A stretch of DNA of 64,000 nucleotides from Methanoculleus frigidifontis (lineage in GTDB: Archaea; Halobacteriota; Methanomicrobia; Methanomicrobiales; Methanoculleaceae). This document shows, in pieces, positions 1-64,000 of the stretch (the first letter of the stretch is position 1; each line of letters begins with the position of its first letter). Location of the stretch: NCBI RefSeq assembly GCF_030464345.1, contig NZ_VCYH01000010.1, positions 1 to 64,000 on the forward strand. Reading direction: 5' to 3'. The position numbers and the translations under genes were made by a program. The notes beneath the pieces were generated by a model that had not been told where the DNA came from, ran no database searches, and was given only the letters and a program-made list of their open reading frames with translations.

Positions 1-121
1 CCGAGCGGTAGCTCTCGAGAAAATCCAAAAGAACCCCTAAAGGCAAGAGTTCAGGAAGAAAGCGGCTCAGCAGTGGCGGAACGAAAGAGCAAATCCTTGA
101 TGGAAGAGAGGGTTAATCGCA

Positions 122-340
122 ATTCTCCCGGGATGTACCGGCAGGGGGCTCGGGTCGCGGATGCTCGCCCACCTCGAGCGGGAGGGGAGGAAGCAGGGGA
201 TCGGCTGCATCCTCGCCGGCATCTCCTCCAGGAACATGGGGAGCATCCGCTTCCACAACAAAAACGGATTCGTCGAATGCGGCAGGTTCCGGAACGTCGG
301 CAGGAAGCGGGGAGAATTCTTCGACGTCGTCTGGATGTAG
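122..340 (+). pseudogene. C-terminal remnant of a GNAT (phosphinothricin-type) N-acetyltransferase
   Basis: In frame 2 the strand reads a typical C-terminal half of a PAT-like N-acetyltransferase. It has the acetyl-CoA loop motif GRGLGSRML, then [18 protein letters not shown] (the usual 'N-x-x-S-I-x-L/F-H-x-x-G-F' helix-strand signature), and ends in FFDVVWM before a TAG. No start codon fits and the frame is closed upstream by TGA and TAA codons, so the N-terminal half (about 90 residues in intact homologues) is lost or frameshifted. It lies just upstream of the rubredoxin gene. Most likely a decayed gene. A programmed frameshift cannot be excluded but nothing supports it. Confidence 0.6.
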
Positions 341-414
341 AAGGGGATCTGAAGACACTTCTCCAAAGACCGTACCTTTTTCTCCTTCCAGAAGATATCC
401 CTCTCCCGATGACC

Positions 415-594
415 ATGGATCTGTATCGCTGCTCCGTCTGCGGCCATATCTACGACCCGAAGCTGGGCGACCCGTCGGCGAACATACCGCCGGGAACCGC
501 CTTCGAAGATCTGCCCGACGACTGGCACTGCCCGGTCTGCCTTGCAGCGAAGAGCAAGTTCTACAAATACGAGATGCCGACGTTCAAACGCTAA
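415..594 (+). CDS. Rubredoxin
   Basis: A 59-residue iron-sulfur electron carrier. It has the two CxxC knuckles that bind one Fe: Cys6-x-x-Cys9 ([10 protein letters not shown]) and Cys39-x-x-Cys42 (WHCPVC), with the conserved GD-P, IPPGT and LPDDW segments between them. Rubredoxins pass single electrons in the cytoplasm, in methanogens often to oxygen- or peroxide-detoxifying enzymes. A second ATG two codons upstream (409) is also possible; the 415 start matches the usual 'M-x-x-Y-x-C' beginning. No adjacent flavodiiron or rubrerythrin partner is visible in the window. Confidence 0.93.
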
Positions 595-603
595 AGCGGT
601 CGG

Positions 604-1457
604 CTAGAGTACGGCCTCTGCGATGATCGCCACCACGGAGACGAGCAGTAAAGCGTGCACGAGCGGGAGCGCTCGCATCGCCGCATCGTCGCTCTTCTGC
701 CGGAGGAACCGGGCGTTCGCCGCCGCGAGCAGGACGAGCCCGACGGTGAACCCTGCGGCTGCTACCGTGCCGAGCGTCGCGGCAAAGACGGCCGCCAGCA
801 CGGCGTGCACCAGCGAAAAGCCCAGCACCCACCGCGCCGCGCCCGCCATCCCGTAGATGACCGGGATCGTCGCGAGCCCCCGGGCGCGATTGTTGGCGAT
901 ATCTGCCATGTCATTGACCGCGAGGTGGGCGAGCGTCCGGGGGTAGAAGAAGAGGAAGTAGAGGAGGGCGGTCGCATCCGGACCGCCGACCGCGAGGTAG
1001 CCTGCGACCGGAAAGAGGGCGAAGTAGGTCCTCCCCACGACCTGGGCGATGGGAAACGCCTGCTTTCGCTTCTTCACCTGGTAGAAGTACTCCGCCGCGT
1101 AGGAGTAGGCCATGATGGCGAGGGCGTAGAGGCTGCCGGGAACGGGAGTGCGGCGATCAAGACCGCCGCGAGGGCTGCCAGCAGCAGGAAGAGGGCAAGA
1201 GCGGTCAAGGGGGCGATCCTGCCTTCCGGCAGCGGCCGCTCGTGAAACGGACGCCAGTAGCGGGTGAGCCGTCCGCCCACATCCCGCCGGTCGATATCAC
1301 GATCGACGTAGTCGTTGAGGACGAGCAGGCTCCAGGAGAATCCACCGTAATTCTGAAAGGCGAGCAGCATCCCGGAGCAGAAGAGGAACGGCCAGATAAC
1401 GGCGAAGTGAGCCCGCGTAAGATCGATGAAGGCTGCGAGTCTCCGGTTCACATCCAT
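604..1457 (-). pseudogene. UbiA-family prenyltransferase, frameshifted and internally deleted
   Basis: The minus strand encodes a UbiA-type membrane prenyltransferase split over two frames. The first part (from 1457) holds the prenyl-diphosphate motif NDYVDRDIDRRD and TRYWRPFHERPLP. The second part reads AYSYAAEYFYQVKKRK..., VGRTYFALFPVAGY and the second Asp-rich motif NDMADIANNRARG. The frames join at a short run of G on the plus strand near 1138-1140, where one base is missing. The first part also runs from SWSL straight into LVLNDYVD, so about 18 residues of the first helical hairpin seen in relatives appear to be missing in frame. Two separate lesions argue for a real pseudogene rather than a single sequencing error. 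Confidence 0.75.
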
Positions 1458-1461
1458 CCCA

Positions 1462-1899
1462 TCAGAAGTAGACGACGAAATCCGTCTTCACACCCCGCGA
1501 AAATCCGGCGTTTTCGTAGAACCGGAGCGTGGCCTCGTCCTTCGCCCCCGTCGCGAGCATCACCTTGTAGCAGCGGCGCTCCCGGGCAAGCCGGACGGCC
1601 TCGTGCAGCACCGCCGTCCCGTACCCCTTCCTGCGGTAGCCCGGGTGGGTGATGACGTTCTCGATCACCCCGTACGGCCGAAAGCCCCGCGTGAGATTCT
1701 TGACGACGGCGAGGGTGCAGGAGGAGACCGGCACGCCGTCCGCTTCGTGCACGATGCAGAAGAGGTTCGGGTCGCCACAGATCTCCTGCCAGAGTGATTC
1801 CAGGCCGGCGGCATCGGTGCAGACCGGGTCCTCCGGGTGCAGGATCCGGTAGAGGGCGAGGAGGGCGCCCAGTTCGTCGGGGCGGATCAGGCGGGGCAT
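1462..1899 (-). CDS. GNAT-family N-acetyltransferase
   Basis: A 145-residue acetyltransferase of the GCN5 fold. The acetyl-CoA binding motif A is VITHPGYRRKGYGTAVL (R-x-x-G-x-G/A around residues 90-94), followed by the ATGAKDEATLRFYENAGF helix and strand typical of small-substrate GNATs. The substrate cannot be read from sequence. It lies a few bases upstream of the decayed UbiA gene on the same strand and could once have been cotranscribed with it. The ATG at 1899 gives a full-length domain of usual size. Confidence 0.85.
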   Translation of the reverse strand: MPRLIRPDELGALLALYRILHPEDPVCTDAAGLESLWQEICGDPNLFCIVHEADGVPVSSCTLAVVKNLTRGFRPYGVIENVITHPGYRRKGYGTAVLHEAVRLARERRCYKVMLATGAKDEATLRFYENAGFSRGVKTDFVVYF

Positions 1900-1947
1900 C
1901 GGATGATCAGTATTCTTTCGGCAGGAGATAAAGGTCGGGATTTTTCC

Positions 1948-2469
1948 CTACCCCGGCCACTCCTCACGGCTATAGCAGAGCCCCATCTCCCGGGAGAGGC
2001 GCTCCCAGATGAGGTGGTTGAAGAAGCGGGCGTCGTCTCCCTCCGGGACACCCTCCCGCCGCCCGACCTCGAGGAACCGGATGCGGAACTCAAGGTAGAA
2101 ACGGCAATCGTTCTCGATCGCGTGGTAGCGCTCCCGGATCGCCTCAGGCGCCGGCCAGCCTGCGGCGCCGGGCTTCATCGAGAAGGTGAAGCGCTGCCCG
2201 GCCACCCGGATCTCCCGAAGATCGGCCTCGACGGCTTTCGTCACGTCCCCGAGCGAGAAAGAGTTTGTATACGGCCCGGTGTGGTTGTGGGTCAGGATGC
2301 CGCGGCGCATCAGGGAGAACTCCTCGTCGGTGAACCCGACGCCGAAGATGTAGCCCTGGGTGATCCCGCCTTTCAGGAGTGTCCACTCGTCTGCAAAGAT
2401 GCAGGCGATCTCGTGGTCGCTTCCGCGGATCCGGCGTTCACAGTCGAAGAGGTTCCGACACGGGGGCAT
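1948..2469 (-). CDS. Hypothetical protein with a conserved HNH-like histidine motif
   Basis: A 173-residue soluble protein of unknown function. The most striking part is a central segment with T-H-N-H-T (residues about 60-64), then NSFSLGDVTKAVEADLREIR. This resembles a domain found in some phage-related and polymorphic-toxin proteins, where a His-x-His-like motif is followed by S-x-x-D and an L-x-E-I-R helix; that comparison is from memory. The C-terminal third is rich in Arg and aromatic residues. No signal peptide or membrane segment is seen. It is flanked by a GNAT gene and a membrane protein on the same strand, with gaps of about 50 bases. Confidence 0.6.
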   Translation of the reverse strand: MPPCRNLFDCERRIRGSDHEIACIFADEWTLLKGGITQGYIFGVGFTDEEFSLMRRGILTHNHTGPYTNSFSLGDVTKAVEADLREIRVAGQRFTFSMKPGAAGWPAPEAIRERYHAIENDCRFYLEFRIRFLEVGRREGVPEGDDARFFNHLIWERLSREMGLCYSREEWPG

Positions 2470-2521
2470 GGCGGAGCGGCCGTATGGCCGGCACTGCAGA
2501 TAAGTGTGTGCAGCGGGGAGG

Positions 2522-2920
2522 TTATCCGGTTCCCCCCGCCGCCTGCTCCGCCGCGTACCCGATCCCGACGGCGATGATCGGGATCGTGAGGTAGCGAAGG
2601 CCGATCTCCGCCATGTAGGTGCCGGCGTCCATCCCGGAGAGGGGCAGGAGGACGGCGGCGTCGAGCGCCCAGTTGATCAGGAGCCAGACCCCGCCGAGCA
2701 GGGCGCCTTCCCGGAGGTAGCGGGCGTGCACGCCCCTGAAGTAGAGGAGGATGAGAGCGGTGCCGACTGCTGCGGAGAAGACAATCATGACCGACTTGAT
2801 CAGGAATATGTCGTAGAGCGGCTCGCCCTCCGGCGAGTAGAGGGGGACCGCGAGGAGGAAGGGGAGAAGCCAGGTGAGGAGCCCGAAGCCGAGGAGTTTT
2901 CCAGCCGATCTCGCGTTCAT
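2522..2920 (-). CDS. Four-helix integral membrane protein of unknown function
   Basis: A 132-residue protein with four clear hydrophobic segments: about residues 8-25 (LLGFGLLTWLLPFLLAV), 40-60, 72-94 and 106-126. Short Arg-containing loops lie between them. The architecture recalls small conserved membrane proteins of methanogens, but I recognise no catalytic residues. It is transcribed away from the divergent transglutaminase-like lipoprotein gene; the about 115-base gap between them probably holds both promoters. Confidence 0.65.
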   Translation of the reverse strand: MNARSAGKLLGFGLLTWLLPFLLAVPLYSPEGEPLYDIFLIKSVMIVFSAAVGTALILLYFRGVHARYLREGALLGGVWLLINWALDAAVLLPLSGMDAGTYMAEIGLRYLTIPIIAVGIGYAAEQAAGGTG

Positions 2921-3035
2921 GGAAGAAGAATGTCATGCAGGCGTGATATACCGATCGAAACCGCACCGGTTCCCGGGAGGGGAAAGCAACTTCATATAGG
3001 AAGGTATTTGCTGCATCTCCATCCCATCATCTCCT

Positions 3036-4550
3036 ATGCGATACTGCACCACGCTCATCCTCCTGATTGGAGCAGCCCTCCTCCTGGCCGCCTCGGCAGG
3101 GTGTACCGGCACATCGGAGGTCACAACCGGGTCATCCGCCGCCGGGGAGGCGTACTCCCGCGGCCTGGCCGAATACCAGGCAGCGAACTACCGGACCGCA
3201 GAAGCATCCTTTGCCGAGGCTTACGCCCTCGCCACCGACACAGGGGATGCGGATACGGCTCTTCTGGCCAGGAATGCGATCTTCCGGACGAACCGAACGA
3301 TTATGGAGTACCCGTTCGGCAGATCCGATGCAGAAGCGGCTATGCGGGAAGCGATCCCGGGCATCACTGAGGAGCAGATCCGCAACTGGCTCGATCACCG
3401 CGCCCAGACGATCGTCTCCGACGGTGAAACGCTGTACTTCTACGATGTCGGCGCCGATTATCTCTATGCACACCCGGAGGAGATGCAAAGGCTGGGCGCT
3501 CGCAGGATTGACTTCGATTTCGTCTCCCGCTACGCCCTCATGGACGGGCAGACCGACGGAACCGGCCCATACGTAAACCCGGTGCGCTACACAGGCTTCG
3601 AGACGCTTGCGATCCCGAACGAGGCACTCCCGGCGACGGGAGCCCTCCGGATCTGGTACCCGCTCCCGGTCGAGACGGACTCGCAGCGAAACGTCACCGT
3701 TGCGAACCTCTCGTATCCGGCGTATATCGTGAAAGGGCCGTTCACCACCGGCCCGATCGGCTACGTCTACTACGAGATTCCGGTCGAGAAGATCGCGGGC
3801 GACCTGAACCTCACGGCGGAGATCGGGTTTACCTCGTACGAGCAGCGGTTCGCGATCGATCCGGCGCTGGTCGGCGAGTATGACACCAGCGACCCCGAAT
3901 ATCTCCTTTACACCGCATCCGAGCGGAACATCGAGATCACGGACGCTATCCGGGATACGGCGCACAAGATCGTCGGGAACGAGACGAACCCGCACCTCCA
4001 GGCGCAGCTGATCTACCACCACATCATCAGGACCTACCCCTACAGCCACGTCCCGCACTGCTCACTCGATGCCCGGGTGCCGCACGTGCCAGAGTCCACC
4101 TACATGTTCGAGACCGATCATGGCGACTGCGGGACGCAGAGCATGCTCTTCTCTGCGTTCTGCCGGTCGCTCGGGATCCCAGCCCGCGCTATCGGGGGAT
4201 ACCAGATGCTGCTTACCGGTGCTCCCTCCTCGCACTTCTGGGCAGAGTACTCCCTGCCCGGCTACGGCTGGGTGCCGTGCGACCCGACGGTCGCCGACGT
4301 GGCCGACTGGCTCGCCGTCCCGGATGAAGAGCGGGAGGCGTTCAAGGAATACTACGCCATGAATCTCGACCCGGCACGGTTCGTCATCCAGAAGAACGTC
4401 GACGCACCGCTTGACCCGCCCGTTCCGGACGACGCCGTCGTCTTCAGGCTTGTCCGGCAGACCCCGGCGATCGTCTCAGACACGGCGGACTACGATATCG
4501 ATCTTGCCTGTATGGGGTGCTTCGGCGCCAACCTGACCGCCGTCAGGTAA
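3036..4550 (+). CDS. Secreted lipoprotein with transglutaminase-like (cysteine protease fold) domain
   Basis: A 504-residue protein with an N-terminal signal peptide and lipobox ending at ASAGC, so probably lipid-anchored outside the cell. A TPR-like helical stretch follows (YSRGLAEYQAANYRTAEASF, residues about 45-70). The C-terminal half is a transglutaminase core with the complete triad: Cys365 in GDCGTQS, His400 in SSHFWAEY and Asp416 in CDPTVAD. Such domains act as proteases, peptide N-glycanases or cross-linkers; the substrate here is unknown. Length and layout match secreted methanogen paralogues. The ATG at 3036 gives the complete signal peptide. Confidence 0.85.
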   Translation: MRYCTTLILLIGAALLLAASAGCTGTSEVTTGSSAAGEAYSRGLAEYQAANYRTAEASFAEAYALATDTGDADTALLARNAIFRTNRTIMEYPFGRSDAEAAMREAIPGITEEQIRNWLDHRAQTIVSDGETLYFYDVGADYLYAHPEEMQRLGARRIDFDFVSRYALMDGQTDGTGPYVNPVRYTGFETLAIPNEALPATGALRIWYPLPVETDSQRNVTVANLSYPAYIVKGPFTTGPIGYVYYEIPVEKIAGDLNLTAEIGFTSYEQRFAIDPALVGEYDTSDPEYLLYTASERNIEITDAIRDTAHKIVGNETNPHLQAQLIYHHIIRTYPYSHVPHCSLDARVPHVPESTYMFETDHGDCGTQSMLFSAFCRSLGIPARAIGGYQMLLTGAPSSHFWAEYSLPGYGWVPCDPTVADVADWLAVPDEEREAFKEYYAMNLDPARFVIQKNVDAPLDPPVPDDAVVFRLVRQTPAIVSDTADYDIDLACMGCFGANLTAVR

Positions 4551-4760
4551 AGCCCACTCATTTTTGCCTGCGGAGCAGGAGAGGAAAATTCAACGCCTGA
4601 AAACGCTTTTTTGCCATGGACGTCCGGATCATCGCCGCCTGACGAGGGGTAGTACAAAAAGGTGGCCGCCGGATCACCCGTCACCATCCCGGGCAGCAAA
4701 GAGAGGGCTGCAACCTGCGAAGGCGAGCGGACATATATCTCCCCACACCTATATGGCTAA

Positions 4761-4770
4761 CATTTAAATA
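4761..4770 (+). promoter_or_regulatory. Putative archaeal TATA box for the TPR gene
   Basis: The run CATTTAAATA, in an AT-rich island that contrasts with its GC-rich surroundings, lies about 30-40 bases before the ATG at 4802. This spacing would give a very short or absent 5' leader, as is common in archaea. Confidence 0.5.
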
Positions 4771-4801
4771 TTCATATTGCTACATACCCATTTGTTAGAA
4801 T

Positions 4802-5155
4802 ATGGATATAGACCTCGCAAGATACGTTCCCCTATATTCAGCCATCAGCGGGTTTCACGCGTCTGCCGCTTCCCTGAATTCAGGCGAACCCGATGCGGCG
4901 TTGAAACAGAAGGGGGACATGTACCGGGCCGTGCGGGAATTCGACGCCGCTATCGAGTGCTACCGCAGGGCACTGGAACAGAATCCCCATGGCGCGGCGA
5001 TATGGGCTTCGCTCGGGGAATCATACGACGAGCTCGGGCAGTACCAGGAGGCATTGTGCTGCTACGACAGGGCACTCATGATCAACCCGAACGACAGGAG
5101 GACGGCCAACGGTCGGAGCAATCTCCTCCTCAACCTGGCTTCACCGAACCGGTGA
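4802..5155 (+). CDS. Small TPR-repeat protein
   Basis: A 117-residue protein with two tetratricopeptide repeats. The first covers about residues 37-68 (KGDMYRAVREFDAAIECYRRALEQNP pattern) and the second about residues 69-102 (ASLGESYDELGQYQEALCCYDRALMINP pattern). Both show the canonical W/L-G-Y-A-P spacing. TPRs mediate protein-protein contacts; the partner is unknown. No signal peptide or membrane segment is seen. It stands alone, with an AT-rich promoter region upstream. Confidence 0.8.
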   Translation: MDIDLARYVPLYSAISGFHASAASLNSGEPDAALKQKGDMYRAVREFDAAIECYRRALEQNPHGAAIWASLGESYDELGQYQEALCCYDRALMINPNDRRTANGRSNLLLNLASPNR

Positions 5156-5680
5156 AGGGCGGCGCGAACCGGGCATCATACGCAAGTACACCCTCCCTGC
5201 AGATCGCGCCCGGTTTTGCACCACGGGACGGCTATCCAGCAATCGCCCGGTATGGCGGATTCTGTGGCCCTGCACACCGGAAGCGTCCTGTACACGCAGG
5301 TTTCACGGCTGCATGTGGGCAGCCTGCTCTTTTTTCCGCTCGTCAGCAACCCCACCGGGACAGCAGTGCATCGCGGATCTCTGCGGCCGGTTTCCCCGGA
5401 TATTTCCAGGACAATTGCGACCGCCCGCACGGTTCACCAAAAAACCCGGCATGTATGCACCTGCACTTCAGGAGAAGATTTATTATATCGCAGGGGAGAA
5501 TGCGATCGCGCAGCGGGCCGGGAGCCGCCCTCCGGTTCCGGCACCAATATGCAGAACGGGGTCTGCAGGAGAGAGAACCGCGAGAGCTGACCCGGCAGGT
5601 GCGGTGCTGCACGAAACCCCCGTATACCAGCGGCATCACGCTATACAGGAAATACCGCACTACTTTCCCAAGGGGCACGC
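5156..5680 (+). other. Intergenic region upstream of the sensor kinase
   Basis: About 525 bases without a convincing gene. Open frames here have unconvincing composition and no recognisable domain. A TATA-like run TTTATTATAT at 5479-5488 may drive the kinase gene at 5681 from about 170 bases upstream, leaving a long leader. Confidence 0.4.
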
Positions 5681-7030
5681 ATGAAGAGTGAGTTCCGGCC
5701 ATATAACCTCTATCTCACGCTCGGAAAGGTGGCGATATTCACCTTCGCCCTGATGAGCGTATACCAGTTCGTCAAGGACACCCTCTATCCCGAAATAACC
5801 CTCGCAGAGTCGCACATCAATACCATCCTTTTTACCACGTTGCTGGCCACGACCGCCGCATACTTCGCCCTCCGGAAACAGCAGTCCCTCCTGACGATGC
5901 TGGTGGCTGAAACCACCGAGCGGCGGGGGGCGGAGGAGGCCCTGAAAAAGAGCGAGGAGAAGTTCCGCTCCATCGTCGAGCTGGCGAACGAGGGCATCCT
6001 GCAGCGGGACAGCAGTTCCCGAATTACGTACGTCAACAACAAGATGGCCGGCATGCTCGGGTATTCGGCTCTGGAGTTGCTCGGCCGATCGCTGACCGAA
6101 ATTCTTTTTCCGGAAGATCTCGACGAGCACCGGAGCCGGATGACGGAGCGGGAGCAGGGCCGCGGCGGCAGATACGAGTGCCGGCTCCGGCACCGGGACG
6201 GCAGCGAGCGGTGGGTTTTGGTCTCGGCAACCGCCCAAAAAGACGGATCCGGTACGCCTGCCGGATCCTTTGCCATGTTCACCGACATTACCGAGCGGAA
6301 GCAGGCAGAGGAGGCGCTCCAGCGCCACACCGACGACCTTGCCCGGCTCCACCGCGACCTCGACGCGGCGAACCGGGAGGCGAACCTCTACCTCGATATT
6401 CTCACCCACGACATCGGCAACACTGAGAACGTCTCAAGCCTCTATGCCGAGCTCCTGATCGATGCGCAGGACGGGGACGCACGGGAGTACACGGAGAAAC
6501 TGCAGCGCAGCATCCGAAAGAGCATCGAGATCCTGGGGAACGTCTCCAAAATCCGACGGATCCATCAGCCCTCCGGCGGGCACAAGCGCGTGAACCTGGA
6601 CGACATTGTCCAAAGCGAGATCGCACAGTTCCCCGGGAATATCATCCACTGCGACGCGGCCGGCTGCCGGGTCTGGGCCGACGACCTCCTCTCCGAGGTC
6701 TTCGCAAACCTCATCGGCAATGCCGTCAAGTTCGGCGGCCCCGGCGTCGAGGTTGCTGTCCGGGTAGAAGAAGAGGACGGGCTCGTCCGGGTCTCGATCG
6801 AGGATACCGGCCCGGGGATCCCCGACACCGATAAACAGGCGGTCTTCCACCGCTACGAGCAGAAACGGCGGGGCGTCGGGGAAGGTCTCGGCCTCTTTCT
6901 GGTGCAGGTGCTCATCGAGCGCTACGGCGGCACCATCTGGGCAGACGACCGGGTGGCAGGCCGGCCGGAGGAAGGGGCGGCCTTCCGGTTCACCCTCCGG
7001 AAGGCCGAGCAGGACACCCCTGCAGAGTGA
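5681..7030 (+). CDS. Membrane-bound PAS sensor histidine kinase
   Basis: A 449-residue two-component sensor. Two transmembrane segments (about residues 15-31 and 48-64) with a short external loop are followed by a short coiled coil. A PAS domain spans about 92-210 (SIVELANEGILQRD ... FTDITERKQAEEAL). The kinase core has the H-box with His243 in LTHDIGN, the N-box NLIGNAVKFGG, and the DTGPGIP and GEGLGLFLV ATP-binding boxes. It probably autophosphorylates and signals to a response regulator not visible next to it. The linker and kinase core are closely similar to the C-terminus of the hybrid kinase at 11346-14168, so the two are paralogues. Confidence 0.9.
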   Translation: MKSEFRPYNLYLTLGKVAIFTFALMSVYQFVKDTLYPEITLAESHINTILFTTLLATTAAYFALRKQQSLLTMLVAETTERRGAEEALKKSEEKFRSIVELANEGILQRDSSSRITYVNNKMAGMLGYSALELLGRSLTEILFPEDLDEHRSRMTEREQGRGGRYECRLRHRDGSERWVLVSATAQKDGSGTPAGSFAMFTDITERKQAEEALQRHTDDLARLHRDLDAANREANLYLDILTHDIGNTENVSSLYAELLIDAQDGDAREYTEKLQRSIRKSIEILGNVSKIRRIHQPSGGHKRVNLDDIVQSEIAQFPGNIIHCDAAGCRVWADDLLSEVFANLIGNAVKFGGPGVEVAVRVEEEDGLVRVSIEDTGPGIPDTDKQAVFHRYEQKRRGVGEGLGLFLVQVLIERYGGTIWADDRVAGRPEEGAAFRFTLRKAEQDTPAE

Positions 7031-7123
7031 GCCGGAACCGGGCATTGAATCCGGCAACTGCTGCTCGGATAAAAAAGAAATCTTTTTGAGCAGCCCGAAG
7101 AGATATCCGTCCTGTGAACATGC

Positions 7124-7540
7124 ATGAATGCGAAAAATATCCTCGCAGGCGGATTCATCGGTGGCATCGCCCTCTTCGCCGTGAACTTCGTCGTCTCGGC
7201 GATCATTCTGGCCGTCGCTCCCTATGACATCCTCGCCCTGGGCGGGATGCGTGCGGCGGAGGACCCGCTGCTGGTCTTCTTCTTCGCCTATCCGTTCGTC
7301 CTTTCGTTCGCGGCGGCCATCATCTACGACCTGGTGCAGGGGTCGCTGCAGGGCACGCCGAGCGGCAGGGGTGCGACTTTCGGTGCAGGCCTCGTCCTGC
7401 TCTACACGGTGCCGAGCCTCTTTATCACGTTTACGTCGATGAACTACCCGGCCGGGTTCTACTTTGAAAACCTCCTCTTCGGGCTCGTCGGGTTCCCGCT
7501 CATCGGCGTCATCTACGCAATGCTCTGGGAGCGGCTCTAA
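7124..7540 (+). CDS. Four-helix membrane protein of unknown function
   Basis: A 138-residue hydrophobic protein with four predicted membrane helices: residues about 7-31, 47-68, 83-101 and 112-134. A glycine-rich first helix (ILAGGFIGGIALF) recalls many small methanogen membrane proteins. I recognise no family. It lies between the sensor kinase and the ClC channel gene on the same strand and may be cotranscribed with either. Confidence 0.65.
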   Translation: MNAKNILAGGFIGGIALFAVNFVVSAIILAVAPYDILALGGMRAAEDPLLVFFFAYPFVLSFAAAIIYDLVQGSLQGTPSGRGATFGAGLVLLYTVPSLFITFTSMNYPAGFYFENLLFGLVGFPLIGVIYAMLWERL

Positions 7541-7602
7541 AAGAGGGTGGAACGCATTCGCGGCCAGGATATTATATACCAGTTCGGCCAGGGAGAGAAC
7601 GT

Positions 7603-8721
7603 GTGACCCCCCATCGTGACGGCAGCTCCGTCCGCTTCGTGATCGTCGCCGTTCTGCTCGCTCTCGCGGCAGCCGGAGCGATGGTGGTCTTCCTCGAGGT
7701 GCAGTACACGGGGGAGGCGCTCTTCTGGCCAAAGACTCCTCCCGTCCCCTTCTTCACCCTGATCCTCACGACCGTCGGCGGCCTGGCGGTCGGGCTCTGC
7801 CTGCACGTCTTCGGCGACCACGTGCAGCTGCTCCAGCAGGCCCTCACGGAGTTTCGGAAGACCGGCCGGTTCGAGCCCCGCCACCTCCCCGCCGGGCTGC
7901 TCGCCATCTACCTCTCCCTGGTCTTCGGCGCAAGCCTCGGGCCCGAGGTGGCAGCCATCGACCTCGGCGGGAGCATGGGCACGCTCGCGGGCGACCGGCT
8001 GAAGCACGAGGTGCGGAGGCTCGCGACCGTCGGGATCGTCGGGAGCCTGATCGGGTTCGGGGTCTACCTCGGGCTCACCCGGACGACCGGCGGCGCCCTG
8101 TATCCGCTCCCTCCGATGGGGGAGATCCTCCCGCTCTACCTCCTCTACGCCGCCGTCCTCGGGCTCGTCGGTGCTGGTGCGGGCGTCCTCTTCATCGCCG
8201 CCTTCCACCTCTTCAGCCGGATGATGGAGCCCCTCGCCGGGCAGTACCTGGTCAGGGGAGCGGCCGGCGGCATTGGCCTCGGGATCGCCGCGACGGCGTT
8301 TCCCCTCGTGCTCTTCTCGGGCCAGAACGAGTTTGTGACCGTTCTGGAGACCGGCGTCGCCGCCGGTGCCGTCGCGCTGCTGCTGCTCGCCGCGGCAAAG
8401 ATCCTGGCCAGCACCTGGTGCATGGCCACGGTCTTCAAGGGCGGCCCCGTCTTCCCCCTGATCTTTGCGGGCGGCACCCTCGGCGTCGCCGTCAGCGTTC
8501 TCTTCCCGTTCATCCCGCCCGCCGTCGCCGTCCCCGCCGTCATGGCAGGGATGATCATCTGCGTCCTGAAGATGCCTGCCGTGGTGATCCCGATCGTTGC
8601 GCTCGTCTTCCTGCAGTGGGAGATCCTGATCGTCGTCACCGTTGCGGCCGTGGCCGGCTACTACGCCACCCGGAGCGTCATGATGTTCCCGCCCGAAAGC
8701 GAAGGGGAAGGAGCGGGATGA
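7603..8721 (+). CDS. ClC-type voltage-gated chloride channel family protein
   Basis: A 372-residue polytopic membrane protein with about ten hydrophobic segments. The ClC selectivity-filter signature is visible as GASLGPEVA (G-x-x-x-G-P-E, about residues 108-116). A later KGGPVFPLIFAGG segment corresponds to the second pore motif (GxFxP-like). ClC proteins move chloride or other anions, either as channels or as proton antiporters. This one is shorter than E. coli ClcA (about 470 residues) and lacks CBS domains. The GTG start at 7603 is supported by a GGGAG ribosome-binding site about 6 bases upstream; a TATA-like run ATTATATA lies at about 7570-7577. Confidence 0.82.
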   Translation: MTPHRDGSSVRFVIVAVLLALAAAGAMVVFLEVQYTGEALFWPKTPPVPFFTLILTTVGGLAVGLCLHVFGDHVQLLQQALTEFRKTGRFEPRHLPAGLLAIYLSLVFGASLGPEVAAIDLGGSMGTLAGDRLKHEVRRLATVGIVGSLIGFGVYLGLTRTTGGALYPLPPMGEILPLYLLYAAVLGLVGAGAGVLFIAAFHLFSRMMEPLAGQYLVRGAAGGIGLGIAATAFPLVLFSGQNEFVTVLETGVAAGAVALLLLAAAKILASTWCMATVFKGGPVFPLIFAGGTLGVAVSVLFPFIPPAVAVPAVMAGMIICVLKMPAVVIPIVALVFLQWEILIVVTVAAVAGYYATRSVMMFPPESEGEGAG

Positions 8722-8821
8722 GCGCCCGATCCTCACAATCACGAGCGGAGTGACCGGAGAAGAGTGACGGGTCTCCCGCCGGGGATCTGCAACACTACTT
8801 TTATCTGCATCGGTGCGTCTG

Positions 8822-9244
8822 ATGCACCCGGCGATCCGTATGATCGGTGAGATGATCGGAGAACTGACGGGCAACGTGATCGGGCAGCGTATTGTCCGGC
8901 ATTATGGAAGAGAACCGAAACTCGAGAGGACCATGGAACTGAAGGGAAAACTCCTCGACACCGAAGTGACCATTATTGCCACGTTCTGGTCCAAGGAGAG
9001 GCCGCAAGGCGGGGTATACGCAGAAGGAAACGCGATCGTGACGACGAGTGCCGGCGAAACCGCCACAGTCCATGCATCCGGGATCAGCGTTCCGAGTGAA
9101 GGCCCGGGATGGAGCATGCGGGGAATCCGCTACCTGCAGACCACCTCATCTGCCCTGAGCAGGCTTAACAGCGTAGCGCTGGTGTTCGAGGTCGAGATCG
9201 CGCCGGATGGAACAATCGACGACAAAACCTGGGAGTGGAAATAG
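8822..9244 (+). CDS. Conserved hypothetical protein (single beta-rich domain)
   Basis: A protein of about 140 residues with pattern E-L-T-G-N-V-I-G-Q-R-I, KGKLLDTEVTIIATFWS, GEGNAIV-like (here AEGNAIVTTSAGE) and a conserved end FEVEIAPDGTIDDKTWEWK. Proteins of this type, from memory, recur in methanogens and other archaea and look like a single-domain beta-barrel. The function is unknown. An upstream GTG at 8813 is in frame, but a TATA-like run (CTTTTATCTG, about 8797-8806) lies so close that the ATG at 8822 or a later one is more likely. Confidence 0.7.
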   Translation: MHPAIRMIGEMIGELTGNVIGQRIVRHYGREPKLERTMELKGKLLDTEVTIIATFWSKERPQGGVYAEGNAIVTTSAGETATVHASGISVPSEGPGWSMRGIRYLQTTSSALSRLNSVALVFEVEIAPDGTIDDKTWEWK

Positions 9245-9298
9245 ATCCCCGGCAGTATTCCATTGCCGAAGGCGGGTCCGGGGAAGCGGCAGCGAAAC

Positions 9299-9306
9299 GT
9301 ATATAG
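9299..9306 (+). promoter_or_regulatory. TATA box of the aldo/keto reductase-TetR operon
   Basis: The run GTATATAG sits about 70 bases before the ATG at 9374 and about 35 bases before the palindromic operator, which would place the operator just downstream of transcription start. Confidence 0.5.
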
Positions 9307-9338
9307 GTGCGACGGAGTTATTGTACTGCTACCCATAC

Positions 9339-9356
9339 TGACTGATTAGTCAGTCA
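9339..9356 (+). promoter_or_regulatory. Near-perfect 18-bp palindrome, probable TetR-family operator
   Basis: The sequence TGACTGATTAGTCAGTCA is an inverted repeat in which only the central A/T positions deviate (16 of 18 bases symmetric). It lies between the TATA box and the start of the aldo/keto reductase gene. That gene is followed directly by a TetR regulator gene, so autorepression of this two-gene operon is the natural reading. Confidence 0.75.
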
Positions 9357-9373
9357 AGAAGCCTGGTGAAACC

Positions 9374-10573
9374 ATGCAGTACAGAACAGTCCCGAAGAAC
9401 GGCGATGCGCTCTCCGCCCTCGGATTCGGCGCCATGCGCCTCCCGACGCGTTTCGGCCGGATAGACGAAGCGCGTGCGGTCCGGCAGCTCCGGAGCGCGA
9501 TCGACAGCGGCGTCAACTACCTCGACACCGCCTACCCCTATCACAACGGCGAGAGCGAGAAGGTCCTTGGAAAGGCACTCCGGGACGGTTACCGGGAGCG
9601 GGTGAAGATCGCAGACAAGCTCCCCCACTGGCAGATCAAAAGCCGGGAGGATATGGACCGGATCCTCGATCTGCAGCTCCGGCGGCTCCAGACCGACCGT
9701 ATCGACTACTACCTGCTCCACTCGCTCGATGCGAAGTCCTGGAAGAAACTCGCCGGTCTCGACGTCTTCGGGTTCTTGGAAGCTGCACGGGACGCAGGGA
9801 AGATCGGGAACCTCGGGTTCTCCTTCCACGGCGACCGAAAGACCTTCCGGGAGATCGTCGACGCCTACGACTGGACGTTCTGCCAGATCCAGTACAACTT
9901 CCTCGACGAGGAGAACCAGGCGGGGAGGGAAGGACTCGAGTACGCCGCCTCGAAAGATATCGCCGTTATCGTCATGGAACCCCTCCGGGGCGGGATGCTC
10001 GCCGCAGGTCTCCCGAAAGACGTGCAGGAGGTCTACGACGCCTCCGGGAGCGCCCGCTCCCCGGCGGAGTGGGCGCTCCGGTGGATCTGGGACCACCCGG
10101 AGGTGACGGTCGTCCTCTCCGGCATGAACGACGAAGCCCACATCGCGGAGAACATCCGGACCTGTGAAGACGCGTTGCCCGGCTGTCTGAGCGACGCCGA
10201 ACGTGCCGTGGTCGATGCGGCGGCGGCATCCTACAAAAGCAGGATACGCGTCAACTGCACGGGATGCGCCTACTGCATGCCCTGCCCGTTCGGCGTCAAC
10301 ATCCCGCAGTGCTTCCACTTCTACAACCAGTACCACATGGGCGGCAGCCGGATGCTGACCAGGGGGTTTTACATCGCCCAGGTGATCGGGTTCGACGATC
10401 ACCCTGCAAACGCCTCCCTCTGCCGGAGCTGCGGGAAATGCGTCAGGGCATGCCCCCAGGGTATTGCGATCCCCGACGAACTGCAGAAGGTCTCCCGCGA
10501 CCTCGACGGCTTCTCGACAAAACTGATGAAGCCGCTCGTGAAGATGCTGATGACGCGGCGGCAGAAAGAGTGA
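9374..10573 (+). CDS. Aldo/keto reductase with C-terminal 4Fe-4S ferredoxin domain
   Basis: A 399-residue oxidoreductase. The N-terminal TIM-barrel carries the aldo/keto reductase tetrad Asp51, Tyr56 (DTAYPY), Lys82 (ADKLP) and His116 (LLHSLD), which reduces carbonyls with a nicotinamide cofactor. The C-terminal 110 residues add two cysteine clusters, CTGCAYCMPCP (from Cys295) and CRSCGKCVRACP, a 2x[4Fe-4S] ferredoxin-like module common in archaeal and clostridial members. The substrate is unknown. It is transcribed from a TATA box with a palindromic operator and is followed 2 bases later by the TetR regulator gene. Confidence 0.92.
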   Translation: MQYRTVPKNGDALSALGFGAMRLPTRFGRIDEARAVRQLRSAIDSGVNYLDTAYPYHNGESEKVLGKALRDGYRERVKIADKLPHWQIKSREDMDRILDLQLRRLQTDRIDYYLLHSLDAKSWKKLAGLDVFGFLEAARDAGKIGNLGFSFHGDRKTFREIVDAYDWTFCQIQYNFLDEENQAGREGLEYAASKDIAVIVMEPLRGGMLAAGLPKDVQEVYDASGSARSPAEWALRWIWDHPEVTVVLSGMNDEAHIAENIRTCEDALPGCLSDAERAVVDAAAASYKSRIRVNCTGCAYCMPCPFGVNIPQCFHFYNQYHMGGSRMLTRGFYIAQVIGFDDHPANASLCRSCGKCVRACPQGIAIPDELQKVSRDLDGFSTKLMKPLVKMLMTRRQKE

Positions 10574-10575
10574 CC

Positions 10576-11169
10576 ATGGCGGATACGGGCACATCCGACG
10601 ATACCCGGGAGAAGATCCTCCGGTCGGCACTGCGCCTCTTCACGACGCAGGGGTTCCACGCAACACCGACAGCGCAGATCAGCAGGGGGGCAGGGGTCTC
10701 TACAGGTGCGCTCTTCCACCATTTCACCGACAAGGCCACCCTCACAAGCGAGGTCTATCTCGCGATAAAGCGGGAGATGGCGGCAGACCTCCGGGAGGGC
10801 GACGATATGGCCCTTCCCGTGCGGAAGCGGATCACCGGCGGGATCCGACGCTACATAGAATGGGGAGTCTCTCATCCGGAGGAGCGGGCGTTTCTAAACC
10901 TTTTCTACCACTCCCCGAATATCTGCGACGCGGTGAAGGATCGCACCTACGCGGACTTTCGGTGGCTGCACGACCTCTGTGCGGAGGCGGTGGCAGAAGG
11001 CGTGATCCGTGATGTCCCGCATCCGGTGCTCTTCACCGTGATCGTGCGGACGGCAGACGGCATCGTCGACCTTGCCGCCGCGGTGCCTCCGGGGACGGCG
11101 CGAGAGGAGGTCGTCGACGCGGGTCTTGCGGTGATCTGGCACGGCATCGGGGCGGAAGGGCCGGGGTAA
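10576..11169 (+). CDS. TetR/AcrR-family transcriptional regulator
   Basis: A 197-residue repressor. The N-terminal helix-turn-helix reads ILRSALRLFTTQGFHATPTAQISRGAGVSTGALFHHF (pattern at residues about 13-50), a textbook TetR DNA-binding domain. The C-terminal ligand-binding half is divergent, as usual. It starts 2 bases after the aldo/keto reductase stop and probably represses the operon through the palindrome at 9339-9356 until an unknown ligand (for example an aldehyde or other reactive carbonyl) binds. The ATG at 10576 gives the normal domain start. Confidence 0.92.
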   Translation: MADTGTSDDTREKILRSALRLFTTQGFHATPTAQISRGAGVSTGALFHHFTDKATLTSEVYLAIKREMAADLREGDDMALPVRKRITGGIRRYIEWGVSHPEERAFLNLFYHSPNICDAVKDRTYADFRWLHDLCAEAVAEGVIRDVPHPVLFTVIVRTADGIVDLAAAVPPGTAREEVVDAGLAVIWHGIGAEGPG

Positions 11170-11230
11170 ACCGGCAGAACGTACTGCTGTTCTGCGCAGA
11201 AGTGCTGGTCGGGCCGGCCGGTACAAACCC

Positions 11231-11238
11231 TTATATCT
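11231..11238 (+). promoter_or_regulatory. TATA box upstream of the hybrid sensor kinase
   Basis: CCCTTATATCTCC at 11228-11240 is a good archaeal TATA box. It lies after the first in-frame ATG (11202), which therefore is unlikely to be the translation start, and supports the ATG at 11346. Confidence 0.45.
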
Positions 11239-11345
11239 CCGTGAACAGATGTCCCCTGGCATCCGACCGGTCAGCGGACCAGCGCGGCCGTAATTTCCGG
11301 AGACCGGAGAGGCATCCCGGGAGAGACCGCTGCAGAGGAAAGCAG

Positions 11346-14168
11346 ATGAGCACGCAATCCCTATCCGATACGATCCTGATCATCGGGAGTGATCCTGCCG
11401 GAACGGACGTGCTCGCCGGCCATCTGACAGACCACGGCGTCAGGGTCCTGGTGGCGGGCGACGGCGAGACCGGGATCCGGATGGCCGGGGACGCCCGCCC
11501 CGCCCTCATTCTGCTCGACACCTCGGTGCCGGATATGGACGGTTTTGCAGTGTGCCGCCGGCTGAAGGCGGATGCGGCCACACAGGACATTCCGGTGATC
11601 GTTCTGATCGCCGCGCTTGAAGAGAAGGCGGCGGGATTCCACGCCGGGGCGGCGGACTATAGTATCAAACCGATTCAGCGCGAGGAGGTCGTCGCCCGCG
11701 TCGCCACCCACCTGCGCCTGCAGCGCCTGACGCGCGAGATCCGGGAGGCGGACGCCCGCCTGTATGCACTGATCGACAACCTGCCTCTTGAGTTCTGGGC
11801 TCTGGACAGAAGCCTGCGCTATACGCTGCAGAACGCAGCCAGCCGTGCACACTTCGGCGACGTGGTGGGCAGGCGGATTGATGACCTGGGGCTGCGCCCG
11901 GAGGTTGCGGCTCTCTGGGCGGAGCAGGATGCAAAGGTGCTGCAGGGCGAGGTCATCCGCGGAGAATACGAGAGAATGCTGGAAGGCGAGAGGAGAGTCT
12001 ACAAGAACTTTATCGCCCCGGTCATCGTGGACGACGCCACCGTCGGGATCGCCGGCGTGGCACTGGACGTGACCGACTGTGCGCGGGCGGAGGAGGAGCG
12101 GGAGAGCGCCCTTGAGAACCTGCAGGAGCTGGAGACGATCATCAACCGGAGCCCGGCCGTCGTGTTTCTGTGGCGGGCGGAAGAGGGATGGCCGGCCGAG
12201 TACGTCTCCGAGAACGTCAGCCAGCTTGGGTACGCGCCGGCCGACTTCACCTCGGGCCGCATTCCCTACGCCCGGATCATCCACCCCGACGACCGGGAAC
12301 GGGTGGCGGCGGAGGTTTCCCGGCACAGCCGCGAAGGACGCGACGAGTTCGCCCAGGAGTACCGGATACTGACTGCGTCGGGCGACGTTCTCTGGATTGA
12401 CGACCGGACCTGGATCCGCCGCGGGCCGGACGGCGCCATCACGCATTACCAGGGGATCGTGCTCGACATCACCGAGCGGAAAACGGCTGAAGAGGCGCTG
12501 CAGAAAGCCCGGAGCGAGCTGGAACGGCGGGTCATTGAGCGAACCGCCGAGCTGGCCAAGATCAACCGGATGCTCAGTATCCTGAGCGAGTGCAACCAGG
12601 CCGTCGTGCGGGCTACCGAAGAGCCGGCGCTTCTGCAGGAGATCTGCCGCATCATCGTCGATGTGGGCGGTTACCCCCTGGCGTGGATCGGGTTTGCCGA
12701 AGAGGACGCCGCCCGGACGGTGCGCCCGGCGGCTTCTGCGGGTTTTGAGGACGGGTATCTGGAGACCGTCACCATCACCTGGGCGGATACCGGGCGTGGC
12801 CGCGGGCCGACCGGTACGGCGATCCGTTCGGGCAGGCCCGCCATCGCCAGCGACGTTTCGACCGACCCCGCCTTTGCCCCCTGGCGGGACGAAGCGGTCC
12901 GGCGCGGCTACGCGTCGTCAATCGCACTGCCCCTGCACGGCGACGAGCGGGTCTTCGGCGCACTGAACATCAATGCCGCGGTGCCGGACGCCTTTCACAC
13001 CGGAGAGGTGCATCTGCTCGAGGAACTCGCAGGCGATCTGGCGTTCGGCATCAGGTCTCTGCGGGAGAAGGCCGAACGGAAGAAGACCGAAGAAGCGCTG
13101 CGGGAGAGCGAGGAGCGCTATCGTTTCCTTGTCGAGTTCCTACCGGACGCCGTCGCCGTGCACCGGGACGGCACCGTCGTCTACGTGAACCCTGCCGGTA
13201 TCCGGCTCCTCGGCGGGAAGAGTCCTGAGGACTTTCTGGGCAGACCGGCGTACCAGTTCGTGCATCCCGAGTTTCTCAATCTCGTCGACGAGCAGATCCG
13301 CCGGATGCAGCAGGAGGGCACGGAAACGCCGCTCTTCGAGCAGAAACTCCGGACCCTCAACGGGCGGAGTCTCGACGTCGAGATCGCCGCATCACCCATC
13401 CTCTATCAGGGCCTGCCTTCGATCCTGGTTGTGTTCCGGGACGTCACCGAGCGCAAGCAGGCCGAGGAAACCCTTCGCCGCCACACCAGAGAGCTTGCCC
13501 GGCTTCACCGCGACCTTGCGTCTGCGAACCGGGAGGCGAACCTGTACCTGGACATCCTCACCCACGATATCCGCAACACCGAGAACGTCTCGAACCTTTA
13601 CGCCGACCTCCTGATCGACGCGCTGGAGGGGGAGGCGGTAGGGTATGTGAAGAAACTGCAGCGGAGCATCCAGAAGAGCATCGATATTCTAAGAACCGTC
13701 TCCACCATCCGCCGGATCCACCGGGCTCCGTCCGAGCTCAAACCGATGGACCTCGATGCGGTTATCCGCGGGGTGATCGACGATTTTCCGAGCGGCACGT
13801 TCCTCTACGAAGAGACGCACATATCTGTTCTGGCAGACGACCTCCTCTCTGTGATCTTCACCAACCTCATCGGCAACGCCGTGAAGTTCGGCGGCCCGGA
13901 TGTCACGATAACTGTCAGGGTTGACGAGGAAGATGGGTTCGTCCGGGTGACGGTCGCGGACACCGGCCCGGGCGTGCCGGACGAGGAGAAGGAGGCGATC
14001 TTCCACCGCTACGAACAGCAGAAGCGGGGCGTCGGCGAAGGCCTCGGGCTCTACCTGGTGCAGATCCTGGTCGAACGCTACGGCGGCGAGGTCTGGGTCG
14101 AAGACCGGGTGCCGGGGCATCCGGAGGAAGGGGCGGCGTTCCGGTTCACGCTGCGGACCGCCCCGTAA
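11346..14168 (+). CDS. Hybrid response-regulator / multi-PAS / GAF sensor histidine kinase
   Basis: A soluble 940-residue signalling protein. The order is: receiver domain (about 8-125; phosphoacceptor Asp58 in LLDTSVPDMDG, Lys in SIKPI), PAS (about 138-245), PAS/PAC (about 255-385, ending LDITERK), coiled coil, GAF (about 410-575), PAS (about 590-705) and histidine kinase core (His740 in LTHDIRN, NLIGNAVKFGG, DTGPGVP, GEGLGLYLV). Having an N-terminal receiver and no membrane segment suggests it is itself the target of another kinase. The last 230 residues closely match the membrane kinase at 5681-7030. The ATG at 11346 is chosen because of an AGAGGAA ribosome site 5 bases upstream and the TATA box at 11231. 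Confidence 0.9.
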   Translation: MSTQSLSDTILIIGSDPAGTDVLAGHLTDHGVRVLVAGDGETGIRMAGDARPALILLDTSVPDMDGFAVCRRLKADAATQDIPVIVLIAALEEKAAGFHAGAADYSIKPIQREEVVARVATHLRLQRLTREIREADARLYALIDNLPLEFWALDRSLRYTLQNAASRAHFGDVVGRRIDDLGLRPEVAALWAEQDAKVLQGEVIRGEYERMLEGERRVYKNFIAPVIVDDATVGIAGVALDVTDCARAEEERESALENLQELETIINRSPAVVFLWRAEEGWPAEYVSENVSQLGYAPADFTSGRIPYARIIHPDDRERVAAEVSRHSREGRDEFAQEYRILTASGDVLWIDDRTWIRRGPDGAITHYQGIVLDITERKTAEEALQKARSELERRVIERTAELAKINRMLSILSECNQAVVRATEEPALLQEICRIIVDVGGYPLAWIGFAEEDAARTVRPAASAGFEDGYLETVTITWADTGRGRGPTGTAIRSGRPAIASDVSTDPAFAPWRDEAVRRGYASSIALPLHGDERVFGALNINAAVPDAFHTGEVHLLEELAGDLAFGIRSLREKAERKKTEEALRESEERYRFLVEFLPDAVAVHRDGTVVYVNPAGIRLLGGKSPEDFLGRPAYQFVHPEFLNLVDEQIRRMQQEGTETPLFEQKLRTLNGRSLDVEIAASPILYQGLPSILVVFRDVTERKQAEETLRRHTRELARLHRDLASANREANLYLDILTHDIRNTENVSNLYADLLIDALEGEAVGYVKKLQRSIQKSIDILRTVSTIRRIHRAPSELKPMDLDAVIRGVIDDFPSGTFLYEETHISVLADDLLSVIFTNLIGNAVKFGGPDVTITVRVDEEDGFVRVTVADTGPGVPDEEKEAIFHRYEQQKRGVGEGLGLYLVQILVERYGGEVWVEDRVPGHPEEGAAFRFTLRTAP

Positions 14169-14317
14169 CACGTGCCCGGGGAGAGAGAAGGTTCCGGCGG
14201 GTACGGCTCCGGTTGCCGACATATGCGTTGCTGAACGGGAGGGAGAACTCCGGGCACCGGTGGCCTGAGATTCTCTTTCAGAACATTCATGACCATCGAG
14301 ACGAAGCTCTCTTCAGG

Positions 14318-14665
14318 ATGTCGTTATCAGAGATTGGCTGCTGCGGCGCGTACTGCGGGAGATGCAGAGTGCTGCGGGAGCACCTCTGCAAGGGGTGCAG
14401 ACTCGGCTACGATACCGGAGAGCGAGACCCCGGCAAGGCTAAGTGCAGAATAAAGGTCTGCTGCATGCAGAAGGGATATACCTCCTGTGCGGACTGCCCC
14501 GACCTCGATGCGTGTCCGACACTCGGTGAGTTCTACGGCAAGAAGGGGTACAAATACAACAAGTACCGGCAGGCGATCGCGTTCATCAGAGAGAACGGCT
14601 ATCCGGCGTTTCTGGAGATCGCCGATACCTGGACGAACGCCTCCGGGAGATACCCGAAAGGGTGA
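14318..14665 (+). CDS. DUF3795-family cysteine-rich protein
   Basis: A 115-residue protein with about a dozen cysteines in the DUF3795 pattern: EIGCCGAYCGRCRV, LCKGCRLGYDTGERD, CRIKVCC and CADCPDLDACPTL, followed by a helical YNKYRQAIAFIRENGYPAFLEIA tail. It probably binds zinc or an iron-sulfur centre; the cellular role is unknown. An upstream in-frame ATG at 14213 would add 35 residues unlike the family, so the ATG at 14318 is preferred. Confidence 0.85.
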   Translation: MSLSEIGCCGAYCGRCRVLREHLCKGCRLGYDTGERDPGKAKCRIKVCCMQKGYTSCADCPDLDACPTLGEFYGKKGYKYNKYRQAIAFIRENGYPAFLEIADTWTNASGRYPKG

Positions 14666-14836
14666 TCACGCTTTCGGGGCAACCCGTCCGGAGGAGCAGG
14701 CGGCGCAGGGATCAGGCATACGGAACGGAGGATTTCCGCGAAACGCCCTCATCAACCCAGCTTCTCTGATCAGGAATCAGGGTCAGGTTTTTTCTGCAGA
14801 GCCGCACAATACAGAACCGAACGGAGGTTTCGGGGG

Positions 14837-15520
14837 ATGCAGAGAGTACGACTGTTAGCGATCGGCGATATGCAGAACGGCTTTACCCGCGAAGACGGCA
14901 ATCTCGCCATTCCGGGTGCAGAGGAGATCCTCGGCCTGACGAATGATTTTTTGCGCCGGGTGGACGGCTTTTTTGATTATACGCTCATTGTGCAGGACAC
15001 GCACTTTGCCGAAGAGTATGGCCGGTCCGAAGAGAGCAGGACGTTTCCTCTCCACTGCGAATACGGCACGGCCGACTGGGAGCTCTCCGTCGACGTCTCC
15101 GGTCTGCCGAATAAACACTATCTGACGAAGAACCAGTACGATATGTGGAGCCGAAGCGGTCTGCACGAGATATCGTTCGACGACCCGAAACGAAAGATTG
15201 CGTATGAGAATCTCTTTCACGTCGTCGACGACCCGCACGAACCGAGAGCGAGGACGACACGCGACGGCTTTCTTGCAATGCTGCAGCAGGCCGGCAGCGG
15301 TGCCGCGATCGACGTGACGCTGATCGGCGTGGCCGCGGACTACTGCAACCGGTACGCGATGGAAGGCTGGCTCGCGAGAGGCGCCCGCGTCACCATTCTG
15401 CAGGACCTCACGAAAGGCATCGAGAAAGAGACGCCGCAGGTGCTCGCCGAAGAGCGGTACCGGGACTATACCCCCGGCAGATTACGGGCCGTCGACAGTG
15501 CCGAATACGCGTGGGAATAG
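14837..15520 (+). CDS. Cysteine hydrolase of the isochorismatase/nicotinamidase superfamily
   Basis: A 227-residue hydrolase with the Asp-Lys-Cys layout of nicotinamidases: Asp11 in GDMQNGF, a Lys in YLTKNQYD and the nucleophile Cys170 in AADYCNRYA. The DTHF segment likely supplies the metal-binding residues. Nicotinamidase (nicotinamide to nicotinate) would fit with the nicotinate phosphoribosyltransferase gene 7 kb downstream, but the sequence is more distant than typical PncA, so the substrate stays open. An isolated gene with about 170 bases of upstream sequence. Confidence 0.82.
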   Translation: MQRVRLLAIGDMQNGFTREDGNLAIPGAEEILGLTNDFLRRVDGFFDYTLIVQDTHFAEEYGRSEESRTFPLHCEYGTADWELSVDVSGLPNKHYLTKNQYDMWSRSGLHEISFDDPKRKIAYENLFHVVDDPHEPRARTTRDGFLAMLQQAGSGAAIDVTLIGVAADYCNRYAMEGWLARGARVTILQDLTKGIEKETPQVLAEERYRDYTPGRLRAVDSAEYAWE

Positions 15521-15661
15521 GGGAAGAACCACCGGTCCGGCCTGCACCGCGGAATATCGTGCGGGCGAATTTCAGCGAAGGGCGCATACGCATATTTGGT
15601 CGTTCTTTCATGCGAAGATCTGCACGGAGCGGGCATCACGCCCCGGGTCTTTCGAAAAAAA

Positions 15662-16510
15662 TTATGCGGGAGATTCGTCCATCTCCAGGAATGCCGTCGT
15701 GATGGTCCCGTATTCCACGGGCGCATAACTCGAACCCGCGTGGGGGATGTCCTTGAAACGGACGAGCCACGATCCGTTGATCCGGCCTGCAATCTCGACC
15801 GCGACCGCCGGCGGGGTCAGGGCGTCCTCGGTCCCGGTGATGAGCATGACGTCGTTCGTGATACCGGAGAGACCGGCATAACTCCCCTCCCACTCAAGGT
15901 TTGCCACGGCCTCCTTTCGGACACCGGCCGGCTGGTCCGGATCTGCCGCACACGCTTCGAGAATGCCGTGCAGGATCTCGGTCTCCGGGATGGAAGCGTT
16001 GTACGTGGCGGAGGAAAGGACGGCCTTTCGCACCTTCTCCGGATGATCGATCAGGAGCTGCTGCGAGACGGTCGAGCCCATCGAGACGCCGTAGATGTTC
16101 ATGCTGTCGTAGCCGAGCGCGGTCATAAGCCCTGCCGCATCGTCCGCAAGCTGTGCGATGGTATACGGTGCGTCGACGTCGGTGCTCGTTCCCATGCCGC
16201 GGTGGTCATAGATATAGACGTGGTAGGTTTCCGCGAGGATGCCGACGAACGTGGAATTCCACCACTCCATCGTCGCGCCAAAGCCGACGAGCATGAGAAG
16301 CGGCTCGGTATTTTCCGTCCCGAATTCACGGTACCCGAGCGTGACGCCGTTCACGTCGGCATACCGGATCGGCGTGTCCTCAAGCGAGATGGTCGGGGGC
16401 GTTGTCACTGCCGGTTGCTGGCTTGTCGCGGGCGTCGTGGTGCATCCGCACGAGAAGAGGAGACAGAGTGCAAGCACGAGAGTCACTGCCGTAATCGTTG
16501 TTTTCTTCAT
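15662..16510 (-). CDS. Alpha/beta hydrolase, predicted lipoprotein
   Basis: A 282-residue hydrolase with an N-terminal lipoprotein signal (MKKTTITAVTLVLALCLLF then SCGC, lipidated Cys21 or Cys23) and a Thr/Pro-rich linker. The alpha/beta hydrolase fold follows: oxyanion region VGFGATMEWW, DHRGMGTS, nucleophile Ser143 in GVSMGS, acid Asp229 in TGTEDAL and His257 in IPHAGSS. All three catalytic residues are present. It would act at the outer face of the membrane on an unknown ester, amide or lactone. The ATG at 16510 is chosen because it begins the signal peptide. Confidence 0.88.
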   Translation of the reverse strand: MKKTTITAVTLVLALCLLFSCGCTTTPATSQQPAVTTPPTISLEDTPIRYADVNGVTLGYREFGTENTEPLLMLVGFGATMEWWNSTFVGILAETYHVYIYDHRGMGTSTDVDAPYTIAQLADDAAGLMTALGYDSMNIYGVSMGSTVSQQLLIDHPEKVRKAVLSSATYNASIPETEILHGILEACAADPDQPAGVRKEAVANLEWEGSYAGLSGITNDVMLITGTEDALTPPAVAVEIAGRINGSWLVRFKDIPHAGSSYAPVEYGTITTAFLEMDESPA

Positions 16511-16698
16511 GAAGTCTCTCCTTTCTGTATCCTTCTTCTCCGGCCCGGAAAAACCTTCTTTCTCGTATTTTCCGGACGATCGCCTGCGTCGAGGCTCCGG
16601 ACGGTGCCGTCCGTCGCCGGTTCGCTCTTGCTTTTCCGAATAAGCCCCGGCAGAGGGTATCGGCAGGCCGGAGTGCGGACGTCGAAGGGTGGAAATCT

Positions 16699-17085
16699 TC
16701 AGGTGAGAGCCTGCATCCCGGACGGGTCCGCGGCCCATACGTGCCACGTAACAACCGCTCCGTCCGTTCTATCGCACGTAAACGCGTAGACCGGAAGGAG
16801 GTACTGCTGCGCGGAGGACCGATCCTCCATCCAGCAGCCGAGCGAGATATTGCGGACGAAGTGGATCCCGGGCGAAGAGATCGGTCGGATCACGAGGTCG
16901 TTTGCGCAGAGGCGCTGGTACGCCTGCTCCGGCGTTATGATCGGTACGTAGCGGTCGGGCTCCGGGTGAAAATACCCGATGCTGTTACTCACTGCCACCA
17001 CTTCGCCGCCTTCGCCGAGCTCGAAGGACGCCCGGGAGACGGGAGGGCTCAATACAGGATTCGGGCGGTGCTGCTTATATGTCAT
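16699..17085 (-). pseudogene. C-terminal remnant of a larger secreted/membrane protein
   Basis: About 128 residues with the pattern VVAVSNSIGYF...VPIITPEQAYQRL, GIHFVRNISLGCWMED, YLLPVYAFTC and VTWHVWAADP. This looks like the extracellular C-terminal domain of larger methanogen proteins (recognition from memory, moderate). The N-terminal part is missing; the frame runs into the promoter of the HicB-like gene at 17056-17119, which is itself a duplicated block. It is therefore read as a gene cut off by insertion or duplication. Confidence 0.45.
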
Positions 17086-17330
17086 CGGGTACCGTACTCT
17101 TACAAGGGACGCGATACAATGAACCGCCTGCAGTACCGTATCCTCCTCCGGACGGAGCCGGAAGGCGGGTATACCGTCACCGTGCCGGCCCGTCCCGGGT
17201 GCGTTACCTTCGGCGAGACCGTCGGCGAGGCGATAGCGATGGCACGGGAGGCCGCCCGGGTCTACGTCGAGGACCTCCGGGAGCAGGGCGAGAAGGTTCC
17301 CGCCGAAGAAGGGCTGCTTTGCGCGTACGT
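17056..17330 (+). repeat. Repeat copy A: promoter plus HicB-like gene
   Basis: About 275 bases, including the TATA run CTTATATGT and the whole 5' part of the HicB-like gene, are repeated at 21115-21380 with roughly 80% identity by eye. The duplicated block starts at the shared AGGATTCGGGCGGTGCT. Confidence 0.75.
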
Positions 17331-17361
17331 TCACCGTCGAAGTCCGGGGATGAGCTCGTGA
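17119..17361 (+). CDS. HicB-like (type II antitoxin family) protein
   Basis: An 80-residue protein with the HicB partial RNase-H-like fold: YRILLRTEPEGGYTVTVPARPGCVTFGETVGEA... (residues about 5-45) and a helix AREAARVYVEDLREQGE. HicB proteins neutralise the HicA mRNA-cleaving toxin, but no HicA-like gene lies next to it and there is no extra DNA-binding domain. Its stop overlaps the GTG of a zinc-ribbon gene by four bases, so the two are probably translated together. A frameshifted second copy is at 21178-21380. Confidence 0.82.
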   Translation: MNRLQYRILLRTEPEGGYTVTVPARPGCVTFGETVGEAIAMAREAARVYVEDLREQGEKVPAEEGLLCAYVHRRSPGMSS

Positions 17362-17516
17362 CCCGAAAAATTCTCTGCTGCCCGCTCTGCCGGAGCACCG
17401 ATATCTATTGGGACGCCCGCGGCCTGTATGCGACCCTCTATCATTGCCGGCAGTGCGGATACCAGGGAGCGTTCATCCTCGAACGTGACGAGGAACATGA
17501 TTTTCAGCCGGATTGA
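17358..17516 (+). CDS. Small zinc-ribbon protein
   Basis: A 52-residue protein with two zinc knuckles, CCPLCRS and CRQCGYQG, separated by about 20 residues: a complete treble-clef/zinc-ribbon unit with an acidic tail (ERDEEHDFQPD). The GTG start is coupled (GTGA overlap) to the stop of the HicB-like gene, which suggests a joint function or at least coexpression. It may bind nucleic acid or protein. The frame is well conserved in composition despite its short length. Confidence 0.7.
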   Translation: MTRKILCCPLCRSTDIYWDARGLYATLYHCRQCGYQGAFILERDEEHDFQPD

Positions 17517-17694
17517 GGATGTGTATCTCCGGAGTACAGTGATAGACACTCTGCGAATCTTCTGCAGGAGGGGGCGAAGCGGCGGGACGGCCGTTCCACA
17601 CCCTCTCGTGAAAGACCCGGGGAGCGGGATGCTGAAGCCTCTTCAGTATTCCCGGTGCATTAAAGTACCGCCCCGACAAACCGATCAGGCATCT

Positions 17695-18132
17695 ATGGCA
17701 CCCGTAACAGACGGCGATACCCTGCTCCTGCACTTCACGAGCACCCGCCCCGACGGCGAGGTCTTTGAGGATACCCGATCGGGCGAGCCCGTCCGGGCAA
17801 CCCTCGGAGCGAAGCAGATCAATCCCCTCTTTGAGGAGGCGCTGATCGGCAAAGAGGCAGGCGAGACGGTGACCGTGGTGCTGCCCCCGGAGAAGGCCTA
17901 CGGGAAGTTCCGCAGGAAACTTGTGGTCACGATACAGCGCAAGAAGCTCCGACTCGACCACGAACCGGTCCCCGGCGAGTTCATCACGGTCGAGGTGCTG
18001 GGAAAACCCTGCCGGGTGACCGTGCTCGACGTGGACGAAAAAAGCATCACCGTTGATGGAAACCACCCCCTTGCCGGAGAGACGATCACCTACGCGATCA
18101 CGGTTCAGGAGATCCTCGCCCGCACCAGCTAG
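17695..18132 (+). CDS. FKBP-type peptidyl-prolyl cis-trans isomerase (SlyD-like)
   Basis: A 145-residue short archaeal FKBP: GDTLLLHFTSTRPDGEVFEDT, INPLFEEALIGKEAGETVTVVLPPEKAYG (active-site strand and G-E-K-A-Y-G motif), an insert-in-flap region and a C-terminal VTVLDVDEKSITVDGNHPLAGETITYAI, the typical SlyD-like ending with N-H-P-L-A-G. It catalyses proline isomerisation and acts as a folding helper in the cytoplasm. A TATA-like run (CATTAAAG, about 17658-17665) about 35 bases upstream of the ATG suggests a leaderless or short-leader transcript. Confidence 0.92.
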   Translation: MAPVTDGDTLLLHFTSTRPDGEVFEDTRSGEPVRATLGAKQINPLFEEALIGKEAGETVTVVLPPEKAYGKFRRKLVVTIQRKKLRLDHEPVPGEFITVEVLGKPCRVTVLDVDEKSITVDGNHPLAGETITYAITVQEILARTS

Positions 18133-18280
18133 ACCCAGAGGCCTGCGCCGGATCGCACCTCAGGGCAGGATCGCTTAGGGAGATTGAGGCTCCGGAGAGG
18201 GAGTCCCAAACCGGCCGGGGTCGAGGGTCTTGATTGGCCGCCATCACAGCGGCTCCGGCGACGGTAGAGACGCCCTCAAC

Positions 18281-18375
18281 CCGTCCCGAACAAATCCCAA
18301 ATGAGCCTCTTTTTTCGAATTTAGCGAAGGTTTCGGATCCCGGGTTCCGACACAATAATTCCGCACTGAATATCG
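18281..18375. repeat. Intergenic repeat element, copy A
   Basis: About 95 bases containing TTTAGCGAAGGTTTCGGATCC and ending in a short AT stretch before ATATCG are repeated at 21518-21611 with about 80% identity by eye. The minus strand reads the same short peptide core RNPGSETFAK in both copies, which is more likely a side effect of the DNA repeat than a gene. The rest of the 18133-18643 gap holds only this element and the AT-rich promoter (about 18562-18576) of the DJ-1 gene. Confidence 0.6.
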
Positions 18376-18643
18376 GGTAATGCTCTAAGAAACAACTGAT
18401 AATGGAAAAACTCTCCAGGTGTGAGTTTTAGGTATGAACGCATGTCATTGTTCAATGTAATGCGGTCAGATTCTCTGAAATGTATTTTCAGTTGTAAACT
18501 GGAGCACTACCGATCTTTCGGTCGTCGGTCTACCCATTTTCGTTTCGGATTTCAACAGAGCACTTTTTTTTAAATTGCCGGTAATTTCGGGAAGGAAAAT
18601 TGATATCCCATCCCGCCAAGGGTTGATGGCGTAGTGATGCCAA

Positions 18644-19273
18644 ATGCCGACACTCTATCTCTATATCCTTGATACGCTTTCCGACTGGGAAACCGGCCAT
18701 GCCCTTGGCGAACTCCATTCCGGGAGGTACCTCAAAGACCCGTCGCTGAAGTACGATGTCGTCCTGTGCGGAAAATCCCTGGACACGATAACGACGATGG
18801 GCGGACTGAAGTTGACACCGGGTATCACCATTGAGAATATCAGGGCAAAAAAGGGAGATCTCCTGCTCCTGCCCGGCGCAGACACCTGGCTTGATCCCGC
18901 CCATGCGTCGATTATCACTATGGTAGACACGCTCCTTGAGCAGGAGATGGTTGTTGCAGCAATCTGCGGGGCTACCCTCGGCCTGGCCAATGCCGGGCTG
19001 CTTGACAACCGGCCCCACACCAGCAATGATCCCGAAGCGCTCAAAATGTTCTGCCCCGGATACACAGGAGAGCAATTTTACCGGACAGAGCCTGCAGTGA
19101 CAGACGGGAACCTTATCACGGCAAGCGGGCTTGCACCGGTTGAATTTGCCTGCAGCATATTCAGGAAACTGGATGTCATGAATCCCGCAACCCTCGACGC
19201 ATGGTACGGGCTCTTTACGTTAAGGAAACCGGAATTTTTCTATGCCCTCATGGCATCCCTGCCTTCTCAATAA
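18644..19273 (+). CDS. DJ-1/PfpI-family protein (glutamine amidotransferase-like)
   Basis: A 209-residue protein of the DJ-1/PfpI fold: DVVLCGKSLDTITTMGG (N-terminal strand-turn), LLLLPGADTW and the nucleophile elbow AAICGATLGLA with Cys108, followed by HTSNDPEALK. Family members include chaperones, deglycases and proteases; close relatives in bacteria are annotated as putative stress or amidase proteins. The gene is somewhat more AT-rich than its neighbours, which could reflect transfer. It lies at the edge of the accessory island and has an AT-rich promoter region in the preceding gap. Confidence 0.88.
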   Translation: MPTLYLYILDTLSDWETGHALGELHSGRYLKDPSLKYDVVLCGKSLDTITTMGGLKLTPGITIENIRAKKGDLLLLPGADTWLDPAHASIITMVDTLLEQEMVVAAICGATLGLANAGLLDNRPHTSNDPEALKMFCPGYTGEQFYRTEPAVTDGNLITASGLAPVEFACSIFRKLDVMNPATLDAWYGLFTLRKPEFFYALMASLPSQ

Positions 19274-19507
19274 CAAAAAAGGAAATTCCGGCTCTGTTGA
19301 TAACCTGATCGGATGGGCATTGGATGGTGATGGAGCCACGGGTGCCCGGGGTCTGTCGACCCCCGCTCCGGCCTCCCAAAAGCCGCGCCCCACAGCGCAT
19401 GTTACTACCTCCCGAAGACCTCCCGCCGCCCACGCATGATCACCGGAGTGTCCGTACAAAGGTGCACGTGTACGTACGCAGAAAACAGACAGCAAGAGAA
19501 AAAGAAA

Positions 19508-19627
19508 ATGCCAAACGAACCCCGCGAAAACCGTATCCGGCGGCGACTCAACATCACCGTCTCCCCGGAAGTCCACGAGTACCTGAAAAAAACGTCGGCA
19601 ACATCAGCCGATTCCTGGATGCTTTGA
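19508..19627 (+). pseudogene. Frameshifted copy of the small ribbon-helix-helix protein gene
   Basis: The start reads MPNEPRENRIRRRLNITVSP..., matching the intact copy at 22617. A 2-base loss in the run of A after the Tyr-Leu-Lys codons shifts the frame, and the product ends early at a TGA after about 39 residues. Confidence 0.7.
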
Positions 19628-19684
19628 CAAGAGATGCTATTTCCGGGATTCAGCCCGCAATACTGATACGTTCACAAAATAAGA

Positions 19685-19728
19685 TGGACCGAGCGGGATT
19701 TGAACCCGCGGCCTCTACCATGCCAAGG
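19685..19728 (-). pseudogene. 3' fragment of tRNA-Ala(GGC)
   Basis: The minus strand carries 44 bases identical to the 3' half of the intact tRNA-Ala at 22795-22866 (anticodon loop, variable loop, T arm and acceptor strand). Beyond the anticodon stem the sequence diverges and cannot complete the cloverleaf. This is the usual footprint left at one end of an element that integrated into a tRNA gene. Confidence 0.85.
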
Positions 19729-19870
19729 CGCTCCCCCCTATACGGCCTCTGATTTCAATAATATCGCTGAATTAATCCCGGTATACAATCAGGGGATACA
19801 CGCGCAGCATGATGTCGCGGGAAGGTGTTTGGGAATAGTGTTGATATCTCTCCGTCCCCGGAAAGAGCCG

Positions 19871-20206
19871 CTACTCCAGCGCCAATAGGTCCTTCAAAAG
19901 AACGCTTATCGCTTCCATATCCTCGACCGAGCACCGCCCGGTCTTCCGGACGAAACGGTCTTCCGAGAGGGCAACTATCTGGAAGACCAGCGCCGCACTA
20001 TGAGAAGTCAGCCCGTTCTGTGAACTCTTCTCGATACCGTGGGTGTGCGGGAACGAAAAAGCCGCCGCGGTCGTCGTCAGCGGGACCACGATGGTCATAC
20101 CCCCGTAGGCGACGGCGAGCACCACGGCGGGTCGAAGCCCGCTCTGCTCGTGCCCCCGTGCGTCGGTGAGATCGACGAACCAGATATCGCCTCTGCTCCG
20201 GCGCAT
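19871..20206 (-). CDS. PemK/MazF-family endoribonuclease toxin
   Basis: A 111-residue protein with the MazF/PemK signature at the start, RGDIWFVDLTDARGHEQSGLRPAVVL (G-D-I/V-W...G-x-E-x-x-G-x-R-P-x-V-V), and the later strand TIVVPLTTT. MazF toxins cleave single-stranded mRNA and halt translation. The gene starts just 2 bases (20206 against 20208) after the Panacea-like gene ends, so the two are cotranscribed on the minus strand and are the obvious toxin-antitoxin candidates. No MazE/AbrB-type antitoxin is present, which makes the pairing unusual. Confidence 0.88.
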   Translation of the reverse strand: MRRSRGDIWFVDLTDARGHEQSGLRPAVVLAVAYGGMTIVVPLTTTAAAFSFPHTHGIEKSSQNGLTSHSAALVFQIVALSEDRFVRKTGRCSVEDMEAISVLLKDLLALE

Positions 20207-20207
20207 C

Positions 20208-20738
20208 CTACTGCCTCATCGACCGGATGCCTGCCCGCTGCCACTCCTGCAGCTCAGCGTTGAGCGCCGCCCTCTCTTCGGCGGTGGGGACGAAGAGGTA
20301 CTGCTTCGCCCGGTTGATACCCTTGACGATCTGCTCATTCGAGTAGAAGGATTTCATCCTCCGGACTGTCCGGTACGCCTGCTGCGGCGGTTGATGCATC
20401 TCGTAGGCCAGATACCCGTAGGTCGCCCCGATCTCAAGCAGGGACGGGCTTTTGCCGAAGAGGCCGGTGAGCCCGGCAACCGAATCCGCTTCGGCGGAAG
20501 AGAGCGTGCTTGCCGTCTCGCACCGGGAAAACTCGTCGGCGTGCTGGTAGTACTCCCGTGCAAGGTCCGGCGAGTAAGGTCCCCGGACGTAGAGGTGAAA
20601 CGGATACGCGAATTCGACGCCCTTCAGCTTCAGTAGGTAGACGAGCTTCTGGGCAACGAGCCGGTGCTCGAACTGGCCTGTATCCATCCGGAATCCCGCT
20701 TCCCGGAAGCAGGCAATGACTTTGCTTCTATCGTTCAC
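20208..20738 (-). CDS. Panacea/SocA-like (DUF4065-type) protein, candidate antitoxin
   Basis: A 176-residue protein whose central part, AQKLVYLLKLKG (residues about 29-40), PFHLYVRGPYSPDLAREYY and a run of alpha-helices, resembles the Panacea/DUF4065 domain ('L-Q-K-L-x-Y ... Y-G-P-x-S/V'). Panacea domains are known to neutralise many unrelated toxins in bacteria and phages. The assignment rests on pattern recognition and is moderate. The GTG at 20738 overlaps the wHTH stop by 11 bases, and the MazF start follows the stop after a single base, indicating one operon of regulator, candidate antitoxin and toxin. Confidence 0.55.
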   Translation of the reverse strand: MNDRSKVIACFREAGFRMDTGQFEHRLVAQKLVYLLKLKGVEFAYPFHLYVRGPYSPDLAREYYQHADEFSRCETASTLSSAEADSVAGLTGLFGKSPSLLEIGATYGYLAYEMHQPPQQAYRTVRRMKSFYSNEQIVKGINRAKQYLFVPTAEERAALNAELQEWQRAGIRSMRQ

Positions 20739-21069
20739 AGGTATCACCTTCGCAGCCCAGGAGTTTGCAGAGCCAGCCCCGGACACGCCGCCACTCGGCG
20801 AGCCCTTCCGGGGTGATGGCGTAGAGCTCCAGTTCCTTCCCTTCGAGCGTCACTTTCTCGGAGCGGAGGTACCCCATTGCAACGAGCTTCTTGAGGTTCG
20901 CGTAGAGCACGCCGTCGCTCAGGTTCAGCCCGGCCTTGAGCTGCCGTGCGGTGGCTCCGTCCTCGCCGAGCTCGGAGAGCGCCCAGAGTATCTCCAGGCG
21001 CACCCGGGAGATGAGGGTGCTGTTCACGTCCTCGGATTCTTCCACGATTGCTATCAGATCGTCAGGCAT
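20728..21069 (-). CDS. Winged helix-turn-helix transcriptional regulator
   Basis: A 113-residue DNA-binding protein: RLEILWALSELGEDGATARQLKAGLNLSDGVLYANLKKLVAMGYL is a classic wHTH (residues about 24-68), followed by a wing with Lys-Glu-rich strands (SEKVTLEGKELELYAITPEG). It resembles the archaeal HTH_34/PadR-like group. As the first gene of the three-gene minus-strand operon ending in MazF it is the likely autoregulator. A TATA-like run CTTTATCAC (minus strand, about 21108-21116) lies some 40 bases upstream of its ATG. Confidence 0.82.
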   Translation of the reverse strand: MPDDLIAIVEESEDVNSTLISRVRLEILWALSELGEDGATARQLKAGLNLSDGVLYANLKKLVAMGYLRSEKVTLEGKELELYAITPEGLAEWRRVRGWLCKLLGCEGDTCER

Positions 21070-21114
21070 AGGCGACTTTCAACTTTGAGTAGATGTTGGA
21101 GCGGGAGGTGATAA

Positions 21115-21380
21115 AGGATTCGGGCGGTGCTCCTTATATGTCAGCGGTACCTGTACTCATACAAGGGATGCGATGCGATGAACCACCTGCAGTACCGTAT
21201 CCTCCTCCGGAAGGAGCCGGAAGGCGGGTACACCGTCACCGTGCCGGCGCTTCGCAGGCTCGCGTCACCTTCGGGGAGACCGTCGACGAGGCAATAGCGA
21301 TGGCACGGGAGGCCATCGGGGTCTATATTGAAGATCTCCGGGAGAAGGGCGAAGAGATTCCGACCGAGGAAGGACTCTGA
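21115..21380 (+). repeat. Repeat copy B: promoter plus broken HicB-like gene
   Basis: The block mirrors 17056-17330 from the shared AGGATTCGGGCGGTGCT through TATA (CTTATATGT), leader and gene. It diverges mainly in the middle of the coding part. Confidence 0.75.
21178..21380 (+). pseudogene. Frameshifted HicB-like gene (copy B)
   Basis: The start MNHLQYRILLRKEPEGGYTV is nearly identical to the intact copy at 17119. After VTVPAL the reading frame breaks because of a one-base change in length near 21253-21265, and the second half (RVTFGETVDEAIAMAREAIGVYIEDL) continues in another frame to the TGA at 21378-21380. The product cannot be full length, so this copy is likely inactive. Confidence 0.8.
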
Positions 21381-21517
21381 CGGTGAGCTCGTATTCCAAT
21401 TGCCTTGGAATGTGTGCACGTTCCCGACCGGCACGCTCCCAGAGTCCCCAAGCAGCCTGAGTTGAAAATCCGGACAGACCGTCATCCACGGCAGCCCCAG
21501 GGGGACTCGCCTTCACC

Positions 21518-21611
21518 CCGTCAGAACAAAGCTCAGAATAGCCTCCATTTTCGATTTTAGCGAAGGTTTCGGATCCTGGATTCCGGCAAAATAATTCACG
21601 CACGAATATCG
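21518..21611. repeat. Intergenic repeat element, copy B
   Basis: Matches 18281-18375 over about 95 bases, including TTTAGCGAAGGTTTCGGATCC. Like copy A it lies on the 3' side of a HicB-like gene. The remaining 21612-21881 holds no gene that I can support; a GC-rich palindromic stretch (CCGGCCGCGGCCGG, about 21801-21814) is present. Confidence 0.6.
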
Positions 21612-21881
21612 CTCTGATTGCTGAAAAGCGGCAGGATCGCGAGGCTATAACGGCGATATGAGGAGGAGTAATTTTCCAAGGATGTCTCCTATAGCTCGCC
21701 CCGAGATCATCCGTCTGAGGGCTTCTGTGAGGGTCGTTTTCTCGAAGGATTGAGCCGGAATTCCTGATACATAAGTATTGCTTGACCGGGCGGGGGAAAA
21801 CCGGCCGCGGCCGGTATGCGACCCCGTGCTCCAGCCACGAGGACGGGTAACAGGCGGAGGTCTACGGGAACGAGTAAACCC

Positions 21882-22544
21882 CTAAAACCCAAACGCCAAC
21901 GAATCCAACATATATTTCGTCTTCTCGCGGCCGACTTCCTGGTAGACCGAGAGAAGATCCTCCATCGCATGTTTCCCGCCGACGATGTTCCAGAACTCAT
22001 CCGCAATAAGAACGGCCTCACCGAACGGCGTATAGTTCAGGGCAAAGTTCCAGGTATAGTCGCTCCGCTTCGGGCCGTAGGGGTTGTAGGCCATCGCGAA
22101 GTACGCCTGAACGGCGGGCCGGGATTCGCCGGCGAGCAGGTGGAACCAGAGCAGCCGCTGGGTGACCTCCAGGCACTGACCCTTGTTCGGCATGGGAGAC
22201 TTCATCTCAAAATAGTAGCGTCGCCCGTCTTTCGTCCGGATATACAGATCCGCCGTCGCTTTCAGCGGCACGAGGTCGTCGTCCCGCCTGGCACTCAGAA
22301 CGGCGTCGATCATCTCGTGAGTGCGGGCTTCTTGCCTTTCTGTTCGGCAGCACTCTCGAAGGCTGCAATCTGGTGCTCGATCTCGTCCATCGCGGCACGG
22401 CTGACGTAGCCCGTGAGAACGTGCCCTCGTTCGGCTTTTGCATGGTGCTGCAGCGCTATCAGCCTGGCACATCCCTCAAAGCTGTTCCCGAGGCTGGTGC
22501 TGAACCCTCGCTCGAACTCGTTGATGCGAAGAAACTCCGGCAGG
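21882..22544 (-). pseudogene. TdeIII-type restriction endonuclease, truncated and frameshifted
   Basis: The 3' part on the minus strand reads ATADLYIRTKDGRRYYFEMKSPMPNKGQCLEVTQRLL, AYFAMAYNPYGPKRSDYTW, EFWNIVGG and YQEVGREKTKYMLDSLAFGF, a close match to TdeIII-family type II restriction enzymes (E-x-K-S-P catalytic strand). The 5' part (STSLGNSFEGCARLIALQHHAKAERGHVLTGYVS) is in another frame; the two join near 22318, where the first frame stops. The N-terminal 40-60 residues are missing, cut by the direct repeat at 22545. No companion methyltransferase is seen. The enzyme is almost certainly dead. Confidence 0.8.
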
Positions 22545-22838
22545 ATGATCACCGGAGTGTACGTACAAAGGTGCAAGTGTACGTACACAGAAAACAGACA
22601 GCAAGAGAAAGAGAAAATGCCAAACGAACCGCACGAAAACCGTATCCGGCGGCGACTGCACATCACCGTCTCCCCGGAAGTCCACGAGTACCTGAAAAAC
22701 CGCGTCGGCAACGCCAGCAGATTCCTGGATGCTTTAACCAGAGATCCTATTTCCGGGATTCAGCCCGCGATATTTATTCTTTCGGAAAATAAGATGGACC
22801 GAGCGGGATTTGAACCCGCGGCCTCTACCATGCCAAGG
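22545..22838. repeat. Direct repeat, right copy, of the tRNA-Ala-linked island
   Basis: The same block as 19436-19728, here with an intact small ribbon-helix-helix gene and continuous with the full tRNA-Ala. It begins exactly where the restriction-endonuclease frame is cut. Confidence 0.9.
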
Positions 22839-22841
22839 TAG
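22617..22841 (+). CDS. Small ribbon-helix-helix-like protein overlapping tRNA-Ala antisense
   Basis: A possible 74-residue protein: basic start, strand RRRLHITVSP, then helix EVHEYLKNRVG and helix NASRFLDALTRD, the order of a ribbon-helix-helix DNA-binding domain. The last 15 residues (from about 60) read through the opposite strand of tRNA-Ala and are probably not functional. It could regulate the island or be a decoy of conserved flanking DNA. The left repeat carries a frameshifted version. A GAGA-rich stretch before the ATG may be its ribosome site. Confidence 0.5.
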   Translation: MPNEPHENRIRRRLHITVSPEVHEYLKNRVGNASRFLDALTRDPISGIQPAIFILSENKMDRAGFEPAASTMPR

Positions 22842-22866
22842 CGATCTCCCCCTGATCTATCGGCCC
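22795..22866 (-). tRNA. tRNA-Ala (anticodon GGC)
   Basis: A complete 72-base cloverleaf on the minus strand. The acceptor GGGCCGA pairs with TCGGTCC and includes the G3-U70 pair that identifies alanine tRNAs. The D stem is GATC/GATC, the anticodon stem CTACC/GGTAG holds the loop TTGGCAT (anticodon GGC), the variable loop is AGGCC and the T arm is GCGGG-TTCAAAT-CCCGC. The discriminator is A and CCA is not encoded. It is the integration target of the island on its 3' side. Confidence 0.97.
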
Positions 22867-22933
22867 GTTGCTGCTGCCCTACAATGTTGTACTCAATCAG
22901 ATAAAATGATTCGTTTCTGATTTTTACCCGCGA

Positions 22934-24058
22934 TCACGCCGAAAGCAGGGGAAGGCGGGAGAAAAACCGCTCCCGCGCCTCCGCATGGCCGGATTCGCGC
23001 ACGATGCGGCCGCTCTCGATGAAGGGGACGAGGAGCGGCACCGCGCCGTCGGGAGCGGGCTCGCGGGCGAGGTGCACGAGGCGCCCGCCCAAGGGAAGAT
23101 CGTAGACCTGCTTTGCTCCGGCGCGCTTTCCGCGTTTTGCGGAGAGTCTGCACTCGAGCTCCACGATGTCCATGGCAAAATCGATCACCGGCGCGTTCGC
23201 GATCGCGCCGCCGACCCCGAAGCCGTCGACGATATCGCGGAAGGCGGCGACGTCGGCGCGGGTGACGCCGCCGGAGAGAAAGATCCCGACGTGGCCGTAA
23301 CCGCGGGCGTCGAGCTCCCAGCGGACCTCCTCGACGATCGCACGCATATCGCCCCGGCGGGAGCGCGGGGTGTCGAGCCGGACCGCAGCGCAGCCAATCG
23401 CCGCCGCCCGGACCGACTCGGACTTCTCGTCGTCGAAGGTGTCGCAGAGCATGATCCGCGGCACGTCCGGCGGCGCGTGGCGGTCGAAGGCGGCCCAGGC
23501 GTCCTCCTGCCGCGGGTAGCACATCACAAAGGCATGCGGCATCGTTCCGGCGAGGGGGATCCCCTCCGGCGCGCAGGTGTTGCTGACGCCGTCCACGCCG
23601 CCGATCCAGGCGGCACGCTCGATCATCGGGGCGATCGCCGGGTGCTGGCGGCGCGACCCGAAGGAGTAGACCGGGACGTCCCCCGCCGCCAGCCTGATAT
23701 GCGCCGCCGCCGAGGCGACGCCGGAGGCGTGGCAGAGGAACCCGAGGATCGCCGTCTCGTAGGCGGCGACGTCGCGGTACTGTCCGGTGATCCGGAGCAC
23801 CGGCTCGCCGGGATAGAAGACCGAACCCTCCGGCATCGCGTCGACGTCGACGGACCTGCCGTCGAGGAGCGCGAGCACGTCGCCAAGCCCGCAGAAGACG
23901 CCCCAGCCGTCCGGGAGTACCGGTGCGCCGACCTCCATGACGACCTGGGGGTTGATATCGTCCTTTTCAAGGACGCTCTCGATACGCTCGAAGTAGACAT
24001 CGGTGCAGCGCCCCTCCCGGATCGTAGCATCGTCCACGGTCACAAATCTGCCCATCAT
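22934..24058 (-). CDS. pncB: Nicotinate phosphoribosyltransferase (archaeal type)
   Basis: A 374-residue type II phosphoribosyltransferase: GRFVTVDDATIREGRCTDVYF at the start, FCGLGDVLALL, YSFGSRRQHPAIAPMIERAAWIGGVDGVSNT (substrate-binding H-P with conserved G-x-R), MPHAFVM and a barrel motif VGIFLSGGVTRADVAAFRDIVDGFGVGG. It joins nicotinate and PRPP to give nicotinate mononucleotide, the salvage entry to NAD. Length is normal for the short archaeal type. Two adjacent ATG codons (24058, 24055) are equivalent; the first is chosen. It is divergent to the phosphorylase gene. Confidence 0.9.
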   Translation of the reverse strand: MMGRFVTVDDATIREGRCTDVYFERIESVLEKDDINPQVVMEVGAPVLPDGWGVFCGLGDVLALLDGRSVDVDAMPEGSVFYPGEPVLRITGQYRDVAAYETAILGFLCHASGVASAAAHIRLAAGDVPVYSFGSRRQHPAIAPMIERAAWIGGVDGVSNTCAPEGIPLAGTMPHAFVMCYPRQEDAWAAFDRHAPPDVPRIMLCDTFDDEKSESVRAAAIGCAAVRLDTPRSRRGDMRAIVEEVRWELDARGYGHVGIFLSGGVTRADVAAFRDIVDGFGVGGAIANAPVIDFAMDIVELECRLSAKRGKRAGAKQVYDLPLGGRLVHLAREPAPDGAVPLLVPFIESGRIVRESGHAEARERFFSRLPLLSA

Positions 24059-24203
24059 ACTAGCATGGTTGCTCCCCCGCTTTATCTCTGCTGAAGCAAA
24101 CCGGTCATGCAGAGCCGGATAGATTGATTTTTGAGCCTGAAGAGGCAACCGGTACACAGATGATGCACGCCAAAGCGCATGCCGCACCCGGAGGCCGCCG
24201 CTG

Positions 24204-24875
24204 ATGCTCGGGGTCATCGGGGGGACGAGCCTGCTCTACGCCGACCTCCCGCCGCTCGAAAAAAAGACGGTCGCGACACCCTTCGGGCGGGCCGAGATCT
24301 ATCTCGGCGAGTTCGCGCTCCTCATGCGCCACCAGTACGGCCTTCCCCCGCACCGGATCAACTACCGCGCCTGCATGGCGGCGCTCGCCATCATCGGCGT
24401 GGACCGGGTCGTCGCCTTCGGCTCTGCAGGGTCGCTCACGCCCGATATTCCACCGGGTTCGCTCGTGATCCCCTCCGACTATCTGAGCATAACAGATATA
24501 CCCTCAATCCATGACTACCGGATCGAACACATCCGTCCGGAGCTGGACGCCGACCTCACCCGGGATCTCTGCAGCCTGATCCCCGAAGCACGGTGCGGCG
24601 GGGTGTACGTCCAGACCCCCGGCCCGCGGATCGAGACCGTCGCCGAGGTCAGAGCCCTCGCACGCGATGCCGAGATCGTCGGGATGACCATCGCCGGCGA
24701 AGCGACACTCGCCATCGAGCTTGGGCTGCGGTTTGCGGCAATCTGCACGGTCGACAACTATGCGCACGGCCTGGGTGACGAGCTCGTCACCTACGAACAG
24801 ATCCTCGAGACCTCCCGGACGCACCGCAGGAGGGCCGAGGAGATCCTGGAGAGAATTGTGGAGCGATTGGCATGA
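24204..24875 (+). CDS. mtnP: Methylthioadenosine/methylthioinosine phosphorylase family protein
   Basis: A 223-residue purine nucleoside phosphorylase of the MTAP branch: GVIGGTSLLY (phosphate loop), MRHQYGLPPHRINYRA, VVAFGSAGSL and GVYVQTPGPRIETVAEVRAL, then EIVGMTIAGEATLAIELG (M-T-x-x-x-E purine site). It cleaves MTA-like nucleosides with phosphate to a base and a sugar-1-phosphate. The next gene, overlapping by 4 bases, is the matching deaminase. Together they fit the methanogen route MTA to methylthioinosine to hypoxanthine, so the true substrate is probably methylthioinosine rather than MTA. Confidence 0.88.
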   Translation: MLGVIGGTSLLYADLPPLEKKTVATPFGRAEIYLGEFALLMRHQYGLPPHRINYRACMAALAIIGVDRVVAFGSAGSLTPDIPPGSLVIPSDYLSITDIPSIHDYRIEHIRPELDADLTRDLCSLIPEARCGGVYVQTPGPRIETVAEVRALARDAEIVGMTIAGEATLAIELGLRFAAICTVDNYAHGLGDELVTYEQILETSRTHRRRAEEILERIVERLA

Positions 24876-26197
24876 GGGAGATAATCGACGACATCTTTGA
24901 TATTGAGGGCTCCGTCCTCATCACCGGCGTCCTGGTCGGCGGAAAACAGGTGGATATCGCGATCAGCGAAGCGGGAACCATCGTCGGGATTGACGAGAAG
25001 AACGGCGCACGGGACGCCGTCGAGGCCGAGATCGTCGTCGACGGGTCCGAGAGCATCGCCATACCGGGGCTCGTGAACACCCACACCCACGCGGCGATGA
25101 CCCTGCTGCGCGGCTACGCCGACGACATGCCGCTCCAGGACTGGCTGACGCAGAAGATCTGGCCGCTGGAGGCGCACCTCACCGGCGACGATGTCTACTG
25201 GGGCACGAAACTCGCGTGCCTCGAGATGATCCGCAGCGGCACCACCGCCTTCAACGACATGTACTTCTTCATGGATCGTGCCGCCGAGGCGACCGACGAG
25301 ATGGGGATCCGCGGCACCTTCGCCCACGGGTTCATCGATCTTTCGATGGAGGAGAAGCGGGAGGCCGAGATCAAAGCGACCGAAACCCTCGTCTCCCACA
25401 TCAAGGGGCTCGGCAACCCCCGGCTCACCGCCGCGGTCGGGCCGCACGCGGTCTACACCGTCTCCCCGGACGGCCTCTCCTGGTGCGCCGGGTATGCGAA
25501 AGAGCAGGATATCGGGATCCACATCCACGTCAGCGAGACCGAGAAAGAGGTCGTCGACTGCGTGGCGCAGTACGGCAAACGCCCGCCCGCGCTCCTCGAC
25601 GAATGCGGGTGCCTGACACCCCGCACCGTGGCGGCGCACTGCTGCTGGCTCGACGAGGCCGACTGCAGGCTCTTTGCAGAGCGTGGCGCCCACGCCTCAC
25701 ACAACCCGGCGAGCAACATGAAACTCGCCGTCGGGCGCGCCATGCCCTACCACCACCTGAAGGACGCCGGGGCGAACGTCTGCCTCGGGACCGACGGCTG
25801 CGCCTCGAACAACAACCTGGACATGCTCGAGGAGATGAAGATCGCAGCCCTCCTGCAGAAGTTCTCCTGGAACACGCAGACCCTGCTCCCCGCCGGCGAG
25901 GCCATCGGCATCGCGACCGCAGGCGGCGCCCGGGCGCTCGGCATCGGCCCAGGGACGCTGACCGTCGGCGCCCCCGCCGACATCGTGCTGATCGACCGGC
26001 GGAAGGCCTGCACGACCCCGCTCCACAACACCGACTCGAACCTCGCCTACGCCTGCAACGGGAGCGCCGTGCACACCGTGCTCTGCAGCGGCAGGTTCGT
26101 GATGTACGACCGGGTCGTGCCCGGCGAAGCCGCGATCCTGAAAGGTGCGGCACAGGCGGCCGCCGCCCTCGTGCAGCGGGCAGAAGAGGCGGAATAA
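24872..26197 (+). CDS. 5'-deoxyadenosine / methylthioadenosine / S-adenosylhomocysteine deaminase
   Basis: A 441-residue amidohydrolase. Metal ligands are His71 and His73 in NTHTHAAMTLLRGYADD, the later histidines in HVSETEKEV and AHCCWLDEAD, and the catalytic Asp in LGTDGCASNNNLDM. The N-L-D-M motif is diagnostic for MTA/SAH/5'-deoxyadenosine deaminases (MtaD/DadD). It hydrolyses the 6-amino group of the SAM by-products MTA, SAH and 5'-deoxyadenosine. Its ATG overlaps the stop of the phosphorylase gene (ATGA), so the two steps are translationally coupled. Confidence 0.92.
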   Translation: MREIIDDIFDIEGSVLITGVLVGGKQVDIAISEAGTIVGIDEKNGARDAVEAEIVVDGSESIAIPGLVNTHTHAAMTLLRGYADDMPLQDWLTQKIWPLEAHLTGDDVYWGTKLACLEMIRSGTTAFNDMYFFMDRAAEATDEMGIRGTFAHGFIDLSMEEKREAEIKATETLVSHIKGLGNPRLTAAVGPHAVYTVSPDGLSWCAGYAKEQDIGIHIHVSETEKEVVDCVAQYGKRPPALLDECGCLTPRTVAAHCCWLDEADCRLFAERGAHASHNPASNMKLAVGRAMPYHHLKDAGANVCLGTDGCASNNNLDMLEEMKIAALLQKFSWNTQTLLPAGEAIGIATAGGARALGIGPGTLTVGAPADIVLIDRRKACTTPLHNTDSNLAYACNGSAVHTVLCSGRFVMYDRVVPGEAAILKGAAQAAAALVQRAEEAE

Positions 26198-26202
26198 CTT
26201 TT

Positions 26203-27054
26203 TTATCGCGGCCGCCGCGACTGGCAGGGCACCCGGGCCTGGCAGAGGCCGCAGCTCGAGACCGGGATGCCGATCTCGCCCTCAGCAATGGGCGCCGCCG
26301 TCTCCAGGATATACGCAAAACACCGCTCCTTGTCGTGCCCCTCTGCAGAGATCGCGCCTGCGGGGCAGCGGCGGATGCAGGCGTCGCACCCTTTTTCGGT
26401 GAAGTGGAGGCAGTACTCGGTCCGGCTCTCGTAGGGGCGCGGCGTTGCGGGGGTATCGAGCAGAGCGACGACCGACCCGATGCGCACCGCCTTGCCCCGC
26501 TCCGTGATCAGGCCGTCGCAGAGGCCGAAGGTCCCGAGACCTGATGCGTAGGCGGCGTGCCGCTCCGACCAGCGGGAGGCGATACCGAACCGTTCTGAAG
26601 TCTCCTCCCGCCACGCCGGGAGCCTGACCGGGCCGACGGCCGGGTGTCCGGCGTCGGTGAGTGCCCGGGCGAGGTGGTCGCGGATCCGGTCGTTCACCAG
26701 CTCCCCGTAGTGCCGGGCAAGGCTCCAGCGGCGCGCGGGGAGGGACGCACACCTGCGCTGGTCCCGCTTCGTCGCGGCGGTCTGCGGCAGCGCCCAGACA
26801 ATGACGGCGAGATCGGATGCTGTACAGTCGAGGTCCGGAAACCCGGCGCGGAACGCCTCGAGCGGCGTCCAGTGAAACAGCCCGATCGTCTCCTGAAACT
26901 CCCTATAGAGCGGGTCGTCGCCGCGGGAGACACCGAGGAGCGGGCTCTCCCAGACAGGCTCCGCGGCATCCGGGCCGAGCCGGTTTGTATCCGGGTCTGC
27001 GAGGAGCGATCGGATCCCGGCAAGGATCTCCGCAAAATCGGGATTCGTCTGCAT
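26203..27054 (-). CDS. Iron-sulfur protein resembling epoxyqueuosine reductase
   Basis: A 283-residue protein with a C-terminal ferredoxin-like cluster CDACIRRCPAGAI plus a second group SCGLCQARVPC, preceded by a segment SRWSERHAAYASGLGTFG and SVVALLDTPATPRPY. This layout is shared with QueG and its relatives, which carry two [4Fe-4S] clusters and often bind cobalamin; the cobalamin part here is not clearly recognisable. In methanogens these homologues have no assigned substrate (archaea use archaeosine, not queuosine). It converges with the deaminase gene across a T-rich stretch. Confidence 0.8.
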   Translation of the reverse strand: MQTNPDFAEILAGIRSLLADPDTNRLGPDAAEPVWESPLLGVSRGDDPLYREFQETIGLFHWTPLEAFRAGFPDLDCTASDLAVIVWALPQTAATKRDQRRCASLPARRWSLARHYGELVNDRIRDHLARALTDAGHPAVGPVRLPAWREETSERFGIASRWSERHAAYASGLGTFGLCDGLITERGKAVRIGSVVALLDTPATPRPYESRTEYCLHFTEKGCDACIRRCPAGAISAEGHDKERCFAYILETAAPIAEGEIGIPVSSCGLCQARVPCQSRRPR

Positions 27055-27094
27055 GATGAACGATCCTTCTGCAGACTAAAAAAGGAAACGGCTG

Positions 27095-28795
27095 TTACGC
27101 CGTCTCGATCTTCGAGGCGGAGTCAAGACCGAGCTCTGCGATCGCCTGCTCCCGCATCTTGAACTTCTGGATCTTGCCTGAGATCGTCATCGGGAAGTCG
27201 TCGACGAACTTGATGTAGCGCGGGATCTTGAAGTGGGCGATCTTGCCGCGACAGAATTCGCGCACCGCATCCTCGGTCAGGGCAGCGCCGTCCTCGGTCT
27301 TGATCCAGGCCATCAGCTCCTCGCCGTACTTCTGGTCGGGAACGCCGATGACGTAGACGTCCGCGATATCGGGATGATTGTGGAGGAACTCCTCGATCTC
27401 GCGCGGGTAGATGTTCTCGCCGCCCCGGATCACCATGTCCTTGAGCCTGCCGACGATCCTGACGTAGTCCTCCTCGTCCATGGTGCCGAGGTCGCCGGTG
27501 TGGTTCCAGCCGTTGTCGTCGATGGTGGCATGGGTGGCGCTCGGGTTGTTGTAGTAGCAGCGCATCACGCAGTAGCCGCGGGCGCAGATCTCCCCGGTTT
27601 CGCCGCGGGGAACAATTTTCTTCGTGTTCGGGTCGACGATCTTGATCTCGGTGTGCGGGAACGGCCGGCCGACCGTCGAGACGCGCCGCTCCAGCGGGTC
27701 ATCGGTCGTCGTCATGGTGACGCCGGGGGAGGTCTCGGTCTGCCCGTAGACGATGACGATATCGGACATGTGCATCTCCTTGTTGACCTCACGCATCACC
27801 TCGATCGGGCAGGGAGAGCCGGCCATGATCCCGGTCCGGAGCGAATCGAGCCGGAACGAGGGGAACTCGGGGTGCGCGAGCTCGGCGATGAACATCGTCG
27901 GGACGCCGTGGACGGCGGTGCACTTCTCGTCCTGCAGCGTCTGGAGAACCGCCTCGGCGCTGAAGACCGGCGAGGGGAGCACCATCGTCGAGCCGTGGGT
28001 GACGCAGGCCATATTCGAGAGCACCATCCCGAAGCAGTGGTAGAACGGGACCGGGATGCAGAGCCGGTCTTTCTCGGAAAACTTCATCCCCTCGCCGATG
28101 ATGAACCCGTTGTTGAGGATATTGTGGTGCGTCAGCACGACGCCCTTCGGAAACCCGGTCGTCCCACTGGTGTACTGGATATTGATGGCGTCGTCGAAGT
28201 CGAGCGACGCCGCCCGCTCGGCGAGCTCGTCGGGGCTGATGTAGTTCGCCTTCTCGAGGAGTTCGTCCCAGGTGAACATCCCGTTGTAGGGAATGTCGCC
28301 GATAAAGACGACGTTCTGTAAGAACGGGAACTTCTCCGAGTTGATCCGGCCGGGCTTGCCCTCGAAGGCCTCCGGGCAGGCCTCGTAGAACATCCCGACG
28401 TAGTCGGAGGTCTTGAACCGCCCCTGGAGGAAGAGCGTCTGCACCTCCGACTGCTTGACGGCGTACTCGAACTCGTACGTCCGGTAGGCCGGGTTGATGT
28501 TCACCATGATCGCCCCGATCCTGGCGGTCGCGAACTGGACGAGCACCCACTCGGCGTAGTTGAGCGCCCAGATGCCGACGCGGTCGCCGCGCTCGACGTC
28601 GAGTGCCATGAGGGCGCGGGCGAGCGTGTCCACCCGGTCGAGGAACTCAGCGTAGGTCAACCGGACATCCTGGTGAACCGAGACGAGCGCCTCGTTTTCC
28701 GGGTATTTCTCCGCGATTCTGTTCAGCATTTCGCCGATGGTGATACCCTGCAGGGGGATATCCGAACTTCCGCACGCGTAGCTGCCCTCAGCCAT
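27095..28795 (-). CDS. AMP-forming acyl-CoA ligase
   Basis: A 566-residue member of the ANL adenylate-forming superfamily. The P-loop is [20 protein letters not shown]. Downstream are [14 protein letters not shown] (A5), [38 protein letters not shown] (A7/A8) and the catalytic Lys region [14 protein letters not shown] (A10). It activates a carboxylic acid with ATP and joins it to CoA, most like medium/long-chain fatty acyl-CoA ligases. A methanogen with such a gene might use it for scavenged fatty acids. The ATG at 28795 gives the full ANL N-terminus; it is divergent to tRNA-Trp. Confidence 0.93.
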
Positions 28796-28850
28796 CCTAT
28801 ATGAATGAGAAGCAGGAGAAGTAAATGGTTACCGCTTTGGCATAACGCAA

Positions 28851-28860
28851 TCATTAATAC
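28851..28860 (+). promoter_or_regulatory. TATA box of tRNA-Trp
   Basis: TCATTAATAC lies about 30-38 bases before the 5' end of the tRNA, a normal archaeal tRNA promoter distance. Confidence 0.5.
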
Positions 28861-28888
28861 GCCGGGACTGCAATGTAATAGAGTACGT

Positions 28889-29040
28889 GGGGTCGTGGCC
28901 TAGTCAGGAATGGCGACGGGCTCCAGCGGTCTTTGCAGGTGATGAACAATGGGTCTCCTGATACCGGATGATGACCCGTTGGAGCACTGATGCATGTCGG
29001 AGAGACCCGTCGATCGTGAGTTCAAATCTCACCGACCCCA
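28889..29040 (+). tRNA. tRNA-Trp (anticodon CCA) with a 78-base intron
   Basis: The acceptor GGGGTCG pairs with CGACCCC, the discriminator is A and CCA is not encoded. The anticodon stem ACGGG/CCCGT encloses the loop CTCCAGA, whose CCA anticodon (28923-28925) reads the Trp codon. The intron (28927-29004) sits after position 37, the standard archaeal site, and would be removed by the tRNA splicing endonuclease at a bulge-helix-bulge. The T arm is GTGAG-TTCAAAT-CTCAC. Confidence 0.96.
28927..29004 (+). ncRNA. Box C/D guide RNA inside the tRNA-Trp intron
   Basis: The intron has all four boxes in order: C (GTGATGA, 28939-28945), D' (CTGA, 28958-28961), C' (TGATGA, 28969-28974) and D (CTGA, 28987-28990). 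The guide before D contains TGGAGC, complementary to GCTCCA of the 5' exon; the fifth base upstream of box D pairs with C34. The guide before D' contains GGGTCTC, complementary to GAGACCC at the 3' splice region; the fifth base pairs with C39. These are the 2'-O-methylation sites known for euryarchaeal tRNA-Trp. Confidence 0.93.
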
Positions 29041-29158
29041 CATTCTGTGAACGCCTTTTCTCGAACCTTTTCATACTCTCCTTCGCGCAGCGATGCGCCC
29101 GCAAAACCGGTGAAAAGACAGGGTCTTTGATTGCAGGGACCGGTGCCGATGCTGGCGT

Positions 29159-29170
29159 GTTAATATAATA
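29159..29170 (+). promoter_or_regulatory. TATA box of fae-hps
   Basis: GTTAATATAATA lies about 45 bases before the ATG at 29210, with an AAGGGG ribosome site at about 29197-29202. Confidence 0.5.
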
Positions 29171-29209
29171 TGCCTTCCTAATATGAGGGCAGCAGTAAGG
29201 GGACAATAT

Positions 29210-30391
29210 ATGTATCTTATTGGTGAAGCACTTGTTGGAGAAGGCGCAGAACTTGCGCACATCGATTTAATTCTCGGGGATAAGAACGGAGCCGTCGGGC
29301 AGGCGTTTGCGAACGCGTTCTCGCAGATGTCGGCCGGCCACACGCCCCTCCTCGGCGTTGTGCGGCCGAACCTGATGACGAAGCCGGCGACGCTCGTCAT
29401 CCCGAAGGTGACGCTGAAGAAGGAGGCGCAGGTAAACCAGATCTTCGGCCCCATGCAGGCCGCGGTCGCAAAAGCGGTCGCCGACGCCGTTGAGGAAGGC
29501 GTCTTCGAAGGGATCGACCTCGAGGAGACCGTCATCCTGGCGAGCGTCTTTCTGCACCCCGCCGCAGCGGACTACAACAAGATCTACCGGTTCAACTACG
29601 GCGCGATGAAACTCGCTCTCCGCCGGGCGCTCGACCGGTTTCCCGACGAGGAGACGCTCCTCCACGAGAAGGACCGTGCCGCGCACGCCGTCATGGGATT
29701 CAAGGTTCAGCGGCTCTGGGACCCGCCCTACCTCCAGGTCGCGATGGACCTCGTGGATATGCGGCACGTGGAGCGGGTGCTCGCCGAGCTGCCCCAGAAC
29801 GACCACCTCCTGATCGAGGCGGGAACCCCGCTGATCAAGAAGTTCGGCCTCTCGGTGATCGGTGAGATCCGGAAATACCGGCCGAACGCCTTCATCATCG
29901 CCGACTTAAAGACCCTCGACACCGGCAACCTCGAGGCACGGATGGCCGCCGACGCCGGCGCCGACGCGGTCGTGATCTCGGGCCTTGCACCCGTCTCGAC
30001 GATCGAAAAAGCGATCAAGGAGACGAAGAAGACCGGCATCTACACCGTCGTCGACATGCTGAACGTCGACGACCCGGTCGCTCTCATCGAGAGCCTCGCC
30101 GTCAAGCCCGACATCGTCGAGCTCCACCGGGCGATCGACGCCGAGGGAAGCGAGCACGCCTGGGGCAACATCCCCGCCATCAAGGAGGCCGGCGGCAAAC
30201 GGATGCTCGTCGCCACCGCGGGCGGCATCCGGCAGAACGTCGTGAAGACGGCGCTCGCCTCCGGTGCGGACATCCTGGTCGTCGGCCGCGCCATCACCGC
30301 GAGCAAGAACATCCACCACGCCGCCGAGGAGTTCCTCGAGGAACTCAGCCAGGAAGAGATCGACCAGTTCCGGATTATGACGGATTTCTAA
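29210..30391 (+). CDS. fae-hps: Bifunctional formaldehyde-activating enzyme / 3-hexulose-6-phosphate synthase
   Basis: A 393-residue fusion. The N-terminal domain (about 1-165) is Fae: IGEALVGEGAELAHIDLILGDK with the catalytic His17, and GHTPLLGVVRPNLMTKP; it condenses formaldehyde with tetrahydromethanopterin. The C-terminal domain (about 170-390) is a hexulose-6-phosphate synthase barrel: FIIADLKTLDTG, GADAVVISGLAP, VDMLNVDDP, VELHRAIDAEG and VATAGGIRQNVV. In methanogens the enzyme is thought to release formaldehyde while making ribulose-5-phosphate. The second ATG (29210) is preferred over 29183 because of the ribosome site and the family N-terminus. Confidence 0.95.
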   Translation: MYLIGEALVGEGAELAHIDLILGDKNGAVGQAFANAFSQMSAGHTPLLGVVRPNLMTKPATLVIPKVTLKKEAQVNQIFGPMQAAVAKAVADAVEEGVFEGIDLEETVILASVFLHPAAADYNKIYRFNYGAMKLALRRALDRFPDEETLLHEKDRAAHAVMGFKVQRLWDPPYLQVAMDLVDMRHVERVLAELPQNDHLLIEAGTPLIKKFGLSVIGEIRKYRPNAFIIADLKTLDTGNLEARMAADAGADAVVISGLAPVSTIEKAIKETKKTGIYTVVDMLNVDDPVALIESLAVKPDIVELHRAIDAEGSEHAWGNIPAIKEAGGKRMLVATAGGIRQNVVKTALASGADILVVGRAITASKNIHHAAEEFLEELSQEEIDQFRIMTDF

Positions 30392-30406
30392 ACCCTTCCA
30401 TACGTC

Positions 30407-30412
30407 TTTTTT
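30407..30412 (+). terminator. Oligo-T terminator after fae-hps
   Basis: A run of six T 16 bases after the stop codon, between converging genes; archaeal transcription typically ends at such runs. Confidence 0.4.
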
Positions 30413-30456
30413 ATCATCGATACAAAAACAGAGGGTAAGGGTCTCTGTCGCCGCCT

Positions 30457-31509
30457 CTAAGGCCTCTGCCCGCCCGGAATCGACTGAACTGCCGGCTCCG
30501 GCGGCAGCCTCTCTTCAGCGCCGGGCACCTCCCGCGAGGGGGCGGAGAGGCCGAACTCAGGGAGGACATTGTCGCGCATGAAGGTGATGAACTCCTGCTG
30601 GTTCGGCCCCACCTGGTTGATGACGACCCGGTCGTAGCCCATGTCGCTGGCCCTCCCAATCTTGTCGATGAGCGGGCGGGCTTCGGATGTGCAGAGGACA
30701 TTCTGTGCGACGTCGTCGGGCGTCACCATCTTCGCCAGTTCCTCAAAGTGCGTCGGCGTCGGCATCACCCAGTTCAGCTCGCCCTGGTTCGCGGCGACGG
30801 GGAACCACGCATACGCGATCTCTTTCGCCCGCCTCTCGTCCCGGTCGTAGCAGACCGCAAACTCGAGCATGGCAGGTTTTCCCTCGCCGCCGGAAGAGCG
30901 GAACGCATCAAGCACCTCGCCGGGCATCTGCTCGAAATGGATCAGCCCGTCGGCGATATCGCCTGCGGTCTGTGCCGCCGTCGTCCCCTGCGCCGCCATC
31001 AGGATACGCGGCGGGCTCTCCGGCAGCTCGAAGACCTGGGCGTTGTCGATCATGTAGAATGCACCGTAGTAGTCGTGCATGCCGCCGCTCCAGAGGGTGC
31101 GGATGATATCCACCGCCTCGCGGAGCATGGCGAGGCGGACGTTCTCCGAGGACGGGAAACAGGCGCCGGTGATATGCTCGTTGAGCGCCTCGCCGGTGCC
31201 GACGCCGAGCTCGAACCGACCCGGGAGCATCACCGCAGCGGTCGCCGCGGCCTGAGCGACGATCGCCGGGTGGTAGCGGATCGTCGGGCAGGTGATCCCG
31301 GTCGAGACCGGTATCTGCTCCGTGGCCCCCGCGACCGCACCGATGATCGTCCAGGCAAACCCGGCATGCCCCTGCCGACCCGTCCAGGGGTGGTAGTGGT
31401 CGGTGATGTTTACAAACGAGAAGCCTGCGGCTTCCGCCTGTTTTGCGTTCTGCACGAGTTCCAGCGGGTTGTGCGCTTCGGTAAAGAGTTTGTAGCCGAT
31501 TTCAACCAT
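30457..31509 (-). CDS. F420-dependent oxidoreductase, G6PDH-family (luciferase-like)
   Basis: A 350-residue TIM-barrel flavin/F420 enzyme: YKLFTEAHNPLELVQNAKQAEAAGFSF, NITDHYHPWTGRQGHAGFAWTIIGA, TCPTIRYHPAIVAQAAAT and LGVGTGEALNEH. This fits the F420-dependent glucose-6-phosphate-dehydrogenase-like subgroup. Methanogens have abundant F420, so hydride transfer to or from F420 is likely; the substrate is unknown. The C-terminal tail is Pro/Glu rich. The ATG at 31509 is preferred over an upstream one 13 codons earlier because family proteins start just before the first beta-strand. Confidence 0.88.
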   Translation of the reverse strand: MVEIGYKLFTEAHNPLELVQNAKQAEAAGFSFVNITDHYHPWTGRQGHAGFAWTIIGAVAGATEQIPVSTGITCPTIRYHPAIVAQAAATAAVMLPGRFELGVGTGEALNEHITGACFPSSENVRLAMLREAVDIIRTLWSGGMHDYYGAFYMIDNAQVFELPESPPRILMAAQGTTAAQTAGDIADGLIHFEQMPGEVLDAFRSSGGEGKPAMLEFAVCYDRDERRAKEIAYAWFPVAANQGELNWVMPTPTHFEELAKMVTPDDVAQNVLCTSEARPLIDKIGRASDMGYDRVVINQVGPNQQEFITFMRDNVLPEFGLSAPSREVPGAEERLPPEPAVQSIPGGQRP

Positions 31510-31678
31510 ACATATCTCCCCGATATCGTCGTTCTTCCGCGTCCGCACCGCTGCTCCGGCCGCACCGGGCCGGGAGGGGCGGGAGCGATGTCTGACAGTG
31601 CCGGCGAGGGATAAATGTTTCCCCGGTGCCGGGAGCAGTACCGGAACGCTTTAGACTATCGTTGCGCAATGCTCCGTT

Positions 31679-32473
31679 ATGCACAGAGCGATCCTTCGAC
31701 TCTCCCTCTTCCTGCTGGTGTTTGCCGCACTGCTGATTGCCGGATGCACCGATGACGGTGCGACCACCGGGCCGCAGACCGCGGCGACGACACTGCCGAC
31801 GACACTGCCGACGACGGAGCCCACGGAGCAGGCGACGACACTCCAGACCCCTGTGCCGTCGCCGATAACGCCGTATACGCCGGAGTACCAGGCAGGCGAC
31901 CTCCTGGCGTCCCCCGGCGGAGCGGAACGCCGGCTGATCACCGCCGTCAACACGACTGACGGGACTTACCGGCTCGAGAGCGTCCTCGGGAGCGGGGACG
32001 ACGCGTACGTCCCGTACGGGAACGGTTCACGCGGCACCTGGACTTATGCACGGGCATTCGATGGCAGCGGCGTCGTCCAGGAGCGGATCGTCATGCAGAT
32101 ACCCGTCAAAGACGCGACAGGAGACGTGACAGGAGGCCTCATCTACGACACCCCAGCGGCGATGCGACCTGTCGACCCCTCGCCGCAATTGCTGACCGGC
32201 GAGGTGGACTACGTTCTTGCGATCACCTACACCGGGGAGGTGCGGATCTACGCCGAACTCGACGGCATCTCGCCGTCGGAGTGGACGGCGACCATTGACG
32301 GGTACGAAGCGTTCCCGCTCGGTACGGGCAGAGGCGCATACGTGACGGTGAAGAAGGCCGCGCCGGTCTCGGGAGTCCTGCACGCCACCCTGGTCGCCGA
32401 CGGCGTCGTGGTGGACGAATCGGAGAACGACAGCCCGCGCGCGCTCCTCTCCCTCTCCTTCACGACCCAATAA
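31679..32473 (+). CDS. Secreted lipoprotein of unknown function
   Basis: A 264-residue protein with a signal peptide and lipobox LLIAGC (Cys23), then a Thr/Pro-rich low-complexity linker (repeats of TTLPTT and similar), typical of exported methanogen surface proteins. The rest is beta-rich with no recognisable family (YRLESVLGSGDDAYVPYG, VDYVLAITYTGEVRIYAEL). Its last 14 bases overlap the 3' end of the opposite gene. Confidence 0.75.
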   Translation: MHRAILRLSLFLLVFAALLIAGCTDDGATTGPQTAATTLPTTLPTTEPTEQATTLQTPVPSPITPYTPEYQAGDLLASPGGAERRLITAVNTTDGTYRLESVLGSGDDAYVPYGNGSRGTWTYARAFDGSGVVQERIVMQIPVKDATGDVTGGLIYDTPAAMRPVDPSPQLLTGEVDYVLAITYTGEVRIYAELDGISPSEWTATIDGYEAFPLGTGRGAYVTVKKAAPVSGVLHATLVADGVVVDESENDSPRALLSLSFTTQ

Positions 32474-33170
32474 ACCGCATCCCCGGCCATATGGCCGTCA
32501 CCCGGATATCGTCGATGACCGCGGCGTCAGGGAGATCCCCCGGCGCCCAGGTTGACCCGCCGCCGATGCGGAGAGCGATGGAATCGTCCGGCCCGATCGT
32601 CTCGCCGGAGAGTGTCCGCAGAGGAGCCGAACCGAGGTACCGGTCATCGATCCAGACCGACTGGCGCGATGTATTACGGTAGTAGCAGATGGCGAATTTG
32701 TGCCATTCCAGCGGCCTGACAACAGGCTTTGGGGAGTAGAGACGGTGATTCCCGGATTCGTTCCACTGGTTATAGCCGATCCGGCCGCCCTCGATCACCT
32801 GCAGCGAGTAGAGGAGCGACTCTTTCCCCGGGATCTCCCCGAGCACGTACAGGCCGCTGCAGGTCAGGGTGCCGAGTTTGTTTGTCTTAAACCATCCCTC
32901 GACCCGGTAACTGCCTGTATAGTTCAACATCCTGGTGATCTGCCTGCCGGGCGCATCGACCTCCCCCCCGGCGATGCAGACTGCAGCGTAGTCTCCGCTA
33001 TGGGCATCGTCCGTGATTCCCCACCGGCACCCGATCTCATCCCAGTTCTCGAACGTCCCTGTCTCGAAGGAGTCTTCGAAGAGCAGGAGCGGGACGTTTG
33101 TCGCCGAAACGGGGATCGCGAGGACTGCGGCAGCGATTAGGAGCGGCAGGCATGCGTGCCAATCCATCAT
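32460..33170 (-). CDS. Secreted protein with concanavalin A-like lectin/glucanase fold
   Basis: A 236-residue protein with a Sec signal peptide (LLIAAAVLAIPVSA). The mature part, LLFEDSFETGTFENWDEIG, SYRVEGWFKTNK, LEWHKFAICYYRNTSRQSVWIDDRYLG and AVIDDIRVT, is the jelly-roll pattern of LamG/ConA-like domains that bind carbohydrate or act in surface adhesion. No catalytic pair of acids is obvious, so binding is more likely than hydrolysis. It converges with the lipoprotein gene, with which it overlaps by 14 bases. Confidence 0.75.
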   Translation of the reverse strand: MMDWHACLPLLIAAAVLAIPVSATNVPLLLFEDSFETGTFENWDEIGCRWGITDDAHSGDYAAVCIAGGEVDAPGRQITRMLNYTGSYRVEGWFKTNKLGTLTCSGLYVLGEIPGKESLLYSLQVIEGGRIGYNQWNESGNHRLYSPKPVVRPLEWHKFAICYYRNTSRQSVWIDDRYLGSAPLRTLSGETIGPDDSIALRIGGGSTWAPGDLPDAAVIDDIRVTAIWPGMRFIGS

Positions 33171-33501
33171 CTTCCTGCATTCAGGACATACGGGGAGGTA
33201 TACCTGTCGGTGCAGAACGTCCGGCGAAAGGGCACCGCTTCAGAAGAGAACGGAAGATCCGTCCCGGTGAGTCCCACCGAAGATGCGCCGTCACGATTCG
33301 TCATGCGTTTACTGCCGGAAACCGTCGATACGGGCTTTCGGGTGCGGCCGATGAACAATGCCATCCCGCTTCGACGACATCCTCGTGAGGGGCGCGCTCC
33401 TCCCCCCGCACGCGATTGCCCCGACAGCCCCCGGATCGGGGGTGGCTATCAAGCACCTCCACAAAACGTGCCGGGCGGTTCCTGGAGGGCCGCAAAAAAG
33501 G
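33171..33501. other. Intergenic region without a supported gene
   Basis: About 330 bases. Short open frames here lack recognisable domains. It probably holds the promoter of the minus-strand secreted protein and the 3' flank of mptG. I see no repeat or RNA gene. Confidence 0.4.
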
Positions 33502-34581
33502 TCAGCGTTCGGGAAGGGTTATCGCCAGTCCCTCGTTGTCGACCTCGGTGGCGATCGCGATCGTCAGCCCGAGGGAGGAGAGGATGGCGGCCACATCCTC
33601 CTCATCCCGATCGGTGATGACGGCGATCGAGGGGCCGACCGAGCTCATCCCCACGAACTCGAACCCGGCGTCGCGGAGCGATGCCATGTAGCGGTAGAGC
33701 TCGAACCCGTGATGCTCCACCTCGGCGCGTTTCGAGCCGCGGAACTCGATCTCCCAGATCACCTCGCCGATCCGGGCGATATCGCCCCGTTCGAGGGCGG
33801 GGATCAGGTCCATCAGGACGAGGTAGGCCTTCAGCTCCCGGTCGCGGTAGTCGAGCGTCCGTGCCTTGTTCATCAGGAGGTCAAACTCCTTCTCACCGGC
33901 CGACGAGATACCGGACGGCGGGATGGCGATGTAGACCCGCTTCCCCTCTGCAAAGGGGTGGCGGTAGACGACGGCCAGCTCGTCGCCGAGAACCGCCATG
34001 CCGCCGTAGGTGCTGACCGCAGGGCCGACGCCGGTCTCGAACCCGAAGGCGACGCTGCCCTCGGCCGTCTCCTCGACGTAGTTGCTGCCGAGGAGGAGAC
34101 GGAGCTCGCCTTTCGTCAGCGGCGATCCGACCGCCGCGTTCAGGGCGTTCGCCACGGCGATCAGGATGGTGCTCGTAGAGCCGAGGCCGACGTGCTCGTG
34201 CATGTGATCCCGCGCCCGGACCCGGAAACCGCCGTCGTATCCGACGACGCGGCGGAAGACCTCGACGAAGTGGCGCAGGATCGGAATGCGGGAATACTCG
34301 ATCTCGATGCCGGAGGGTATGCACTCGACCTCCGCAGTGCAGTAGGTCTTGATGGCGAACCCTATGCCGCCGCCACCCGGCCTGTCCGGTGCGAACCGGT
34401 TCATGTCGAGGACGGTGAGGTGGATACGGGAGGGTGCCCGCACCCGAACGGTACCCCGGACCGGAGAGAGGAGGTACTCTTTTTCAAACCCGAGCGTCCG
34501 GAGGTTCTCGCCCGGAAGGAACGAGGGGAAATCGTACTCGACGAGGTCGAGATCGCCTCCCCGGATCTTCATAATCGGCAT
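33502..34581 (-). CDS. mptG: Beta-ribofuranosylaminobenzene 5'-phosphate (RFAP) synthase
   Basis: A 359-residue GHMP-kinase-fold protein: RVRAPSRIHLTVLDMNRFAPDRPGGGGIGFAI, phosphate-binding loop HVGLGSTSTIL (residues about 130-140) and ETAEGSVAFGFETGVGPAVSTYGG. RFAP synthase condenses p-hydroxybenzoate or p-aminobenzoate with PRPP early in methanopterin synthesis, releasing CO2 and pyrophosphate. This enzyme is a marker of methanopterin-using archaea. Two in-frame ATGs (34581 and 34572) are possible; the first is chosen. It sits 16 bases after the DUF2148 gene, on the same strand. Confidence 0.9.
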   Translation of the reverse strand: MPIMKIRGGDLDLVEYDFPSFLPGENLRTLGFEKEYLLSPVRGTVRVRAPSRIHLTVLDMNRFAPDRPGGGGIGFAIKTYCTAEVECIPSGIEIEYSRIPILRHFVEVFRRVVGYDGGFRVRARDHMHEHVGLGSTSTILIAVANALNAAVGSPLTKGELRLLLGSNYVEETAEGSVAFGFETGVGPAVSTYGGMAVLGDELAVVYRHPFAEGKRVYIAIPPSGISSAGEKEFDLLMNKARTLDYRDRELKAYLVLMDLIPALERGDIARIGEVIWEIEFRGSKRAEVEHHGFELYRYMASLRDAGFEFVGMSSVGPSIAVITDRDEEDVAAILSSLGLTIAIATEVDNEGLAITLPER

Positions 34582-34597
34582 GGTCGTTTCACTTCCG

Positions 34598-35155
34598 TTA
34601 GCGTGTGCGGTCAAAGAAGATATTCTTGCCAGATGCAGAGAGAGGAATGCCGTAGACGACGCCGCACCCCTCCATCCAGCCGAGCCGGAGCGCACCGACA
34701 CCTGCGGTGTACATGATCCGGTTGTCGACGTTGTGCATGGCGGCGGTTTTGGCCGCCGAACCGACCGCAATGCCGAGGTCCGCCATCCTGATGATACAGT
34801 TGTGCCCGTGCAGGGGCGTCGAACGGGAGCGCGTCTCTGCCTGCGCCTCCAGCATCGCCGCACAGGTCGGAAACCCGCATCCGCCGCAGTCGATACCGGC
34901 GACACTCTCGATCGCCGACCCGATAAGGAGACAGGCATCGCTGTCGGCGACGTTTTTCGCGTCCCTGATAAAAAAAGCCTGGTTGTTCGTCTCTCCAAAC
35001 TCCCGCATCGCGCCGGAAAGGGCGGCGAGGTCGTCCCCGGCGACGGTTCTGACCGCGATCGCATCGACACCTTTTCCCTTCGGTGCCGTCCGGGCTGAGA
35101 GGGCCATCAGCCCGGCAACGGTGAGGACGGCATCCGTCTCGGTGCTGCTCATCAT
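34598..35155 (-). CDS. DUF2148-family ferredoxin-like protein
   Basis: A 185-residue protein with the DUF2148 motif GIDCGGCGFPTCAAML (four cysteines, C-G-G-C-G-F-x-T-C around residues 89-97) and one further conserved Cys in HGHNCIIRMADLGIAVGSAAKTA. It is probably an iron-sulfur protein; no reaction is known. Short spacing to mptG (16 bases) suggests they share a transcript, although a link to methanopterin synthesis is only inferred. Confidence 0.85.
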   Translation of the reverse strand: MMSSTETDAVLTVAGLMALSARTAPKGKGVDAIAVRTVAGDDLAALSGAMREFGETNNQAFFIRDAKNVADSDACLLIGSAIESVAGIDCGGCGFPTCAAMLEAQAETRSRSTPLHGHNCIIRMADLGIAVGSAAKTAAMHNVDNRIMYTAGVGALRLGWMEGCGVVYGIPLSASGKNIFFDRTR

Positions 35156-35257
35156 ACGGATCTATTCTGCGGCTGAAGGTTTATTAGCCTCTGGTATCGT
35201 CCGCCTCACCGCCCCGATCCCGGCGAGCATGCGTCGGGCGGGCCTGCGGCCGAAAGG

Positions 35258-35267
35258 TTTATAAATG
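35258..35267 (+). promoter_or_regulatory. TATA box of the small membrane protein gene
   Basis: TTTATAAATG in a GC-rich background, about 70-80 bases before the ATG at 35338. Confidence 0.55.
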
Positions 35268-35337
35268 TGGTTTCAGTATCTGGTGTTGGCACAGACGACG
35301 TCAAAGACAGAGTGAATCTCTGATTAGGGGAACAACA

Positions 35338-35595
35338 ATGGGGGGAAGAGTAAAGGCATTTATAGTGTACCTTGGGTTAATCATAACCTACGGAGTCGCA
35401 TCGCTCTTTGTCTGGACATTTCTGAAAGCATACTCATCGCCGGAGAAGGCAGTCATCTTTTCGATCGATCAGTTCGGGGAAGCGACCACAGAGTATATGA
35501 TGTTCCTTATTCTGATGCCGCTCATGTCGGTGGCGCTCTTCTATGCCATCGAGATGATAGGCCGCGACGTACGCTTGAAAGAACCCGAAGACTGA
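35338..35595 (+). CDS. Small two-helix membrane protein
   Basis: An 85-residue protein with two hydrophobic helices: about residues 7-29 ([19 protein letters not shown]) and 50-70 ([20 protein letters not shown]). They are joined by a polar loop and end in a charged tail (DVRLKEPED). The family is unknown to me. It has a strong TATA box upstream and stands alone. Confidence 0.7.
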
Positions 35596-35765
35596 CACAC
35601 CACAAAGACGATCGAAAAACGGCATGCCGGAGGACGCCTCGCCCACCCGCAGGAGCGGTGCCGGGCAGACGAGGCGTCCATCGTACGGCTCTATTCTCGC
35701 CCGGTGCCGGAACCTGCGCGCAAGGTATTTTACCCGTCAGCCCAAGGGATGGTCGGCGAGGTCTG

Positions 35766-36263
35766 ATGCGCATGGCAGAGAAGACTGATTACGAGAAGGC
35801 AACCTTCGGTGCTGGCTGTTTCTGGGGCGTCGAGGAGGCGTTTTCAAAGATTCCCGGCGTCGTCTCGACGGCGGTCGGGTTCATGGGCGGCACGACCGAG
35901 AATCCCTCGTACCGCGAGGTCTGCACGGGACGGACCGGCCACGCCGAGGTCGTGGAGGTCGTCTACGACCCGGAACGAGTGTCATACAGCGACCTTCTGG
36001 ACGTCTTCTGGCGGATCCACGACCCGACGACCCGTGATCGGCAGGGGCCCGACGTCGGGTCGCAGTACCGGTCGGTGATCTTTTACCACACACCGGAGCA
36101 GGAGGCGGCGGCCCGGGAATCGAAAGAGCAACTCCGGCGCTCGGGCAGGCTTAGCCGCGATATCGTCACCGCGATCGAACCGGCGTCGACGTTCTGGCGT
36201 GCCGAGGAGTACCACCAGCAGTATTTTGCAAAACAGGGCAGGGCGGGCTGCAGGTTCTGGTGA
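35766..36263 (+). CDS. msrA: Peptide methionine-(S)-S-oxide reductase
   Basis: A 165-residue MsrA: catalytic Cys18 in [13 protein letters not shown], conserved [57 protein letters not shown] and a C-terminal Cys in AGCRFW that could resolve the disulfide. It repairs oxidised methionine in the cytoplasm using thioredoxin-type donors. The ATG at 35766 is the first of two close in-frame ATGs and gives the usual short N-terminus. Confidence 0.96.
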
Positions 36264-36280
36264 CGGGAAACGGGATCCCG

Positions 36281-36982
36281 TCACTTATACGTCCGCTTCG
36301 AGTAGTTGTAATTTACCGCGTCGCCGCCCTTCGCGACGATATACATCCACTCGTAGATGGACTTCAGCGTCCCGAACTGCTGGTAGCGCCGCATGGAGAA
36401 CCCGACGCGGAGAGCGGGGTCGAGCATCACCCGGCCGAGTTTGCGCATCCGCTGGGCGATCTCCAGGTCGTCGCCCGCGTCGATGCAGCGATACATCCCG
36501 GCCTGGATGAAGGCGTCGCGGTCAAACGCGGTGTTGCACCCGAGAGTGAAGTAGATCGTGCGGGTGTGGTAGCCGACCCGGGCGAAGGTGTTGGCGCCGG
36601 CGAGGGAGAGATGATTTTTAAACCCGCCCTCGAGGGGGTAGACCAGCCCGTAGAGCTGGGCGAGATCGCCTCTGCGCTCGAAATCGGCGGCGATCCGCTC
36701 GACCCAGTTCTCCGGGAGGACGCAGTCTGCGTCCGTAGTGGCGACGATCTCGCCCTCTGCCGCCATAACACCGTCGTTGCGCGCCCCGCCGACCTTCGCG
36801 CTCTTCTGGATGAAGACGCTGTCGGCGAGCGGCTCTGCGAGCTCCCTCGTCCTGTCACGCGAGTTCCCGTCCACAACAATGATCTCGTAGGCCTCTCTCG
36901 GCACGGTCTGCCGGTTGAGCGACTCCAGGCAGCGGGTGATATTCTCTTCCTCGTTGTAGGTCGGGATGACGATCGATATCAT
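36281..36982 (-). CDS. Family 2 glycosyltransferase
   Basis: A 233-residue GT-A enzyme: SIVIPTYNEEENITRCLESL, IIVVDGNSRDRT and the metal-binding DxD as TTDADCVLPENW, then DAGDDLEIAQRM (acceptor-side acid). No membrane helix is seen, so it works at the inner face on soluble or lipid-linked acceptors. It is the last gene of a three-gene minus-strand operon; its ATG overlaps the previous stop by 4 bases. Confidence 0.9.
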   Translation of the reverse strand: MISIVIPTYNEEENITRCLESLNRQTVPREAYEIIVVDGNSRDRTRELAEPLADSVFIQKSAKVGGARNDGVMAAEGEIVATTDADCVLPENWVERIAADFERRGDLAQLYGLVYPLEGGFKNHLSLAGANTFARVGYHTRTIYFTLGCNTAFDRDAFIQAGMYRCIDAGDDLEIAQRMRKLGRVMLDPALRVGFSMRRYQQFGTLKSIYEWMYIVAKGGDAVNYNYSKRTYK

Positions 36983-37956
36983 TGTTCCACCAGTTCTCTG
37001 TAGAGTTGTTGATGCATTCGGGCAATAAGCGTGATGTCGTATTTCTCGGTGGAGGCGCGGGCGCTCCGTGCACACGCCTTCAGCAGATCGTCGTCGCCGA
37101 GGAGGTTCTCCGCTCCCATGCGGTCGTTGAAGAGGAGAACTGAATCGCCGAATATCTCCCGGAACTCATAGATGTCGCGTGCGACGACGGGGAGACCCGA
37201 GGCGAGCGCCTCGACGATGACCAGGCCGAAGGTCTCGGCATGCGAGGGCATGAAGAAGACGTCCGCCGCGCAGTAGGGGCGTGAGATGTCGTCGACGAGG
37301 CCGGTGAAGATGACGTTGTCGTGGCAGCGGCTCTTCTGCATCTGGATTTTGGTATAGTCTTTTGAGAGGGTGCCGTAGGGGAACCCGCCGACCCAGACCC
37401 AGGTGTACTCCGGGTGCCTGCCCGCGAGTTTGAGAAAGTCGTAGATCCCTTTCCGCGGCGTCTGCTGCCCGACGCTCAGGACCACCGTCCGGTCCGGGTC
37501 GATACCGTGCTCCTCCCGGAACTCCCGGCGCTTCCCGGCGTTCGGGCTGAAGTAATCACGGTCGATGCCGTTGGGGATCTGGGTCTTTTTGACCTCCGGC
37601 ACCATCTGATCGGTCTCGCGGTGGCAGGGGTCGGAGATGGTGATGATGTGGTCGAACTTCCGGTAGATCTTCGGATAGATCCGATTGATGCGCTTCGAGA
37701 ACGCGACGTTCCCTTCATTAAGCCGCGGCGTTGAGTGGGCGGTCAGCACCTTGACGCCGTCGGTGAACTTGAGGTGATACATCGCCCAGGGGCCGAAGGT
37801 GTGGTAGTGCGTCAGGTCGAAGACGTCCCGGTACGAGTTTCGCGAGATCTCCAGCCCCGGCAGGTGAGCGAGGTGGCTCTGCAGCGTCCGGGCGGCGGTC
37901 GCACACCCGATGTACTTGAGAAAGCGGAAATCTTCGACAAAGATGTTCACTTTCAT
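36979..37956 (-). CDS. Family 4 (GT-B) glycosyltransferase
   Basis: A 325-residue GT-B enzyme: N-terminal acceptor half with DLTHYHTFGPWAMYHL, then IPNGIDRDYFSP, VLSVGQQTPRKGIYDFLKLAG and the donor-binding E-x7-E motif as AETFGLVIVEALASGLPVVARDIYEFREI. It transfers a sugar from a nucleotide donor, retaining configuration. Start and stop both overlap its operon neighbours by 4 bases (ATGA), suggesting a single pathway for a surface polysaccharide or glycolipid. Confidence 0.92.
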   Translation of the reverse strand: MKVNIFVEDFRFLKYIGCATAARTLQSHLAHLPGLEISRNSYRDVFDLTHYHTFGPWAMYHLKFTDGVKVLTAHSTPRLNEGNVAFSKRINRIYPKIYRKFDHIITISDPCHRETDQMVPEVKKTQIPNGIDRDYFSPNAGKRREFREEHGIDPDRTVVLSVGQQTPRKGIYDFLKLAGRHPEYTWVWVGGFPYGTLSKDYTKIQMQKSRCHDNVIFTGLVDDISRPYCAADVFFMPSHAETFGLVIVEALASGLPVVARDIYEFREIFGDSVLLFNDRMGAENLLGDDDLLKACARSARASTEKYDITLIARMHQQLYRELVEQ

Positions 37957-39284
37957 CGATATGTCCTCACGAAGTCCATCGCGCTCCTGATGCAGCCGTC
38001 CATGTTGAGGTACTCAAACTCCGAGAAACGCCCCACAAGGGCGATCCCACGGTCGCAGCAGAACGCCCTGACGATCTCGACGTTCTTTTCGTAGTCGAGA
38101 TCGTAGACGACGTACGCATACTGCTGCCGTTCGACGGAGGTGAAGACCACATCTTCAGCATCCCTGATAATACCAGCTTCACGGAGCCCTGCGACGGTGT
38201 GGGCGACGAGGTCGTCGTCCGGCATCTGCGAGACGGCGTCGCCCTCGTTGAAGGTTATCTCAGCGAGAATGGATGCATGCCCGTCGGGAGCCGCCGCCGT
38301 GCTGTAGTTGGAGGGGAACGAGACCCGGTTGAACTGCCCGATCCGGATCTCGGGGATATAGAGCCAGGAGAGATCGGGAACGCTGCCGGCAAGCCCGATG
38401 CAGATCGAGCAGAGCGAGTTGTACCGGAGGGCGTTGCAGGCCGCCTGCACCTCTTCGGGGACGTCCTCCAGGCAGGGGAGGAGCGCCTGGAGCGGGATGG
38501 TCGAGATGATCCGGTCGGCCTCGACCGTCTTGCTCCCGTCGCTGACGAGGAATCGCCCGTCCTCCTCGCGGATCGACCTGACGGAAAAACCGGTTCTGAC
38601 CAGCGGCGTGACCGGCGATGCGATCGCCGCGACCAGCGCCTCTATCCCGCCCCGTGCCGGATAGGAGAAGACCGACTGGTGGGTGTAGCCCTCGGTCTCG
38701 ATCCCGATCGCGGACTTGATGATATCCTCGACCGGGGGACGGGGGATGCGCCCTTCGACCCAGTGGAGCGACATCCGCTCCGGCGGATAGTTCCAGATCT
38801 TTTCGTTGTAGGGGAGCATGTAGCACTCGGCTATCCCCTTCCCGAAGGTTGCGCCTATCCACTCGGCGAAGTTTTCCGGGGGCGGGATCTCCCCTTTCTC
38901 GGCGGCGATGAGGGTTTTGACGAACTCGCTTATGCAGAAGAAGAGGTCGTCCTTCGGCAGGTCGGCAAGGCCGTTCTCGAAGGGATATTTGATGAACCGC
39001 CCTTTGTAGAGGATCTTTGTATTCCGTGTCCGCCGGCCGATATTCTCCCCGAGCACCCCGCACATGAAGGAGAGCACCTCGGCATCCCGCGAGAAGATGA
39101 TATGCGATCCCCCGATATCGAAGGTGAAACCGGCGTCGGTTCTGGAGCGGCAGAGGCCGCCGATCCGCGCCTCGCGTTCCAGAACCACCACGTCGTCCCC
39201 ACGTTCCTGCAGGAGCCGGGCGAGGGTCACTCCCGTCAGCCCCCCACCAAGTATTGCCGATTTCACGTCTTTATTGTTTGACAT
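37953..39284 (-). CDS. FAD/NAD(P)-dependent oxidoreductase, amine-oxidase / UDP-galactopyranose mutase-like
   Basis: A 443-residue flavoprotein with the Rossmann FAD motif AILGGGLTGVTLARLLQERGDDVVVLE (residues about 9-36), IGGLCRSRTDAGFTFDIGGSHIIF (characteristic of UGM/protoporphyrinogen-oxidase-like proteins), YNEKIWNYPPERMSLHWVEGRIPRPP, and YPARGGIEALVAAI. Homologues next to glycosyltransferases usually convert or desaturate a sugar or lipid intermediate. It heads the three-gene operon. The ATG at 39284 is preferred because earlier frames precede the TATA-like run near 39291-39297 and add no conserved residues. Confidence 0.82.
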   Translation of the reverse strand: MSNNKDVKSAILGGGLTGVTLARLLQERGDDVVVLEREARIGGLCRSRTDAGFTFDIGGSHIIFSRDAEVLSFMCGVLGENIGRRTRNTKILYKGRFIKYPFENGLADLPKDDLFFCISEFVKTLIAAEKGEIPPPENFAEWIGATFGKGIAECYMLPYNEKIWNYPPERMSLHWVEGRIPRPPVEDIIKSAIGIETEGYTHQSVFSYPARGGIEALVAAIASPVTPLVRTGFSVRSIREEDGRFLVSDGSKTVEADRIISTIPLQALLPCLEDVPEEVQAACNALRYNSLCSICIGLAGSVPDLSWLYIPEIRIGQFNRVSFPSNYSTAAAPDGHASILAEITFNEGDAVSQMPDDDLVAHTVAGLREAGIIRDAEDVVFTSVERQQYAYVVYDLDYEKNVEIVRAFCCDRGIALVGRFSEFEYLNMDGCIRSAMDFVRTYR

Positions 39285-39825
39285 CACTGGCTTATATGGT
39301 TGACCATCCATCCTTTTTGGCGTTTCGCCACGGTATATGCCTATATCCGCAGGGTGCAGCAGGAAGCGGGGAAGTGATCCAAAAGAGGCCTGAACATTTC
39401 GGAGGAGGCCGATCGCATGCACGTTCCCGTGAGGATTCGTGGAGCCATGCGCACCCATCGGTGACCCGGCCGGTACAGCGTGGTGCCGGCTCTGCTCAGG
39501 CTTTCCCGGAAGCGTGACCGTGAGGGATATCCTCGTGGAGCCGGAGGGTCATGGAGGGGCATACCCTGTCAAAACGCCCATACCGGGATCCGGCGATGCA
39601 CTGGGAGCACCGCCGGACCGGGGAGGCGACCTCCCCCGGGCAGGGAAAAATCCTTTCCAATCAGGGCGTCAGGTAATGATTTTCCACACCCTTTCCTGAA
39701 AAAGTCGTTACCTCTCGTCACAGATATTTCGAAAAAAGCCCATTATGCGTAAAATACGTTTTTGTTGATTTCAAACTGATAAAATCCAATTATAAATAAA
39801 ATTATAAGATATACTTATTAAAAAG
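39285..39825. other. Intergenic region upstream of the HAMP gene
   Basis: About 540 bases. No gene can be supported. The left part is GC-rich without recognisable repeats; the last 100 bases turn strongly AT-rich and probably contain upstream control sequences for the HAMP gene. Confidence 0.4.
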
Positions 39826-39835
39826 TTATAAATAT
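39826..39835 (+). promoter_or_regulatory. TATA box of the HAMP-domain gene
   Basis: TTATAAATAT about 23-32 bases before the ATG at 39858, in a markedly AT-rich stretch (39750-39850). The distance suggests a leaderless transcript. Confidence 0.55.
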
Positions 39836-39857
39836 GTGTTTGTTGAAATAATCAACC

Positions 39858-40283
39858 ATGGTCGAATGGGCACAGAATCAGTTTGAACCGGGACCGCAGG
39901 GACTCTCCCTGCAGATCCCGATGTTCTACAAGTTGATGGCGAGTATGCTCTTTGTGGCGATCATCCCTGTCGGACTCCTTGGCCTGGTGTTCGCAGGCGA
40001 TGCCGGCAGCGTCGTCGCAGTCCTCGGGCTGCAGAACAGCATCCTCCTGATGACGCTCGCCACGCTGGGTCTTGTGGTGATGTGGAGTTTCTTCCTCGCA
40101 AAGAGCATCACCGGCCCTCTCGAGCAGCTCGCGCAGGTAGCGATGAGCGTCAGCCGGGGCGACCTCGACGCAGCCGAGGTCACCGTCAACAGCAACGATG
40201 AGATCGGTGAACTCGCCGTCGCGTTCCGCAAACTCGTGAACGCCTACCGCGTCCTCGACACCCTGGCAAAAGAAGACGCATAA
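39858..40283 (+). CDS. Stand-alone membrane HAMP-domain protein
   Basis: A 141-residue protein with two transmembrane helices (about residues 25-47 and 60-80) and a C-terminal HAMP domain: AKSITGPLEQLAQVAMSVSRGDLD ... NSNDEIGELAVAFRKLVNAY (P and E-L/E-I-G-E-L markers in place). There is no kinase, methyl-accepting or PAS output domain. HAMP modules normally relay a signal across the membrane, so it likely works through a partner, most plausibly the Roadblock protein encoded 70 bases downstream. Confidence 0.85.
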   Translation: MVEWAQNQFEPGPQGLSLQIPMFYKLMASMLFVAIIPVGLLGLVFAGDAGSVVAVLGLQNSILLMTLATLGLVVMWSFFLAKSITGPLEQLAQVAMSVSRGDLDAAEVTVNSNDEIGELAVAFRKLVNAYRVLDTLAKEDA

Positions 40284-40352
40284 CGGCACCGAAACCGGCA
40301 CAAGGAGCCATGCACCGTCCACGAATACCTACCACACATTCTTTACGGTTCT

Positions 40353-41075
40353 ATGATCGACACACTCCCCCCGGGAACGAGTATCGGAGAGATGCAGGCG
40401 CCGCTCCAGTGGATATACTCCCACACGGTCCGGTTCATCGGGATAGCCATGATCCGGGTCTCCGATGGAAAGGGATTTATTCTGATCCGGAAGGGAACCC
40501 CCCTTGCCTACTACTTCAGGCACGCATCGACGGTGCTCAAAGGCCCTGCGGCCCAGAAGTATTTCTCACAGCAGCCGCTCATCGACTTCGATCTCCGGAG
40601 ACTGACACCCGACGAGTTCCGGGAGGCATACGAGGTCTGCAGTGTCGAAGGAGTGGCACTCCCGCCGGATGAGAACGGCGGTGCTCCCACCGCACCAGAG
40701 CCCGATGCCGAAGAACTGCGGCCGGCAGAGCCCGAAGCGAATGCCCGCGACGGGTACCCGCCGGACACAATGGATCTTCTCCTGCAGCAGCCGGGCGTCA
40801 CCGCCGTCGTCCGCTTCAGGGAGGGACTCACGCTCTCGGCTGCCGGCTCGGTCGACTTCGAGTTTCTTGCGGTGATCGCCGAAGATCTCGTCCGGTGGGC
40901 CTCGTCCCTCGACTGCGTCGCCGATATGGGTCCGTTCGTCCAGATGACGCATTTTTACCGTGATGGCAATGTGCTCATCACGCCGCTTGACGATGACTAC
41001 CTCTGCATCGTCACCACACCCGGGATACACTTCGGGCAGATACGCCGCCTCCTGCGCGACCTGCAGGTCTCCTGA
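40353..41075 (+). CDS. Protein with C-terminal Roadblock/LC7 domain
   Basis: A 240-residue protein. The N-terminal half (about 1-105; WIYSHTVRFIGIAMIRVSDGKGFILIRKGTPLAYYFRHASTVLKGPAA pattern) resembles the DUF4388/DUF2226-type signalling module. A Pro/Glu-rich linker (about 105-145) leads to a Roadblock/LC7 fold: LLQQPGVTAVVRFREGLTLSAAGSVDFEFLAVIAEDLVRWA...YLCIVTTPGIHFGQIRRLLRDL. Roadblock proteins bind small Ras-like GTPases or act as signalling scaffolds. No GTPase gene is adjacent. It follows the HAMP gene and is likely cotranscribed. Confidence 0.75.
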   Translation: MIDTLPPGTSIGEMQAPLQWIYSHTVRFIGIAMIRVSDGKGFILIRKGTPLAYYFRHASTVLKGPAAQKYFSQQPLIDFDLRRLTPDEFREAYEVCSVEGVALPPDENGGAPTAPEPDAEELRPAEPEANARDGYPPDTMDLLLQQPGVTAVVRFREGLTLSAAGSVDFEFLAVIAEDLVRWASSLDCVADMGPFVQMTHFYRDGNVLITPLDDDYLCIVTTPGIHFGQIRRLLRDLQVS

Positions 41076-41223
41076 CCGCACGGGCACACGCGGCCGACGG
41101 TGCTCCCGTAAGAATGCGGGCGGGAGAGTACACCCCGGATTTTTCCAGCAGAAAAAGACAGGGAGAACCCTGCAGATGGCATACACCGACCGGAACGGTG
41201 CCGGTTGCCGTACCGCGGAGAAC

Positions 41224-41243
41224 CATATAAAATGTTATATAAT
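41224..41243 (+). promoter_or_regulatory. TATA-rich promoter of the DUF2795/KGG-repeat gene
   Basis: An AT run containing ATATAAAATG and TATATAATAG lies 43-62 bases before the GTG at 41286. A run of eight G (about 41272-41279) before the start may act as a strong ribosome site. Confidence 0.5.
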
Positions 41244-41285
41244 AGTAGTGTGATGTGAGGCGGTGTCACATGGGGGGGGCAAACG

Positions 41286-41900
41286 GTGGCAGAACTCGGA
41301 ATTGGAGCGGATTCTCCGGTCTTGGAGAAGTACCTGAAAGGTGTCGACTACCCGGCAAGCAGAGAAACCCTGATCGACCGGGCAACGAGGAATGATGCCG
41401 GCCGGAACGTCATCGGCAGACTGGAGAGCCTTCCCGAGAGGATCTTCGTCTCACCGATCGATATCAGCAATGCTCTTGCCGGTTCCGTCGGGGCACCGAC
41501 CGGGTATCGGCCAGGGTTTGCCACCATCGATGAAAAAACGCGACGGCGTGCCGCAAAAGCCGGCGGGAATGCCCCGCACCGGGCACGCGGACTCCAGGCG
41601 GCGGATGAGGAGACACGCAGACGCGTCGCCAGCGCAGGAGGGCGGGCGGCGCACGAAGTCCGCGGACTCCAGGCGGCAGACGAGGAGACACGACAGCGCG
41701 TCGCCAGGGCGGGAGGCGGAGCCCGGCACCGGGCACGCGGACTCCAGGCGGCAGACGAGGAGACACGACAGCGCGTCGCGAGGAAGGGCGGCGAGGCTCC
41801 GCACCGGGCACGCGGACTTCAGGCGGCAGACGGCGAGACGCGAAAGCGCGTCGCGAGGAAGGGCGGCGAGACCTCCGCAAGCGGACGAAAGGCGCGATAA
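41286..41900 (+). CDS. DUF2795 protein fused to five KGG-like 25-residue repeats
   Basis: A 204-residue very basic protein. Residues 10-66 form a DUF2795 helical domain (LEKYLKGVDYPASRETLIDRA ... ISNAL). From residue 78 five tandem repeats of exactly 25 residues follow, each of the form R-G-L/F-x-A-x-D-E-x-T-R-x-R-V-A-x-x-G-G. This resembles the KGG stress-induced acidophilic repeat of bacteria, here with KGG or AGG. The repeats are arginine-rich and could bind nucleic acid or acidic partners. GTG start; a paralogue consisting of DUF2795 alone lies 120 bases downstream. Function is inferred to be stress-related, not shown. Confidence 0.78.
   Translation: MAELGIGADSPVLEKYLKGVDYPASRETLIDRATRNDAGRNVIGRLESLPERIFVSPIDISNALAGSVGAPTGYRPGFATIDEKTRRRAAKAGGNAPHRARGLQAADEETRRRVASAGGRAAHEVRGLQAADEETRQRVARAGGGARHRARGLQAADEETRQRVARKGGEAPHRARGLQAADGETRKRVARKGGETSASGRKAR
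41517..41879 (+). repeat. Tandem 75-base coding repeat (five units)
   Basis: Five in-frame units of exactly 75 bases encode the KGG-like repeats. The last three or four are close copies at the DNA level (the core CGCGGACTCCAGGCGGC recurs), implying recent expansion by slippage or unequal exchange, so copy number may vary between strains. Confidence 0.88.
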
Positions 41901-42019
41901 CCACAATACACTGACAGGACTCGGGCGGGAAAGCTCCTCCCAGAGCCACGTGCGACGGCCTGACCGAACTTTTTTATATCCTGCCCGATAGGAGGTGGCC
42001 GTTCACAGGAGGTGATGGT

Positions 42020-42226
42020 GTGGCCGAACCGAAACAGCATGTGAGCCCTGCGTACGTCCAGAAGTACCTTGCAGGGATCGATTATCCGGCGAGCAGACAG
42101 GACCTCATCAACCACGCGAAGAAGAACAACGCCGACCAGGACGTCATCAGCGTCCTTGGAGAAATGCCGGATCAACAGTACAATTCCGCTGCCGACGTCA
42201 GCAAGGCGATCGGCCAGATGGAGTGA
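42020..42226 (+). CDS. DUF2795-family protein
   Basis: A 68-residue helical protein: YVQKYLAGIDYPASRQDLINHAKKNNADQDVISVLGEMPDQQYNSAADVSKAIGQ covers the whole DUF2795 domain. The GTG start is preceded by AGGAGGTGA (42007-42015), an exceptionally complete ribosome site, and a TATA box at about 41971-41979 (TTTTTATAT). High expression is plausible. It is the single-domain version of the N-terminus of the upstream repeat protein. Confidence 0.9.
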   Translation: MAEPKQHVSPAYVQKYLAGIDYPASRQDLINHAKKNNADQDVISVLGEMPDQQYNSAADVSKAIGQME

Positions 42227-42275
42227 GCGGAGGCATGCGGGATCTCCCGCATGCACTTTTTGTCCAGGATTTTTT

Positions 42276-42959
42276 CTACCCGCTGCCTGCCGGCAGCAGC
42301 CCCATCGCCGCCAGGGCGCGCCGGGTGTGGCAGGCAACACCGCCCCCCTCCGGCAGTGCTGCGATCTCGCGGCAGAGGCGGGCGAGGTCTGCCGCCGTGT
42401 CGACGTCGTACCAGGGCGGCAGCAGGGAGACGGCAAGGTCAAGGTCGGCGGCGACCGCGACCGTCCGCGCCGTCACCTGCGGTGAACTCCAGGGAATGCC
42501 GGCGAAGAGACGGGGCTCGTGCCGCTGCATCCCGATCAGGTAGTAGCCGCCGTCGTCACACAGCCCGATGACGATATCGGTCGTCTTGAGCCTGCGGAAT
42601 GCCTCGGCAATATACCGGCCGGGGAGGGTCGGGCTGTCGCTGTCGCAGAGCACGGTTGCCGCAGCCCCGCGGGAGAAGAGCGTTCCCGCGACCGAGACGA
42701 GGCGTTCCCCCAGGTCGTCACCGGCCTGCGGGATGCAGGAGAAGCCTGCGGGAACGATCGCGGCAAAGAAGTCTTCCGCAGCAGGGGGCGTGCAGGCCAC
42801 GAACGGACGGATGCTGTCGAGGCGGGCGAGACGGTCGATCGTGTCCCGGAGAAACCCGGTGTACAGCCGCGCCGCCCCCGCAGGCGTGAGCGGCGGGACG
42901 AGCCGCGTCTTCACGCAGCCGGGAACCGGCATCCGTGCCATGATCGCGGCAGCCTGCAT
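42276..42959 (-). CDS. DUF2064 / selenodomain-associated transferase 1-type nucleotidyl/glycosyltransferase
   Basis: A 227-residue GT-A-like protein: IMARMPVPGCVKTRLVPPLTPAGAARLYTGFLRDT, LGERL, TVLCDSDSPTLPGRYIAEAF and IGLCDDGGYYLIGM. This is the TIGR04282 group (rSAM/selenodomain-associated transferase 1), related to CofC, which in bacteria occurs with arsenosugar-type genes. Its stop lies 48 bases from the DUF2795 gene; on the other side it follows the methyltransferase with no gap. It likely handles a nucleotide-sugar step in the same pathway as the three genes next to it. Confidence 0.85.
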   Translation of the reverse strand: MQAAAIMARMPVPGCVKTRLVPPLTPAGAARLYTGFLRDTIDRLARLDSIRPFVACTPPAAEDFFAAIVPAGFSCIPQAGDDLGERLVSVAGTLFSRGAAATVLCDSDSPTLPGRYIAEAFRRLKTTDIVIGLCDDGGYYLIGMQRHEPRLFAGIPWSSPQVTARTVAVAADLDLAVSLLPPWYDVDTAADLARLCREIAALPEGGGVACHTRRALAAMGLLPAGSG

Positions 42960-43748
42960 TTAGTCCTTCCGGCCGATGACGCGGCCCCGCCCGACAATCC
43001 CTGCATCGGCGGCGCTCACCCAGAGACCGATGCCGCGCTCTGCATCCCGGTAGACGTCCGTCCCGAAGCGTTCGACGATCGAGTCTTTCAGGTCTCCGGT
43101 GAGAGCCTCCCGGTAGCGGTGCATATGTGACGCAAAGTCGTCGCTGAGATCCTCCCGCTCCCGCACGGCGAACCCGTGCCGGCGGAGCAACCGCTCGTAT
43201 CCGTCCAGGGTCTCCATGGAGGGAAAGAGCATGAAGGTGTTGAGGCTGCGCCACTCCACATCGCTCATAGGCCCGGTCTGAACCCAGTCGGTGAACGCGA
43301 TCGTGCCGCCGGGCGCGGCGACCCGGGAGCACTCGCGTATCAGCCGGTCTTTGTCGGTCACGTAGCACCAGGAGTCCTGCCCCCAGACGATATCGAAGAT
43401 CCCGGACCGGAAGGGCATATCGAGGGCGTTCCCGAGACGGAAGGTGACGCGGTCGCCGAGGCCTTCGGCTGCGGTGCGCCGCGACGCCTCGTCGACCATC
43501 CGCTGCGTGGCGTCGAGGCCGAGCACCGTCGCGCCGTAAGTTCGTGCCAGGTGCCGGGCAGGCCCGCCAAGGCCGGAGAGCACGTCCAGCACCCTCGTCT
43601 CCGCACGCACGTCCGCCTTCTCTGCAAGGATATCGGTCTCCCGCTCGCCGCCGACATGGATCTGCTCCCCCATCAGCATCTCCCAGATGATGCCGATGGG
43701 GCCCTCGTAGGCTGCCGTGACATCACCGACGTTGATATCAAGCATCAT
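42960..43748 (-). CDS. Class I SAM-dependent methyltransferase
   Basis: A 262-residue methyltransferase: motif I VLDVLSGLGGPARHLA (residues about 53-68), GLDATQRMVDEA, LGNALDMPFRSGIFDIVWGQDSWCYV and PGGTIAFTDWVQ. It recalls sarcosine/dimethylglycine- and arsenite-type small-molecule methyltransferases, but no triple-cysteine arsenite site is present. The gene is placed between the radical SAM gene (6 bases away) and the transferase-1 gene (adjacent), so all three are one transcription unit. The substrate is unknown. Confidence 0.85.
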   Translation of the reverse strand: MMLDINVGDVTAAYEGPIGIIWEMLMGEQIHVGGERETDILAEKADVRAETRVLDVLSGLGGPARHLARTYGATVLGLDATQRMVDEASRRTAAEGLGDRVTFRLGNALDMPFRSGIFDIVWGQDSWCYVTDKDRLIRECSRVAAPGGTIAFTDWVQTGPMSDVEWRSLNTFMLFPSMETLDGYERLLRRHGFAVREREDLSDDFASHMHRYREALTGDLKDSIVERFGTDVYRDAERGIGLWVSAADAGIVGRGRVIGRKD

Positions 43749-43754
43749 TTCGTT

Positions 43755-44828
43755 TCATCTCCCGTGCGCCGCCCGCCAGCACTTCGGGTCAGGCCCGCAA
43801 GCGTCGCCGGTCTCGTAGTACGCCATCGCCCGGCACCCCCAGCAGACGGCGCTCTGCTCGCACCAGGTGCAGGGGGACGGGTTTTCAGCCGGCTGTTTCA
43901 TCCGCGAAAAGAGCAGCTCGTCACGGTGCTCCTCGACGATCTGCCGCAGTGACTGGTCATGGATGTTCCCGAATCCCTCCCTGATGACCGAGCAGGGTGT
44001 GACGTCGCCGTCCGCTGTCACGCAGACCACACTGCCGCAGTAGAATTTGTTGACGTCCATCGTCCCGAAGGAGTGGGATGCTCCCGGATAGCAGATCGCA
44101 TCCCGTGCAAGGCATGCGTCCCGGATCTCGTCGAGCGTCGGCACCCACTCCGGGTGGCGGCAGGCCTGGCCGACCGTGCAGATCTGCGTCAGGCAGATCG
44201 CCATCCCGACTTCCTCGCAGAAGTAGCGCATCGTCCTCTCAAGATCGCTCCCGGCGAGCGGCCGTGTGAACGTGATGCAGCTGACGAGCTCGCTCGCGGG
44301 TTTGCCGCAGGCAAGGAGGTTTGCGATGCCGCGGCGGATAGCACGGATCTTCGCCCCGGCATCGCCGTCGTGCAGCAGGGCATAGACAGCCGGGTCGAGG
44401 GTGTCGAGGTGGACGGAGATGAACCCTCCTTCCGTTGCGGCGGCGGCACGCTCTGCGACCCTCGGGTCGGCAAGCGGGATGCCGCTCGACCAGATGTTGT
44501 TGACAAACCCGAGGTCACGGGCATGCTCTGCAAGATCGTACCAGTCTTCGCGGACGAGCGGGTCGCCTCCCAGCCAGTCGACGGCCCGCACGTCCATCGT
44601 CGCCGCCGAGAAGAGGACTGCACCGATGTCCTCGGAAGAGAGCGCCTGCACTGCAGCGGTATCGGCCGGGGCGTAGCAGTACCGGCACCCCTGCGGGCAG
44701 GCGAGGGTCGACTCGATCTGCACGGAGTAGACCCGCTCCTCCTCAAAATATCGCACCGCGTCGTCCGCTCCGGGATGGAGGCAGCCTCGGGTGATAACCG
44801 TATTCGAACTTCGCCCTCTCTCATGCAT
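43755..44828 (-). CDS. Radical SAM / SPASM-domain protein
   Basis: A 357-residue enzyme. The [4Fe-4S]-AdoMet site is C44-x3-C48-x2-C51 (LACPQGCRYCYAP), followed by VDWLGGDPLVREDWYDLAEHA (radical SAM G-G-D/E-P). The C-terminal SPASM-like cluster holds CGSVVCVTADGDVTPCSVIREGFGNI and CTWCEQSAVCWGCRAM. SPASM enzymes usually modify peptides or install carbon-sulfur or carbon-carbon bonds. It starts the minus-strand operon with the methyltransferase and transferase 1, divergent to the transferase-2-like gene. Confidence 0.88.
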   Translation of the reverse strand: MHERGRSSNTVITRGCLHPGADDAVRYFEEERVYSVQIESTLACPQGCRYCYAPADTAAVQALSSEDIGAVLFSAATMDVRAVDWLGGDPLVREDWYDLAEHARDLGFVNNIWSSGIPLADPRVAERAAAATEGGFISVHLDTLDPAVYALLHDGDAGAKIRAIRRGIANLLACGKPASELVSCITFTRPLAGSDLERTMRYFCEEVGMAICLTQICTVGQACRHPEWVPTLDEIRDACLARDAICYPGASHSFGTMDVNKFYCGSVVCVTADGDVTPCSVIREGFGNIHDQSLRQIVEEHRDELLFSRMKQPAENPSPCTWCEQSAVCWGCRAMAYYETGDACGPDPKCWRAAHGR

Positions 44829-44922
44829 GGGAGCAAACCCCGCAGAACAGTGTCCACCATGAGCACCATCCTATAAGTGGATGACGGTGCATACGACCTC
44901 TCCCGGGAGGGAAGTTTCGCGT

Positions 44923-45615
44923 ATGCTCTCGATTATCACACCGGTGCTCAACGAAGAGGAGAATATCCCTCTCTTTCTGGCGCATATCGACGAACTTGCG
45001 GGGGAGATCGAGGTGATCTTCGTCGACGGCGGGAGCACGGACGGCACGTGGGCAGCGCTCCAGGCAGCGGCGGGTTCGAGCTCCCGGAGAATCATGCTGC
45101 TCGCGTCACCGGCAGGACGGGGCGTGCAGATGAACGCCGGCGCCCGGCATGCCGAGGGCTCCGTTCTGCTCTTCCTCCACGTCGACTGCAGGATTGCCCC
45201 GGACGCCCCAGCGGCGATCACCCGGGCACTCGCGCAGGAAGGGGTGATCGGCGGGGGGTTTCGGCACGCCTTCGCGAGCCGCGACCTGCTGCTGCGCCTG
45301 ACCAGCCGGGTTGGAAACCTGCTGGCAGCCCGGACGCAGACCTTCTTCGGGGACTTCGGGATCTTTGTAAAGCGGGAGGTATTCTTCAGGATCGGCGGCT
45401 ACGAACCGCTCCCCTACCTCGAGGACGTCGAGTTCTCCCGGGCGGCACGCCGGCACGGACGGCTCGTCCAGATCGACCGCACTATCGTCGCATCGCCGCG
45501 GCGGTACCTGCAGAAGGGGAAGTACCGCCTGAGCGCCGTCTACCTCCTGGTGATGTTCCTCAACGTGATCGGTATCAGGCCGCAGCGGTTCGTCCACTAC
45601 GTCACCGAGAAGTGA
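44923..45615 (+). CDS. TIGR04283-type glycosyltransferase (arsenosugar-associated)
   Basis: A 230-residue GT2 enzyme: LSIITPVLNEEENIPLFLAHI, EVIFVDGGSTDGTW, SPAGRGVQMNAGARHAEGSVLLFLHVDC (DxD as HVD), GFRHAFASRDLLLRL, QTFFGDFGIFVKREVFFRIGGYEPLPYLEDVEFSRAARR. This is the 'selenodomain-associated transferase 2' family that accompanies transferase 1 in arsenosugar-type clusters. It is divergent to the radical SAM gene, with both starts within about 95 bases. The ATG at 44881 is also in frame; 44923 has GGGAGG 9 bases upstream and matches the family start. Confidence 0.88.
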   Translation: MLSIITPVLNEEENIPLFLAHIDELAGEIEVIFVDGGSTDGTWAALQAAAGSSSRRIMLLASPAGRGVQMNAGARHAEGSVLLFLHVDCRIAPDAPAAITRALAQEGVIGGGFRHAFASRDLLLRLTSRVGNLLAARTQTFFGDFGIFVKREVFFRIGGYEPLPYLEDVEFSRAARRHGRLVQIDRTIVASPRRYLQKGKYRLSAVYLLVMFLNVIGIRPQRFVHYVTEK

Positions 45616-45670
45616 GCACCCGTTGCGGGGGCAGGATCTGCCCGGGAACGTTTACGTTTCCGCTGCAACA

Positions 45671-46051
45671 ATGGATTGTCCGGAAAGGAGTGTATGGTGT
45701 GACCCGGCCGGACTGGCAGCCGGCCTCATCACCCCCATCCTCGTCGGAGCAGGGATTGTGTTTCTATGTCCGCCCAGAGTGACGGAACCGGCAGCGGATG
45801 CTGCAGCCCGGCGTCTCTGGGTCTCCGTCTACGCGATGCGCAAAGTCGGGGAAAGCGCTGAATGTGTTGTGGATGCAGACCCCGGGCCCGAGATGCTCGC
45901 CGGGTTTGTGGAGCCCTCCGCAAATAGCGAGCTCTCCACCGAAGCGTAGGGCACCGTCATATCCGGGTATGCCCCGGTCAGGGACGCGAACGGCACCGCC
46001 GTCGGGCTGGCGGGCGTCGATGTGGGAGAACTCACGGCGGTAAACGGGTAG
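45671..46051 (+). pseudogene. Degenerate PDC/cache-type sensor domain with an amber stop
   Basis: One frame reads a hydrophobic helix (LAAGLITPILVGAGIVFL), then VVDADPGPEMLAGF and, after a TAG at 45947-45949, GTVISGYAPVRDANGTAVGLAGVDV. This is the extracellular PDC sensor pattern seen in archaeal receptors, where the residue before G-T is normally Trp (TGG); here it has become TAG. The piece lacks output domains and most of the sensor. A pyrrolysine reading is unlikely in this lineage. Best read as a gene remnant. Confidence 0.6.
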
Positions 46052-46094
46052 GATACGTATCGGCAAAAAGGGATAAGGGAGTTCCTCTTGCGTC

Positions 46095-46859
46095 TTACGG
46101 CGCGGTGAGGGCTTCCTCCTCCCGCCGCCGCCCGAAGAGGTCGCGCAGCCGGTCGGTGATGCAGGCCTCGAAGATCATCTCCACCCGTTCGTGGGCGCGG
46201 GCGATCCAGTCCATGACGCCGGCGGGACCGACCTCCCCCTCTTCTGTCAGGTAGTAGTCGATGTTGAGGAGAAACGCCGTTGTGCCCGGGGTCTCGGCCA
46301 CGGCGTCGGTGAGTTCCACGCGGCAGTTGTCGCGCCCTTCGTCGAACGAGAACTCCGCGCCGGTGATGAACCCCGCCGGCAGGCCTTTCAGTTCCTGCGG
46401 GAAGGTCGGGAAGAACGAGAAGTAGTCGTCGAGCGCGATCTCCTCCTCCGGGACGACGACCGTATTGATGTAGCGCAGGTTGACCGTCCGGATCCCCTCG
46501 ACCCCGATGATCTCGTTGAAGCGTGCATAGGCGTTCTCGATACGCGGCCGGAAATTGTCCCAGTCGGCGTGCGGTGTCTGGCAGTTCACGGTAAAGAGCC
46601 GCGGCCCTACCTGGAGAGCACACGTCCCGTCGTCGGTGGAGAGGACGGACCGTTCGGTGACCAGGAGCTCCTCGCGGAGCCCCTCAGGCCCGAGCATCAC
46701 GACGACCTCGCGGACCCAGCGCTGGTCGCGCTTCGGGTAGGTATCCTTCACGTTCTCGAAGAGCACCCCCGGGAACGTCATATCCCAGGGCGTCTCCAGC
46801 GGAAACCGGAACTCGCAGACCGCTTCGGAGACGGGTGGATTGGCATACATATGCTTCAT
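46095..46859 (-). CDS. TIGR04255-family protein of unknown function
   Basis: A 254-residue protein starting MKHMYANPPVSEAVCEFRF, the typical N-terminus of a sporadically distributed family (N-P-P-V-x-E-A/V) found in scattered bacteria and archaea. The central VGPRLFTVNCQTPHADWDNFRPRIENAYARF and RTVNLRYINTVVVPEEEI also fit. The role is unknown; patchy distribution suggests horizontal transfer or a defence link. It follows the sensor remnant and is divergent to the phosphatidate cytidylyltransferase-like gene. Confidence 0.8.
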   Translation of the reverse strand: MKHMYANPPVSEAVCEFRFPLETPWDMTFPGVLFENVKDTYPKRDQRWVREVVVMLGPEGLREELLVTERSVLSTDDGTCALQVGPRLFTVNCQTPHADWDNFRPRIENAYARFNEIIGVEGIRTVNLRYINTVVVPEEEIALDDYFSFFPTFPQELKGLPAGFITGAEFSFDEGRDNCRVELTDAVAETPGTTAFLLNIDYYLTEEGEVGPAGVMDWIARAHERVEMIFEACITDRLRDLFGRRREEEALTAP

Positions 46860-46956
46860 GCTAGACTCCTCCGGTGCGGAGGTAAAGCCGGGGAGACTTT
46901 AAGAAAGTAACCCGCCGCAGGATCATTTAAGATATACAACCGGCAAGGGTCAGGCG

Positions 46957-47532
46957 ATGAACGAACTCTTCCGGCAGACCATCCACCTCCTGATGGGCGT
47001 CGTCGGTGCTGCGATCGTTGCCACCGTGCAGCCAAGGACGGCGTTTATCTTCTTCGGATTCGTTCTCTTCGCCGCGTTTCTCATTCTCGATATCATGACC
47101 AGAGGCTACGACCTCCCAATCCTCGAATCGCTTGTGGACGAGGCGGAGCGAACCGGCCGCGTCCCGATAAAAGGGGGCATTGCGTTTACCATCGGGGCTC
47201 TGCTCAGCTATGCGGTCTTCGGCCCGCTGCTCGCCGCGGCAGGCATCGTCACCCTCGGCGTCCTGGACAGCGTCGCCACGGTCGCAGGCACCCGGATCGG
47301 CAGCCGCAGGGTCTACCGGAAAAAGTCGCTTGAGGGGACGGTTGCCGGGATTGCGGCGGCGATAGTTGCTCTCTGCATCTATATTCCGTTCCTGACCGGC
47401 ATTGCGGTATCCCCCGCGCTCGCACTGCTTGCCGCCGCCGCCGCCGGTCTCGTCGAGATGTTCTCGCCGGTCGATGACAACCTGCTCATCCCCCCGGCCG
47501 TCTGCAGCGTTCTCTTCCTGGCAGGATGGTGA
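46957..47532 (+). CDS. Dolichol kinase / phytol kinase-like membrane enzyme
   Basis: A 191-residue integral membrane protein with about six helices. The loop AGTRIGSRRVYRKKSLEGTVAG and the end VEMFSPVDDNLLIPPAVCSVLF are diagnostic for the DGK1/SEC59/VTE5 group (G-x-x-S-x-E-G-x-x-A and D-D-N-x-x-I-P). These enzymes phosphorylate long-chain isoprenoid alcohols or diacylglycerol with CTP. In archaea a role in recycling dolichol or geranylgeraniol is likely. Confidence 0.85.
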   Translation: MNELFRQTIHLLMGVVGAAIVATVQPRTAFIFFGFVLFAAFLILDIMTRGYDLPILESLVDEAERTGRVPIKGGIAFTIGALLSYAVFGPLLAAAGIVTLGVLDSVATVAGTRIGSRRVYRKKSLEGTVAGIAAAIVALCIYIPFLTGIAVSPALALLAAAAAGLVEMFSPVDDNLLIPPAVCSVLFLAGW

Positions 47533-47539
47533 GGAGAGA

Positions 47540-47908
47540 CTACAGCCTGATGCCCCGCTTCTTCAGCTCGTCTGACTTCTTCTGCGAGCACTCTTCGCAC
47601 CGGAACTCGGGCTGGGCGTCCTCGCTCCGGTCGTAGTTCCCGGCCCGCACCAGGCGGTAGCCGCGGGCGACTTTGCCGCAGTCCACGCACCGGATCTTCT
47701 CCCGCACCTCCCACTGGGCGGCGAGCGCCTGCGACGTGAAGATGAAGCGGTCGACCCAGAAGAAGATGAGACCGCCGATGAGATTCGCCACAACCGTTGC
47801 GGCAAGCGCCCCGATGGGCGCGAGGTAGTAGAGGACTACGGCGAGGATGGGCGTTGAGAGCTGCCACCGGACGAGGTAGAGCCCATACCGCTTAAAATTA
47901 ACATGCAT
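47540..47908 (-). CDS. Membrane protein with C-terminal zinc ribbon
   Basis: A 122-residue protein: a GtrA-like pair of N-terminal membrane helices (about 11-30 and 33-57) with the segment FFWVDRFIFTSQAL, then a soluble zinc ribbon with CVDCGKVARG and FRCEECSQKK. Function is unknown; the N-terminus resembles half of a GtrA-type translocator. It converges with the dolichol-kinase-like gene, separated by 7 bases. Confidence 0.7.
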   Translation of the reverse strand: MHVNFKRYGLYLVRWQLSTPILAVVLYYLAPIGALAATVVANLIGGLIFFWVDRFIFTSQALAAQWEVREKIRCVDCGKVARGYRLVRAGNYDRSEDAQPEFRCEECSQKKSDELKKRGIRL

Positions 47909-47956
47909 GAATAAAAATAACAGTATAGGTTCATAAAGGTGGGTTCAAAATACGGT

Positions 47957-48910
47957 TCACCCGAGCACCATGATCCGCCGCGTCAGGCTCTTGTGCACCC
48001 GCTGGCAGTGCACCTGCAGAACAGTGAAGGAGCGGGCTGCGATTGAGGTGACGTCGCGGTGGGTGACGACCACCGCACGCCGTCCGGGCCGGAGGATGCG
48101 GCGTATCTCGGCAAACGCCCCGTCGTAGAGGCGGTCCATGCTCTCCGCCCGGATCCTGACCGACTGGCCGTAGGGGAGATCGGTGACGACGGCTTCGACC
48201 GAATCATCCGCGAACGGCAGCGCCGTGGCGTCGGAGAGCATCACCGCTGCGTGCGGGAGGTTCTGGCGGCACCCCTCGACCATCAGGGGATCGAAGTCGC
48301 TGCCGATCGGCGCCACCCCGATCGTCTCGGCCTCGAGAAGGATCCCGCCGGTGCCGCAGAACGGGTCGCAGAGGGTCTCCCCCGGCCGGACGAGGGAGAG
48401 GTTGACGAGCGCCCGCGCCATGCGGGGCATCATCACCCCGGGGTGGAAGAACGGGCGGCGCATAGGGTTTCGGTACTCGAAAGCCCCCCGGTCGATCGTC
48501 AGAAGCACCCTGCCGAAGTAGCAGCGGTCGCCGGCGACGAGCGCCCGGTACTCCTCTTTCGGGTTTTTGAGCGAGACCGATCCTGCGATCATGCCGCCGA
48601 TCATCCGCTCGAGCTCGAGCTGCGACGCCTCCATCTCCGCGTCGTGCATCTTCTTCACCCGTCCGGCGAACGGCTGTGCGGCAGTGAGGGAAAGGTCCCG
48701 GAGAAGCCGGGCGAAGGCGTCCCGGTCGGCCTCGCACTCCCCGAGGTACTCGAGGACGACGTGCGTGAGCGCGAGGCGGGAGGCCGCGGCAGGGTCGGGG
48801 CACTCCGCCACCGCGGCCTGCGTACGCCGGTCAAGGACGGCGCCGACGCATTCGAGCTCGGCTGCAGGGAGATCGGGGTGTTCGCCGGAGAGTTCGAAGA
48901 GCAGTTTCAT
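47957..48910 (-). CDS. tRNA (guanine-10 N2)-methyltransferase, THUMP type
   Basis: A 317-residue protein with an N-terminal THUMP-like RNA-binding part and a C-terminal Rossmann methyltransferase: LCDPFCGTGGILLEAE (motif I), IGSDFDPLMVEGCRQNL and the N6/N2-methylase motif IV TDLPYGQS. This is the archaeal Trm-G10 signature; the enzyme makes m2G or m2,2G at position 10 of tRNAs. Preceded by a 770-base gap and followed by the zinc-ribbon membrane protein on the same strand. Confidence 0.88.
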   Translation of the reverse strand: MKLLFELSGEHPDLPAAELECVGAVLDRRTQAAVAECPDPAAASRLALTHVVLEYLGECEADRDAFARLLRDLSLTAAQPFAGRVKKMHDAEMEASQLELERMIGGMIAGSVSLKNPKEEYRALVAGDRCYFGRVLLTIDRGAFEYRNPMRRPFFHPGVMMPRMARALVNLSLVRPGETLCDPFCGTGGILLEAETIGVAPIGSDFDPLMVEGCRQNLPHAAVMLSDATALPFADDSVEAVVTDLPYGQSVRIRAESMDRLYDGAFAEIRRILRPGRRAVVVTHRDVTSIAARSFTVLQVHCQRVHKSLTRRIMVLG

Positions 48911-49154
48911 CCCGGTATACTTGGCGCGGTATCCTCAAAAAAGCGGAGGTGGGGGGGCGGTACGAGACGGATGGAAAAGGGCGCAGAATGCACCGGATCG
49001 TGGCGGCACCAAAGCCGTTTCAAAAACAGCTGCAGGGAGGGGGCTCGCCCCATACGCGCTACCGTACCCGATGGGTGCACTGAATTCCTGTTGCTATCGG
49101 CGGGGTCCAGGCAATTGATGAGATCCCATCTCTTGCTCCGGATGACCGCAATCC

Positions 49155-49410
49155 GAGGTATTCGGGGGCACGGCTTTCCCCGGGGTATCGCCATGACTGC
49201 CCCCGCCCCTTAAGGGGCGGGGGAGGAGGCCGGAGGCCGGGCGAGGTGGGGGGTGAGGTGTGCGGATCTTCATGGGAGACAGGGGAGGGGAAAACCCCTC
49301 CCCGTCGGCCCCACCCCGGGGGCGATAGCCGCCACGGTCCACGGCATGGGGAGACGCCCGGGAAAAAGACCGTCCCCGGGACAAGCCCGGTCCGGCACCA
49401 GCCTCATCAG
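49155..49410 (+). repeat. Dispersed GC-rich element, copy 1
   Basis: About 255 bases with a perfect 24-base palindrome and the segments GGAGGCCGGGCGAGGTGGGG and CCGCCACGGTCCACGGCATG. It is repeated in inverted orientation at 55605-55815 with about 85% identity by eye over aligned parts, except for a roughly 40-base indel. A possible weak third copy is at 59513-59590. Non-coding; it might be a MITE-like element or encode a structured RNA. Confidence 0.65.
49200..49223. repeat. Perfect 24-base palindrome
   Basis: CCCCCGCCCC-TTAA-GGGGCGGGGG is perfectly self-complementary; it would form a 10-bp hairpin with a TTAA loop or a cruciform. The equivalent position in copy 2 (55754-55775) keeps a 9-bp stem with a changed loop, evidence for a conserved stem. 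Confidence 0.85.
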
Positions 49411-49678
49411 GGGAAGAGCGCGGTATACGCTTGAATCCCCGTATCGAAGGTCAGCACTAATGGGGGCTCGCTATCCCGGCACCGTAAATCCGGCAACCCT
49501 GGTTCGGGTACCGTTCCTTACAAAGCAGGCAGTAGAGTACCGCACCGATGCGAAAGCACGTGCTGGAAAGAGGCAGTGCACCGTGCAGCAGGCAACGGCA
49601 CGGCGTTCGCAGAAGCATTTTGCGAAAAATAGCACGCCGCCGCCGATCAAGGCCGTCCGTGCACCGGGCGCGGGACGG

Positions 49679-50815
49679 TCACTTGACCGACTCTTTCATC
49701 TTGTCGACGACGTCGTGGAAAAAGCCTTTCTTATGAGATTTTTGGGATTTTTTCCCCTCAATCTCGAGCAGCTGCTCATAGAGTTCCCGCTGCTCCTGCG
49801 AAAGAGAGCCCGGGATCACGACCGTGACGCGTGCGATCAGGTCGCCCGGCCGTCCCCGCCGGCGGACGCCTTCGCCCGGCACCTTCAGCCCGGTGTCGTG
49901 CTGGACGCCGGCCGGGATGGTGAGATCGATGCTCCTCCCGTCGATCGTCTCGATCTCGATCTGCGATCCGAGCGCCGCCTGCGCCGGAGAGACGCTCACC
50001 CGTATTTCGAGGTTGTCTCCGCGGCGGACGAACCGCTTGTGCGGCGTCACCTCGACCTCGATGAAGAGATCGCCGTTCGGCGCCCCGTAGTCGCCCGCCT
50101 CGCCGTAGCCGTCCATCCGGAGGCGCATGCCCGTATCGATGCCAGGTGGAATGTGGACGGTGACCTTCCGGCGCACCTGCTGGCGTCCGCTGCCGCCGCA
50201 CGCCTTGCATCGCTCCTCCGGGATCGTACCGCGTCCGCCGCAGTCGGTGCAGGTGGTCATCCGGACGAACTGCCCGAAGATGGACTGGCTCATCTGCCGC
50301 ATCTGCCCGCTGCCGCCGCAGGTGGTGCAGGTGCGCGTCTTCCGGGTCTGGCTGCCCGTCCCGTCGCAGTCGGGGCAGGCCTCCGAATGGGTGAGGTCGA
50401 TCTCCTTCTCGGCGCCGAAGACTGCATCGTTCAGGGTAATCCGCATCCGCATCAGGAGGTCGGCACCGCGGCGGGGGCCGGCACTCCGCTGGCCGCCGCC
50501 GAAGAAGGTATCGAAGATATCGCCGAAACCAGAGAAGTCTGCATGGAACCCGCCGTAGCCCCCGCCGCCGGAGTAGGAGCCCTTCGAGGCGCTGCTGAAG
50601 GCGTCGTGCCCCATCCGGTCATACTGGGCGCGTTTCTGGGGATCGGAGAGGATGCTGTAGGCCTCGTTGACCTTCTTGAACCGCTCCTCCGCACCCGGCT
50701 CCTTGCAGACATCGGGGTGGTATTTGCGAGCAAGGTCACGGTACGCCTTTTTGATCTCCTTCTCGTTGGCGTCCCTACCGACGCCGAGGATATCATAGTA
50801 GCTCTCCGGACCCAT
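49679..50815 (-). CDS. dnaJ: Chaperone DnaJ (Hsp40)
   Basis: A 378-residue class A J-protein: J domain with [21 protein letters not shown] and the HPD tripeptide (RKYHPDVC), a Gly/Phe region ([15 protein letters not shown]), four CxxCxGxG zinc motifs ([32 protein letters not shown]) and the C-terminal substrate domain. It stimulates DnaK ATPase and delivers clients. A GTG at 50824 overlapping the dnaK stop is an alternative start three codons upstream. Last gene of the grpE-dnaK-dnaJ operon. Confidence 0.97.
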
Positions 50816-50820
50816 CGAAC

Positions 50821-52641
50821 TCACTCTTTCACTTCGTAGTCTGCGTCAACCACGGTATCGTCGTCTTTCTGCCCGGCAGACTCCGCCTGGCTCTTCGCCT
50901 GTGCCTGCTGGTACATCTTGGTCGTCACCGCATACACCGCTTCGGTGAGCTCGTCCATCGCCGTCCGGATCGCCTCGACGTCGTCGCCTTCGAGCGCCGC
51001 CTTGACCTTCTCGGTCGCCTCCTCGATCTTCTGTTTGTCGGCCGGGTCGACTGCGTCGCCCGCCTCCTTCAGCGTCCGCTCGGCGGTGAAGACGGCGGTG
51101 TCGGCGGCGTTCCGCAGCTCAATCTCCTCCCGCTTCTTGCGGTCCTCTTCCTCGTAGGTCTTCGCCTGGTTCATCATCCGCTCGATCTCGTCTTCGGACG
51201 GCCGGGAGTCCTGCGGCTTGATGGTGATGGACTGCTCGTTGCCGGTGCCGAGGTCTTTCGCCGAGACGTGGACGATACCGTTGGCGTCGATGTCGAAGGT
51301 CACCTCGATCTGCGGGATGCCGCGCGGCGCCGGCGGGATACCGGTCAGCTGGAATTTGCCGAGGGTGAAGTTGTCCTTGGCGAGCGCCCGCTCGCCCTGC
51401 ACGACATGGATCTCGACGCTGGTCTGCCCGTCCGCTGCCGTCGAGAAGATCTGGCTCTTCCTCGTCGGGATGGTGGTGTTCCGCTCGATCAGCTTCGTCG
51501 CGATGCCGCCGAGGGTCTCGATGCCGAGGGAGAGCGGCGTTACGTCGAGGAGGAGGACGTCCTTCGTCTCGCCGGTGAGGACACCTGCCTGGATGGCGGC
51601 ACCGACCGCGACGCACTCGTCGGGGTTGATGCCCTTGTCGGGGTCTTTCCCGAGGATCTTCTTGATCGTCTCCTGGACGAGGGGCACACGGGTCGATCCG
51701 CCGACCAGCAGGACGTGATCGATCTCGGAGGGCTTGATCCTGGCATCCGCGAGCGCCTGCTTCACCGGGCCGACCGTCGACTCGACGAGGTCGCCGATGA
51801 GCTGCTCGAACTTCGCCCGGGAAAGGTCGATGTCAAGGAACTTCGGGCCGCTCTCGCTGGTGGTGATGTAGGGCAGATTGATATTCGTCTTCTGGACGGT
51901 GGAGAGCTCGATCTTTGCGTTCTCGGCCGCGTCGCGGAGACGCTGCATGGCGATCGGGTCTTTCCGCAGGTCGATGCCCTCGTTCTTTTTGAACTCCTCG
52001 ACCAGGTAGTCGATGACGCGCTTGTCGAAGTCGTCGCCGCCGAGGTGGTTGTTGCCTGCGGTCGCCTTCACCTCGAAGACACCGTCACCGAGCGAGAGGA
52101 TGGAGACATCGAAGGTGCCGCCGCCGAGGTCGTAGACGAGGACGGTCGCGTCGCCCTCTTTGTCGATGCCGTAGGCGAGAGCGCTCGCCGTGGGTTCGTT
52201 GATGATCCGCAGCACCTCGAGGCCGGCGATCGTCCCTGCGTCCTTGGTCGCCTGCCGCTGGGCGTCGTTGAAGTAGGCGGGAACAGTGATGACCGCCCGG
52301 GTGATCTTCTCCCCGAGGTACGCCTCGGCATCGAGCTTCAGCTTCTGGAGGACCATCGCCGAGATCTCCTGGGGCGTGTAGGTCTTCTCGCCGATGGGGA
52401 TCTTGTCGCTCGTTCCCATCTTCCGCTTGACCGACATGACCGTCCGGCCCGGGTTCGTTATCGCCTGCCGCTTGGCGACGCTGCCGACGAGGCGTTCGCT
52501 GTCCTTGGTGAAGGCGACGACCGACGGCGTCGTCCTGCCGCCCTCGGCGTTGGCGATCACAGCCGCTCTGCCGCCCTCCATGATAGCCATACACGAATTG
52601 GTCGTTCCCAGATCGATACCCAGTACTTTATCAGAAACCAT
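50821..52641 (-). CDS. dnaK: Chaperone DnaK (Hsp70)
   Basis: A 606-residue Hsp70: N-terminal ATPase signatures [33 protein letters not shown] and [14 protein letters not shown], interdomain linker [15 protein letters not shown], and substrate domain with the helical lid and charged C-terminus. Archaeal Hsp70 genes are bacterial-like and patchily distributed; in methanogens they were probably acquired from bacteria. It starts 4 bases after the grpE stop. Confidence 0.98.
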
Positions 52642-52645
52642 CTCG

Positions 52646-53158
52646 TTACTCCTCCTTACCTCGTGATACTACCACTTTTGCACATCTGATGACCTTGTCT
52701 TTCATACAGTACCCACGGATGACCTCGTCGATCACCGTCCCCTCCGGTGCGTCGGCCGGGACGTATGCGACCGCTTCGTGCCCTTGCGGATCGAACGGGC
52801 GACCCACACAGTCGATCGGCACGATCTCGTGCCGCTGCAGGATGGCCGTGAAGAGCTTCTTGATCTGCTCGAGACCCTCCCGGAGACTGGCGTCGTCTGC
52901 AGCCTCGGCGCGTTCAAAATTGTCGAGAACGTCCAGAATCTCCGCCGCAAACGCTTCGATCGCGAACGTTGTCCGGGTATCGAGTTCCCGTGCCATCCGC
53001 CTCTGGTAGTTGTCAAAGTCGGCTGCAAGCCGCAGAAAGCGATCGTTGAGGTCGTCGTATGCCTTCCGGAGCTCCTCGAGATCCGAAGAGACTGCCTCCG
53101 GCTCACTCCCGGGAGTGCCTCTCTGCACTTCGTTCTGTTCGGTCGGTTCCTCAGTCAT
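52646..53158 (-). CDS. grpE: Nucleotide exchange factor GrpE
   Basis: A 170-residue GrpE: charged N-terminus, long helix ([29 protein letters not shown]) forming the dimeric coiled coil, and the C-terminal beta domain with [14 protein letters not shown] and [18 protein letters not shown]. It promotes ADP release from DnaK. First gene of the heat-shock operon, with a strong TATA box about 60 bases upstream. Confidence 0.96.
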
Positions 53159-53218
53159 ACGATTACCTGCATAAGAAGATGTCGTGATTTTGTGTAGATA
53201 ACTGTTGTAATGTGGTTC

Positions 53219-53229
53219 TATATAAAAAT
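53219..53229 (-). promoter_or_regulatory. TATA box of the grpE-dnaK-dnaJ operon
   Basis: On the minus strand ATTTTTATATA occurs about 60-70 bases before the grpE ATG, in a 60-base AT-rich stretch. Several T/A-rich half-sites between it and the gene could bind a heat-shock regulator, but I see no clear palindrome. Confidence 0.55.
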
Positions 53230-53370
53230 TTGCATCGTTGCACCACTAAACCCCTGTTAATCGGCCGCTTTTTGAAATGCACCCCGGGATAGAGATATTC
53301 AGGAGCCATCCCCCGCCCTTCCAGAGACCGGAAGGCATGCGACGGTGCAAAAAGTCTGCCTGCTCGCCAA

Positions 53371-53380
53371 GTATAATAGC
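53371..53380 (+). promoter_or_regulatory. TATA box of purH
   Basis: GTATAATAGC ends 22 bases before the ATG at 53403, implying a leaderless transcript. Confidence 0.5.
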
Positions 53381-53402
53381 ATCTCAAGCTCACATCTTCA
53401 GC

Positions 53403-54887
53403 ATGAAGTGGGCACTGCTGTCTGTCTGGGACAAAACAGGCATACTCGACCTTGCAAAAGCCCTGGTCGAGGCAGATTACGGGATCTTAAGCTCAGGCGG
53501 CACCGGGGCGGCCCTGCGTGACGCAGGCATCCCCTACACCGATGTTGCGACGTATACCGGGTCGCCGGAGATGATGCACGGCCGGGTAAAGACCCTCCAT
53601 CCGAAGATCCACGGCGGGATTCTCGGGCGGCGCGGCATCGACGATGCGGTGATGGCGGAGCACGGCATCGAGCCGATCGATATCGTCGCGGTCAACCTCT
53701 ACCCCTTCGAGGAGATGCAGGCACGGGGTCTCGACCTTGAGGAACTGGTCGAGTTCATCGATATCGGCGGCCCGGCGATGGTCCGGGCGGCGGCAAAGAA
53801 CCACGAGCACGTCGCGATCATCGTCGACCCGTCCGACTACCCGATGGCGATCGATGCCGTCAGGAGCGGGGGCTTTTCCCCGGAGCAGCGGCAGAAACTT
53901 GCTGCAACTGCATTTGCACGGACGGCAGCCTACGACGGCTCGATCGCCAACTACATGACCGGAATCGACTGCCCGTTCCCGGAGGTCCTCACCCTCCAGT
54001 TCCGGGGCGGCCGCGCACTCCGCTACGGTGAGAACCCGCACCAGCAGGCGGCGGTCTACGGCGACACCGGCATCGCCGCAGAGGCGCCCCTGCAGGGCAA
54101 GCAGATGTCCTACAACAACTACCTGGACGTCAACGCCGCCGTCGGCCTGCTGCGGGAGTTCGACGAGCCCTGCGCCGTCGTCGTCAAGCACAACAACCCC
54201 TGCGGCGTGGCGACGGGCGACCGCCTGCTGGACGCCTACGTCGCGGCACGCGAGGTCGACCCGGTCTCTGCCTACGGGTCGATCGTCGCCCTGAACCGCG
54301 AGGTGACCCGCGAGGTCGCTGAGGAGATTACGAAGACCTTCGTCGAGGTCGTCGTGGCGCCGTCGTTCGCCCCCGACGCCCTCGAGGTGATGAAGCAGAA
54401 GGAGAACATGCGGATCCTCCGCCTCCCAACTCCATTGACCCAGGACGAGGTCAGGATGATCGACGGCGGCATCCTCCTGCAGCGGACGCCCGGATACCGG
54501 GAGACCTGGCAGGTCGTCAGCGAGCGCGAACCGACCGCCCACGAGATGCGGGCGATGCTGCTCGCCTGGAAGGTCTGCAAGCACACCAAGAGCAACACCA
54601 TCATCTTCGCGAACGAATCTGCAGTCGTCGGCATCGGCGCCGGGCAGATGAGCAGGGTCGACTCGGCGAAGATCGCGATCGAGAAGGCCGGCACGCCCCT
54701 CGAAGGAACGGCGGTCGCCTCAGACGCCTTCCTCCCCTTCCCGGACACCCTGGAGGTCGCGGCGGCGGCGGGAGCGACCGCCCTCGTCCAGCCCGGCGGG
54801 TCGATCCGCGACGACGAGGTGATCGCGGCCGCAAACCGCCTCGATATCGCGATGATCTTCACCGGCGTGCGCTACTTCCGGCACTGA
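53403..54887 (+). CDS. purH: Bifunctional AICAR formyltransferase / IMP cyclohydrolase
   Basis: A 494-residue PurH. The N-terminal IMP cyclohydrolase domain (about 1-190) has SVWDKTGILDLAKALVEADYGILSSGGTGAALRDAGI and GRVKTLHPKIHGGILGRRG. The C-terminal transformylase has RYGENPHQQAAVYG, KHNNPCGVATGD (catalytic K-H) and AVSDAFLPFPD-like VASDAFLPFPDTLEVAAAAG, closing with MIFTGVRYFRH. It performs the last two steps of IMP synthesis using 10-formyl-tetrahydrofolate. Many methanogens use PurP and PurO instead, so this is the bacterial-type solution. Start fixed by the TATA box and the canonical N-terminus. Confidence 0.96.
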   Translation: MKWALLSVWDKTGILDLAKALVEADYGILSSGGTGAALRDAGIPYTDVATYTGSPEMMHGRVKTLHPKIHGGILGRRGIDDAVMAEHGIEPIDIVAVNLYPFEEMQARGLDLEELVEFIDIGGPAMVRAAAKNHEHVAIIVDPSDYPMAIDAVRSGGFSPEQRQKLAATAFARTAAYDGSIANYMTGIDCPFPEVLTLQFRGGRALRYGENPHQQAAVYGDTGIAAEAPLQGKQMSYNNYLDVNAAVGLLREFDEPCAVVVKHNNPCGVATGDRLLDAYVAAREVDPVSAYGSIVALNREVTREVAEEITKTFVEVVVAPSFAPDALEVMKQKENMRILRLPTPLTQDEVRMIDGGILLQRTPGYRETWQVVSEREPTAHEMRAMLLAWKVCKHTKSNTIIFANESAVVGIGAGQMSRVDSAKIAIEKAGTPLEGTAVASDAFLPFPDTLEVAAAAGATALVQPGGSIRDDEVIAAANRLDIAMIFTGVRYFRH

Positions 54888-54942
54888 AAGACCGGCCTTC
54901 AATCTCCTTTTTCCGCAAAGCCGCATTCCGGCGGGGTCTCCT

Positions 54943-55386
54943 ATGAAGATCGAACACATCTGGGAAGATCGGAAACGGTTCCTTGACCTGCTGCTCGCAG
55001 GGGACGAGCAGGAGTCCATGATCGATACCTACCTGGACCGCGGGGATATGTTCACCCTCTACGACGACGGTCTCAGGAGTGTCTGCGTGGTGACGTGCGA
55101 AGGCGACGGCATCTGTGAACTGAAGAACATAGCCACATACGAGGGGTTCCGGGGGCAGGGCTACGGCAGGCGGCTAATAGAATATATCTTCGAGCATTAC
55201 CGGGGCAGGTGCCGCGTCATGCTCGTCGGCACGGGCGACTGCCCCCGTATCCTCCGGTTCTATGAGCGGTGCGGGTTTCGCGTCTCCCATCGCGTCGAGA
55301 ACTTCTTTATCGATCACTACGACCACCCGATCTTTGACTGCGGCGAACGACTCGTCGATATGGTATACCTGAGAAAGGAACTCTGA
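54943..55386 (+). CDS. GNAT-family N-acetyltransferase
   Basis: A 147-residue acetyltransferase: KNIATYEGFRGQGYGRRLIEYIF (R/Q-x-x-G-x-G acetyl-CoA motif) and VGTGDCPRILRFYERCGFRVSH, ending in NFFIDHYDHPIFDCGERLVDMVYLRK, which recalls a subgroup annotated as YvbK/BltD-like. Substrate unknown. It follows purH by 55 bases and may share its transcript. Confidence 0.85.
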   Translation: MKIEHIWEDRKRFLDLLLAGDEQESMIDTYLDRGDMFTLYDDGLRSVCVVTCEGDGICELKNIATYEGFRGQGYGRRLIEYIFEHYRGRCRVMLVGTGDCPRILRFYERCGFRVSHRVENFFIDHYDHPIFDCGERLVDMVYLRKEL

Positions 55387-56043
55387 ATCTACGACGGAAA
55401 GTGCCGGCAGGAACAAACTCACGATTGTGCGAACCGATATATCCCCTGTTTTTTGGTAGTGCTCCAGCATATACCTGATACGTGATCTCAGAGAATCCGA
55501 CCGAATTACGCTATCCACCAACCGGCGTTCATGACAAAAAAAGAACAGGGGGAGAAGATTGCCATTATCGGGCTTTGGCGAAGTTCTCTTCCGGCTGTCA
55601 TGCTTCCCTGACGGGATTGGTGCCGAACCTGGCCTTTTTTCTCACGCATGCCCGCATGCCGTGGACCGTGGTGGCTATCGCCGTGGGGGCGGGGCTGACG
55701 GGGCTGACGGGGAGGAACCTCACCCCCCCACCTCGCCCGGCCTCCGCCCTCCTCCCCCGCCCCCAAGGGCGGGGGCAGTCATGCCGATACCCAGGGGAAC
55801 GCCGTGCCCCGGGGTGCAATCAATCGGGAACACCCGGATGCGATCCCAACAAAGGTAGTAGCAGTTGTTTCGTAGGGCACTACCTGCTTTTTTCTCACGC
55901 CGGCCGCAGCCGGTAATGCAGGAAGAAAGGATCTCATAGCAGGATCCATGACAACCGCGGGGGATTATCTTCCCCGGAGAGTCCGCAGAATCTCATTTTC
56001 CTCCCGGAGAATTACTGAATTCCCGAAATACATTTCAAAACGC
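55387..56043. other. Intergenic region containing an inverted copy of the GC-rich element
   Basis: About 660 bases. The middle (55605-55815) is copy 2 of the dispersed element; the flanks contain no gene I can support. The right end turns AT-richer towards the first DUF4013 promoter. Confidence 0.5.
55605..55815 (-). repeat. Dispersed GC-rich element, copy 2 (inverted)
   Basis: The reverse complement of 49155-49410 over about 210 bases, including the hairpin at 55754-55775 and the TGCCGTGGACCGTGG segment. It lacks the roughly 40 bases between the two halves of copy 1. The two copies bracket the dnaJ-dnaK-grpE-purH region in inverted orientation. Confidence 0.65.
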
Positions 56044-56051
56044 ATTTATAC
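56044..56051 (+). promoter_or_regulatory. TATA box of DUF4013 gene 1
   Basis: ATTTATAC, 36-43 bases before the ATG at 56087. The following leader AATAGGTGTTTACCGC-ATG is nearly the same as that of gene 2. Confidence 0.5.
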
Positions 56052-56086
56052 CGATATCCTCCCATAATCCAATAGGTGTTTACCGC

Positions 56087-56755
56087 ATGGATTACGGAGA
56101 GATGCTGAGCGATTCGTTCGGCTATGCAAAGGACGCTGTCTGGGGCAAGTGGACCCGCTGGGTTCTGCTGCTCATCAGCACGATCATCTTCCCGCTGATC
56201 ATGGGCTATACCGTCCGTGTCTACAGCGGCGTGAAACCGGCTCCCGAGCTGGAGAACTGGGGAGGGCTCTTCATCGACGGCGTGAAGCTCTTCGTCATCG
56301 GCCTCATCTACGCCATTCCGGTCCTGATCATTGCGGCCATCTTCTTCATCCCGGCGATGCTGCTCGCCATCGGCAGCGGCGGAGATGACCCGGCCGCACT
56401 TGCCGCCGCCTTCGGCTCGTTCGGTATCGGCCTGCTGGTCATGATCGTCGTCGCGATCATCATCTCGCTGGTCTCGGCGATCGGTGTCATCCGGTTCGCA
56501 CGCAAAGACAGCTTCGGCCAGGCATTCGCCTTCGGCGCTATCTTTGAGCACATCGGCACGATCGGCTGGGGAAGTTACATCATCGCCCTGATCATCCTCT
56601 GGATCGTCGGAGTCGTCTTCAGCGTCGTCATAACGCTGCTCGGCGCGATCCCGATCATCGGCTGGCTGATCACGCTTTTCCTCTACCCGCCCTGGATCAT
56701 CTTCGCAGCACGCTACATGGCGCTAATCTACGAAAGCGCTCCGGCACCGGCATAA
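56087..56755 (+). CDS. DUF4013 membrane protein (array gene 1)
   Basis: A 222-residue membrane protein with the DUF4013 layout: an N-terminal amphipathic stretch (MLSDSFGYAKDAVWGKWTRWV), five to six hydrophobic helices rich in Ile and Gly, a middle loop FARKDSFGQAFAFGAIFEHIGTIGWG and the end YMALIYESAPAPA. The function of this family is unknown; it is widespread and multiplied in methanogens. It belongs to a set of four tandem paralogues on the same strand, each with its own promoter. Confidence 0.9.
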   Translation: MDYGEMLSDSFGYAKDAVWGKWTRWVLLLISTIIFPLIMGYTVRVYSGVKPAPELENWGGLFIDGVKLFVIGLIYAIPVLIIAAIFFIPAMLLAIGSGGDDPAALAAAFGSFGIGLLVMIVVAIIISLVSAIGVIRFARKDSFGQAFAFGAIFEHIGTIGWGSYIIALIILWIVGVVFSVVITLLGAIPIIGWLITLFLYPPWIIFAARYMALIYESAPAPA

Positions 56756-56925
56756 AACCCCATAACTCTTTTTACAGAAATTCCCGGCTGCGTTCAACCG
56801 TTCCCGGTTCTGCCCGGAGCCACAGGGAAAGGTGATCCCCAGAATGCTCCGAACCGAAAAAAGTATGACCCGAGCCGTCTGTTTCAGAATCAGGCACCTC
56901 GGAAACTGCAGATCAATTCAAATCT

Positions 56926-56934
56926 TTTATATAG
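56926..56934 (+). promoter_or_regulatory. TATA box of DUF4013 gene 2
   Basis: TTTTATATAG, about 36-45 bases before the ATG at 56970, followed by the leader CATAGGTGTTTAACGT shared with gene 1. Confidence 0.55.
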
Positions 56935-56969
56935 GAGCGTTCTCCCATTATCGCATAGGTGTTTAACGT

Positions 56970-57665
56970 ATGGAATTCGGTAACGTCATCGGTCAATCGA
57001 TCGAGTACACCAAAGAGGGTCTCGTGGGCAAGTGGGGACGCTGGATCGTCCTGATTGTCCTCTCGCTCATCCAGATCTTTACCCTCTTCCTCGTCCCGCT
57101 CTACACCGGATACCTTGTCCGGGTGTACGGCGGAGCAAAGCCCGCTCCGGAAGTCGACCAGTGGGGCAAGCTCTTCGTCGACGGGTGGAAGCTGAACATC
57201 ATCGGCCTGATCTACATGATCCCGGCGATCATCGTCTTCGTCATCTTCGGCGGCTTCGCCGTGCTCGGCGCCGTTGCATCCGAGGCGGCAGGCGGCGACC
57301 CATCGGCGGCGGCAGGAGCAGCGTTCAGCCTCATCAGCGGCATCCTCATCGCCGCCATTATTGCGCTCATCATCTCGATCATCGCAACCTTCGGCATGCT
57401 GCGCTTCGCCCACACGGAGAGCTTCGGCCAGGCTTTTGCCTTCGGCGCCATCCTCGAGCACATCGGCAAGGTCGGCTGGGGGACCTGGATCATCGCACTC
57501 ATCATCCTCGTCGTCCTCTCGTTCGTCTACGGACTTATCGCCGGAATCCTGGGCATGATCCCGATCATCGGGTGGATCCTCGATCTCTTCCTCGCCGTGG
57601 CATTCGCAATCTTCTACGCACGCTACCTCGCCATCATCTACGAGAGCGAACCGGCACCCGCGTAA
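56970..57665 (+). CDS. DUF4013 membrane protein (array gene 2)
   Basis: A 231-residue paralogue: start VIGQSIEYTKEGLVGKWGRWIVLIV, YTGYLVRVYGGAKPAPEVDQWGKLFVDGWKLN, loop HTESFGQAFAFGAILEHIGKVGWG and end YLAIIYESEPAPA. Compared with gene 1 it has an extra Ala-rich stretch (SEAAGGDPSAAAGAA) in the third loop. Gene and promoter-leader are similar to gene 1, so the pair arose by duplication of the whole unit. Function unknown. Confidence 0.9.
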   Translation: MEFGNVIGQSIEYTKEGLVGKWGRWIVLIVLSLIQIFTLFLVPLYTGYLVRVYGGAKPAPEVDQWGKLFVDGWKLNIIGLIYMIPAIIVFVIFGGFAVLGAVASEAAGGDPSAAAGAAFSLISGILIAAIIALIISIIATFGMLRFAHTESFGQAFAFGAILEHIGKVGWGTWIIALIILVVLSFVYGLIAGILGMIPIIGWILDLFLAVAFAIFYARYLAIIYESEPAPA

Positions 57666-57749
57666 CAAGGGCAAACCATCACCATTCTCCTTTTTTGTTC
57701 CGCAGCCTGATACTGCAATGCTTACAGCAGGGCACCCGCGGATAGGAAT

Positions 57750-57758
57750 GTATAAATA
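57750..57758 (+). promoter_or_regulatory. TATA box of DUF4013 gene 3
   Basis: TATAAATAC, about 41-49 bases before the ATG at 57799. Confidence 0.55.
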
Positions 57759-57798
57759 CTATGTTGCAAGCCTTCCCGCGAGGAGGGGAGACGCAACG

Positions 57799-58485
57799 AT
57801 GGACGTCGCAAAGATGCTCGGTGACGCGTACGACTACACGCGCCGCGGGCTCTGGGGAAAGTGGGGAAAGTGGATACTGCTGGCGATCGGAACGATCATC
57901 TTTCCGTTCATCCTCGGCTATATGTTCTGGATATTTCGGGGAGTAAAACCGGCCCCGGAACTTACCGACGGGGTGAAGCTCTTCATCGACGGCATCAAGC
58001 TCTTCGTTCTCGGATTGATCTACTTCATGCCGGTGTACATCGTCTCGATACTCTTCTTCGGAGGGGCATACGCCCCGTTCGTCTCCGCCCTCGCCACCGG
58101 GAACATCCGGGAGTTTGCAGATGCGCTGCTCAATGCCCTGACCGGCCTTGCAGTCGGGTTCATCCTCGTGCAGATCCTGCAGATCGTCATCTTCATCGTG
58201 CTCATCATCGCGGCGGTCAGGTATGCCCGGACGAACAACATAGCGGAGGCCTTCAACTTCACGGCAATCTTCGAGCAGATCAACCGTATCGGGTGGGGCG
58301 CGTATATCGTTGCACTGATCGTCCTCTGGATCATCGCGGTCGTCTTCTCGGCCGTCGCCGCCGCACTCGGGCTGATACCGGTCCTCGGGTGGATCATCGT
58401 CTTCTTCCTCTACCCTGCGTATCTCATCTTCATCGCCCGCTACGTCACGCTCGTCTACGACAGCGCCGGATCGGATCTCACCTGA
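57799..58485 (+). CDS. DUF4013 membrane protein (array gene 3)
   Basis: A 228-residue paralogue: DVAKMLGDAYDYTRRGLWGKWGKWILLAIGTIIFPFILGYM, FRGVKPAPELTDGVKLFIDGIKLFVLGLIYF and loop ARTNNIAEAFNFTAIFEQINRIGWG. The ATG at 57799 is supported by AGGAGGGG 10 bases upstream; an earlier in-frame ATG (57718) precedes the TATA box and is unlikely. The C-terminus (YDSAGSDLT) lacks the PAPA ending of the other three. Confidence 0.9.
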   Translation: MDVAKMLGDAYDYTRRGLWGKWGKWILLAIGTIIFPFILGYMFWIFRGVKPAPELTDGVKLFIDGIKLFVLGLIYFMPVYIVSILFFGGAYAPFVSALATGNIREFADALLNALTGLAVGFILVQILQIVIFIVLIIAAVRYARTNNIAEAFNFTAIFEQINRIGWGAYIVALIVLWIIAVVFSAVAAALGLIPVLGWIIVFFLYPAYLIFIARYVTLVYDSAGSDLT

Positions 58486-58584
58486 GACCGGAAAGGTTCC
58501 CTCGCCGCCGCGGAGCTCCGCCGCAAGCCCTTCCGCACCGGAAAAGGGCTGCTCGCGACTCTTTTCGCCGGAGACGTTCAGGTA

Positions 58585-58603
58585 GATATATCTGGATAAA
58601 AAC
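58585..58603 (+). promoter_or_regulatory. TATA-like region of DUF4013 gene 4
   Basis: An AT-rich region with GATATATC and GGATAAAAAC, about 31-49 bases before the ATG at 58634; either run could be the TATA box. Confidence 0.4.
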
Positions 58604-58633
58604 AAACCATTTCAGTAGAGTAACGGTGATTCT

Positions 58634-59314
58634 ATGGACTTTGGAACAATGCTCAAGGATTCTTACGAGTACACGAAGGAAGCCCTCTGGGGGAAGTGGA
58701 CCCGCTGGCTCATCCTGCTCGTATCGACGATCGTCTTCCCGCTGATCTACGGCTATTTCGTCAGAATCATGCGCGGAACCACACCAGCTCCCGACACGGA
58801 CAACCTCATCAGGATGTTCATCGAGGGGATCGTCCTTCTCGTGATCTACATCGTCTACGCCATTCCCGTCTACCTGGTGGCCTTCATCGGGATGCTGCTC
58901 TACTTCATCCCGGCATCGGTCACGAGCGGGCCTGTCCCGGTCGGAGATGCGGCTACCTCCACCGGCACCTCCGCAGGGCTCATCGTCGTGGTCATCCTGG
59001 CGATCCTGATCGTCCTCCTCGCGATCGCGGTCGGCCTGATCGCGAACTTCGGCGGCATCCGCTACGCCCGCACCGGCAGGTTCGGCGAAGCGTTCAACAT
59101 CAGGGCGATCACCCGGCACATCGGCGAGGTCGGCTGGCTCTCCTACTTCGTCGCCCTCATCATCGTCGGGATCGTCATCGGGATCGTCGAGTTCGTGCTC
59201 ATGCTCATCCCGGTCATCGGGTGGCTGCTCCTCTTCGTGCTCACCCCGGCGTTCGCCATCTTCAGCATCCGGTATGTCACGCAGATCTACGACAGCGCCC
59301 CGGCGCCGGCCTGA
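58634..59314 (+). CDS. DUF4013 membrane protein (array gene 4)
   Basis: A 226-residue paralogue: MDFGTMLKDSYEYTKEALWGKWTRWLILLVSTIVFPLIYGYFVRIMRG, loop ARTGRFGEAFNIRAITRHIGEVGWLSY and end YVTQIYDSAPAPA. The first 25 residues closely follow gene 1. Function unknown. An oligo-T run follows 10 bases after the stop. Confidence 0.9.
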   Translation: MDFGTMLKDSYEYTKEALWGKWTRWLILLVSTIVFPLIYGYFVRIMRGTTPAPDTDNLIRMFIEGIVLLVIYIVYAIPVYLVAFIGMLLYFIPASVTSGPVPVGDAATSTGTSAGLIVVVILAILIVLLAIAVGLIANFGGIRYARTGRFGEAFNIRAITRHIGEVGWLSYFVALIIVGIVIGIVEFVLMLIPVIGWLLLFVLTPAFAIFSIRYVTQIYDSAPAPA

Positions 59315-59323
59315 AGATCCCAT

Positions 59324-59330
59324 CTTTTTT
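59324..59330 (+). terminator. Oligo-T terminator after DUF4013 gene 4
   Basis: A run of six to seven T just after the stop codon of the last array gene, before a 490-base gap. Confidence 0.4.
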
Positions 59331-59803
59331 AGCGCTGGCGAAAAAATCCATGCCAACACATGCCTGCTGCTCTTATCCAAGATTATTCCCGGCCCCATGC
59401 TCGCCGCGACAGGAAATTGTCCCAAAACATTCCCACAGCCCGATGCAAGAGCCGGAGGACACGGCCGTAGTCAACATGCAGCGCAGGCCGGCCGGATCTG
59501 CCCCGCAGACATCGGACCGTGGCAGCAATCGCATGCGGGGGAGTGGGCCGGCCCCCTCCCCTGCCCCCACCCCCATGAAGATACATCTCACTGTCCAAGA
59601 TCCGGGAATGCCATCCGCATCACCGTAAAACAGACAGCGGGCAGGAACACCAATCAACCACCCCGCACCAGGTCTTCTCACTGCCCCCCATCTCCGTACC
59701 CGGCCGCAGCGGCTAAACCTTTAAGTATCTCACCGCCGCATCTCTAGTCTGGTGACAGATTCCATGAGGGATTGTTTTATTTGGTGAATCGAAGCCAAAC
59801 GGA
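59331..59803. other. Intergenic region upstream of cimA
   Basis: About 470 bases without a supported gene. A short stretch at 59513-59590 (ACCGTGGCAGCAATCGC, then GGGGGAGTGGGCCGGCC) weakly resembles part of the GC-rich element. The right end has a TATA-like CTTTAAGTAT (59719-59728) and a possible 7-codon upstream reading frame (59764-59787). Confidence 0.4.
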
Positions 59804-61327
59804 TTGTTAAACCGGAAAAACACATTCAGTGAACCAGTTCGCATTTTTGATACCACGCTGCGTGACGGTGAGCAGACGCCGGGCGTATCGCTGACACCCG
59901 ACCAGAAACTCGAGATCGCCACGCATCTCTCGGAGATCGGCGTCCACGTCATCGAGGCCGGCTCCGCTGCCGCATCCGCAGGAGAGCGCCAATCGATCAA
60001 ACTCATCTCCGACGCAGGGCTTTCGGCAGAGTGCTGCACCTACGTGCGTGCCCTTGCCCAGGATATCGACTTCGCCGCCGACTTCGGAGCCGACTCAGTG
60101 CACCTCGTCGTCCCGGTCAGCGACCTGCATATCGAGAAGAAACTGAGGAAGACCCGCGAACAGGTCTCTGCAATGGCCTGGAGCGCCGTCGAGTACGCGA
60201 AAGACCGCGGCCTCATCGTCGAACTCTCCGGCGAAGACGCCTCCCGCGCCGACCGGGCGTTCCTGCAAGAGCTCTTCCGCGAGGGGATCGACCGCGGTGC
60301 CGACCGGCTCTGCTTCTGCGACACCGTCGGGCTCCTGACGCCGGAACGGGCGGCCGAGCTTATCCCGCCGCTCTGCATGGCGCCGCTCTCGATCCACTGC
60401 CACGACGACCTCGGGTTTGCGCTGGCGAGCACGATGGCGGCGCTGAAGGCGGGGGCTACGTGCGCCCACGTGACCGTCAACGGCCTCGGCGAGCGGGCCG
60501 GGAACACGGCGCTCGAGGAGCTCGTGATGTCGCTCGAGGTGCTCTACGGGCACGCGACCGGGATCCGGACCGAAGACCTCTACCACCTCTCGACCGTCGT
60601 CTCCCGGCTGACCGGCGTTGCGCTCGCGACGAACAAACCGATCGTCGGGGAGATGGCCTTCACCCACGAGAGCGGGATCCACGCCCACGGGGTGATGCGG
60701 GATGCGAGCACCTATGAGTCGATCATCCCCGAACGGGTCGGCCGGAAACGCCGGATCGTCCTCGGCAAGCACTCGGGATCGGCAGCGGTCGAGACCGCCC
60801 TCCATGAGATGGGCTACCGGCCGGATGCGGGCCAGCTCGCCGAGATCGTACAGCGGATCAAGCAGCTCGGCGACACCGGCAAACGGATCACCGATGCGGA
60901 CGTCATGACCATCGCCGACGCGGTCCTCGCGATCGAGTTCGCGCCGGCGCTCGAACTTATGCAGTTCACGATCGTCTCCGGGAGCAACGCAATGCCGACG
61001 GCGTCGGTGACCCTCACCGTCAAGGGCGAGGAGATCACCTGCGCCGCGACCGGCAACGGCCCGGTCGACGCCGCGATCAGAGCGCTCCAGCGCTCGGTCT
61101 CGGACGTCGGCACGGTACGGCTCGAGCAGTACCACGTCGATGCTATCTCGGGCGGAACCGACGCGCTCGTGGACGTAACCGTGAAACTCTCAAAGGACGG
61201 CGTCTCCGTGACCAGCCGGGGCGCCCGCACCGACATCATCACGGCAAGCGTCGAAGCAGTTATCGCTGGTATGAACAGACTATTACGGGAAGAGAAGCAT
61301 GAAGACCGGAGCGAAAATTCTCATTGA
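59804..61327 (+). CDS. cimA: (R)-citramalate synthase (LeuA-family; 2-isopropylmalate synthase is the alternative)
   Basis: A 507-residue DRE-TIM enzyme: catalytic FDTTLRDGEQTPGVSLT, EAGSAAASAGER, VRAL and DSVHLVVPVSDLHIEKKLRKT, HCHDDLGFALAS (metal-binding His), GERAGNTALEELVM and the C-terminal LeuA regulatory domain. The N-terminal pattern is closer to archaeal CimA than LeuA, and its neighbours are ilvB and ilvN. CimA condenses pyruvate with acetyl-CoA for threonine-independent isoleucine. The start is TTG (no ATG or GTG fits upstream) and the gene overlaps ilvB by 29 bases. Confidence 0.85.
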   Translation: MLNRKNTFSEPVRIFDTTLRDGEQTPGVSLTPDQKLEIATHLSEIGVHVIEAGSAAASAGERQSIKLISDAGLSAECCTYVRALAQDIDFAADFGADSVHLVVPVSDLHIEKKLRKTREQVSAMAWSAVEYAKDRGLIVELSGEDASRADRAFLQELFREGIDRGADRLCFCDTVGLLTPERAAELIPPLCMAPLSIHCHDDLGFALASTMAALKAGATCAHVTVNGLGERAGNTALEELVMSLEVLYGHATGIRTEDLYHLSTVVSRLTGVALATNKPIVGEMAFTHESGIHAHGVMRDASTYESIIPERVGRKRRIVLGKHSGSAAVETALHEMGYRPDAGQLAEIVQRIKQLGDTGKRITDADVMTIADAVLAIEFAPALELMQFTIVSGSNAMPTASVTLTVKGEEITCAATGNGPVDAAIRALQRSVSDVGTVRLEQYHVDAISGGTDALVDVTVKLSKDGVSVTSRGARTDIITASVEAVIAGMNRLLREEKHEDRSENSH

Positions 61328-62975
61328 AGCGCTGCAGCGCGAAGGGGTGGACACCATCTTCGGCTACCCCGGCGGCTCGGTGCTGCCGATCTACGATGAG
61401 CTCTACGACTCATCGATCCGGCATATTCTGGTGAGGCACGAACAGGCAGCAGCGCACGCAGCCGACGGGTATGCACGCGCCAGCGGCCGGGTAGGCGTAT
61501 GCCTCGCCACCTCCGGTCCCGGGGCATGCAACCTGGTGACCGGCATCGCCACGGCATACATGGACTCGGTTCCGGTCGTGGCGCTCACCGGACAGGTGCC
61601 GACGGGGATGCTCGGGAACGACGCGTTCCAGGAGTCGGACATCACCGGCATCACCATGCCGGTCACCAAACACAACTACCTGGTGAAAAATGGAGCGGAT
61701 ATCGGCCAGGTCGTCCGGGAAGCCTTCTACATCGCCGGAACCGGACGGCCCGGGCCGGTCCTGATCGACCTGCCGAAGGACGTGACCACCAACCAGATGG
61801 CCGGCGACGGGGGCGACGGGGGCGAGGTCCTGCTCCGCGGCTACCAGCCGACCTACCGCGGCCACGTCCGCCAGATCGAGAAAGCCCTCGCCCTGGTCGG
61901 CGAGGCGGAGCGCCCGGTCATCTACGCTGGCGGCGGGGTCGTGCACTCCAACGCCTCGGCAGAGCTTCTGGCGTTCGCCGAGCGGGCGGCGGTCCCCGTG
62001 ACCACCACCCTGATGGGGCTCGGCTCGCTCCCCTGCGACCACCCGCTGAACCTCGGGATGCTCGGGATGCACGGGACGGCGGCGGCGAACTACGCCATCA
62101 CCGAGTCCGACCTCCTGCTGGCTGTCGGCGTCCGGTTCGACGACCGGGTCACCGGGAAGCTCGAGGCCTTCGCGCCGAACGCGACGATCGTCCACATCGA
62201 CATCGACCCTGCGGAGATCGGCAAGAACAAAGCGGTCGATGTCCCGATCGTCGGCGACGTGAAGACCGTCCTTGCAACGATGCTGGAGCGGATGCAGAAG
62301 CACCCGCAGACAGAAGGCTGGCGAAACCGTGTCTCCGGCTGGAAACAGCGCCATCCGGTCACCTTCCCGGACGACGATCATCTCCGGCCGCAGTACGTCA
62401 TCCGGCAGCTCTCCGATATCCTGAAAGGCGAGGGGATCATCGTCAGCGAGGTCGGCCAGAACCAGATGTGGACGGCGCTCCACTACTGTTTCAGAAAGCC
62501 GCGGACCTGGCTCACCTCCGGCGGCCTCGGCACCATGGGTTACGGGTTCCCGGCGGCCATCGGCGCCCATTTCGCCCGGCCCGACATGCCGGTCATCGAC
62601 ATCGCCGGCGACGGGAGCTTCCAGATGAACATCCAGGAGCTCGGGACGGTCGCCCAGTACGATATCCCGGTGAAGGTCTTTGTCTTGAACAACATGTTCC
62701 TCGGGATGGTGCGGCAATGGCAGGAACTCTTCTATGACCGCCGCTACTCCTACACCGAGCTGCCGCCGGTCGACTTCGTCGGGATTGCAAAAGCCTACGG
62801 CGTCGACGGCATCCGGGTTGAGGAGAAGGACGGCGTCCGCCCCGCGATCGAGGCGGCGCTCGCCGCCGACGGGCCGTTCGTCCTCGACTTCCGGATCGAG
62901 CGCGAGGAGAACGTCTTCCCGATGGCGCCTGCCGGAGCGGCCATCAACGAGATGATCGGGGTGCACCAGGAATGA
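61299..62975 (+). CDS. ilvB: Acetolactate synthase, large (catalytic) subunit
   Basis: A 558-residue thiamine-diphosphate enzyme: GYPGGSVLPIYDEL, catalytic Glu in VRHEQAAAHAADGYARASG, FQESDITGITMPVTKHNYLV and the cofactor motif GDGSFQMNIQELGT (G-D-G ... N). It makes acetolactate or acetohydroxybutyrate from pyruvate, the common step of valine, leucine and isoleucine synthesis. It overlaps cimA by 29 bases and ilvN by 4, so the three are translationally linked. Confidence 0.97.
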   Translation: MKTGAKILIEALQREGVDTIFGYPGGSVLPIYDELYDSSIRHILVRHEQAAAHAADGYARASGRVGVCLATSGPGACNLVTGIATAYMDSVPVVALTGQVPTGMLGNDAFQESDITGITMPVTKHNYLVKNGADIGQVVREAFYIAGTGRPGPVLIDLPKDVTTNQMAGDGGDGGEVLLRGYQPTYRGHVRQIEKALALVGEAERPVIYAGGGVVHSNASAELLAFAERAAVPVTTTLMGLGSLPCDHPLNLGMLGMHGTAAANYAITESDLLLAVGVRFDDRVTGKLEAFAPNATIVHIDIDPAEIGKNKAVDVPIVGDVKTVLATMLERMQKHPQTEGWRNRVSGWKQRHPVTFPDDDHLRPQYVIRQLSDILKGEGIIVSEVGQNQMWTALHYCFRKPRTWLTSGGLGTMGYGFPAAIGAHFARPDMPVIDIAGDGSFQMNIQELGTVAQYDIPVKVFVLNNMFLGMVRQWQELFYDRRYSYTELPPVDFVGIAKAYGVDGIRVEEKDGVRPAIEAALAADGPFVLDFRIEREENVFPMAPAGAAINEMIGVHQE

Positions 62976-63475
62976 AGTCGCATACACTCAGCCTGCTCGT
63001 GGAGAACCAGGCAGGTGTCCTCTCCCGGGTTGCAGGGATGTTCTCGCGGCGCGGGTTCAACATCGAGAGCCTCGCGGTCGGCACCTGCGAAGAGCCGAAT
63101 ATGAGCCGGATCACCATCGTGGTGTACGGCGACGACCTCCAGGTCGAGCAGGTGATGAAACAGGCGAACAAACTCATCGAGGTCGTCAAAGTCTCGGATA
63201 TCACCCAGCGCGAGAGCGTCGCCCGCGAGCTCGCGCTGATCAAGGTGGTCGCCGAAACGGGCACCTCCCGTGCGGAGATCATGCAGATCGCCGATATTTT
63301 CCGGGCGCAGATCGTCGACGTCGGCACCCGGACGCTGGTGCTGCAGGTCGTCGGCGACACAAAGAAGATCGACGCGCTGGAGACGCTGCTCCGGCAGTAC
63401 GGCATCACCGAGCTCGTGCGGACCGGGAAGATCGCGATGCTCCGCGGCTCCAAGACCGTAAAGAGCGCAAAGTAA
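62972..63475 (+). CDS. ilvN: Acetolactate synthase, small (regulatory) subunit
   Basis: A 167-residue ACT-domain protein: HTLSLLVENQAGVLSRVAGMFSRRGFNIESLAVGTCEEPNMSRITIV (N-terminal ACT) and ARELALIKVVAETGTSRAEIMQIADIFRAQIVDVGTRTLVLQVVGDTKKID (second domain). It binds branched-chain amino acids, commonly valine, and inhibits the large subunit. It begins at the ATGA overlap with ilvB. Confidence 0.97.
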   Translation: MKSHTLSLLVENQAGVLSRVAGMFSRRGFNIESLAVGTCEEPNMSRITIVVYGDDLQVEQVMKQANKLIEVVKVSDITQRESVARELALIKVVAETGTSRAEIMQIADIFRAQIVDVGTRTLVLQVVGDTKKIDALETLLRQYGITELVRTGKIAMLRGSKTVKSAK

Positions 63476-63482
63476 TAACCAT

Positions 63483-63493
63483 TCTCTCTTTTT
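63483..63493 (+). terminator. Pyrimidine-rich terminator after ilvN
   Basis: TCTCTCTTTTT shortly after the ilvN stop codon. Confidence 0.35.
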
Positions 63494-63539
63494 CGGATCG
63501 ATTCGCTTCGATAGTCCCCGGCGATCGCGGATCGATCAT

Positions 63540-63560
63540 GTTAATATGCAGCATGCTAAC
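63540..63560. promoter_or_regulatory. Imperfect palindrome overlapping the symporter promoter
   Basis: GTTAATATGC-A-GCATGCTAAC has arms matching at 8 of 10 positions. It overlaps the TTAATATGC TATA-like run about 25-30 bases before the ATG at 63573, so a bound regulator could block transcription. Confidence 0.5.
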
Positions 63561-63572
63561 ATATAGCACACC

Positions 63573-63686
63573 ATGATTCTCGGTTTACCTCTGGAAACGG
63601 TACTTGCGGTCGGCGGTGTGTTTCTCATCATTGCCGCCGTGCTCCTGCTCTGGGGATTGCATTTCCAGGAGGAGGAGCGCCGATGA
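63573..63686 (+). CDS. Symporter small accessory protein
   Basis: A 37-residue protein with a single transmembrane helix (about residues 8-30, AVGGVFLIIAAVLLLWGLHF) and a charged tail QEEERR. Its stop overlaps the symporter ATG (ATGA), so the two are translated together. Short proteins in this position are found next to archaeal sodium:solute symporters and are thought to be membrane partners. It is too short for usual gene-length cut-offs. Confidence 0.75.
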   Translation: MILGLPLETVLAVGGVFLIIAAVLLLWGLHFQEEERR

Positions 63687-64000
63687 TCGACCCGATCACT
63701 CTCGGACTGATTGCGCTCTACTTCATCGTCCTGATCGGGATCGGCAGCTGGGCGTCCGGCAAGATCCACAATACGGAAGATTACATCCTCGCCGGACGGT
63801 CGCTCGGGTTCTGGGTCTTCACGATCCTGATCGTCTGCTCCATCTGCAGCGGCATGACGCTCCTCGGAGTCAGCGGCTTCGGGTTCACCTCGGGCTGGCC
63901 CGGCATCTGGGAGCAGATCTTCGTCCCGCTCGCTGCCGCGTTCTGTATCATCGTCTTCGGCGTCAAACTCCACCACGTCGGCAAGGAACAGGGCTACATG
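63683..64000 (+). CDS. Sodium:solute symporter (SSS family), N-terminal part
   Basis: The first 106 residues of a polytopic transporter cut by the window end. PITLGLIALYFIVLIGIGSWASGKIHNTEDYILAGRSLGFWVFTILIVCSICSGMTLLGVSGFGFTSGW pattern matches helices 1-3 of the SSS family, with the Y/F-x-L-A-G-R-S-L-G loop conserved. It imports a solute with Na+; which one (acetate, proline, pantothenate and others) cannot be told from this part. Confidence 0.9.
   Translation, partial: MIDPITLGLIALYFIVLIGIGSWASGKIHNTEDYILAGRSLGFWVFTILIVCSICSGMTLLGVSGFGFTSGWPGIWEQIFVPLAAAFCIIVFGVKLHHVGKEQGYM

Follow-up and report, generated by a model that had tools for sequence, protein, structure and literature searches.

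A predicted tripartite toxin-antitoxin operon of a methanogen, with a stand-alone DarG C-terminal-domain-like protein as the candidate antitoxin of MazF

In mazEF, repression is carried out by the AbrB domain of MazE. A survey of type II systems gives AbrB, RHH, MazF/ccd-type, and XF1863 as partners of MazF (PMC2701414). Panacea antitoxins have varied partners, and their pairing with MazF/PemK-like toxins has been validated in bacteria; archaeal Panacea proteins and occasional third genes have also been described, the latter in a small fraction of PanAT loci (PMC8832971). Triplets of regulator, antitoxin, and toxin are known from omega-epsilon-zeta and paaR-paaA-parE (PMC4803016). In DarTG, the C-terminal domain of DarG occludes the active site of DarT, according to a passage of PMC11481870 that cites Deep et al. 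2023.

We analyzed 64,000 nucleotides of Methanoculleus frigidifontis (the window) that contain three closely packed genes with the following features.

20728 to 21069, minus strand: wHTH, winged-helix DNA-binding protein of 113 aa, likely autorepressor (PF13601, E 4.2e-18)
20208 to 20738, minus strand: MID, 176 aa, GTG start, stand-alone DarG-C-terminal-domain-like protein, predicted antitoxin
19871 to 20206, minus strand: mazF, MazF/PemK-family mRNA interferase of 111 aa, predicted toxin (PF02452, E 2.6e-20)
21075 to 21090, no strand assigned: putative operator, 16-bp near-palindrome, minus-strand letters ACTCAAAGTTGAAAGT
21110 to 21117, minus strand: possible TATA-like element CCTTTATC, farther upstream than the operator, read from the sequence, with similar letters in the family's aligned upstream regions

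The genes are ordered wHTH (21069-20728), MID (20738-20208), and mazF (20206-19871), with an overlap of 11 nt between wHTH and MID (20728-20738) and a gap of 1 nt between MID and mazF (20207), and the initial annotation had described this arrangement correctly. Its assignments of the first gene to a winged-helix regulator and of the last to MazF/PemK are borne out by the Pfam matches (HTH_34 and PemK/MazF, respectively), and, as it had noted, no MazE/AbrB-like gene adjoins mazF. Because of the gene overlap and spacing, the three genes probably form one transcript.

We think it likely that this locus is a tripartite type II toxin-antitoxin operon in which a stand-alone DarG C-terminal-domain-like protein is the antitoxin and a separate wHTH protein is the repressor. 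MazF would be the toxin, a sequence-specific RNA endonuclease, and MID would replace MazE by binding MazF and blocking its active site. The wHTH protein would be translated first from the common transcript and would bind the near-palindrome in the promoter, thereby repressing the operon. The overlapping and abutting frames would couple synthesis of the three proteins. We infer the toxicity of MazF, the direct binding of MID to MazF, and the binding of wHTH to its site.

The locus resembles several known systems and differs from each. It shares a MazF/PemK toxin with MazEF/PemIK but has no AbrB-type MazE, and a DarG C-terminal-domain-like antitoxin and a separate wHTH gene are in its place. It shares with DarTG the fold and sequence profile of the DarG C-terminal domain (PDB 7yk3), but has neither the macrodomain nor DarT; the partner of MID is MazF, and a separate wHTH is added. 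As in PanAT, an antitoxin domain sits beside unrelated effectors, MazF/PemK-like ones included, and the two probably belong to one superfamily through intermediates (below), but MID falls below the PF13274 cut-off and the third gene is constant in MID loci. The regulator, antitoxin, and toxin are on three genes in the same order as in omega-epsilon-zeta and paaR-paaA-parE, whereas the protein families are unrelated and the MID system is archaeal. The initial annotation had proposed an undescribed type of toxin-antitoxin system on the grounds that regulation and neutralization are split between proteins. This proposal is not supported, as the split is known from those two triplets (PMC4803016) and Panacea with MazF/PemK-like toxins has been validated (PMC8832971). 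What is new in this well-supported predicted system is the antitoxin family and the constant wHTH, not the type. In the literature searched, which is part of the whole, we found no report of a free-standing DarG C-terminal-domain-like antitoxin for MazF.

The product of mazF has the sequence features of a MazF/PemK toxin. In addition to the PF02452 domain, the active-site positions are conserved: in an alignment of 19 family members, E20, Q21, P42, and T44 were invariant and R25 was nearly so. We take R25 and T44 to be the catalytic residues. We considered whether the MazF antitoxin might be encoded by an open reading frame at about 19.5 kb that looks RHH-like, and rejected this; the frame is convergent, lies within a repeat, and has no close counterparts at other loci.

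The predicted structure of MID is most like the C-terminal domain of DarG. The AlphaFold2 model from an alignment with 56 relatives had a pLDDT of 92.9 and a pTM of 0.83 (pLDDT was only 48 from an alignment of 12 close sequences). The sole strong matches to this model in the PDB (Foldseek) were 7yk3_D and 7yk3_B, with probability 1.00, a TM of about 0.5, and an E-value that is modest (0.018), and these two chains are the C-terminal domain of DarG in complex with DarT. By hhalign, MID matched the C-terminal part only of archaeal DarG (probability 95.6%, E 1.1e-8), and 19 of 22 distant MID relatives matched the NCBIfam DarG model (best E 1e-10); MID itself had only a weak DarG match across Pfam, NCBIfam, PHROGs, and PADLOC. 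As modeled, MID has the DarT-binding fold of the DarG C-terminal domain in a single domain of 176 aa, and the N-terminal ADP-ribosyl glycohydrolase macrodomain is absent. Nucleic-acid mimicry has been proposed for DarG but need not apply to MID, which is not acidic (19 D/E versus 23 K/R). We also considered a C-terminal tail of MID specific to MazF and do not claim one, as the tail did not stand out in the conservation figures.

MID is probably related to Panacea at the level of the superfamily. The initial annotation had called the middle protein Panacea-like and had suggested a structure or profile comparison, which gave the strong match to DarG described above and a weak direct match to archaeal Panacea (PF13274; hhalign E 0.0044, probability 8%). 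MID had no Pfam match, PF13274 included, even at E 1, and none of the 22 distant relatives matched PF13274, indicating that by Pfam score the resemblance does not extend to membership in that family. Intermediates, picked without overlap with the Panacea set, matched MID with an E-value of 4e-20, DarG with 4e-14, and Panacea with 1e-6 (E 0.23 for a control comparison of MID with unrelated MazF); some of them score with PF13274, either above the cut-off (L211 and L168) or below it (L212, L217, and L218). Because the intermediates link the three profiles, MID, the DarG C-terminal domain, and Panacea are, by profile comparison, probably members of one superfamily in which MID is nearer DarG. The nearest characterized relative of MID is the DarT-neutralizing C-terminal domain of DarG, and Panacea would be a more remote cousin.

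The three-gene arrangement is widespread among related methanogens. By protein search, 20 of the family's 40 genomes had MID, and the MID profile matched 54 of the order's 199 genomes, with named relatives in Methanoculleus, other Methanomicrobiales, and Methanocalculus. Strong MID matches defined 51 distinct loci. Only two of these lack an upstream wHTH, and most have mazF downstream; where the locus was intact, mazF adjoined MID, and wHTH was upstream of MID in all but one. The search for the same triplet in other methanogens that had been suggested was therefore positive, and the order of separate regulator, antitoxin, and toxin genes is kept across five families of one order. As dozens of genomes from several families have this order with almost the same spacing, the arrangement is far beyond chance. 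Median dN/dS was 0.20 for wHTH (a value that may be affected where the end of the gene overlaps the MID frame), 0.16 for MID, and 0.12 for mazF, indicating purifying selection on all three. Two genomes (G040 and G065) have two or three paralogous copies each (L082, L083, L105, L106, and L108), some with a dead mazF, and at another locus (L115, 2074-2982) the mazF that comes after wHTH and MID is divergent in sequence and convergently encoded, an inverted toxin gene. Carriage of the system on phages or plasmids was not supported, as we found no MID relatives in viral contigs, phages, or plasmids.

Loss of genes from these loci was one-way. Of 50 MID loci that could be scored for the state of mazF, 33 had an intact gene (including the inverted one in L115), and in the others it was broken (10) or missing (7), so that MID was intact in 17 of the 50 despite a broken or missing mazF; for some of the lesions, which come from draft or metagenome assemblies, an error is possible. 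By DNA alignment the lesions were independent: 1-nt deletions at different places in L004 and L014, a 2-nt insertion in L015, truncation after codon 22 by foreign sequence in L003, interruption after about codon 51 in L018 (the other half is at a different contig end, L142), and nonsense codons. The foreign sequence in L003, downstream of MID, reads like hicA, as if one toxin-antitoxin system had landed in another. Conversely, all 34 full-length matches to the mazF subfamily (MazF profile, E below 1e-40, 199 genomes of the order) were beside MID; weaker hits (E 1e-12 to 1e-15, in G135, G157, G159, and G168) belong to another subfamily and were left out. Where MID was gone or truncated, mazF was degenerate, with a frameshift in the mazF of G046, where just the tail of MID is left, and fragments in G026, G027, G030, and G031. 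Loss of mazF with retention of MID is consistent with the signature expected of a toxin and its antitoxin. Together with the position of every full-length mazF match beside MID, it supports the reading, already put forward in the initial annotation, of a regulator-antitoxin-MazF operon whose antitoxin is the middle protein.

A single protein both binds DNA and neutralizes the toxin in many type II systems, which raises the alternative that the real antitoxin is wHTH, by itself or together with MID, and that MID acts as a co-regulator or adaptor. The link of the wHTH subfamily to the operon is as tight as that of MID: the two are neighbors in 51 of the order's 54 loci. Because wHTH also persists after loss of mazF, the loss pattern alone does not separate wHTH from MID. 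However, one locus (L117) retains intact MID and mazF with neither wHTH nor the operator, which favors MID rather than wHTH as the neutralizer. Furthermore, the known toxin-binding antitoxin fold belongs to the MID model and not to wHTH, and in other classes the distant relatives of MID are paired with effectors and lack this wHTH. We consider a wHTH antitoxin improbable.

It is also unlikely, if somewhat less so, that the locus is strictly a PanAT system with MID as a divergent Panacea antitoxin. MID and Panacea have the QK..Y and GPYS motif in common, the PF13274-scoring intermediates bridge the families with the hhalign values given above, and the pairing of Panacea with PemK/MazF-like toxins has precedent (PMC8832971), but the lack of a PF13274 hit, the weak direct profile match, and the closer relationship to DarG in both profile and structure argue against this assignment. 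About a third of loci have a lost or broken mazF but kept the other two genes, and this could indicate instead a regulatory module of an ordinary kind, with MazF a domesticated RNase that is no longer a toxin and is accompanied by its partner and repressor. We give this little credence: intact mazF copies keep the active-site positions and a low dN/dS, and the patchy presence of the system in the family fits a toxin-antitoxin system better than a housekeeping one. The retention of MID and wHTH after loss of mazF could also mean that these two proteins have a further function, a point against the toxin-antitoxin reading that we favor.

The upstream regions of wHTH contain a likely operator. The 16-bp near-palindrome ACTTTMAACTTYRAGT is found on either strand, 3-74 nt before the wHTH start codon. 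With up to two mismatches, it was present in 40 of 46 upstream regions versus 1 of 2300 shuffles, with a consensus derived from these same regions, many of which are closely related. With up to one mismatch there is a single site in the 3.17-Mb genome, at 21075-21090, which is also the only one in the window, and it is a natural inference that wHTH would bind there. Repeated segments at 17052-17315 and 21111-21376 read like fragments of a hicB antitoxin gene; the second is apparently frameshifted and adjoins the operon promoter.

The surroundings of the triplet resemble a tRNA-borne island. A direct repeat of ~290 nt (19436-19728 and 22545-22838), which includes the 3' 44 nt of tRNA-Ala (22795-22866), brackets a 3.1-kb stretch with the triplet, and in another genome (G002) the triplet is ~3 kb from the same tRNA flank. 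In an empty-site comparison at this tRNA-Ala, a relative (G037) matched the right-hand flank only. A match to the TdeIII-type restriction endonuclease PF09520 at 21882-22472 (minus strand) covers profile positions 113-242, the C-terminal half only, and is probably a remnant.

Distant relatives of MID have different neighbors. MID-like proteins of ~160 aa occur in other classes of the phylum. Some have convergent neighbors on the opposite strand whose ends overlap or abut theirs and which look like PIN nucleases, confirmed by Pfam in L134 and with no Pfam hit in L126-L128; others have same-strand HD-domain neighbors (L121 and L136, and also L198 in the genome of the triplet) or convergent long neighbor proteins (L123-L125, with no hit in a Pfam scan of that in L125). 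Varied effectors are also found beside Panacea antitoxins, and we counted this for MID as an antitoxin. We suggest, tentatively, that stand-alone DarG C-terminal-domain-like proteins may be a second, largely unrecognized family of promiscuous antitoxins beside Panacea, common in archaea, that keep MazF in check here and do the same elsewhere for PIN nucleases, HD-domain hydrolases, and other proteins, and that DarG may be one macrodomain fusion of this domain. In the same genome as the triplet, an HD-domain protein overlaps a second DarG C-terminal-domain-like protein (L198, G000:C7:152000-156400), a pair that is perhaps an archaeal counterpart of B. subtilis YwfO-YwgA. Elsewhere, this genome encodes a genuine PF13274 Panacea protein and another member of the MazF family, at L197 (G000:C2:198000-202000) and L196 (G000:C3:79500-83800).

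If our reading is correct, MID would be a new kind of antitoxin for MazF, and the toxin-blocking half of DarG would be a free-standing module used against unrelated toxins. The DarG C-terminal domain and Panacea antitoxins would be merged into one superfamily, and the roles of the three proteins would be directly testable by means of the loci that lack the toxin in nature and of the promoter site, which is unique.
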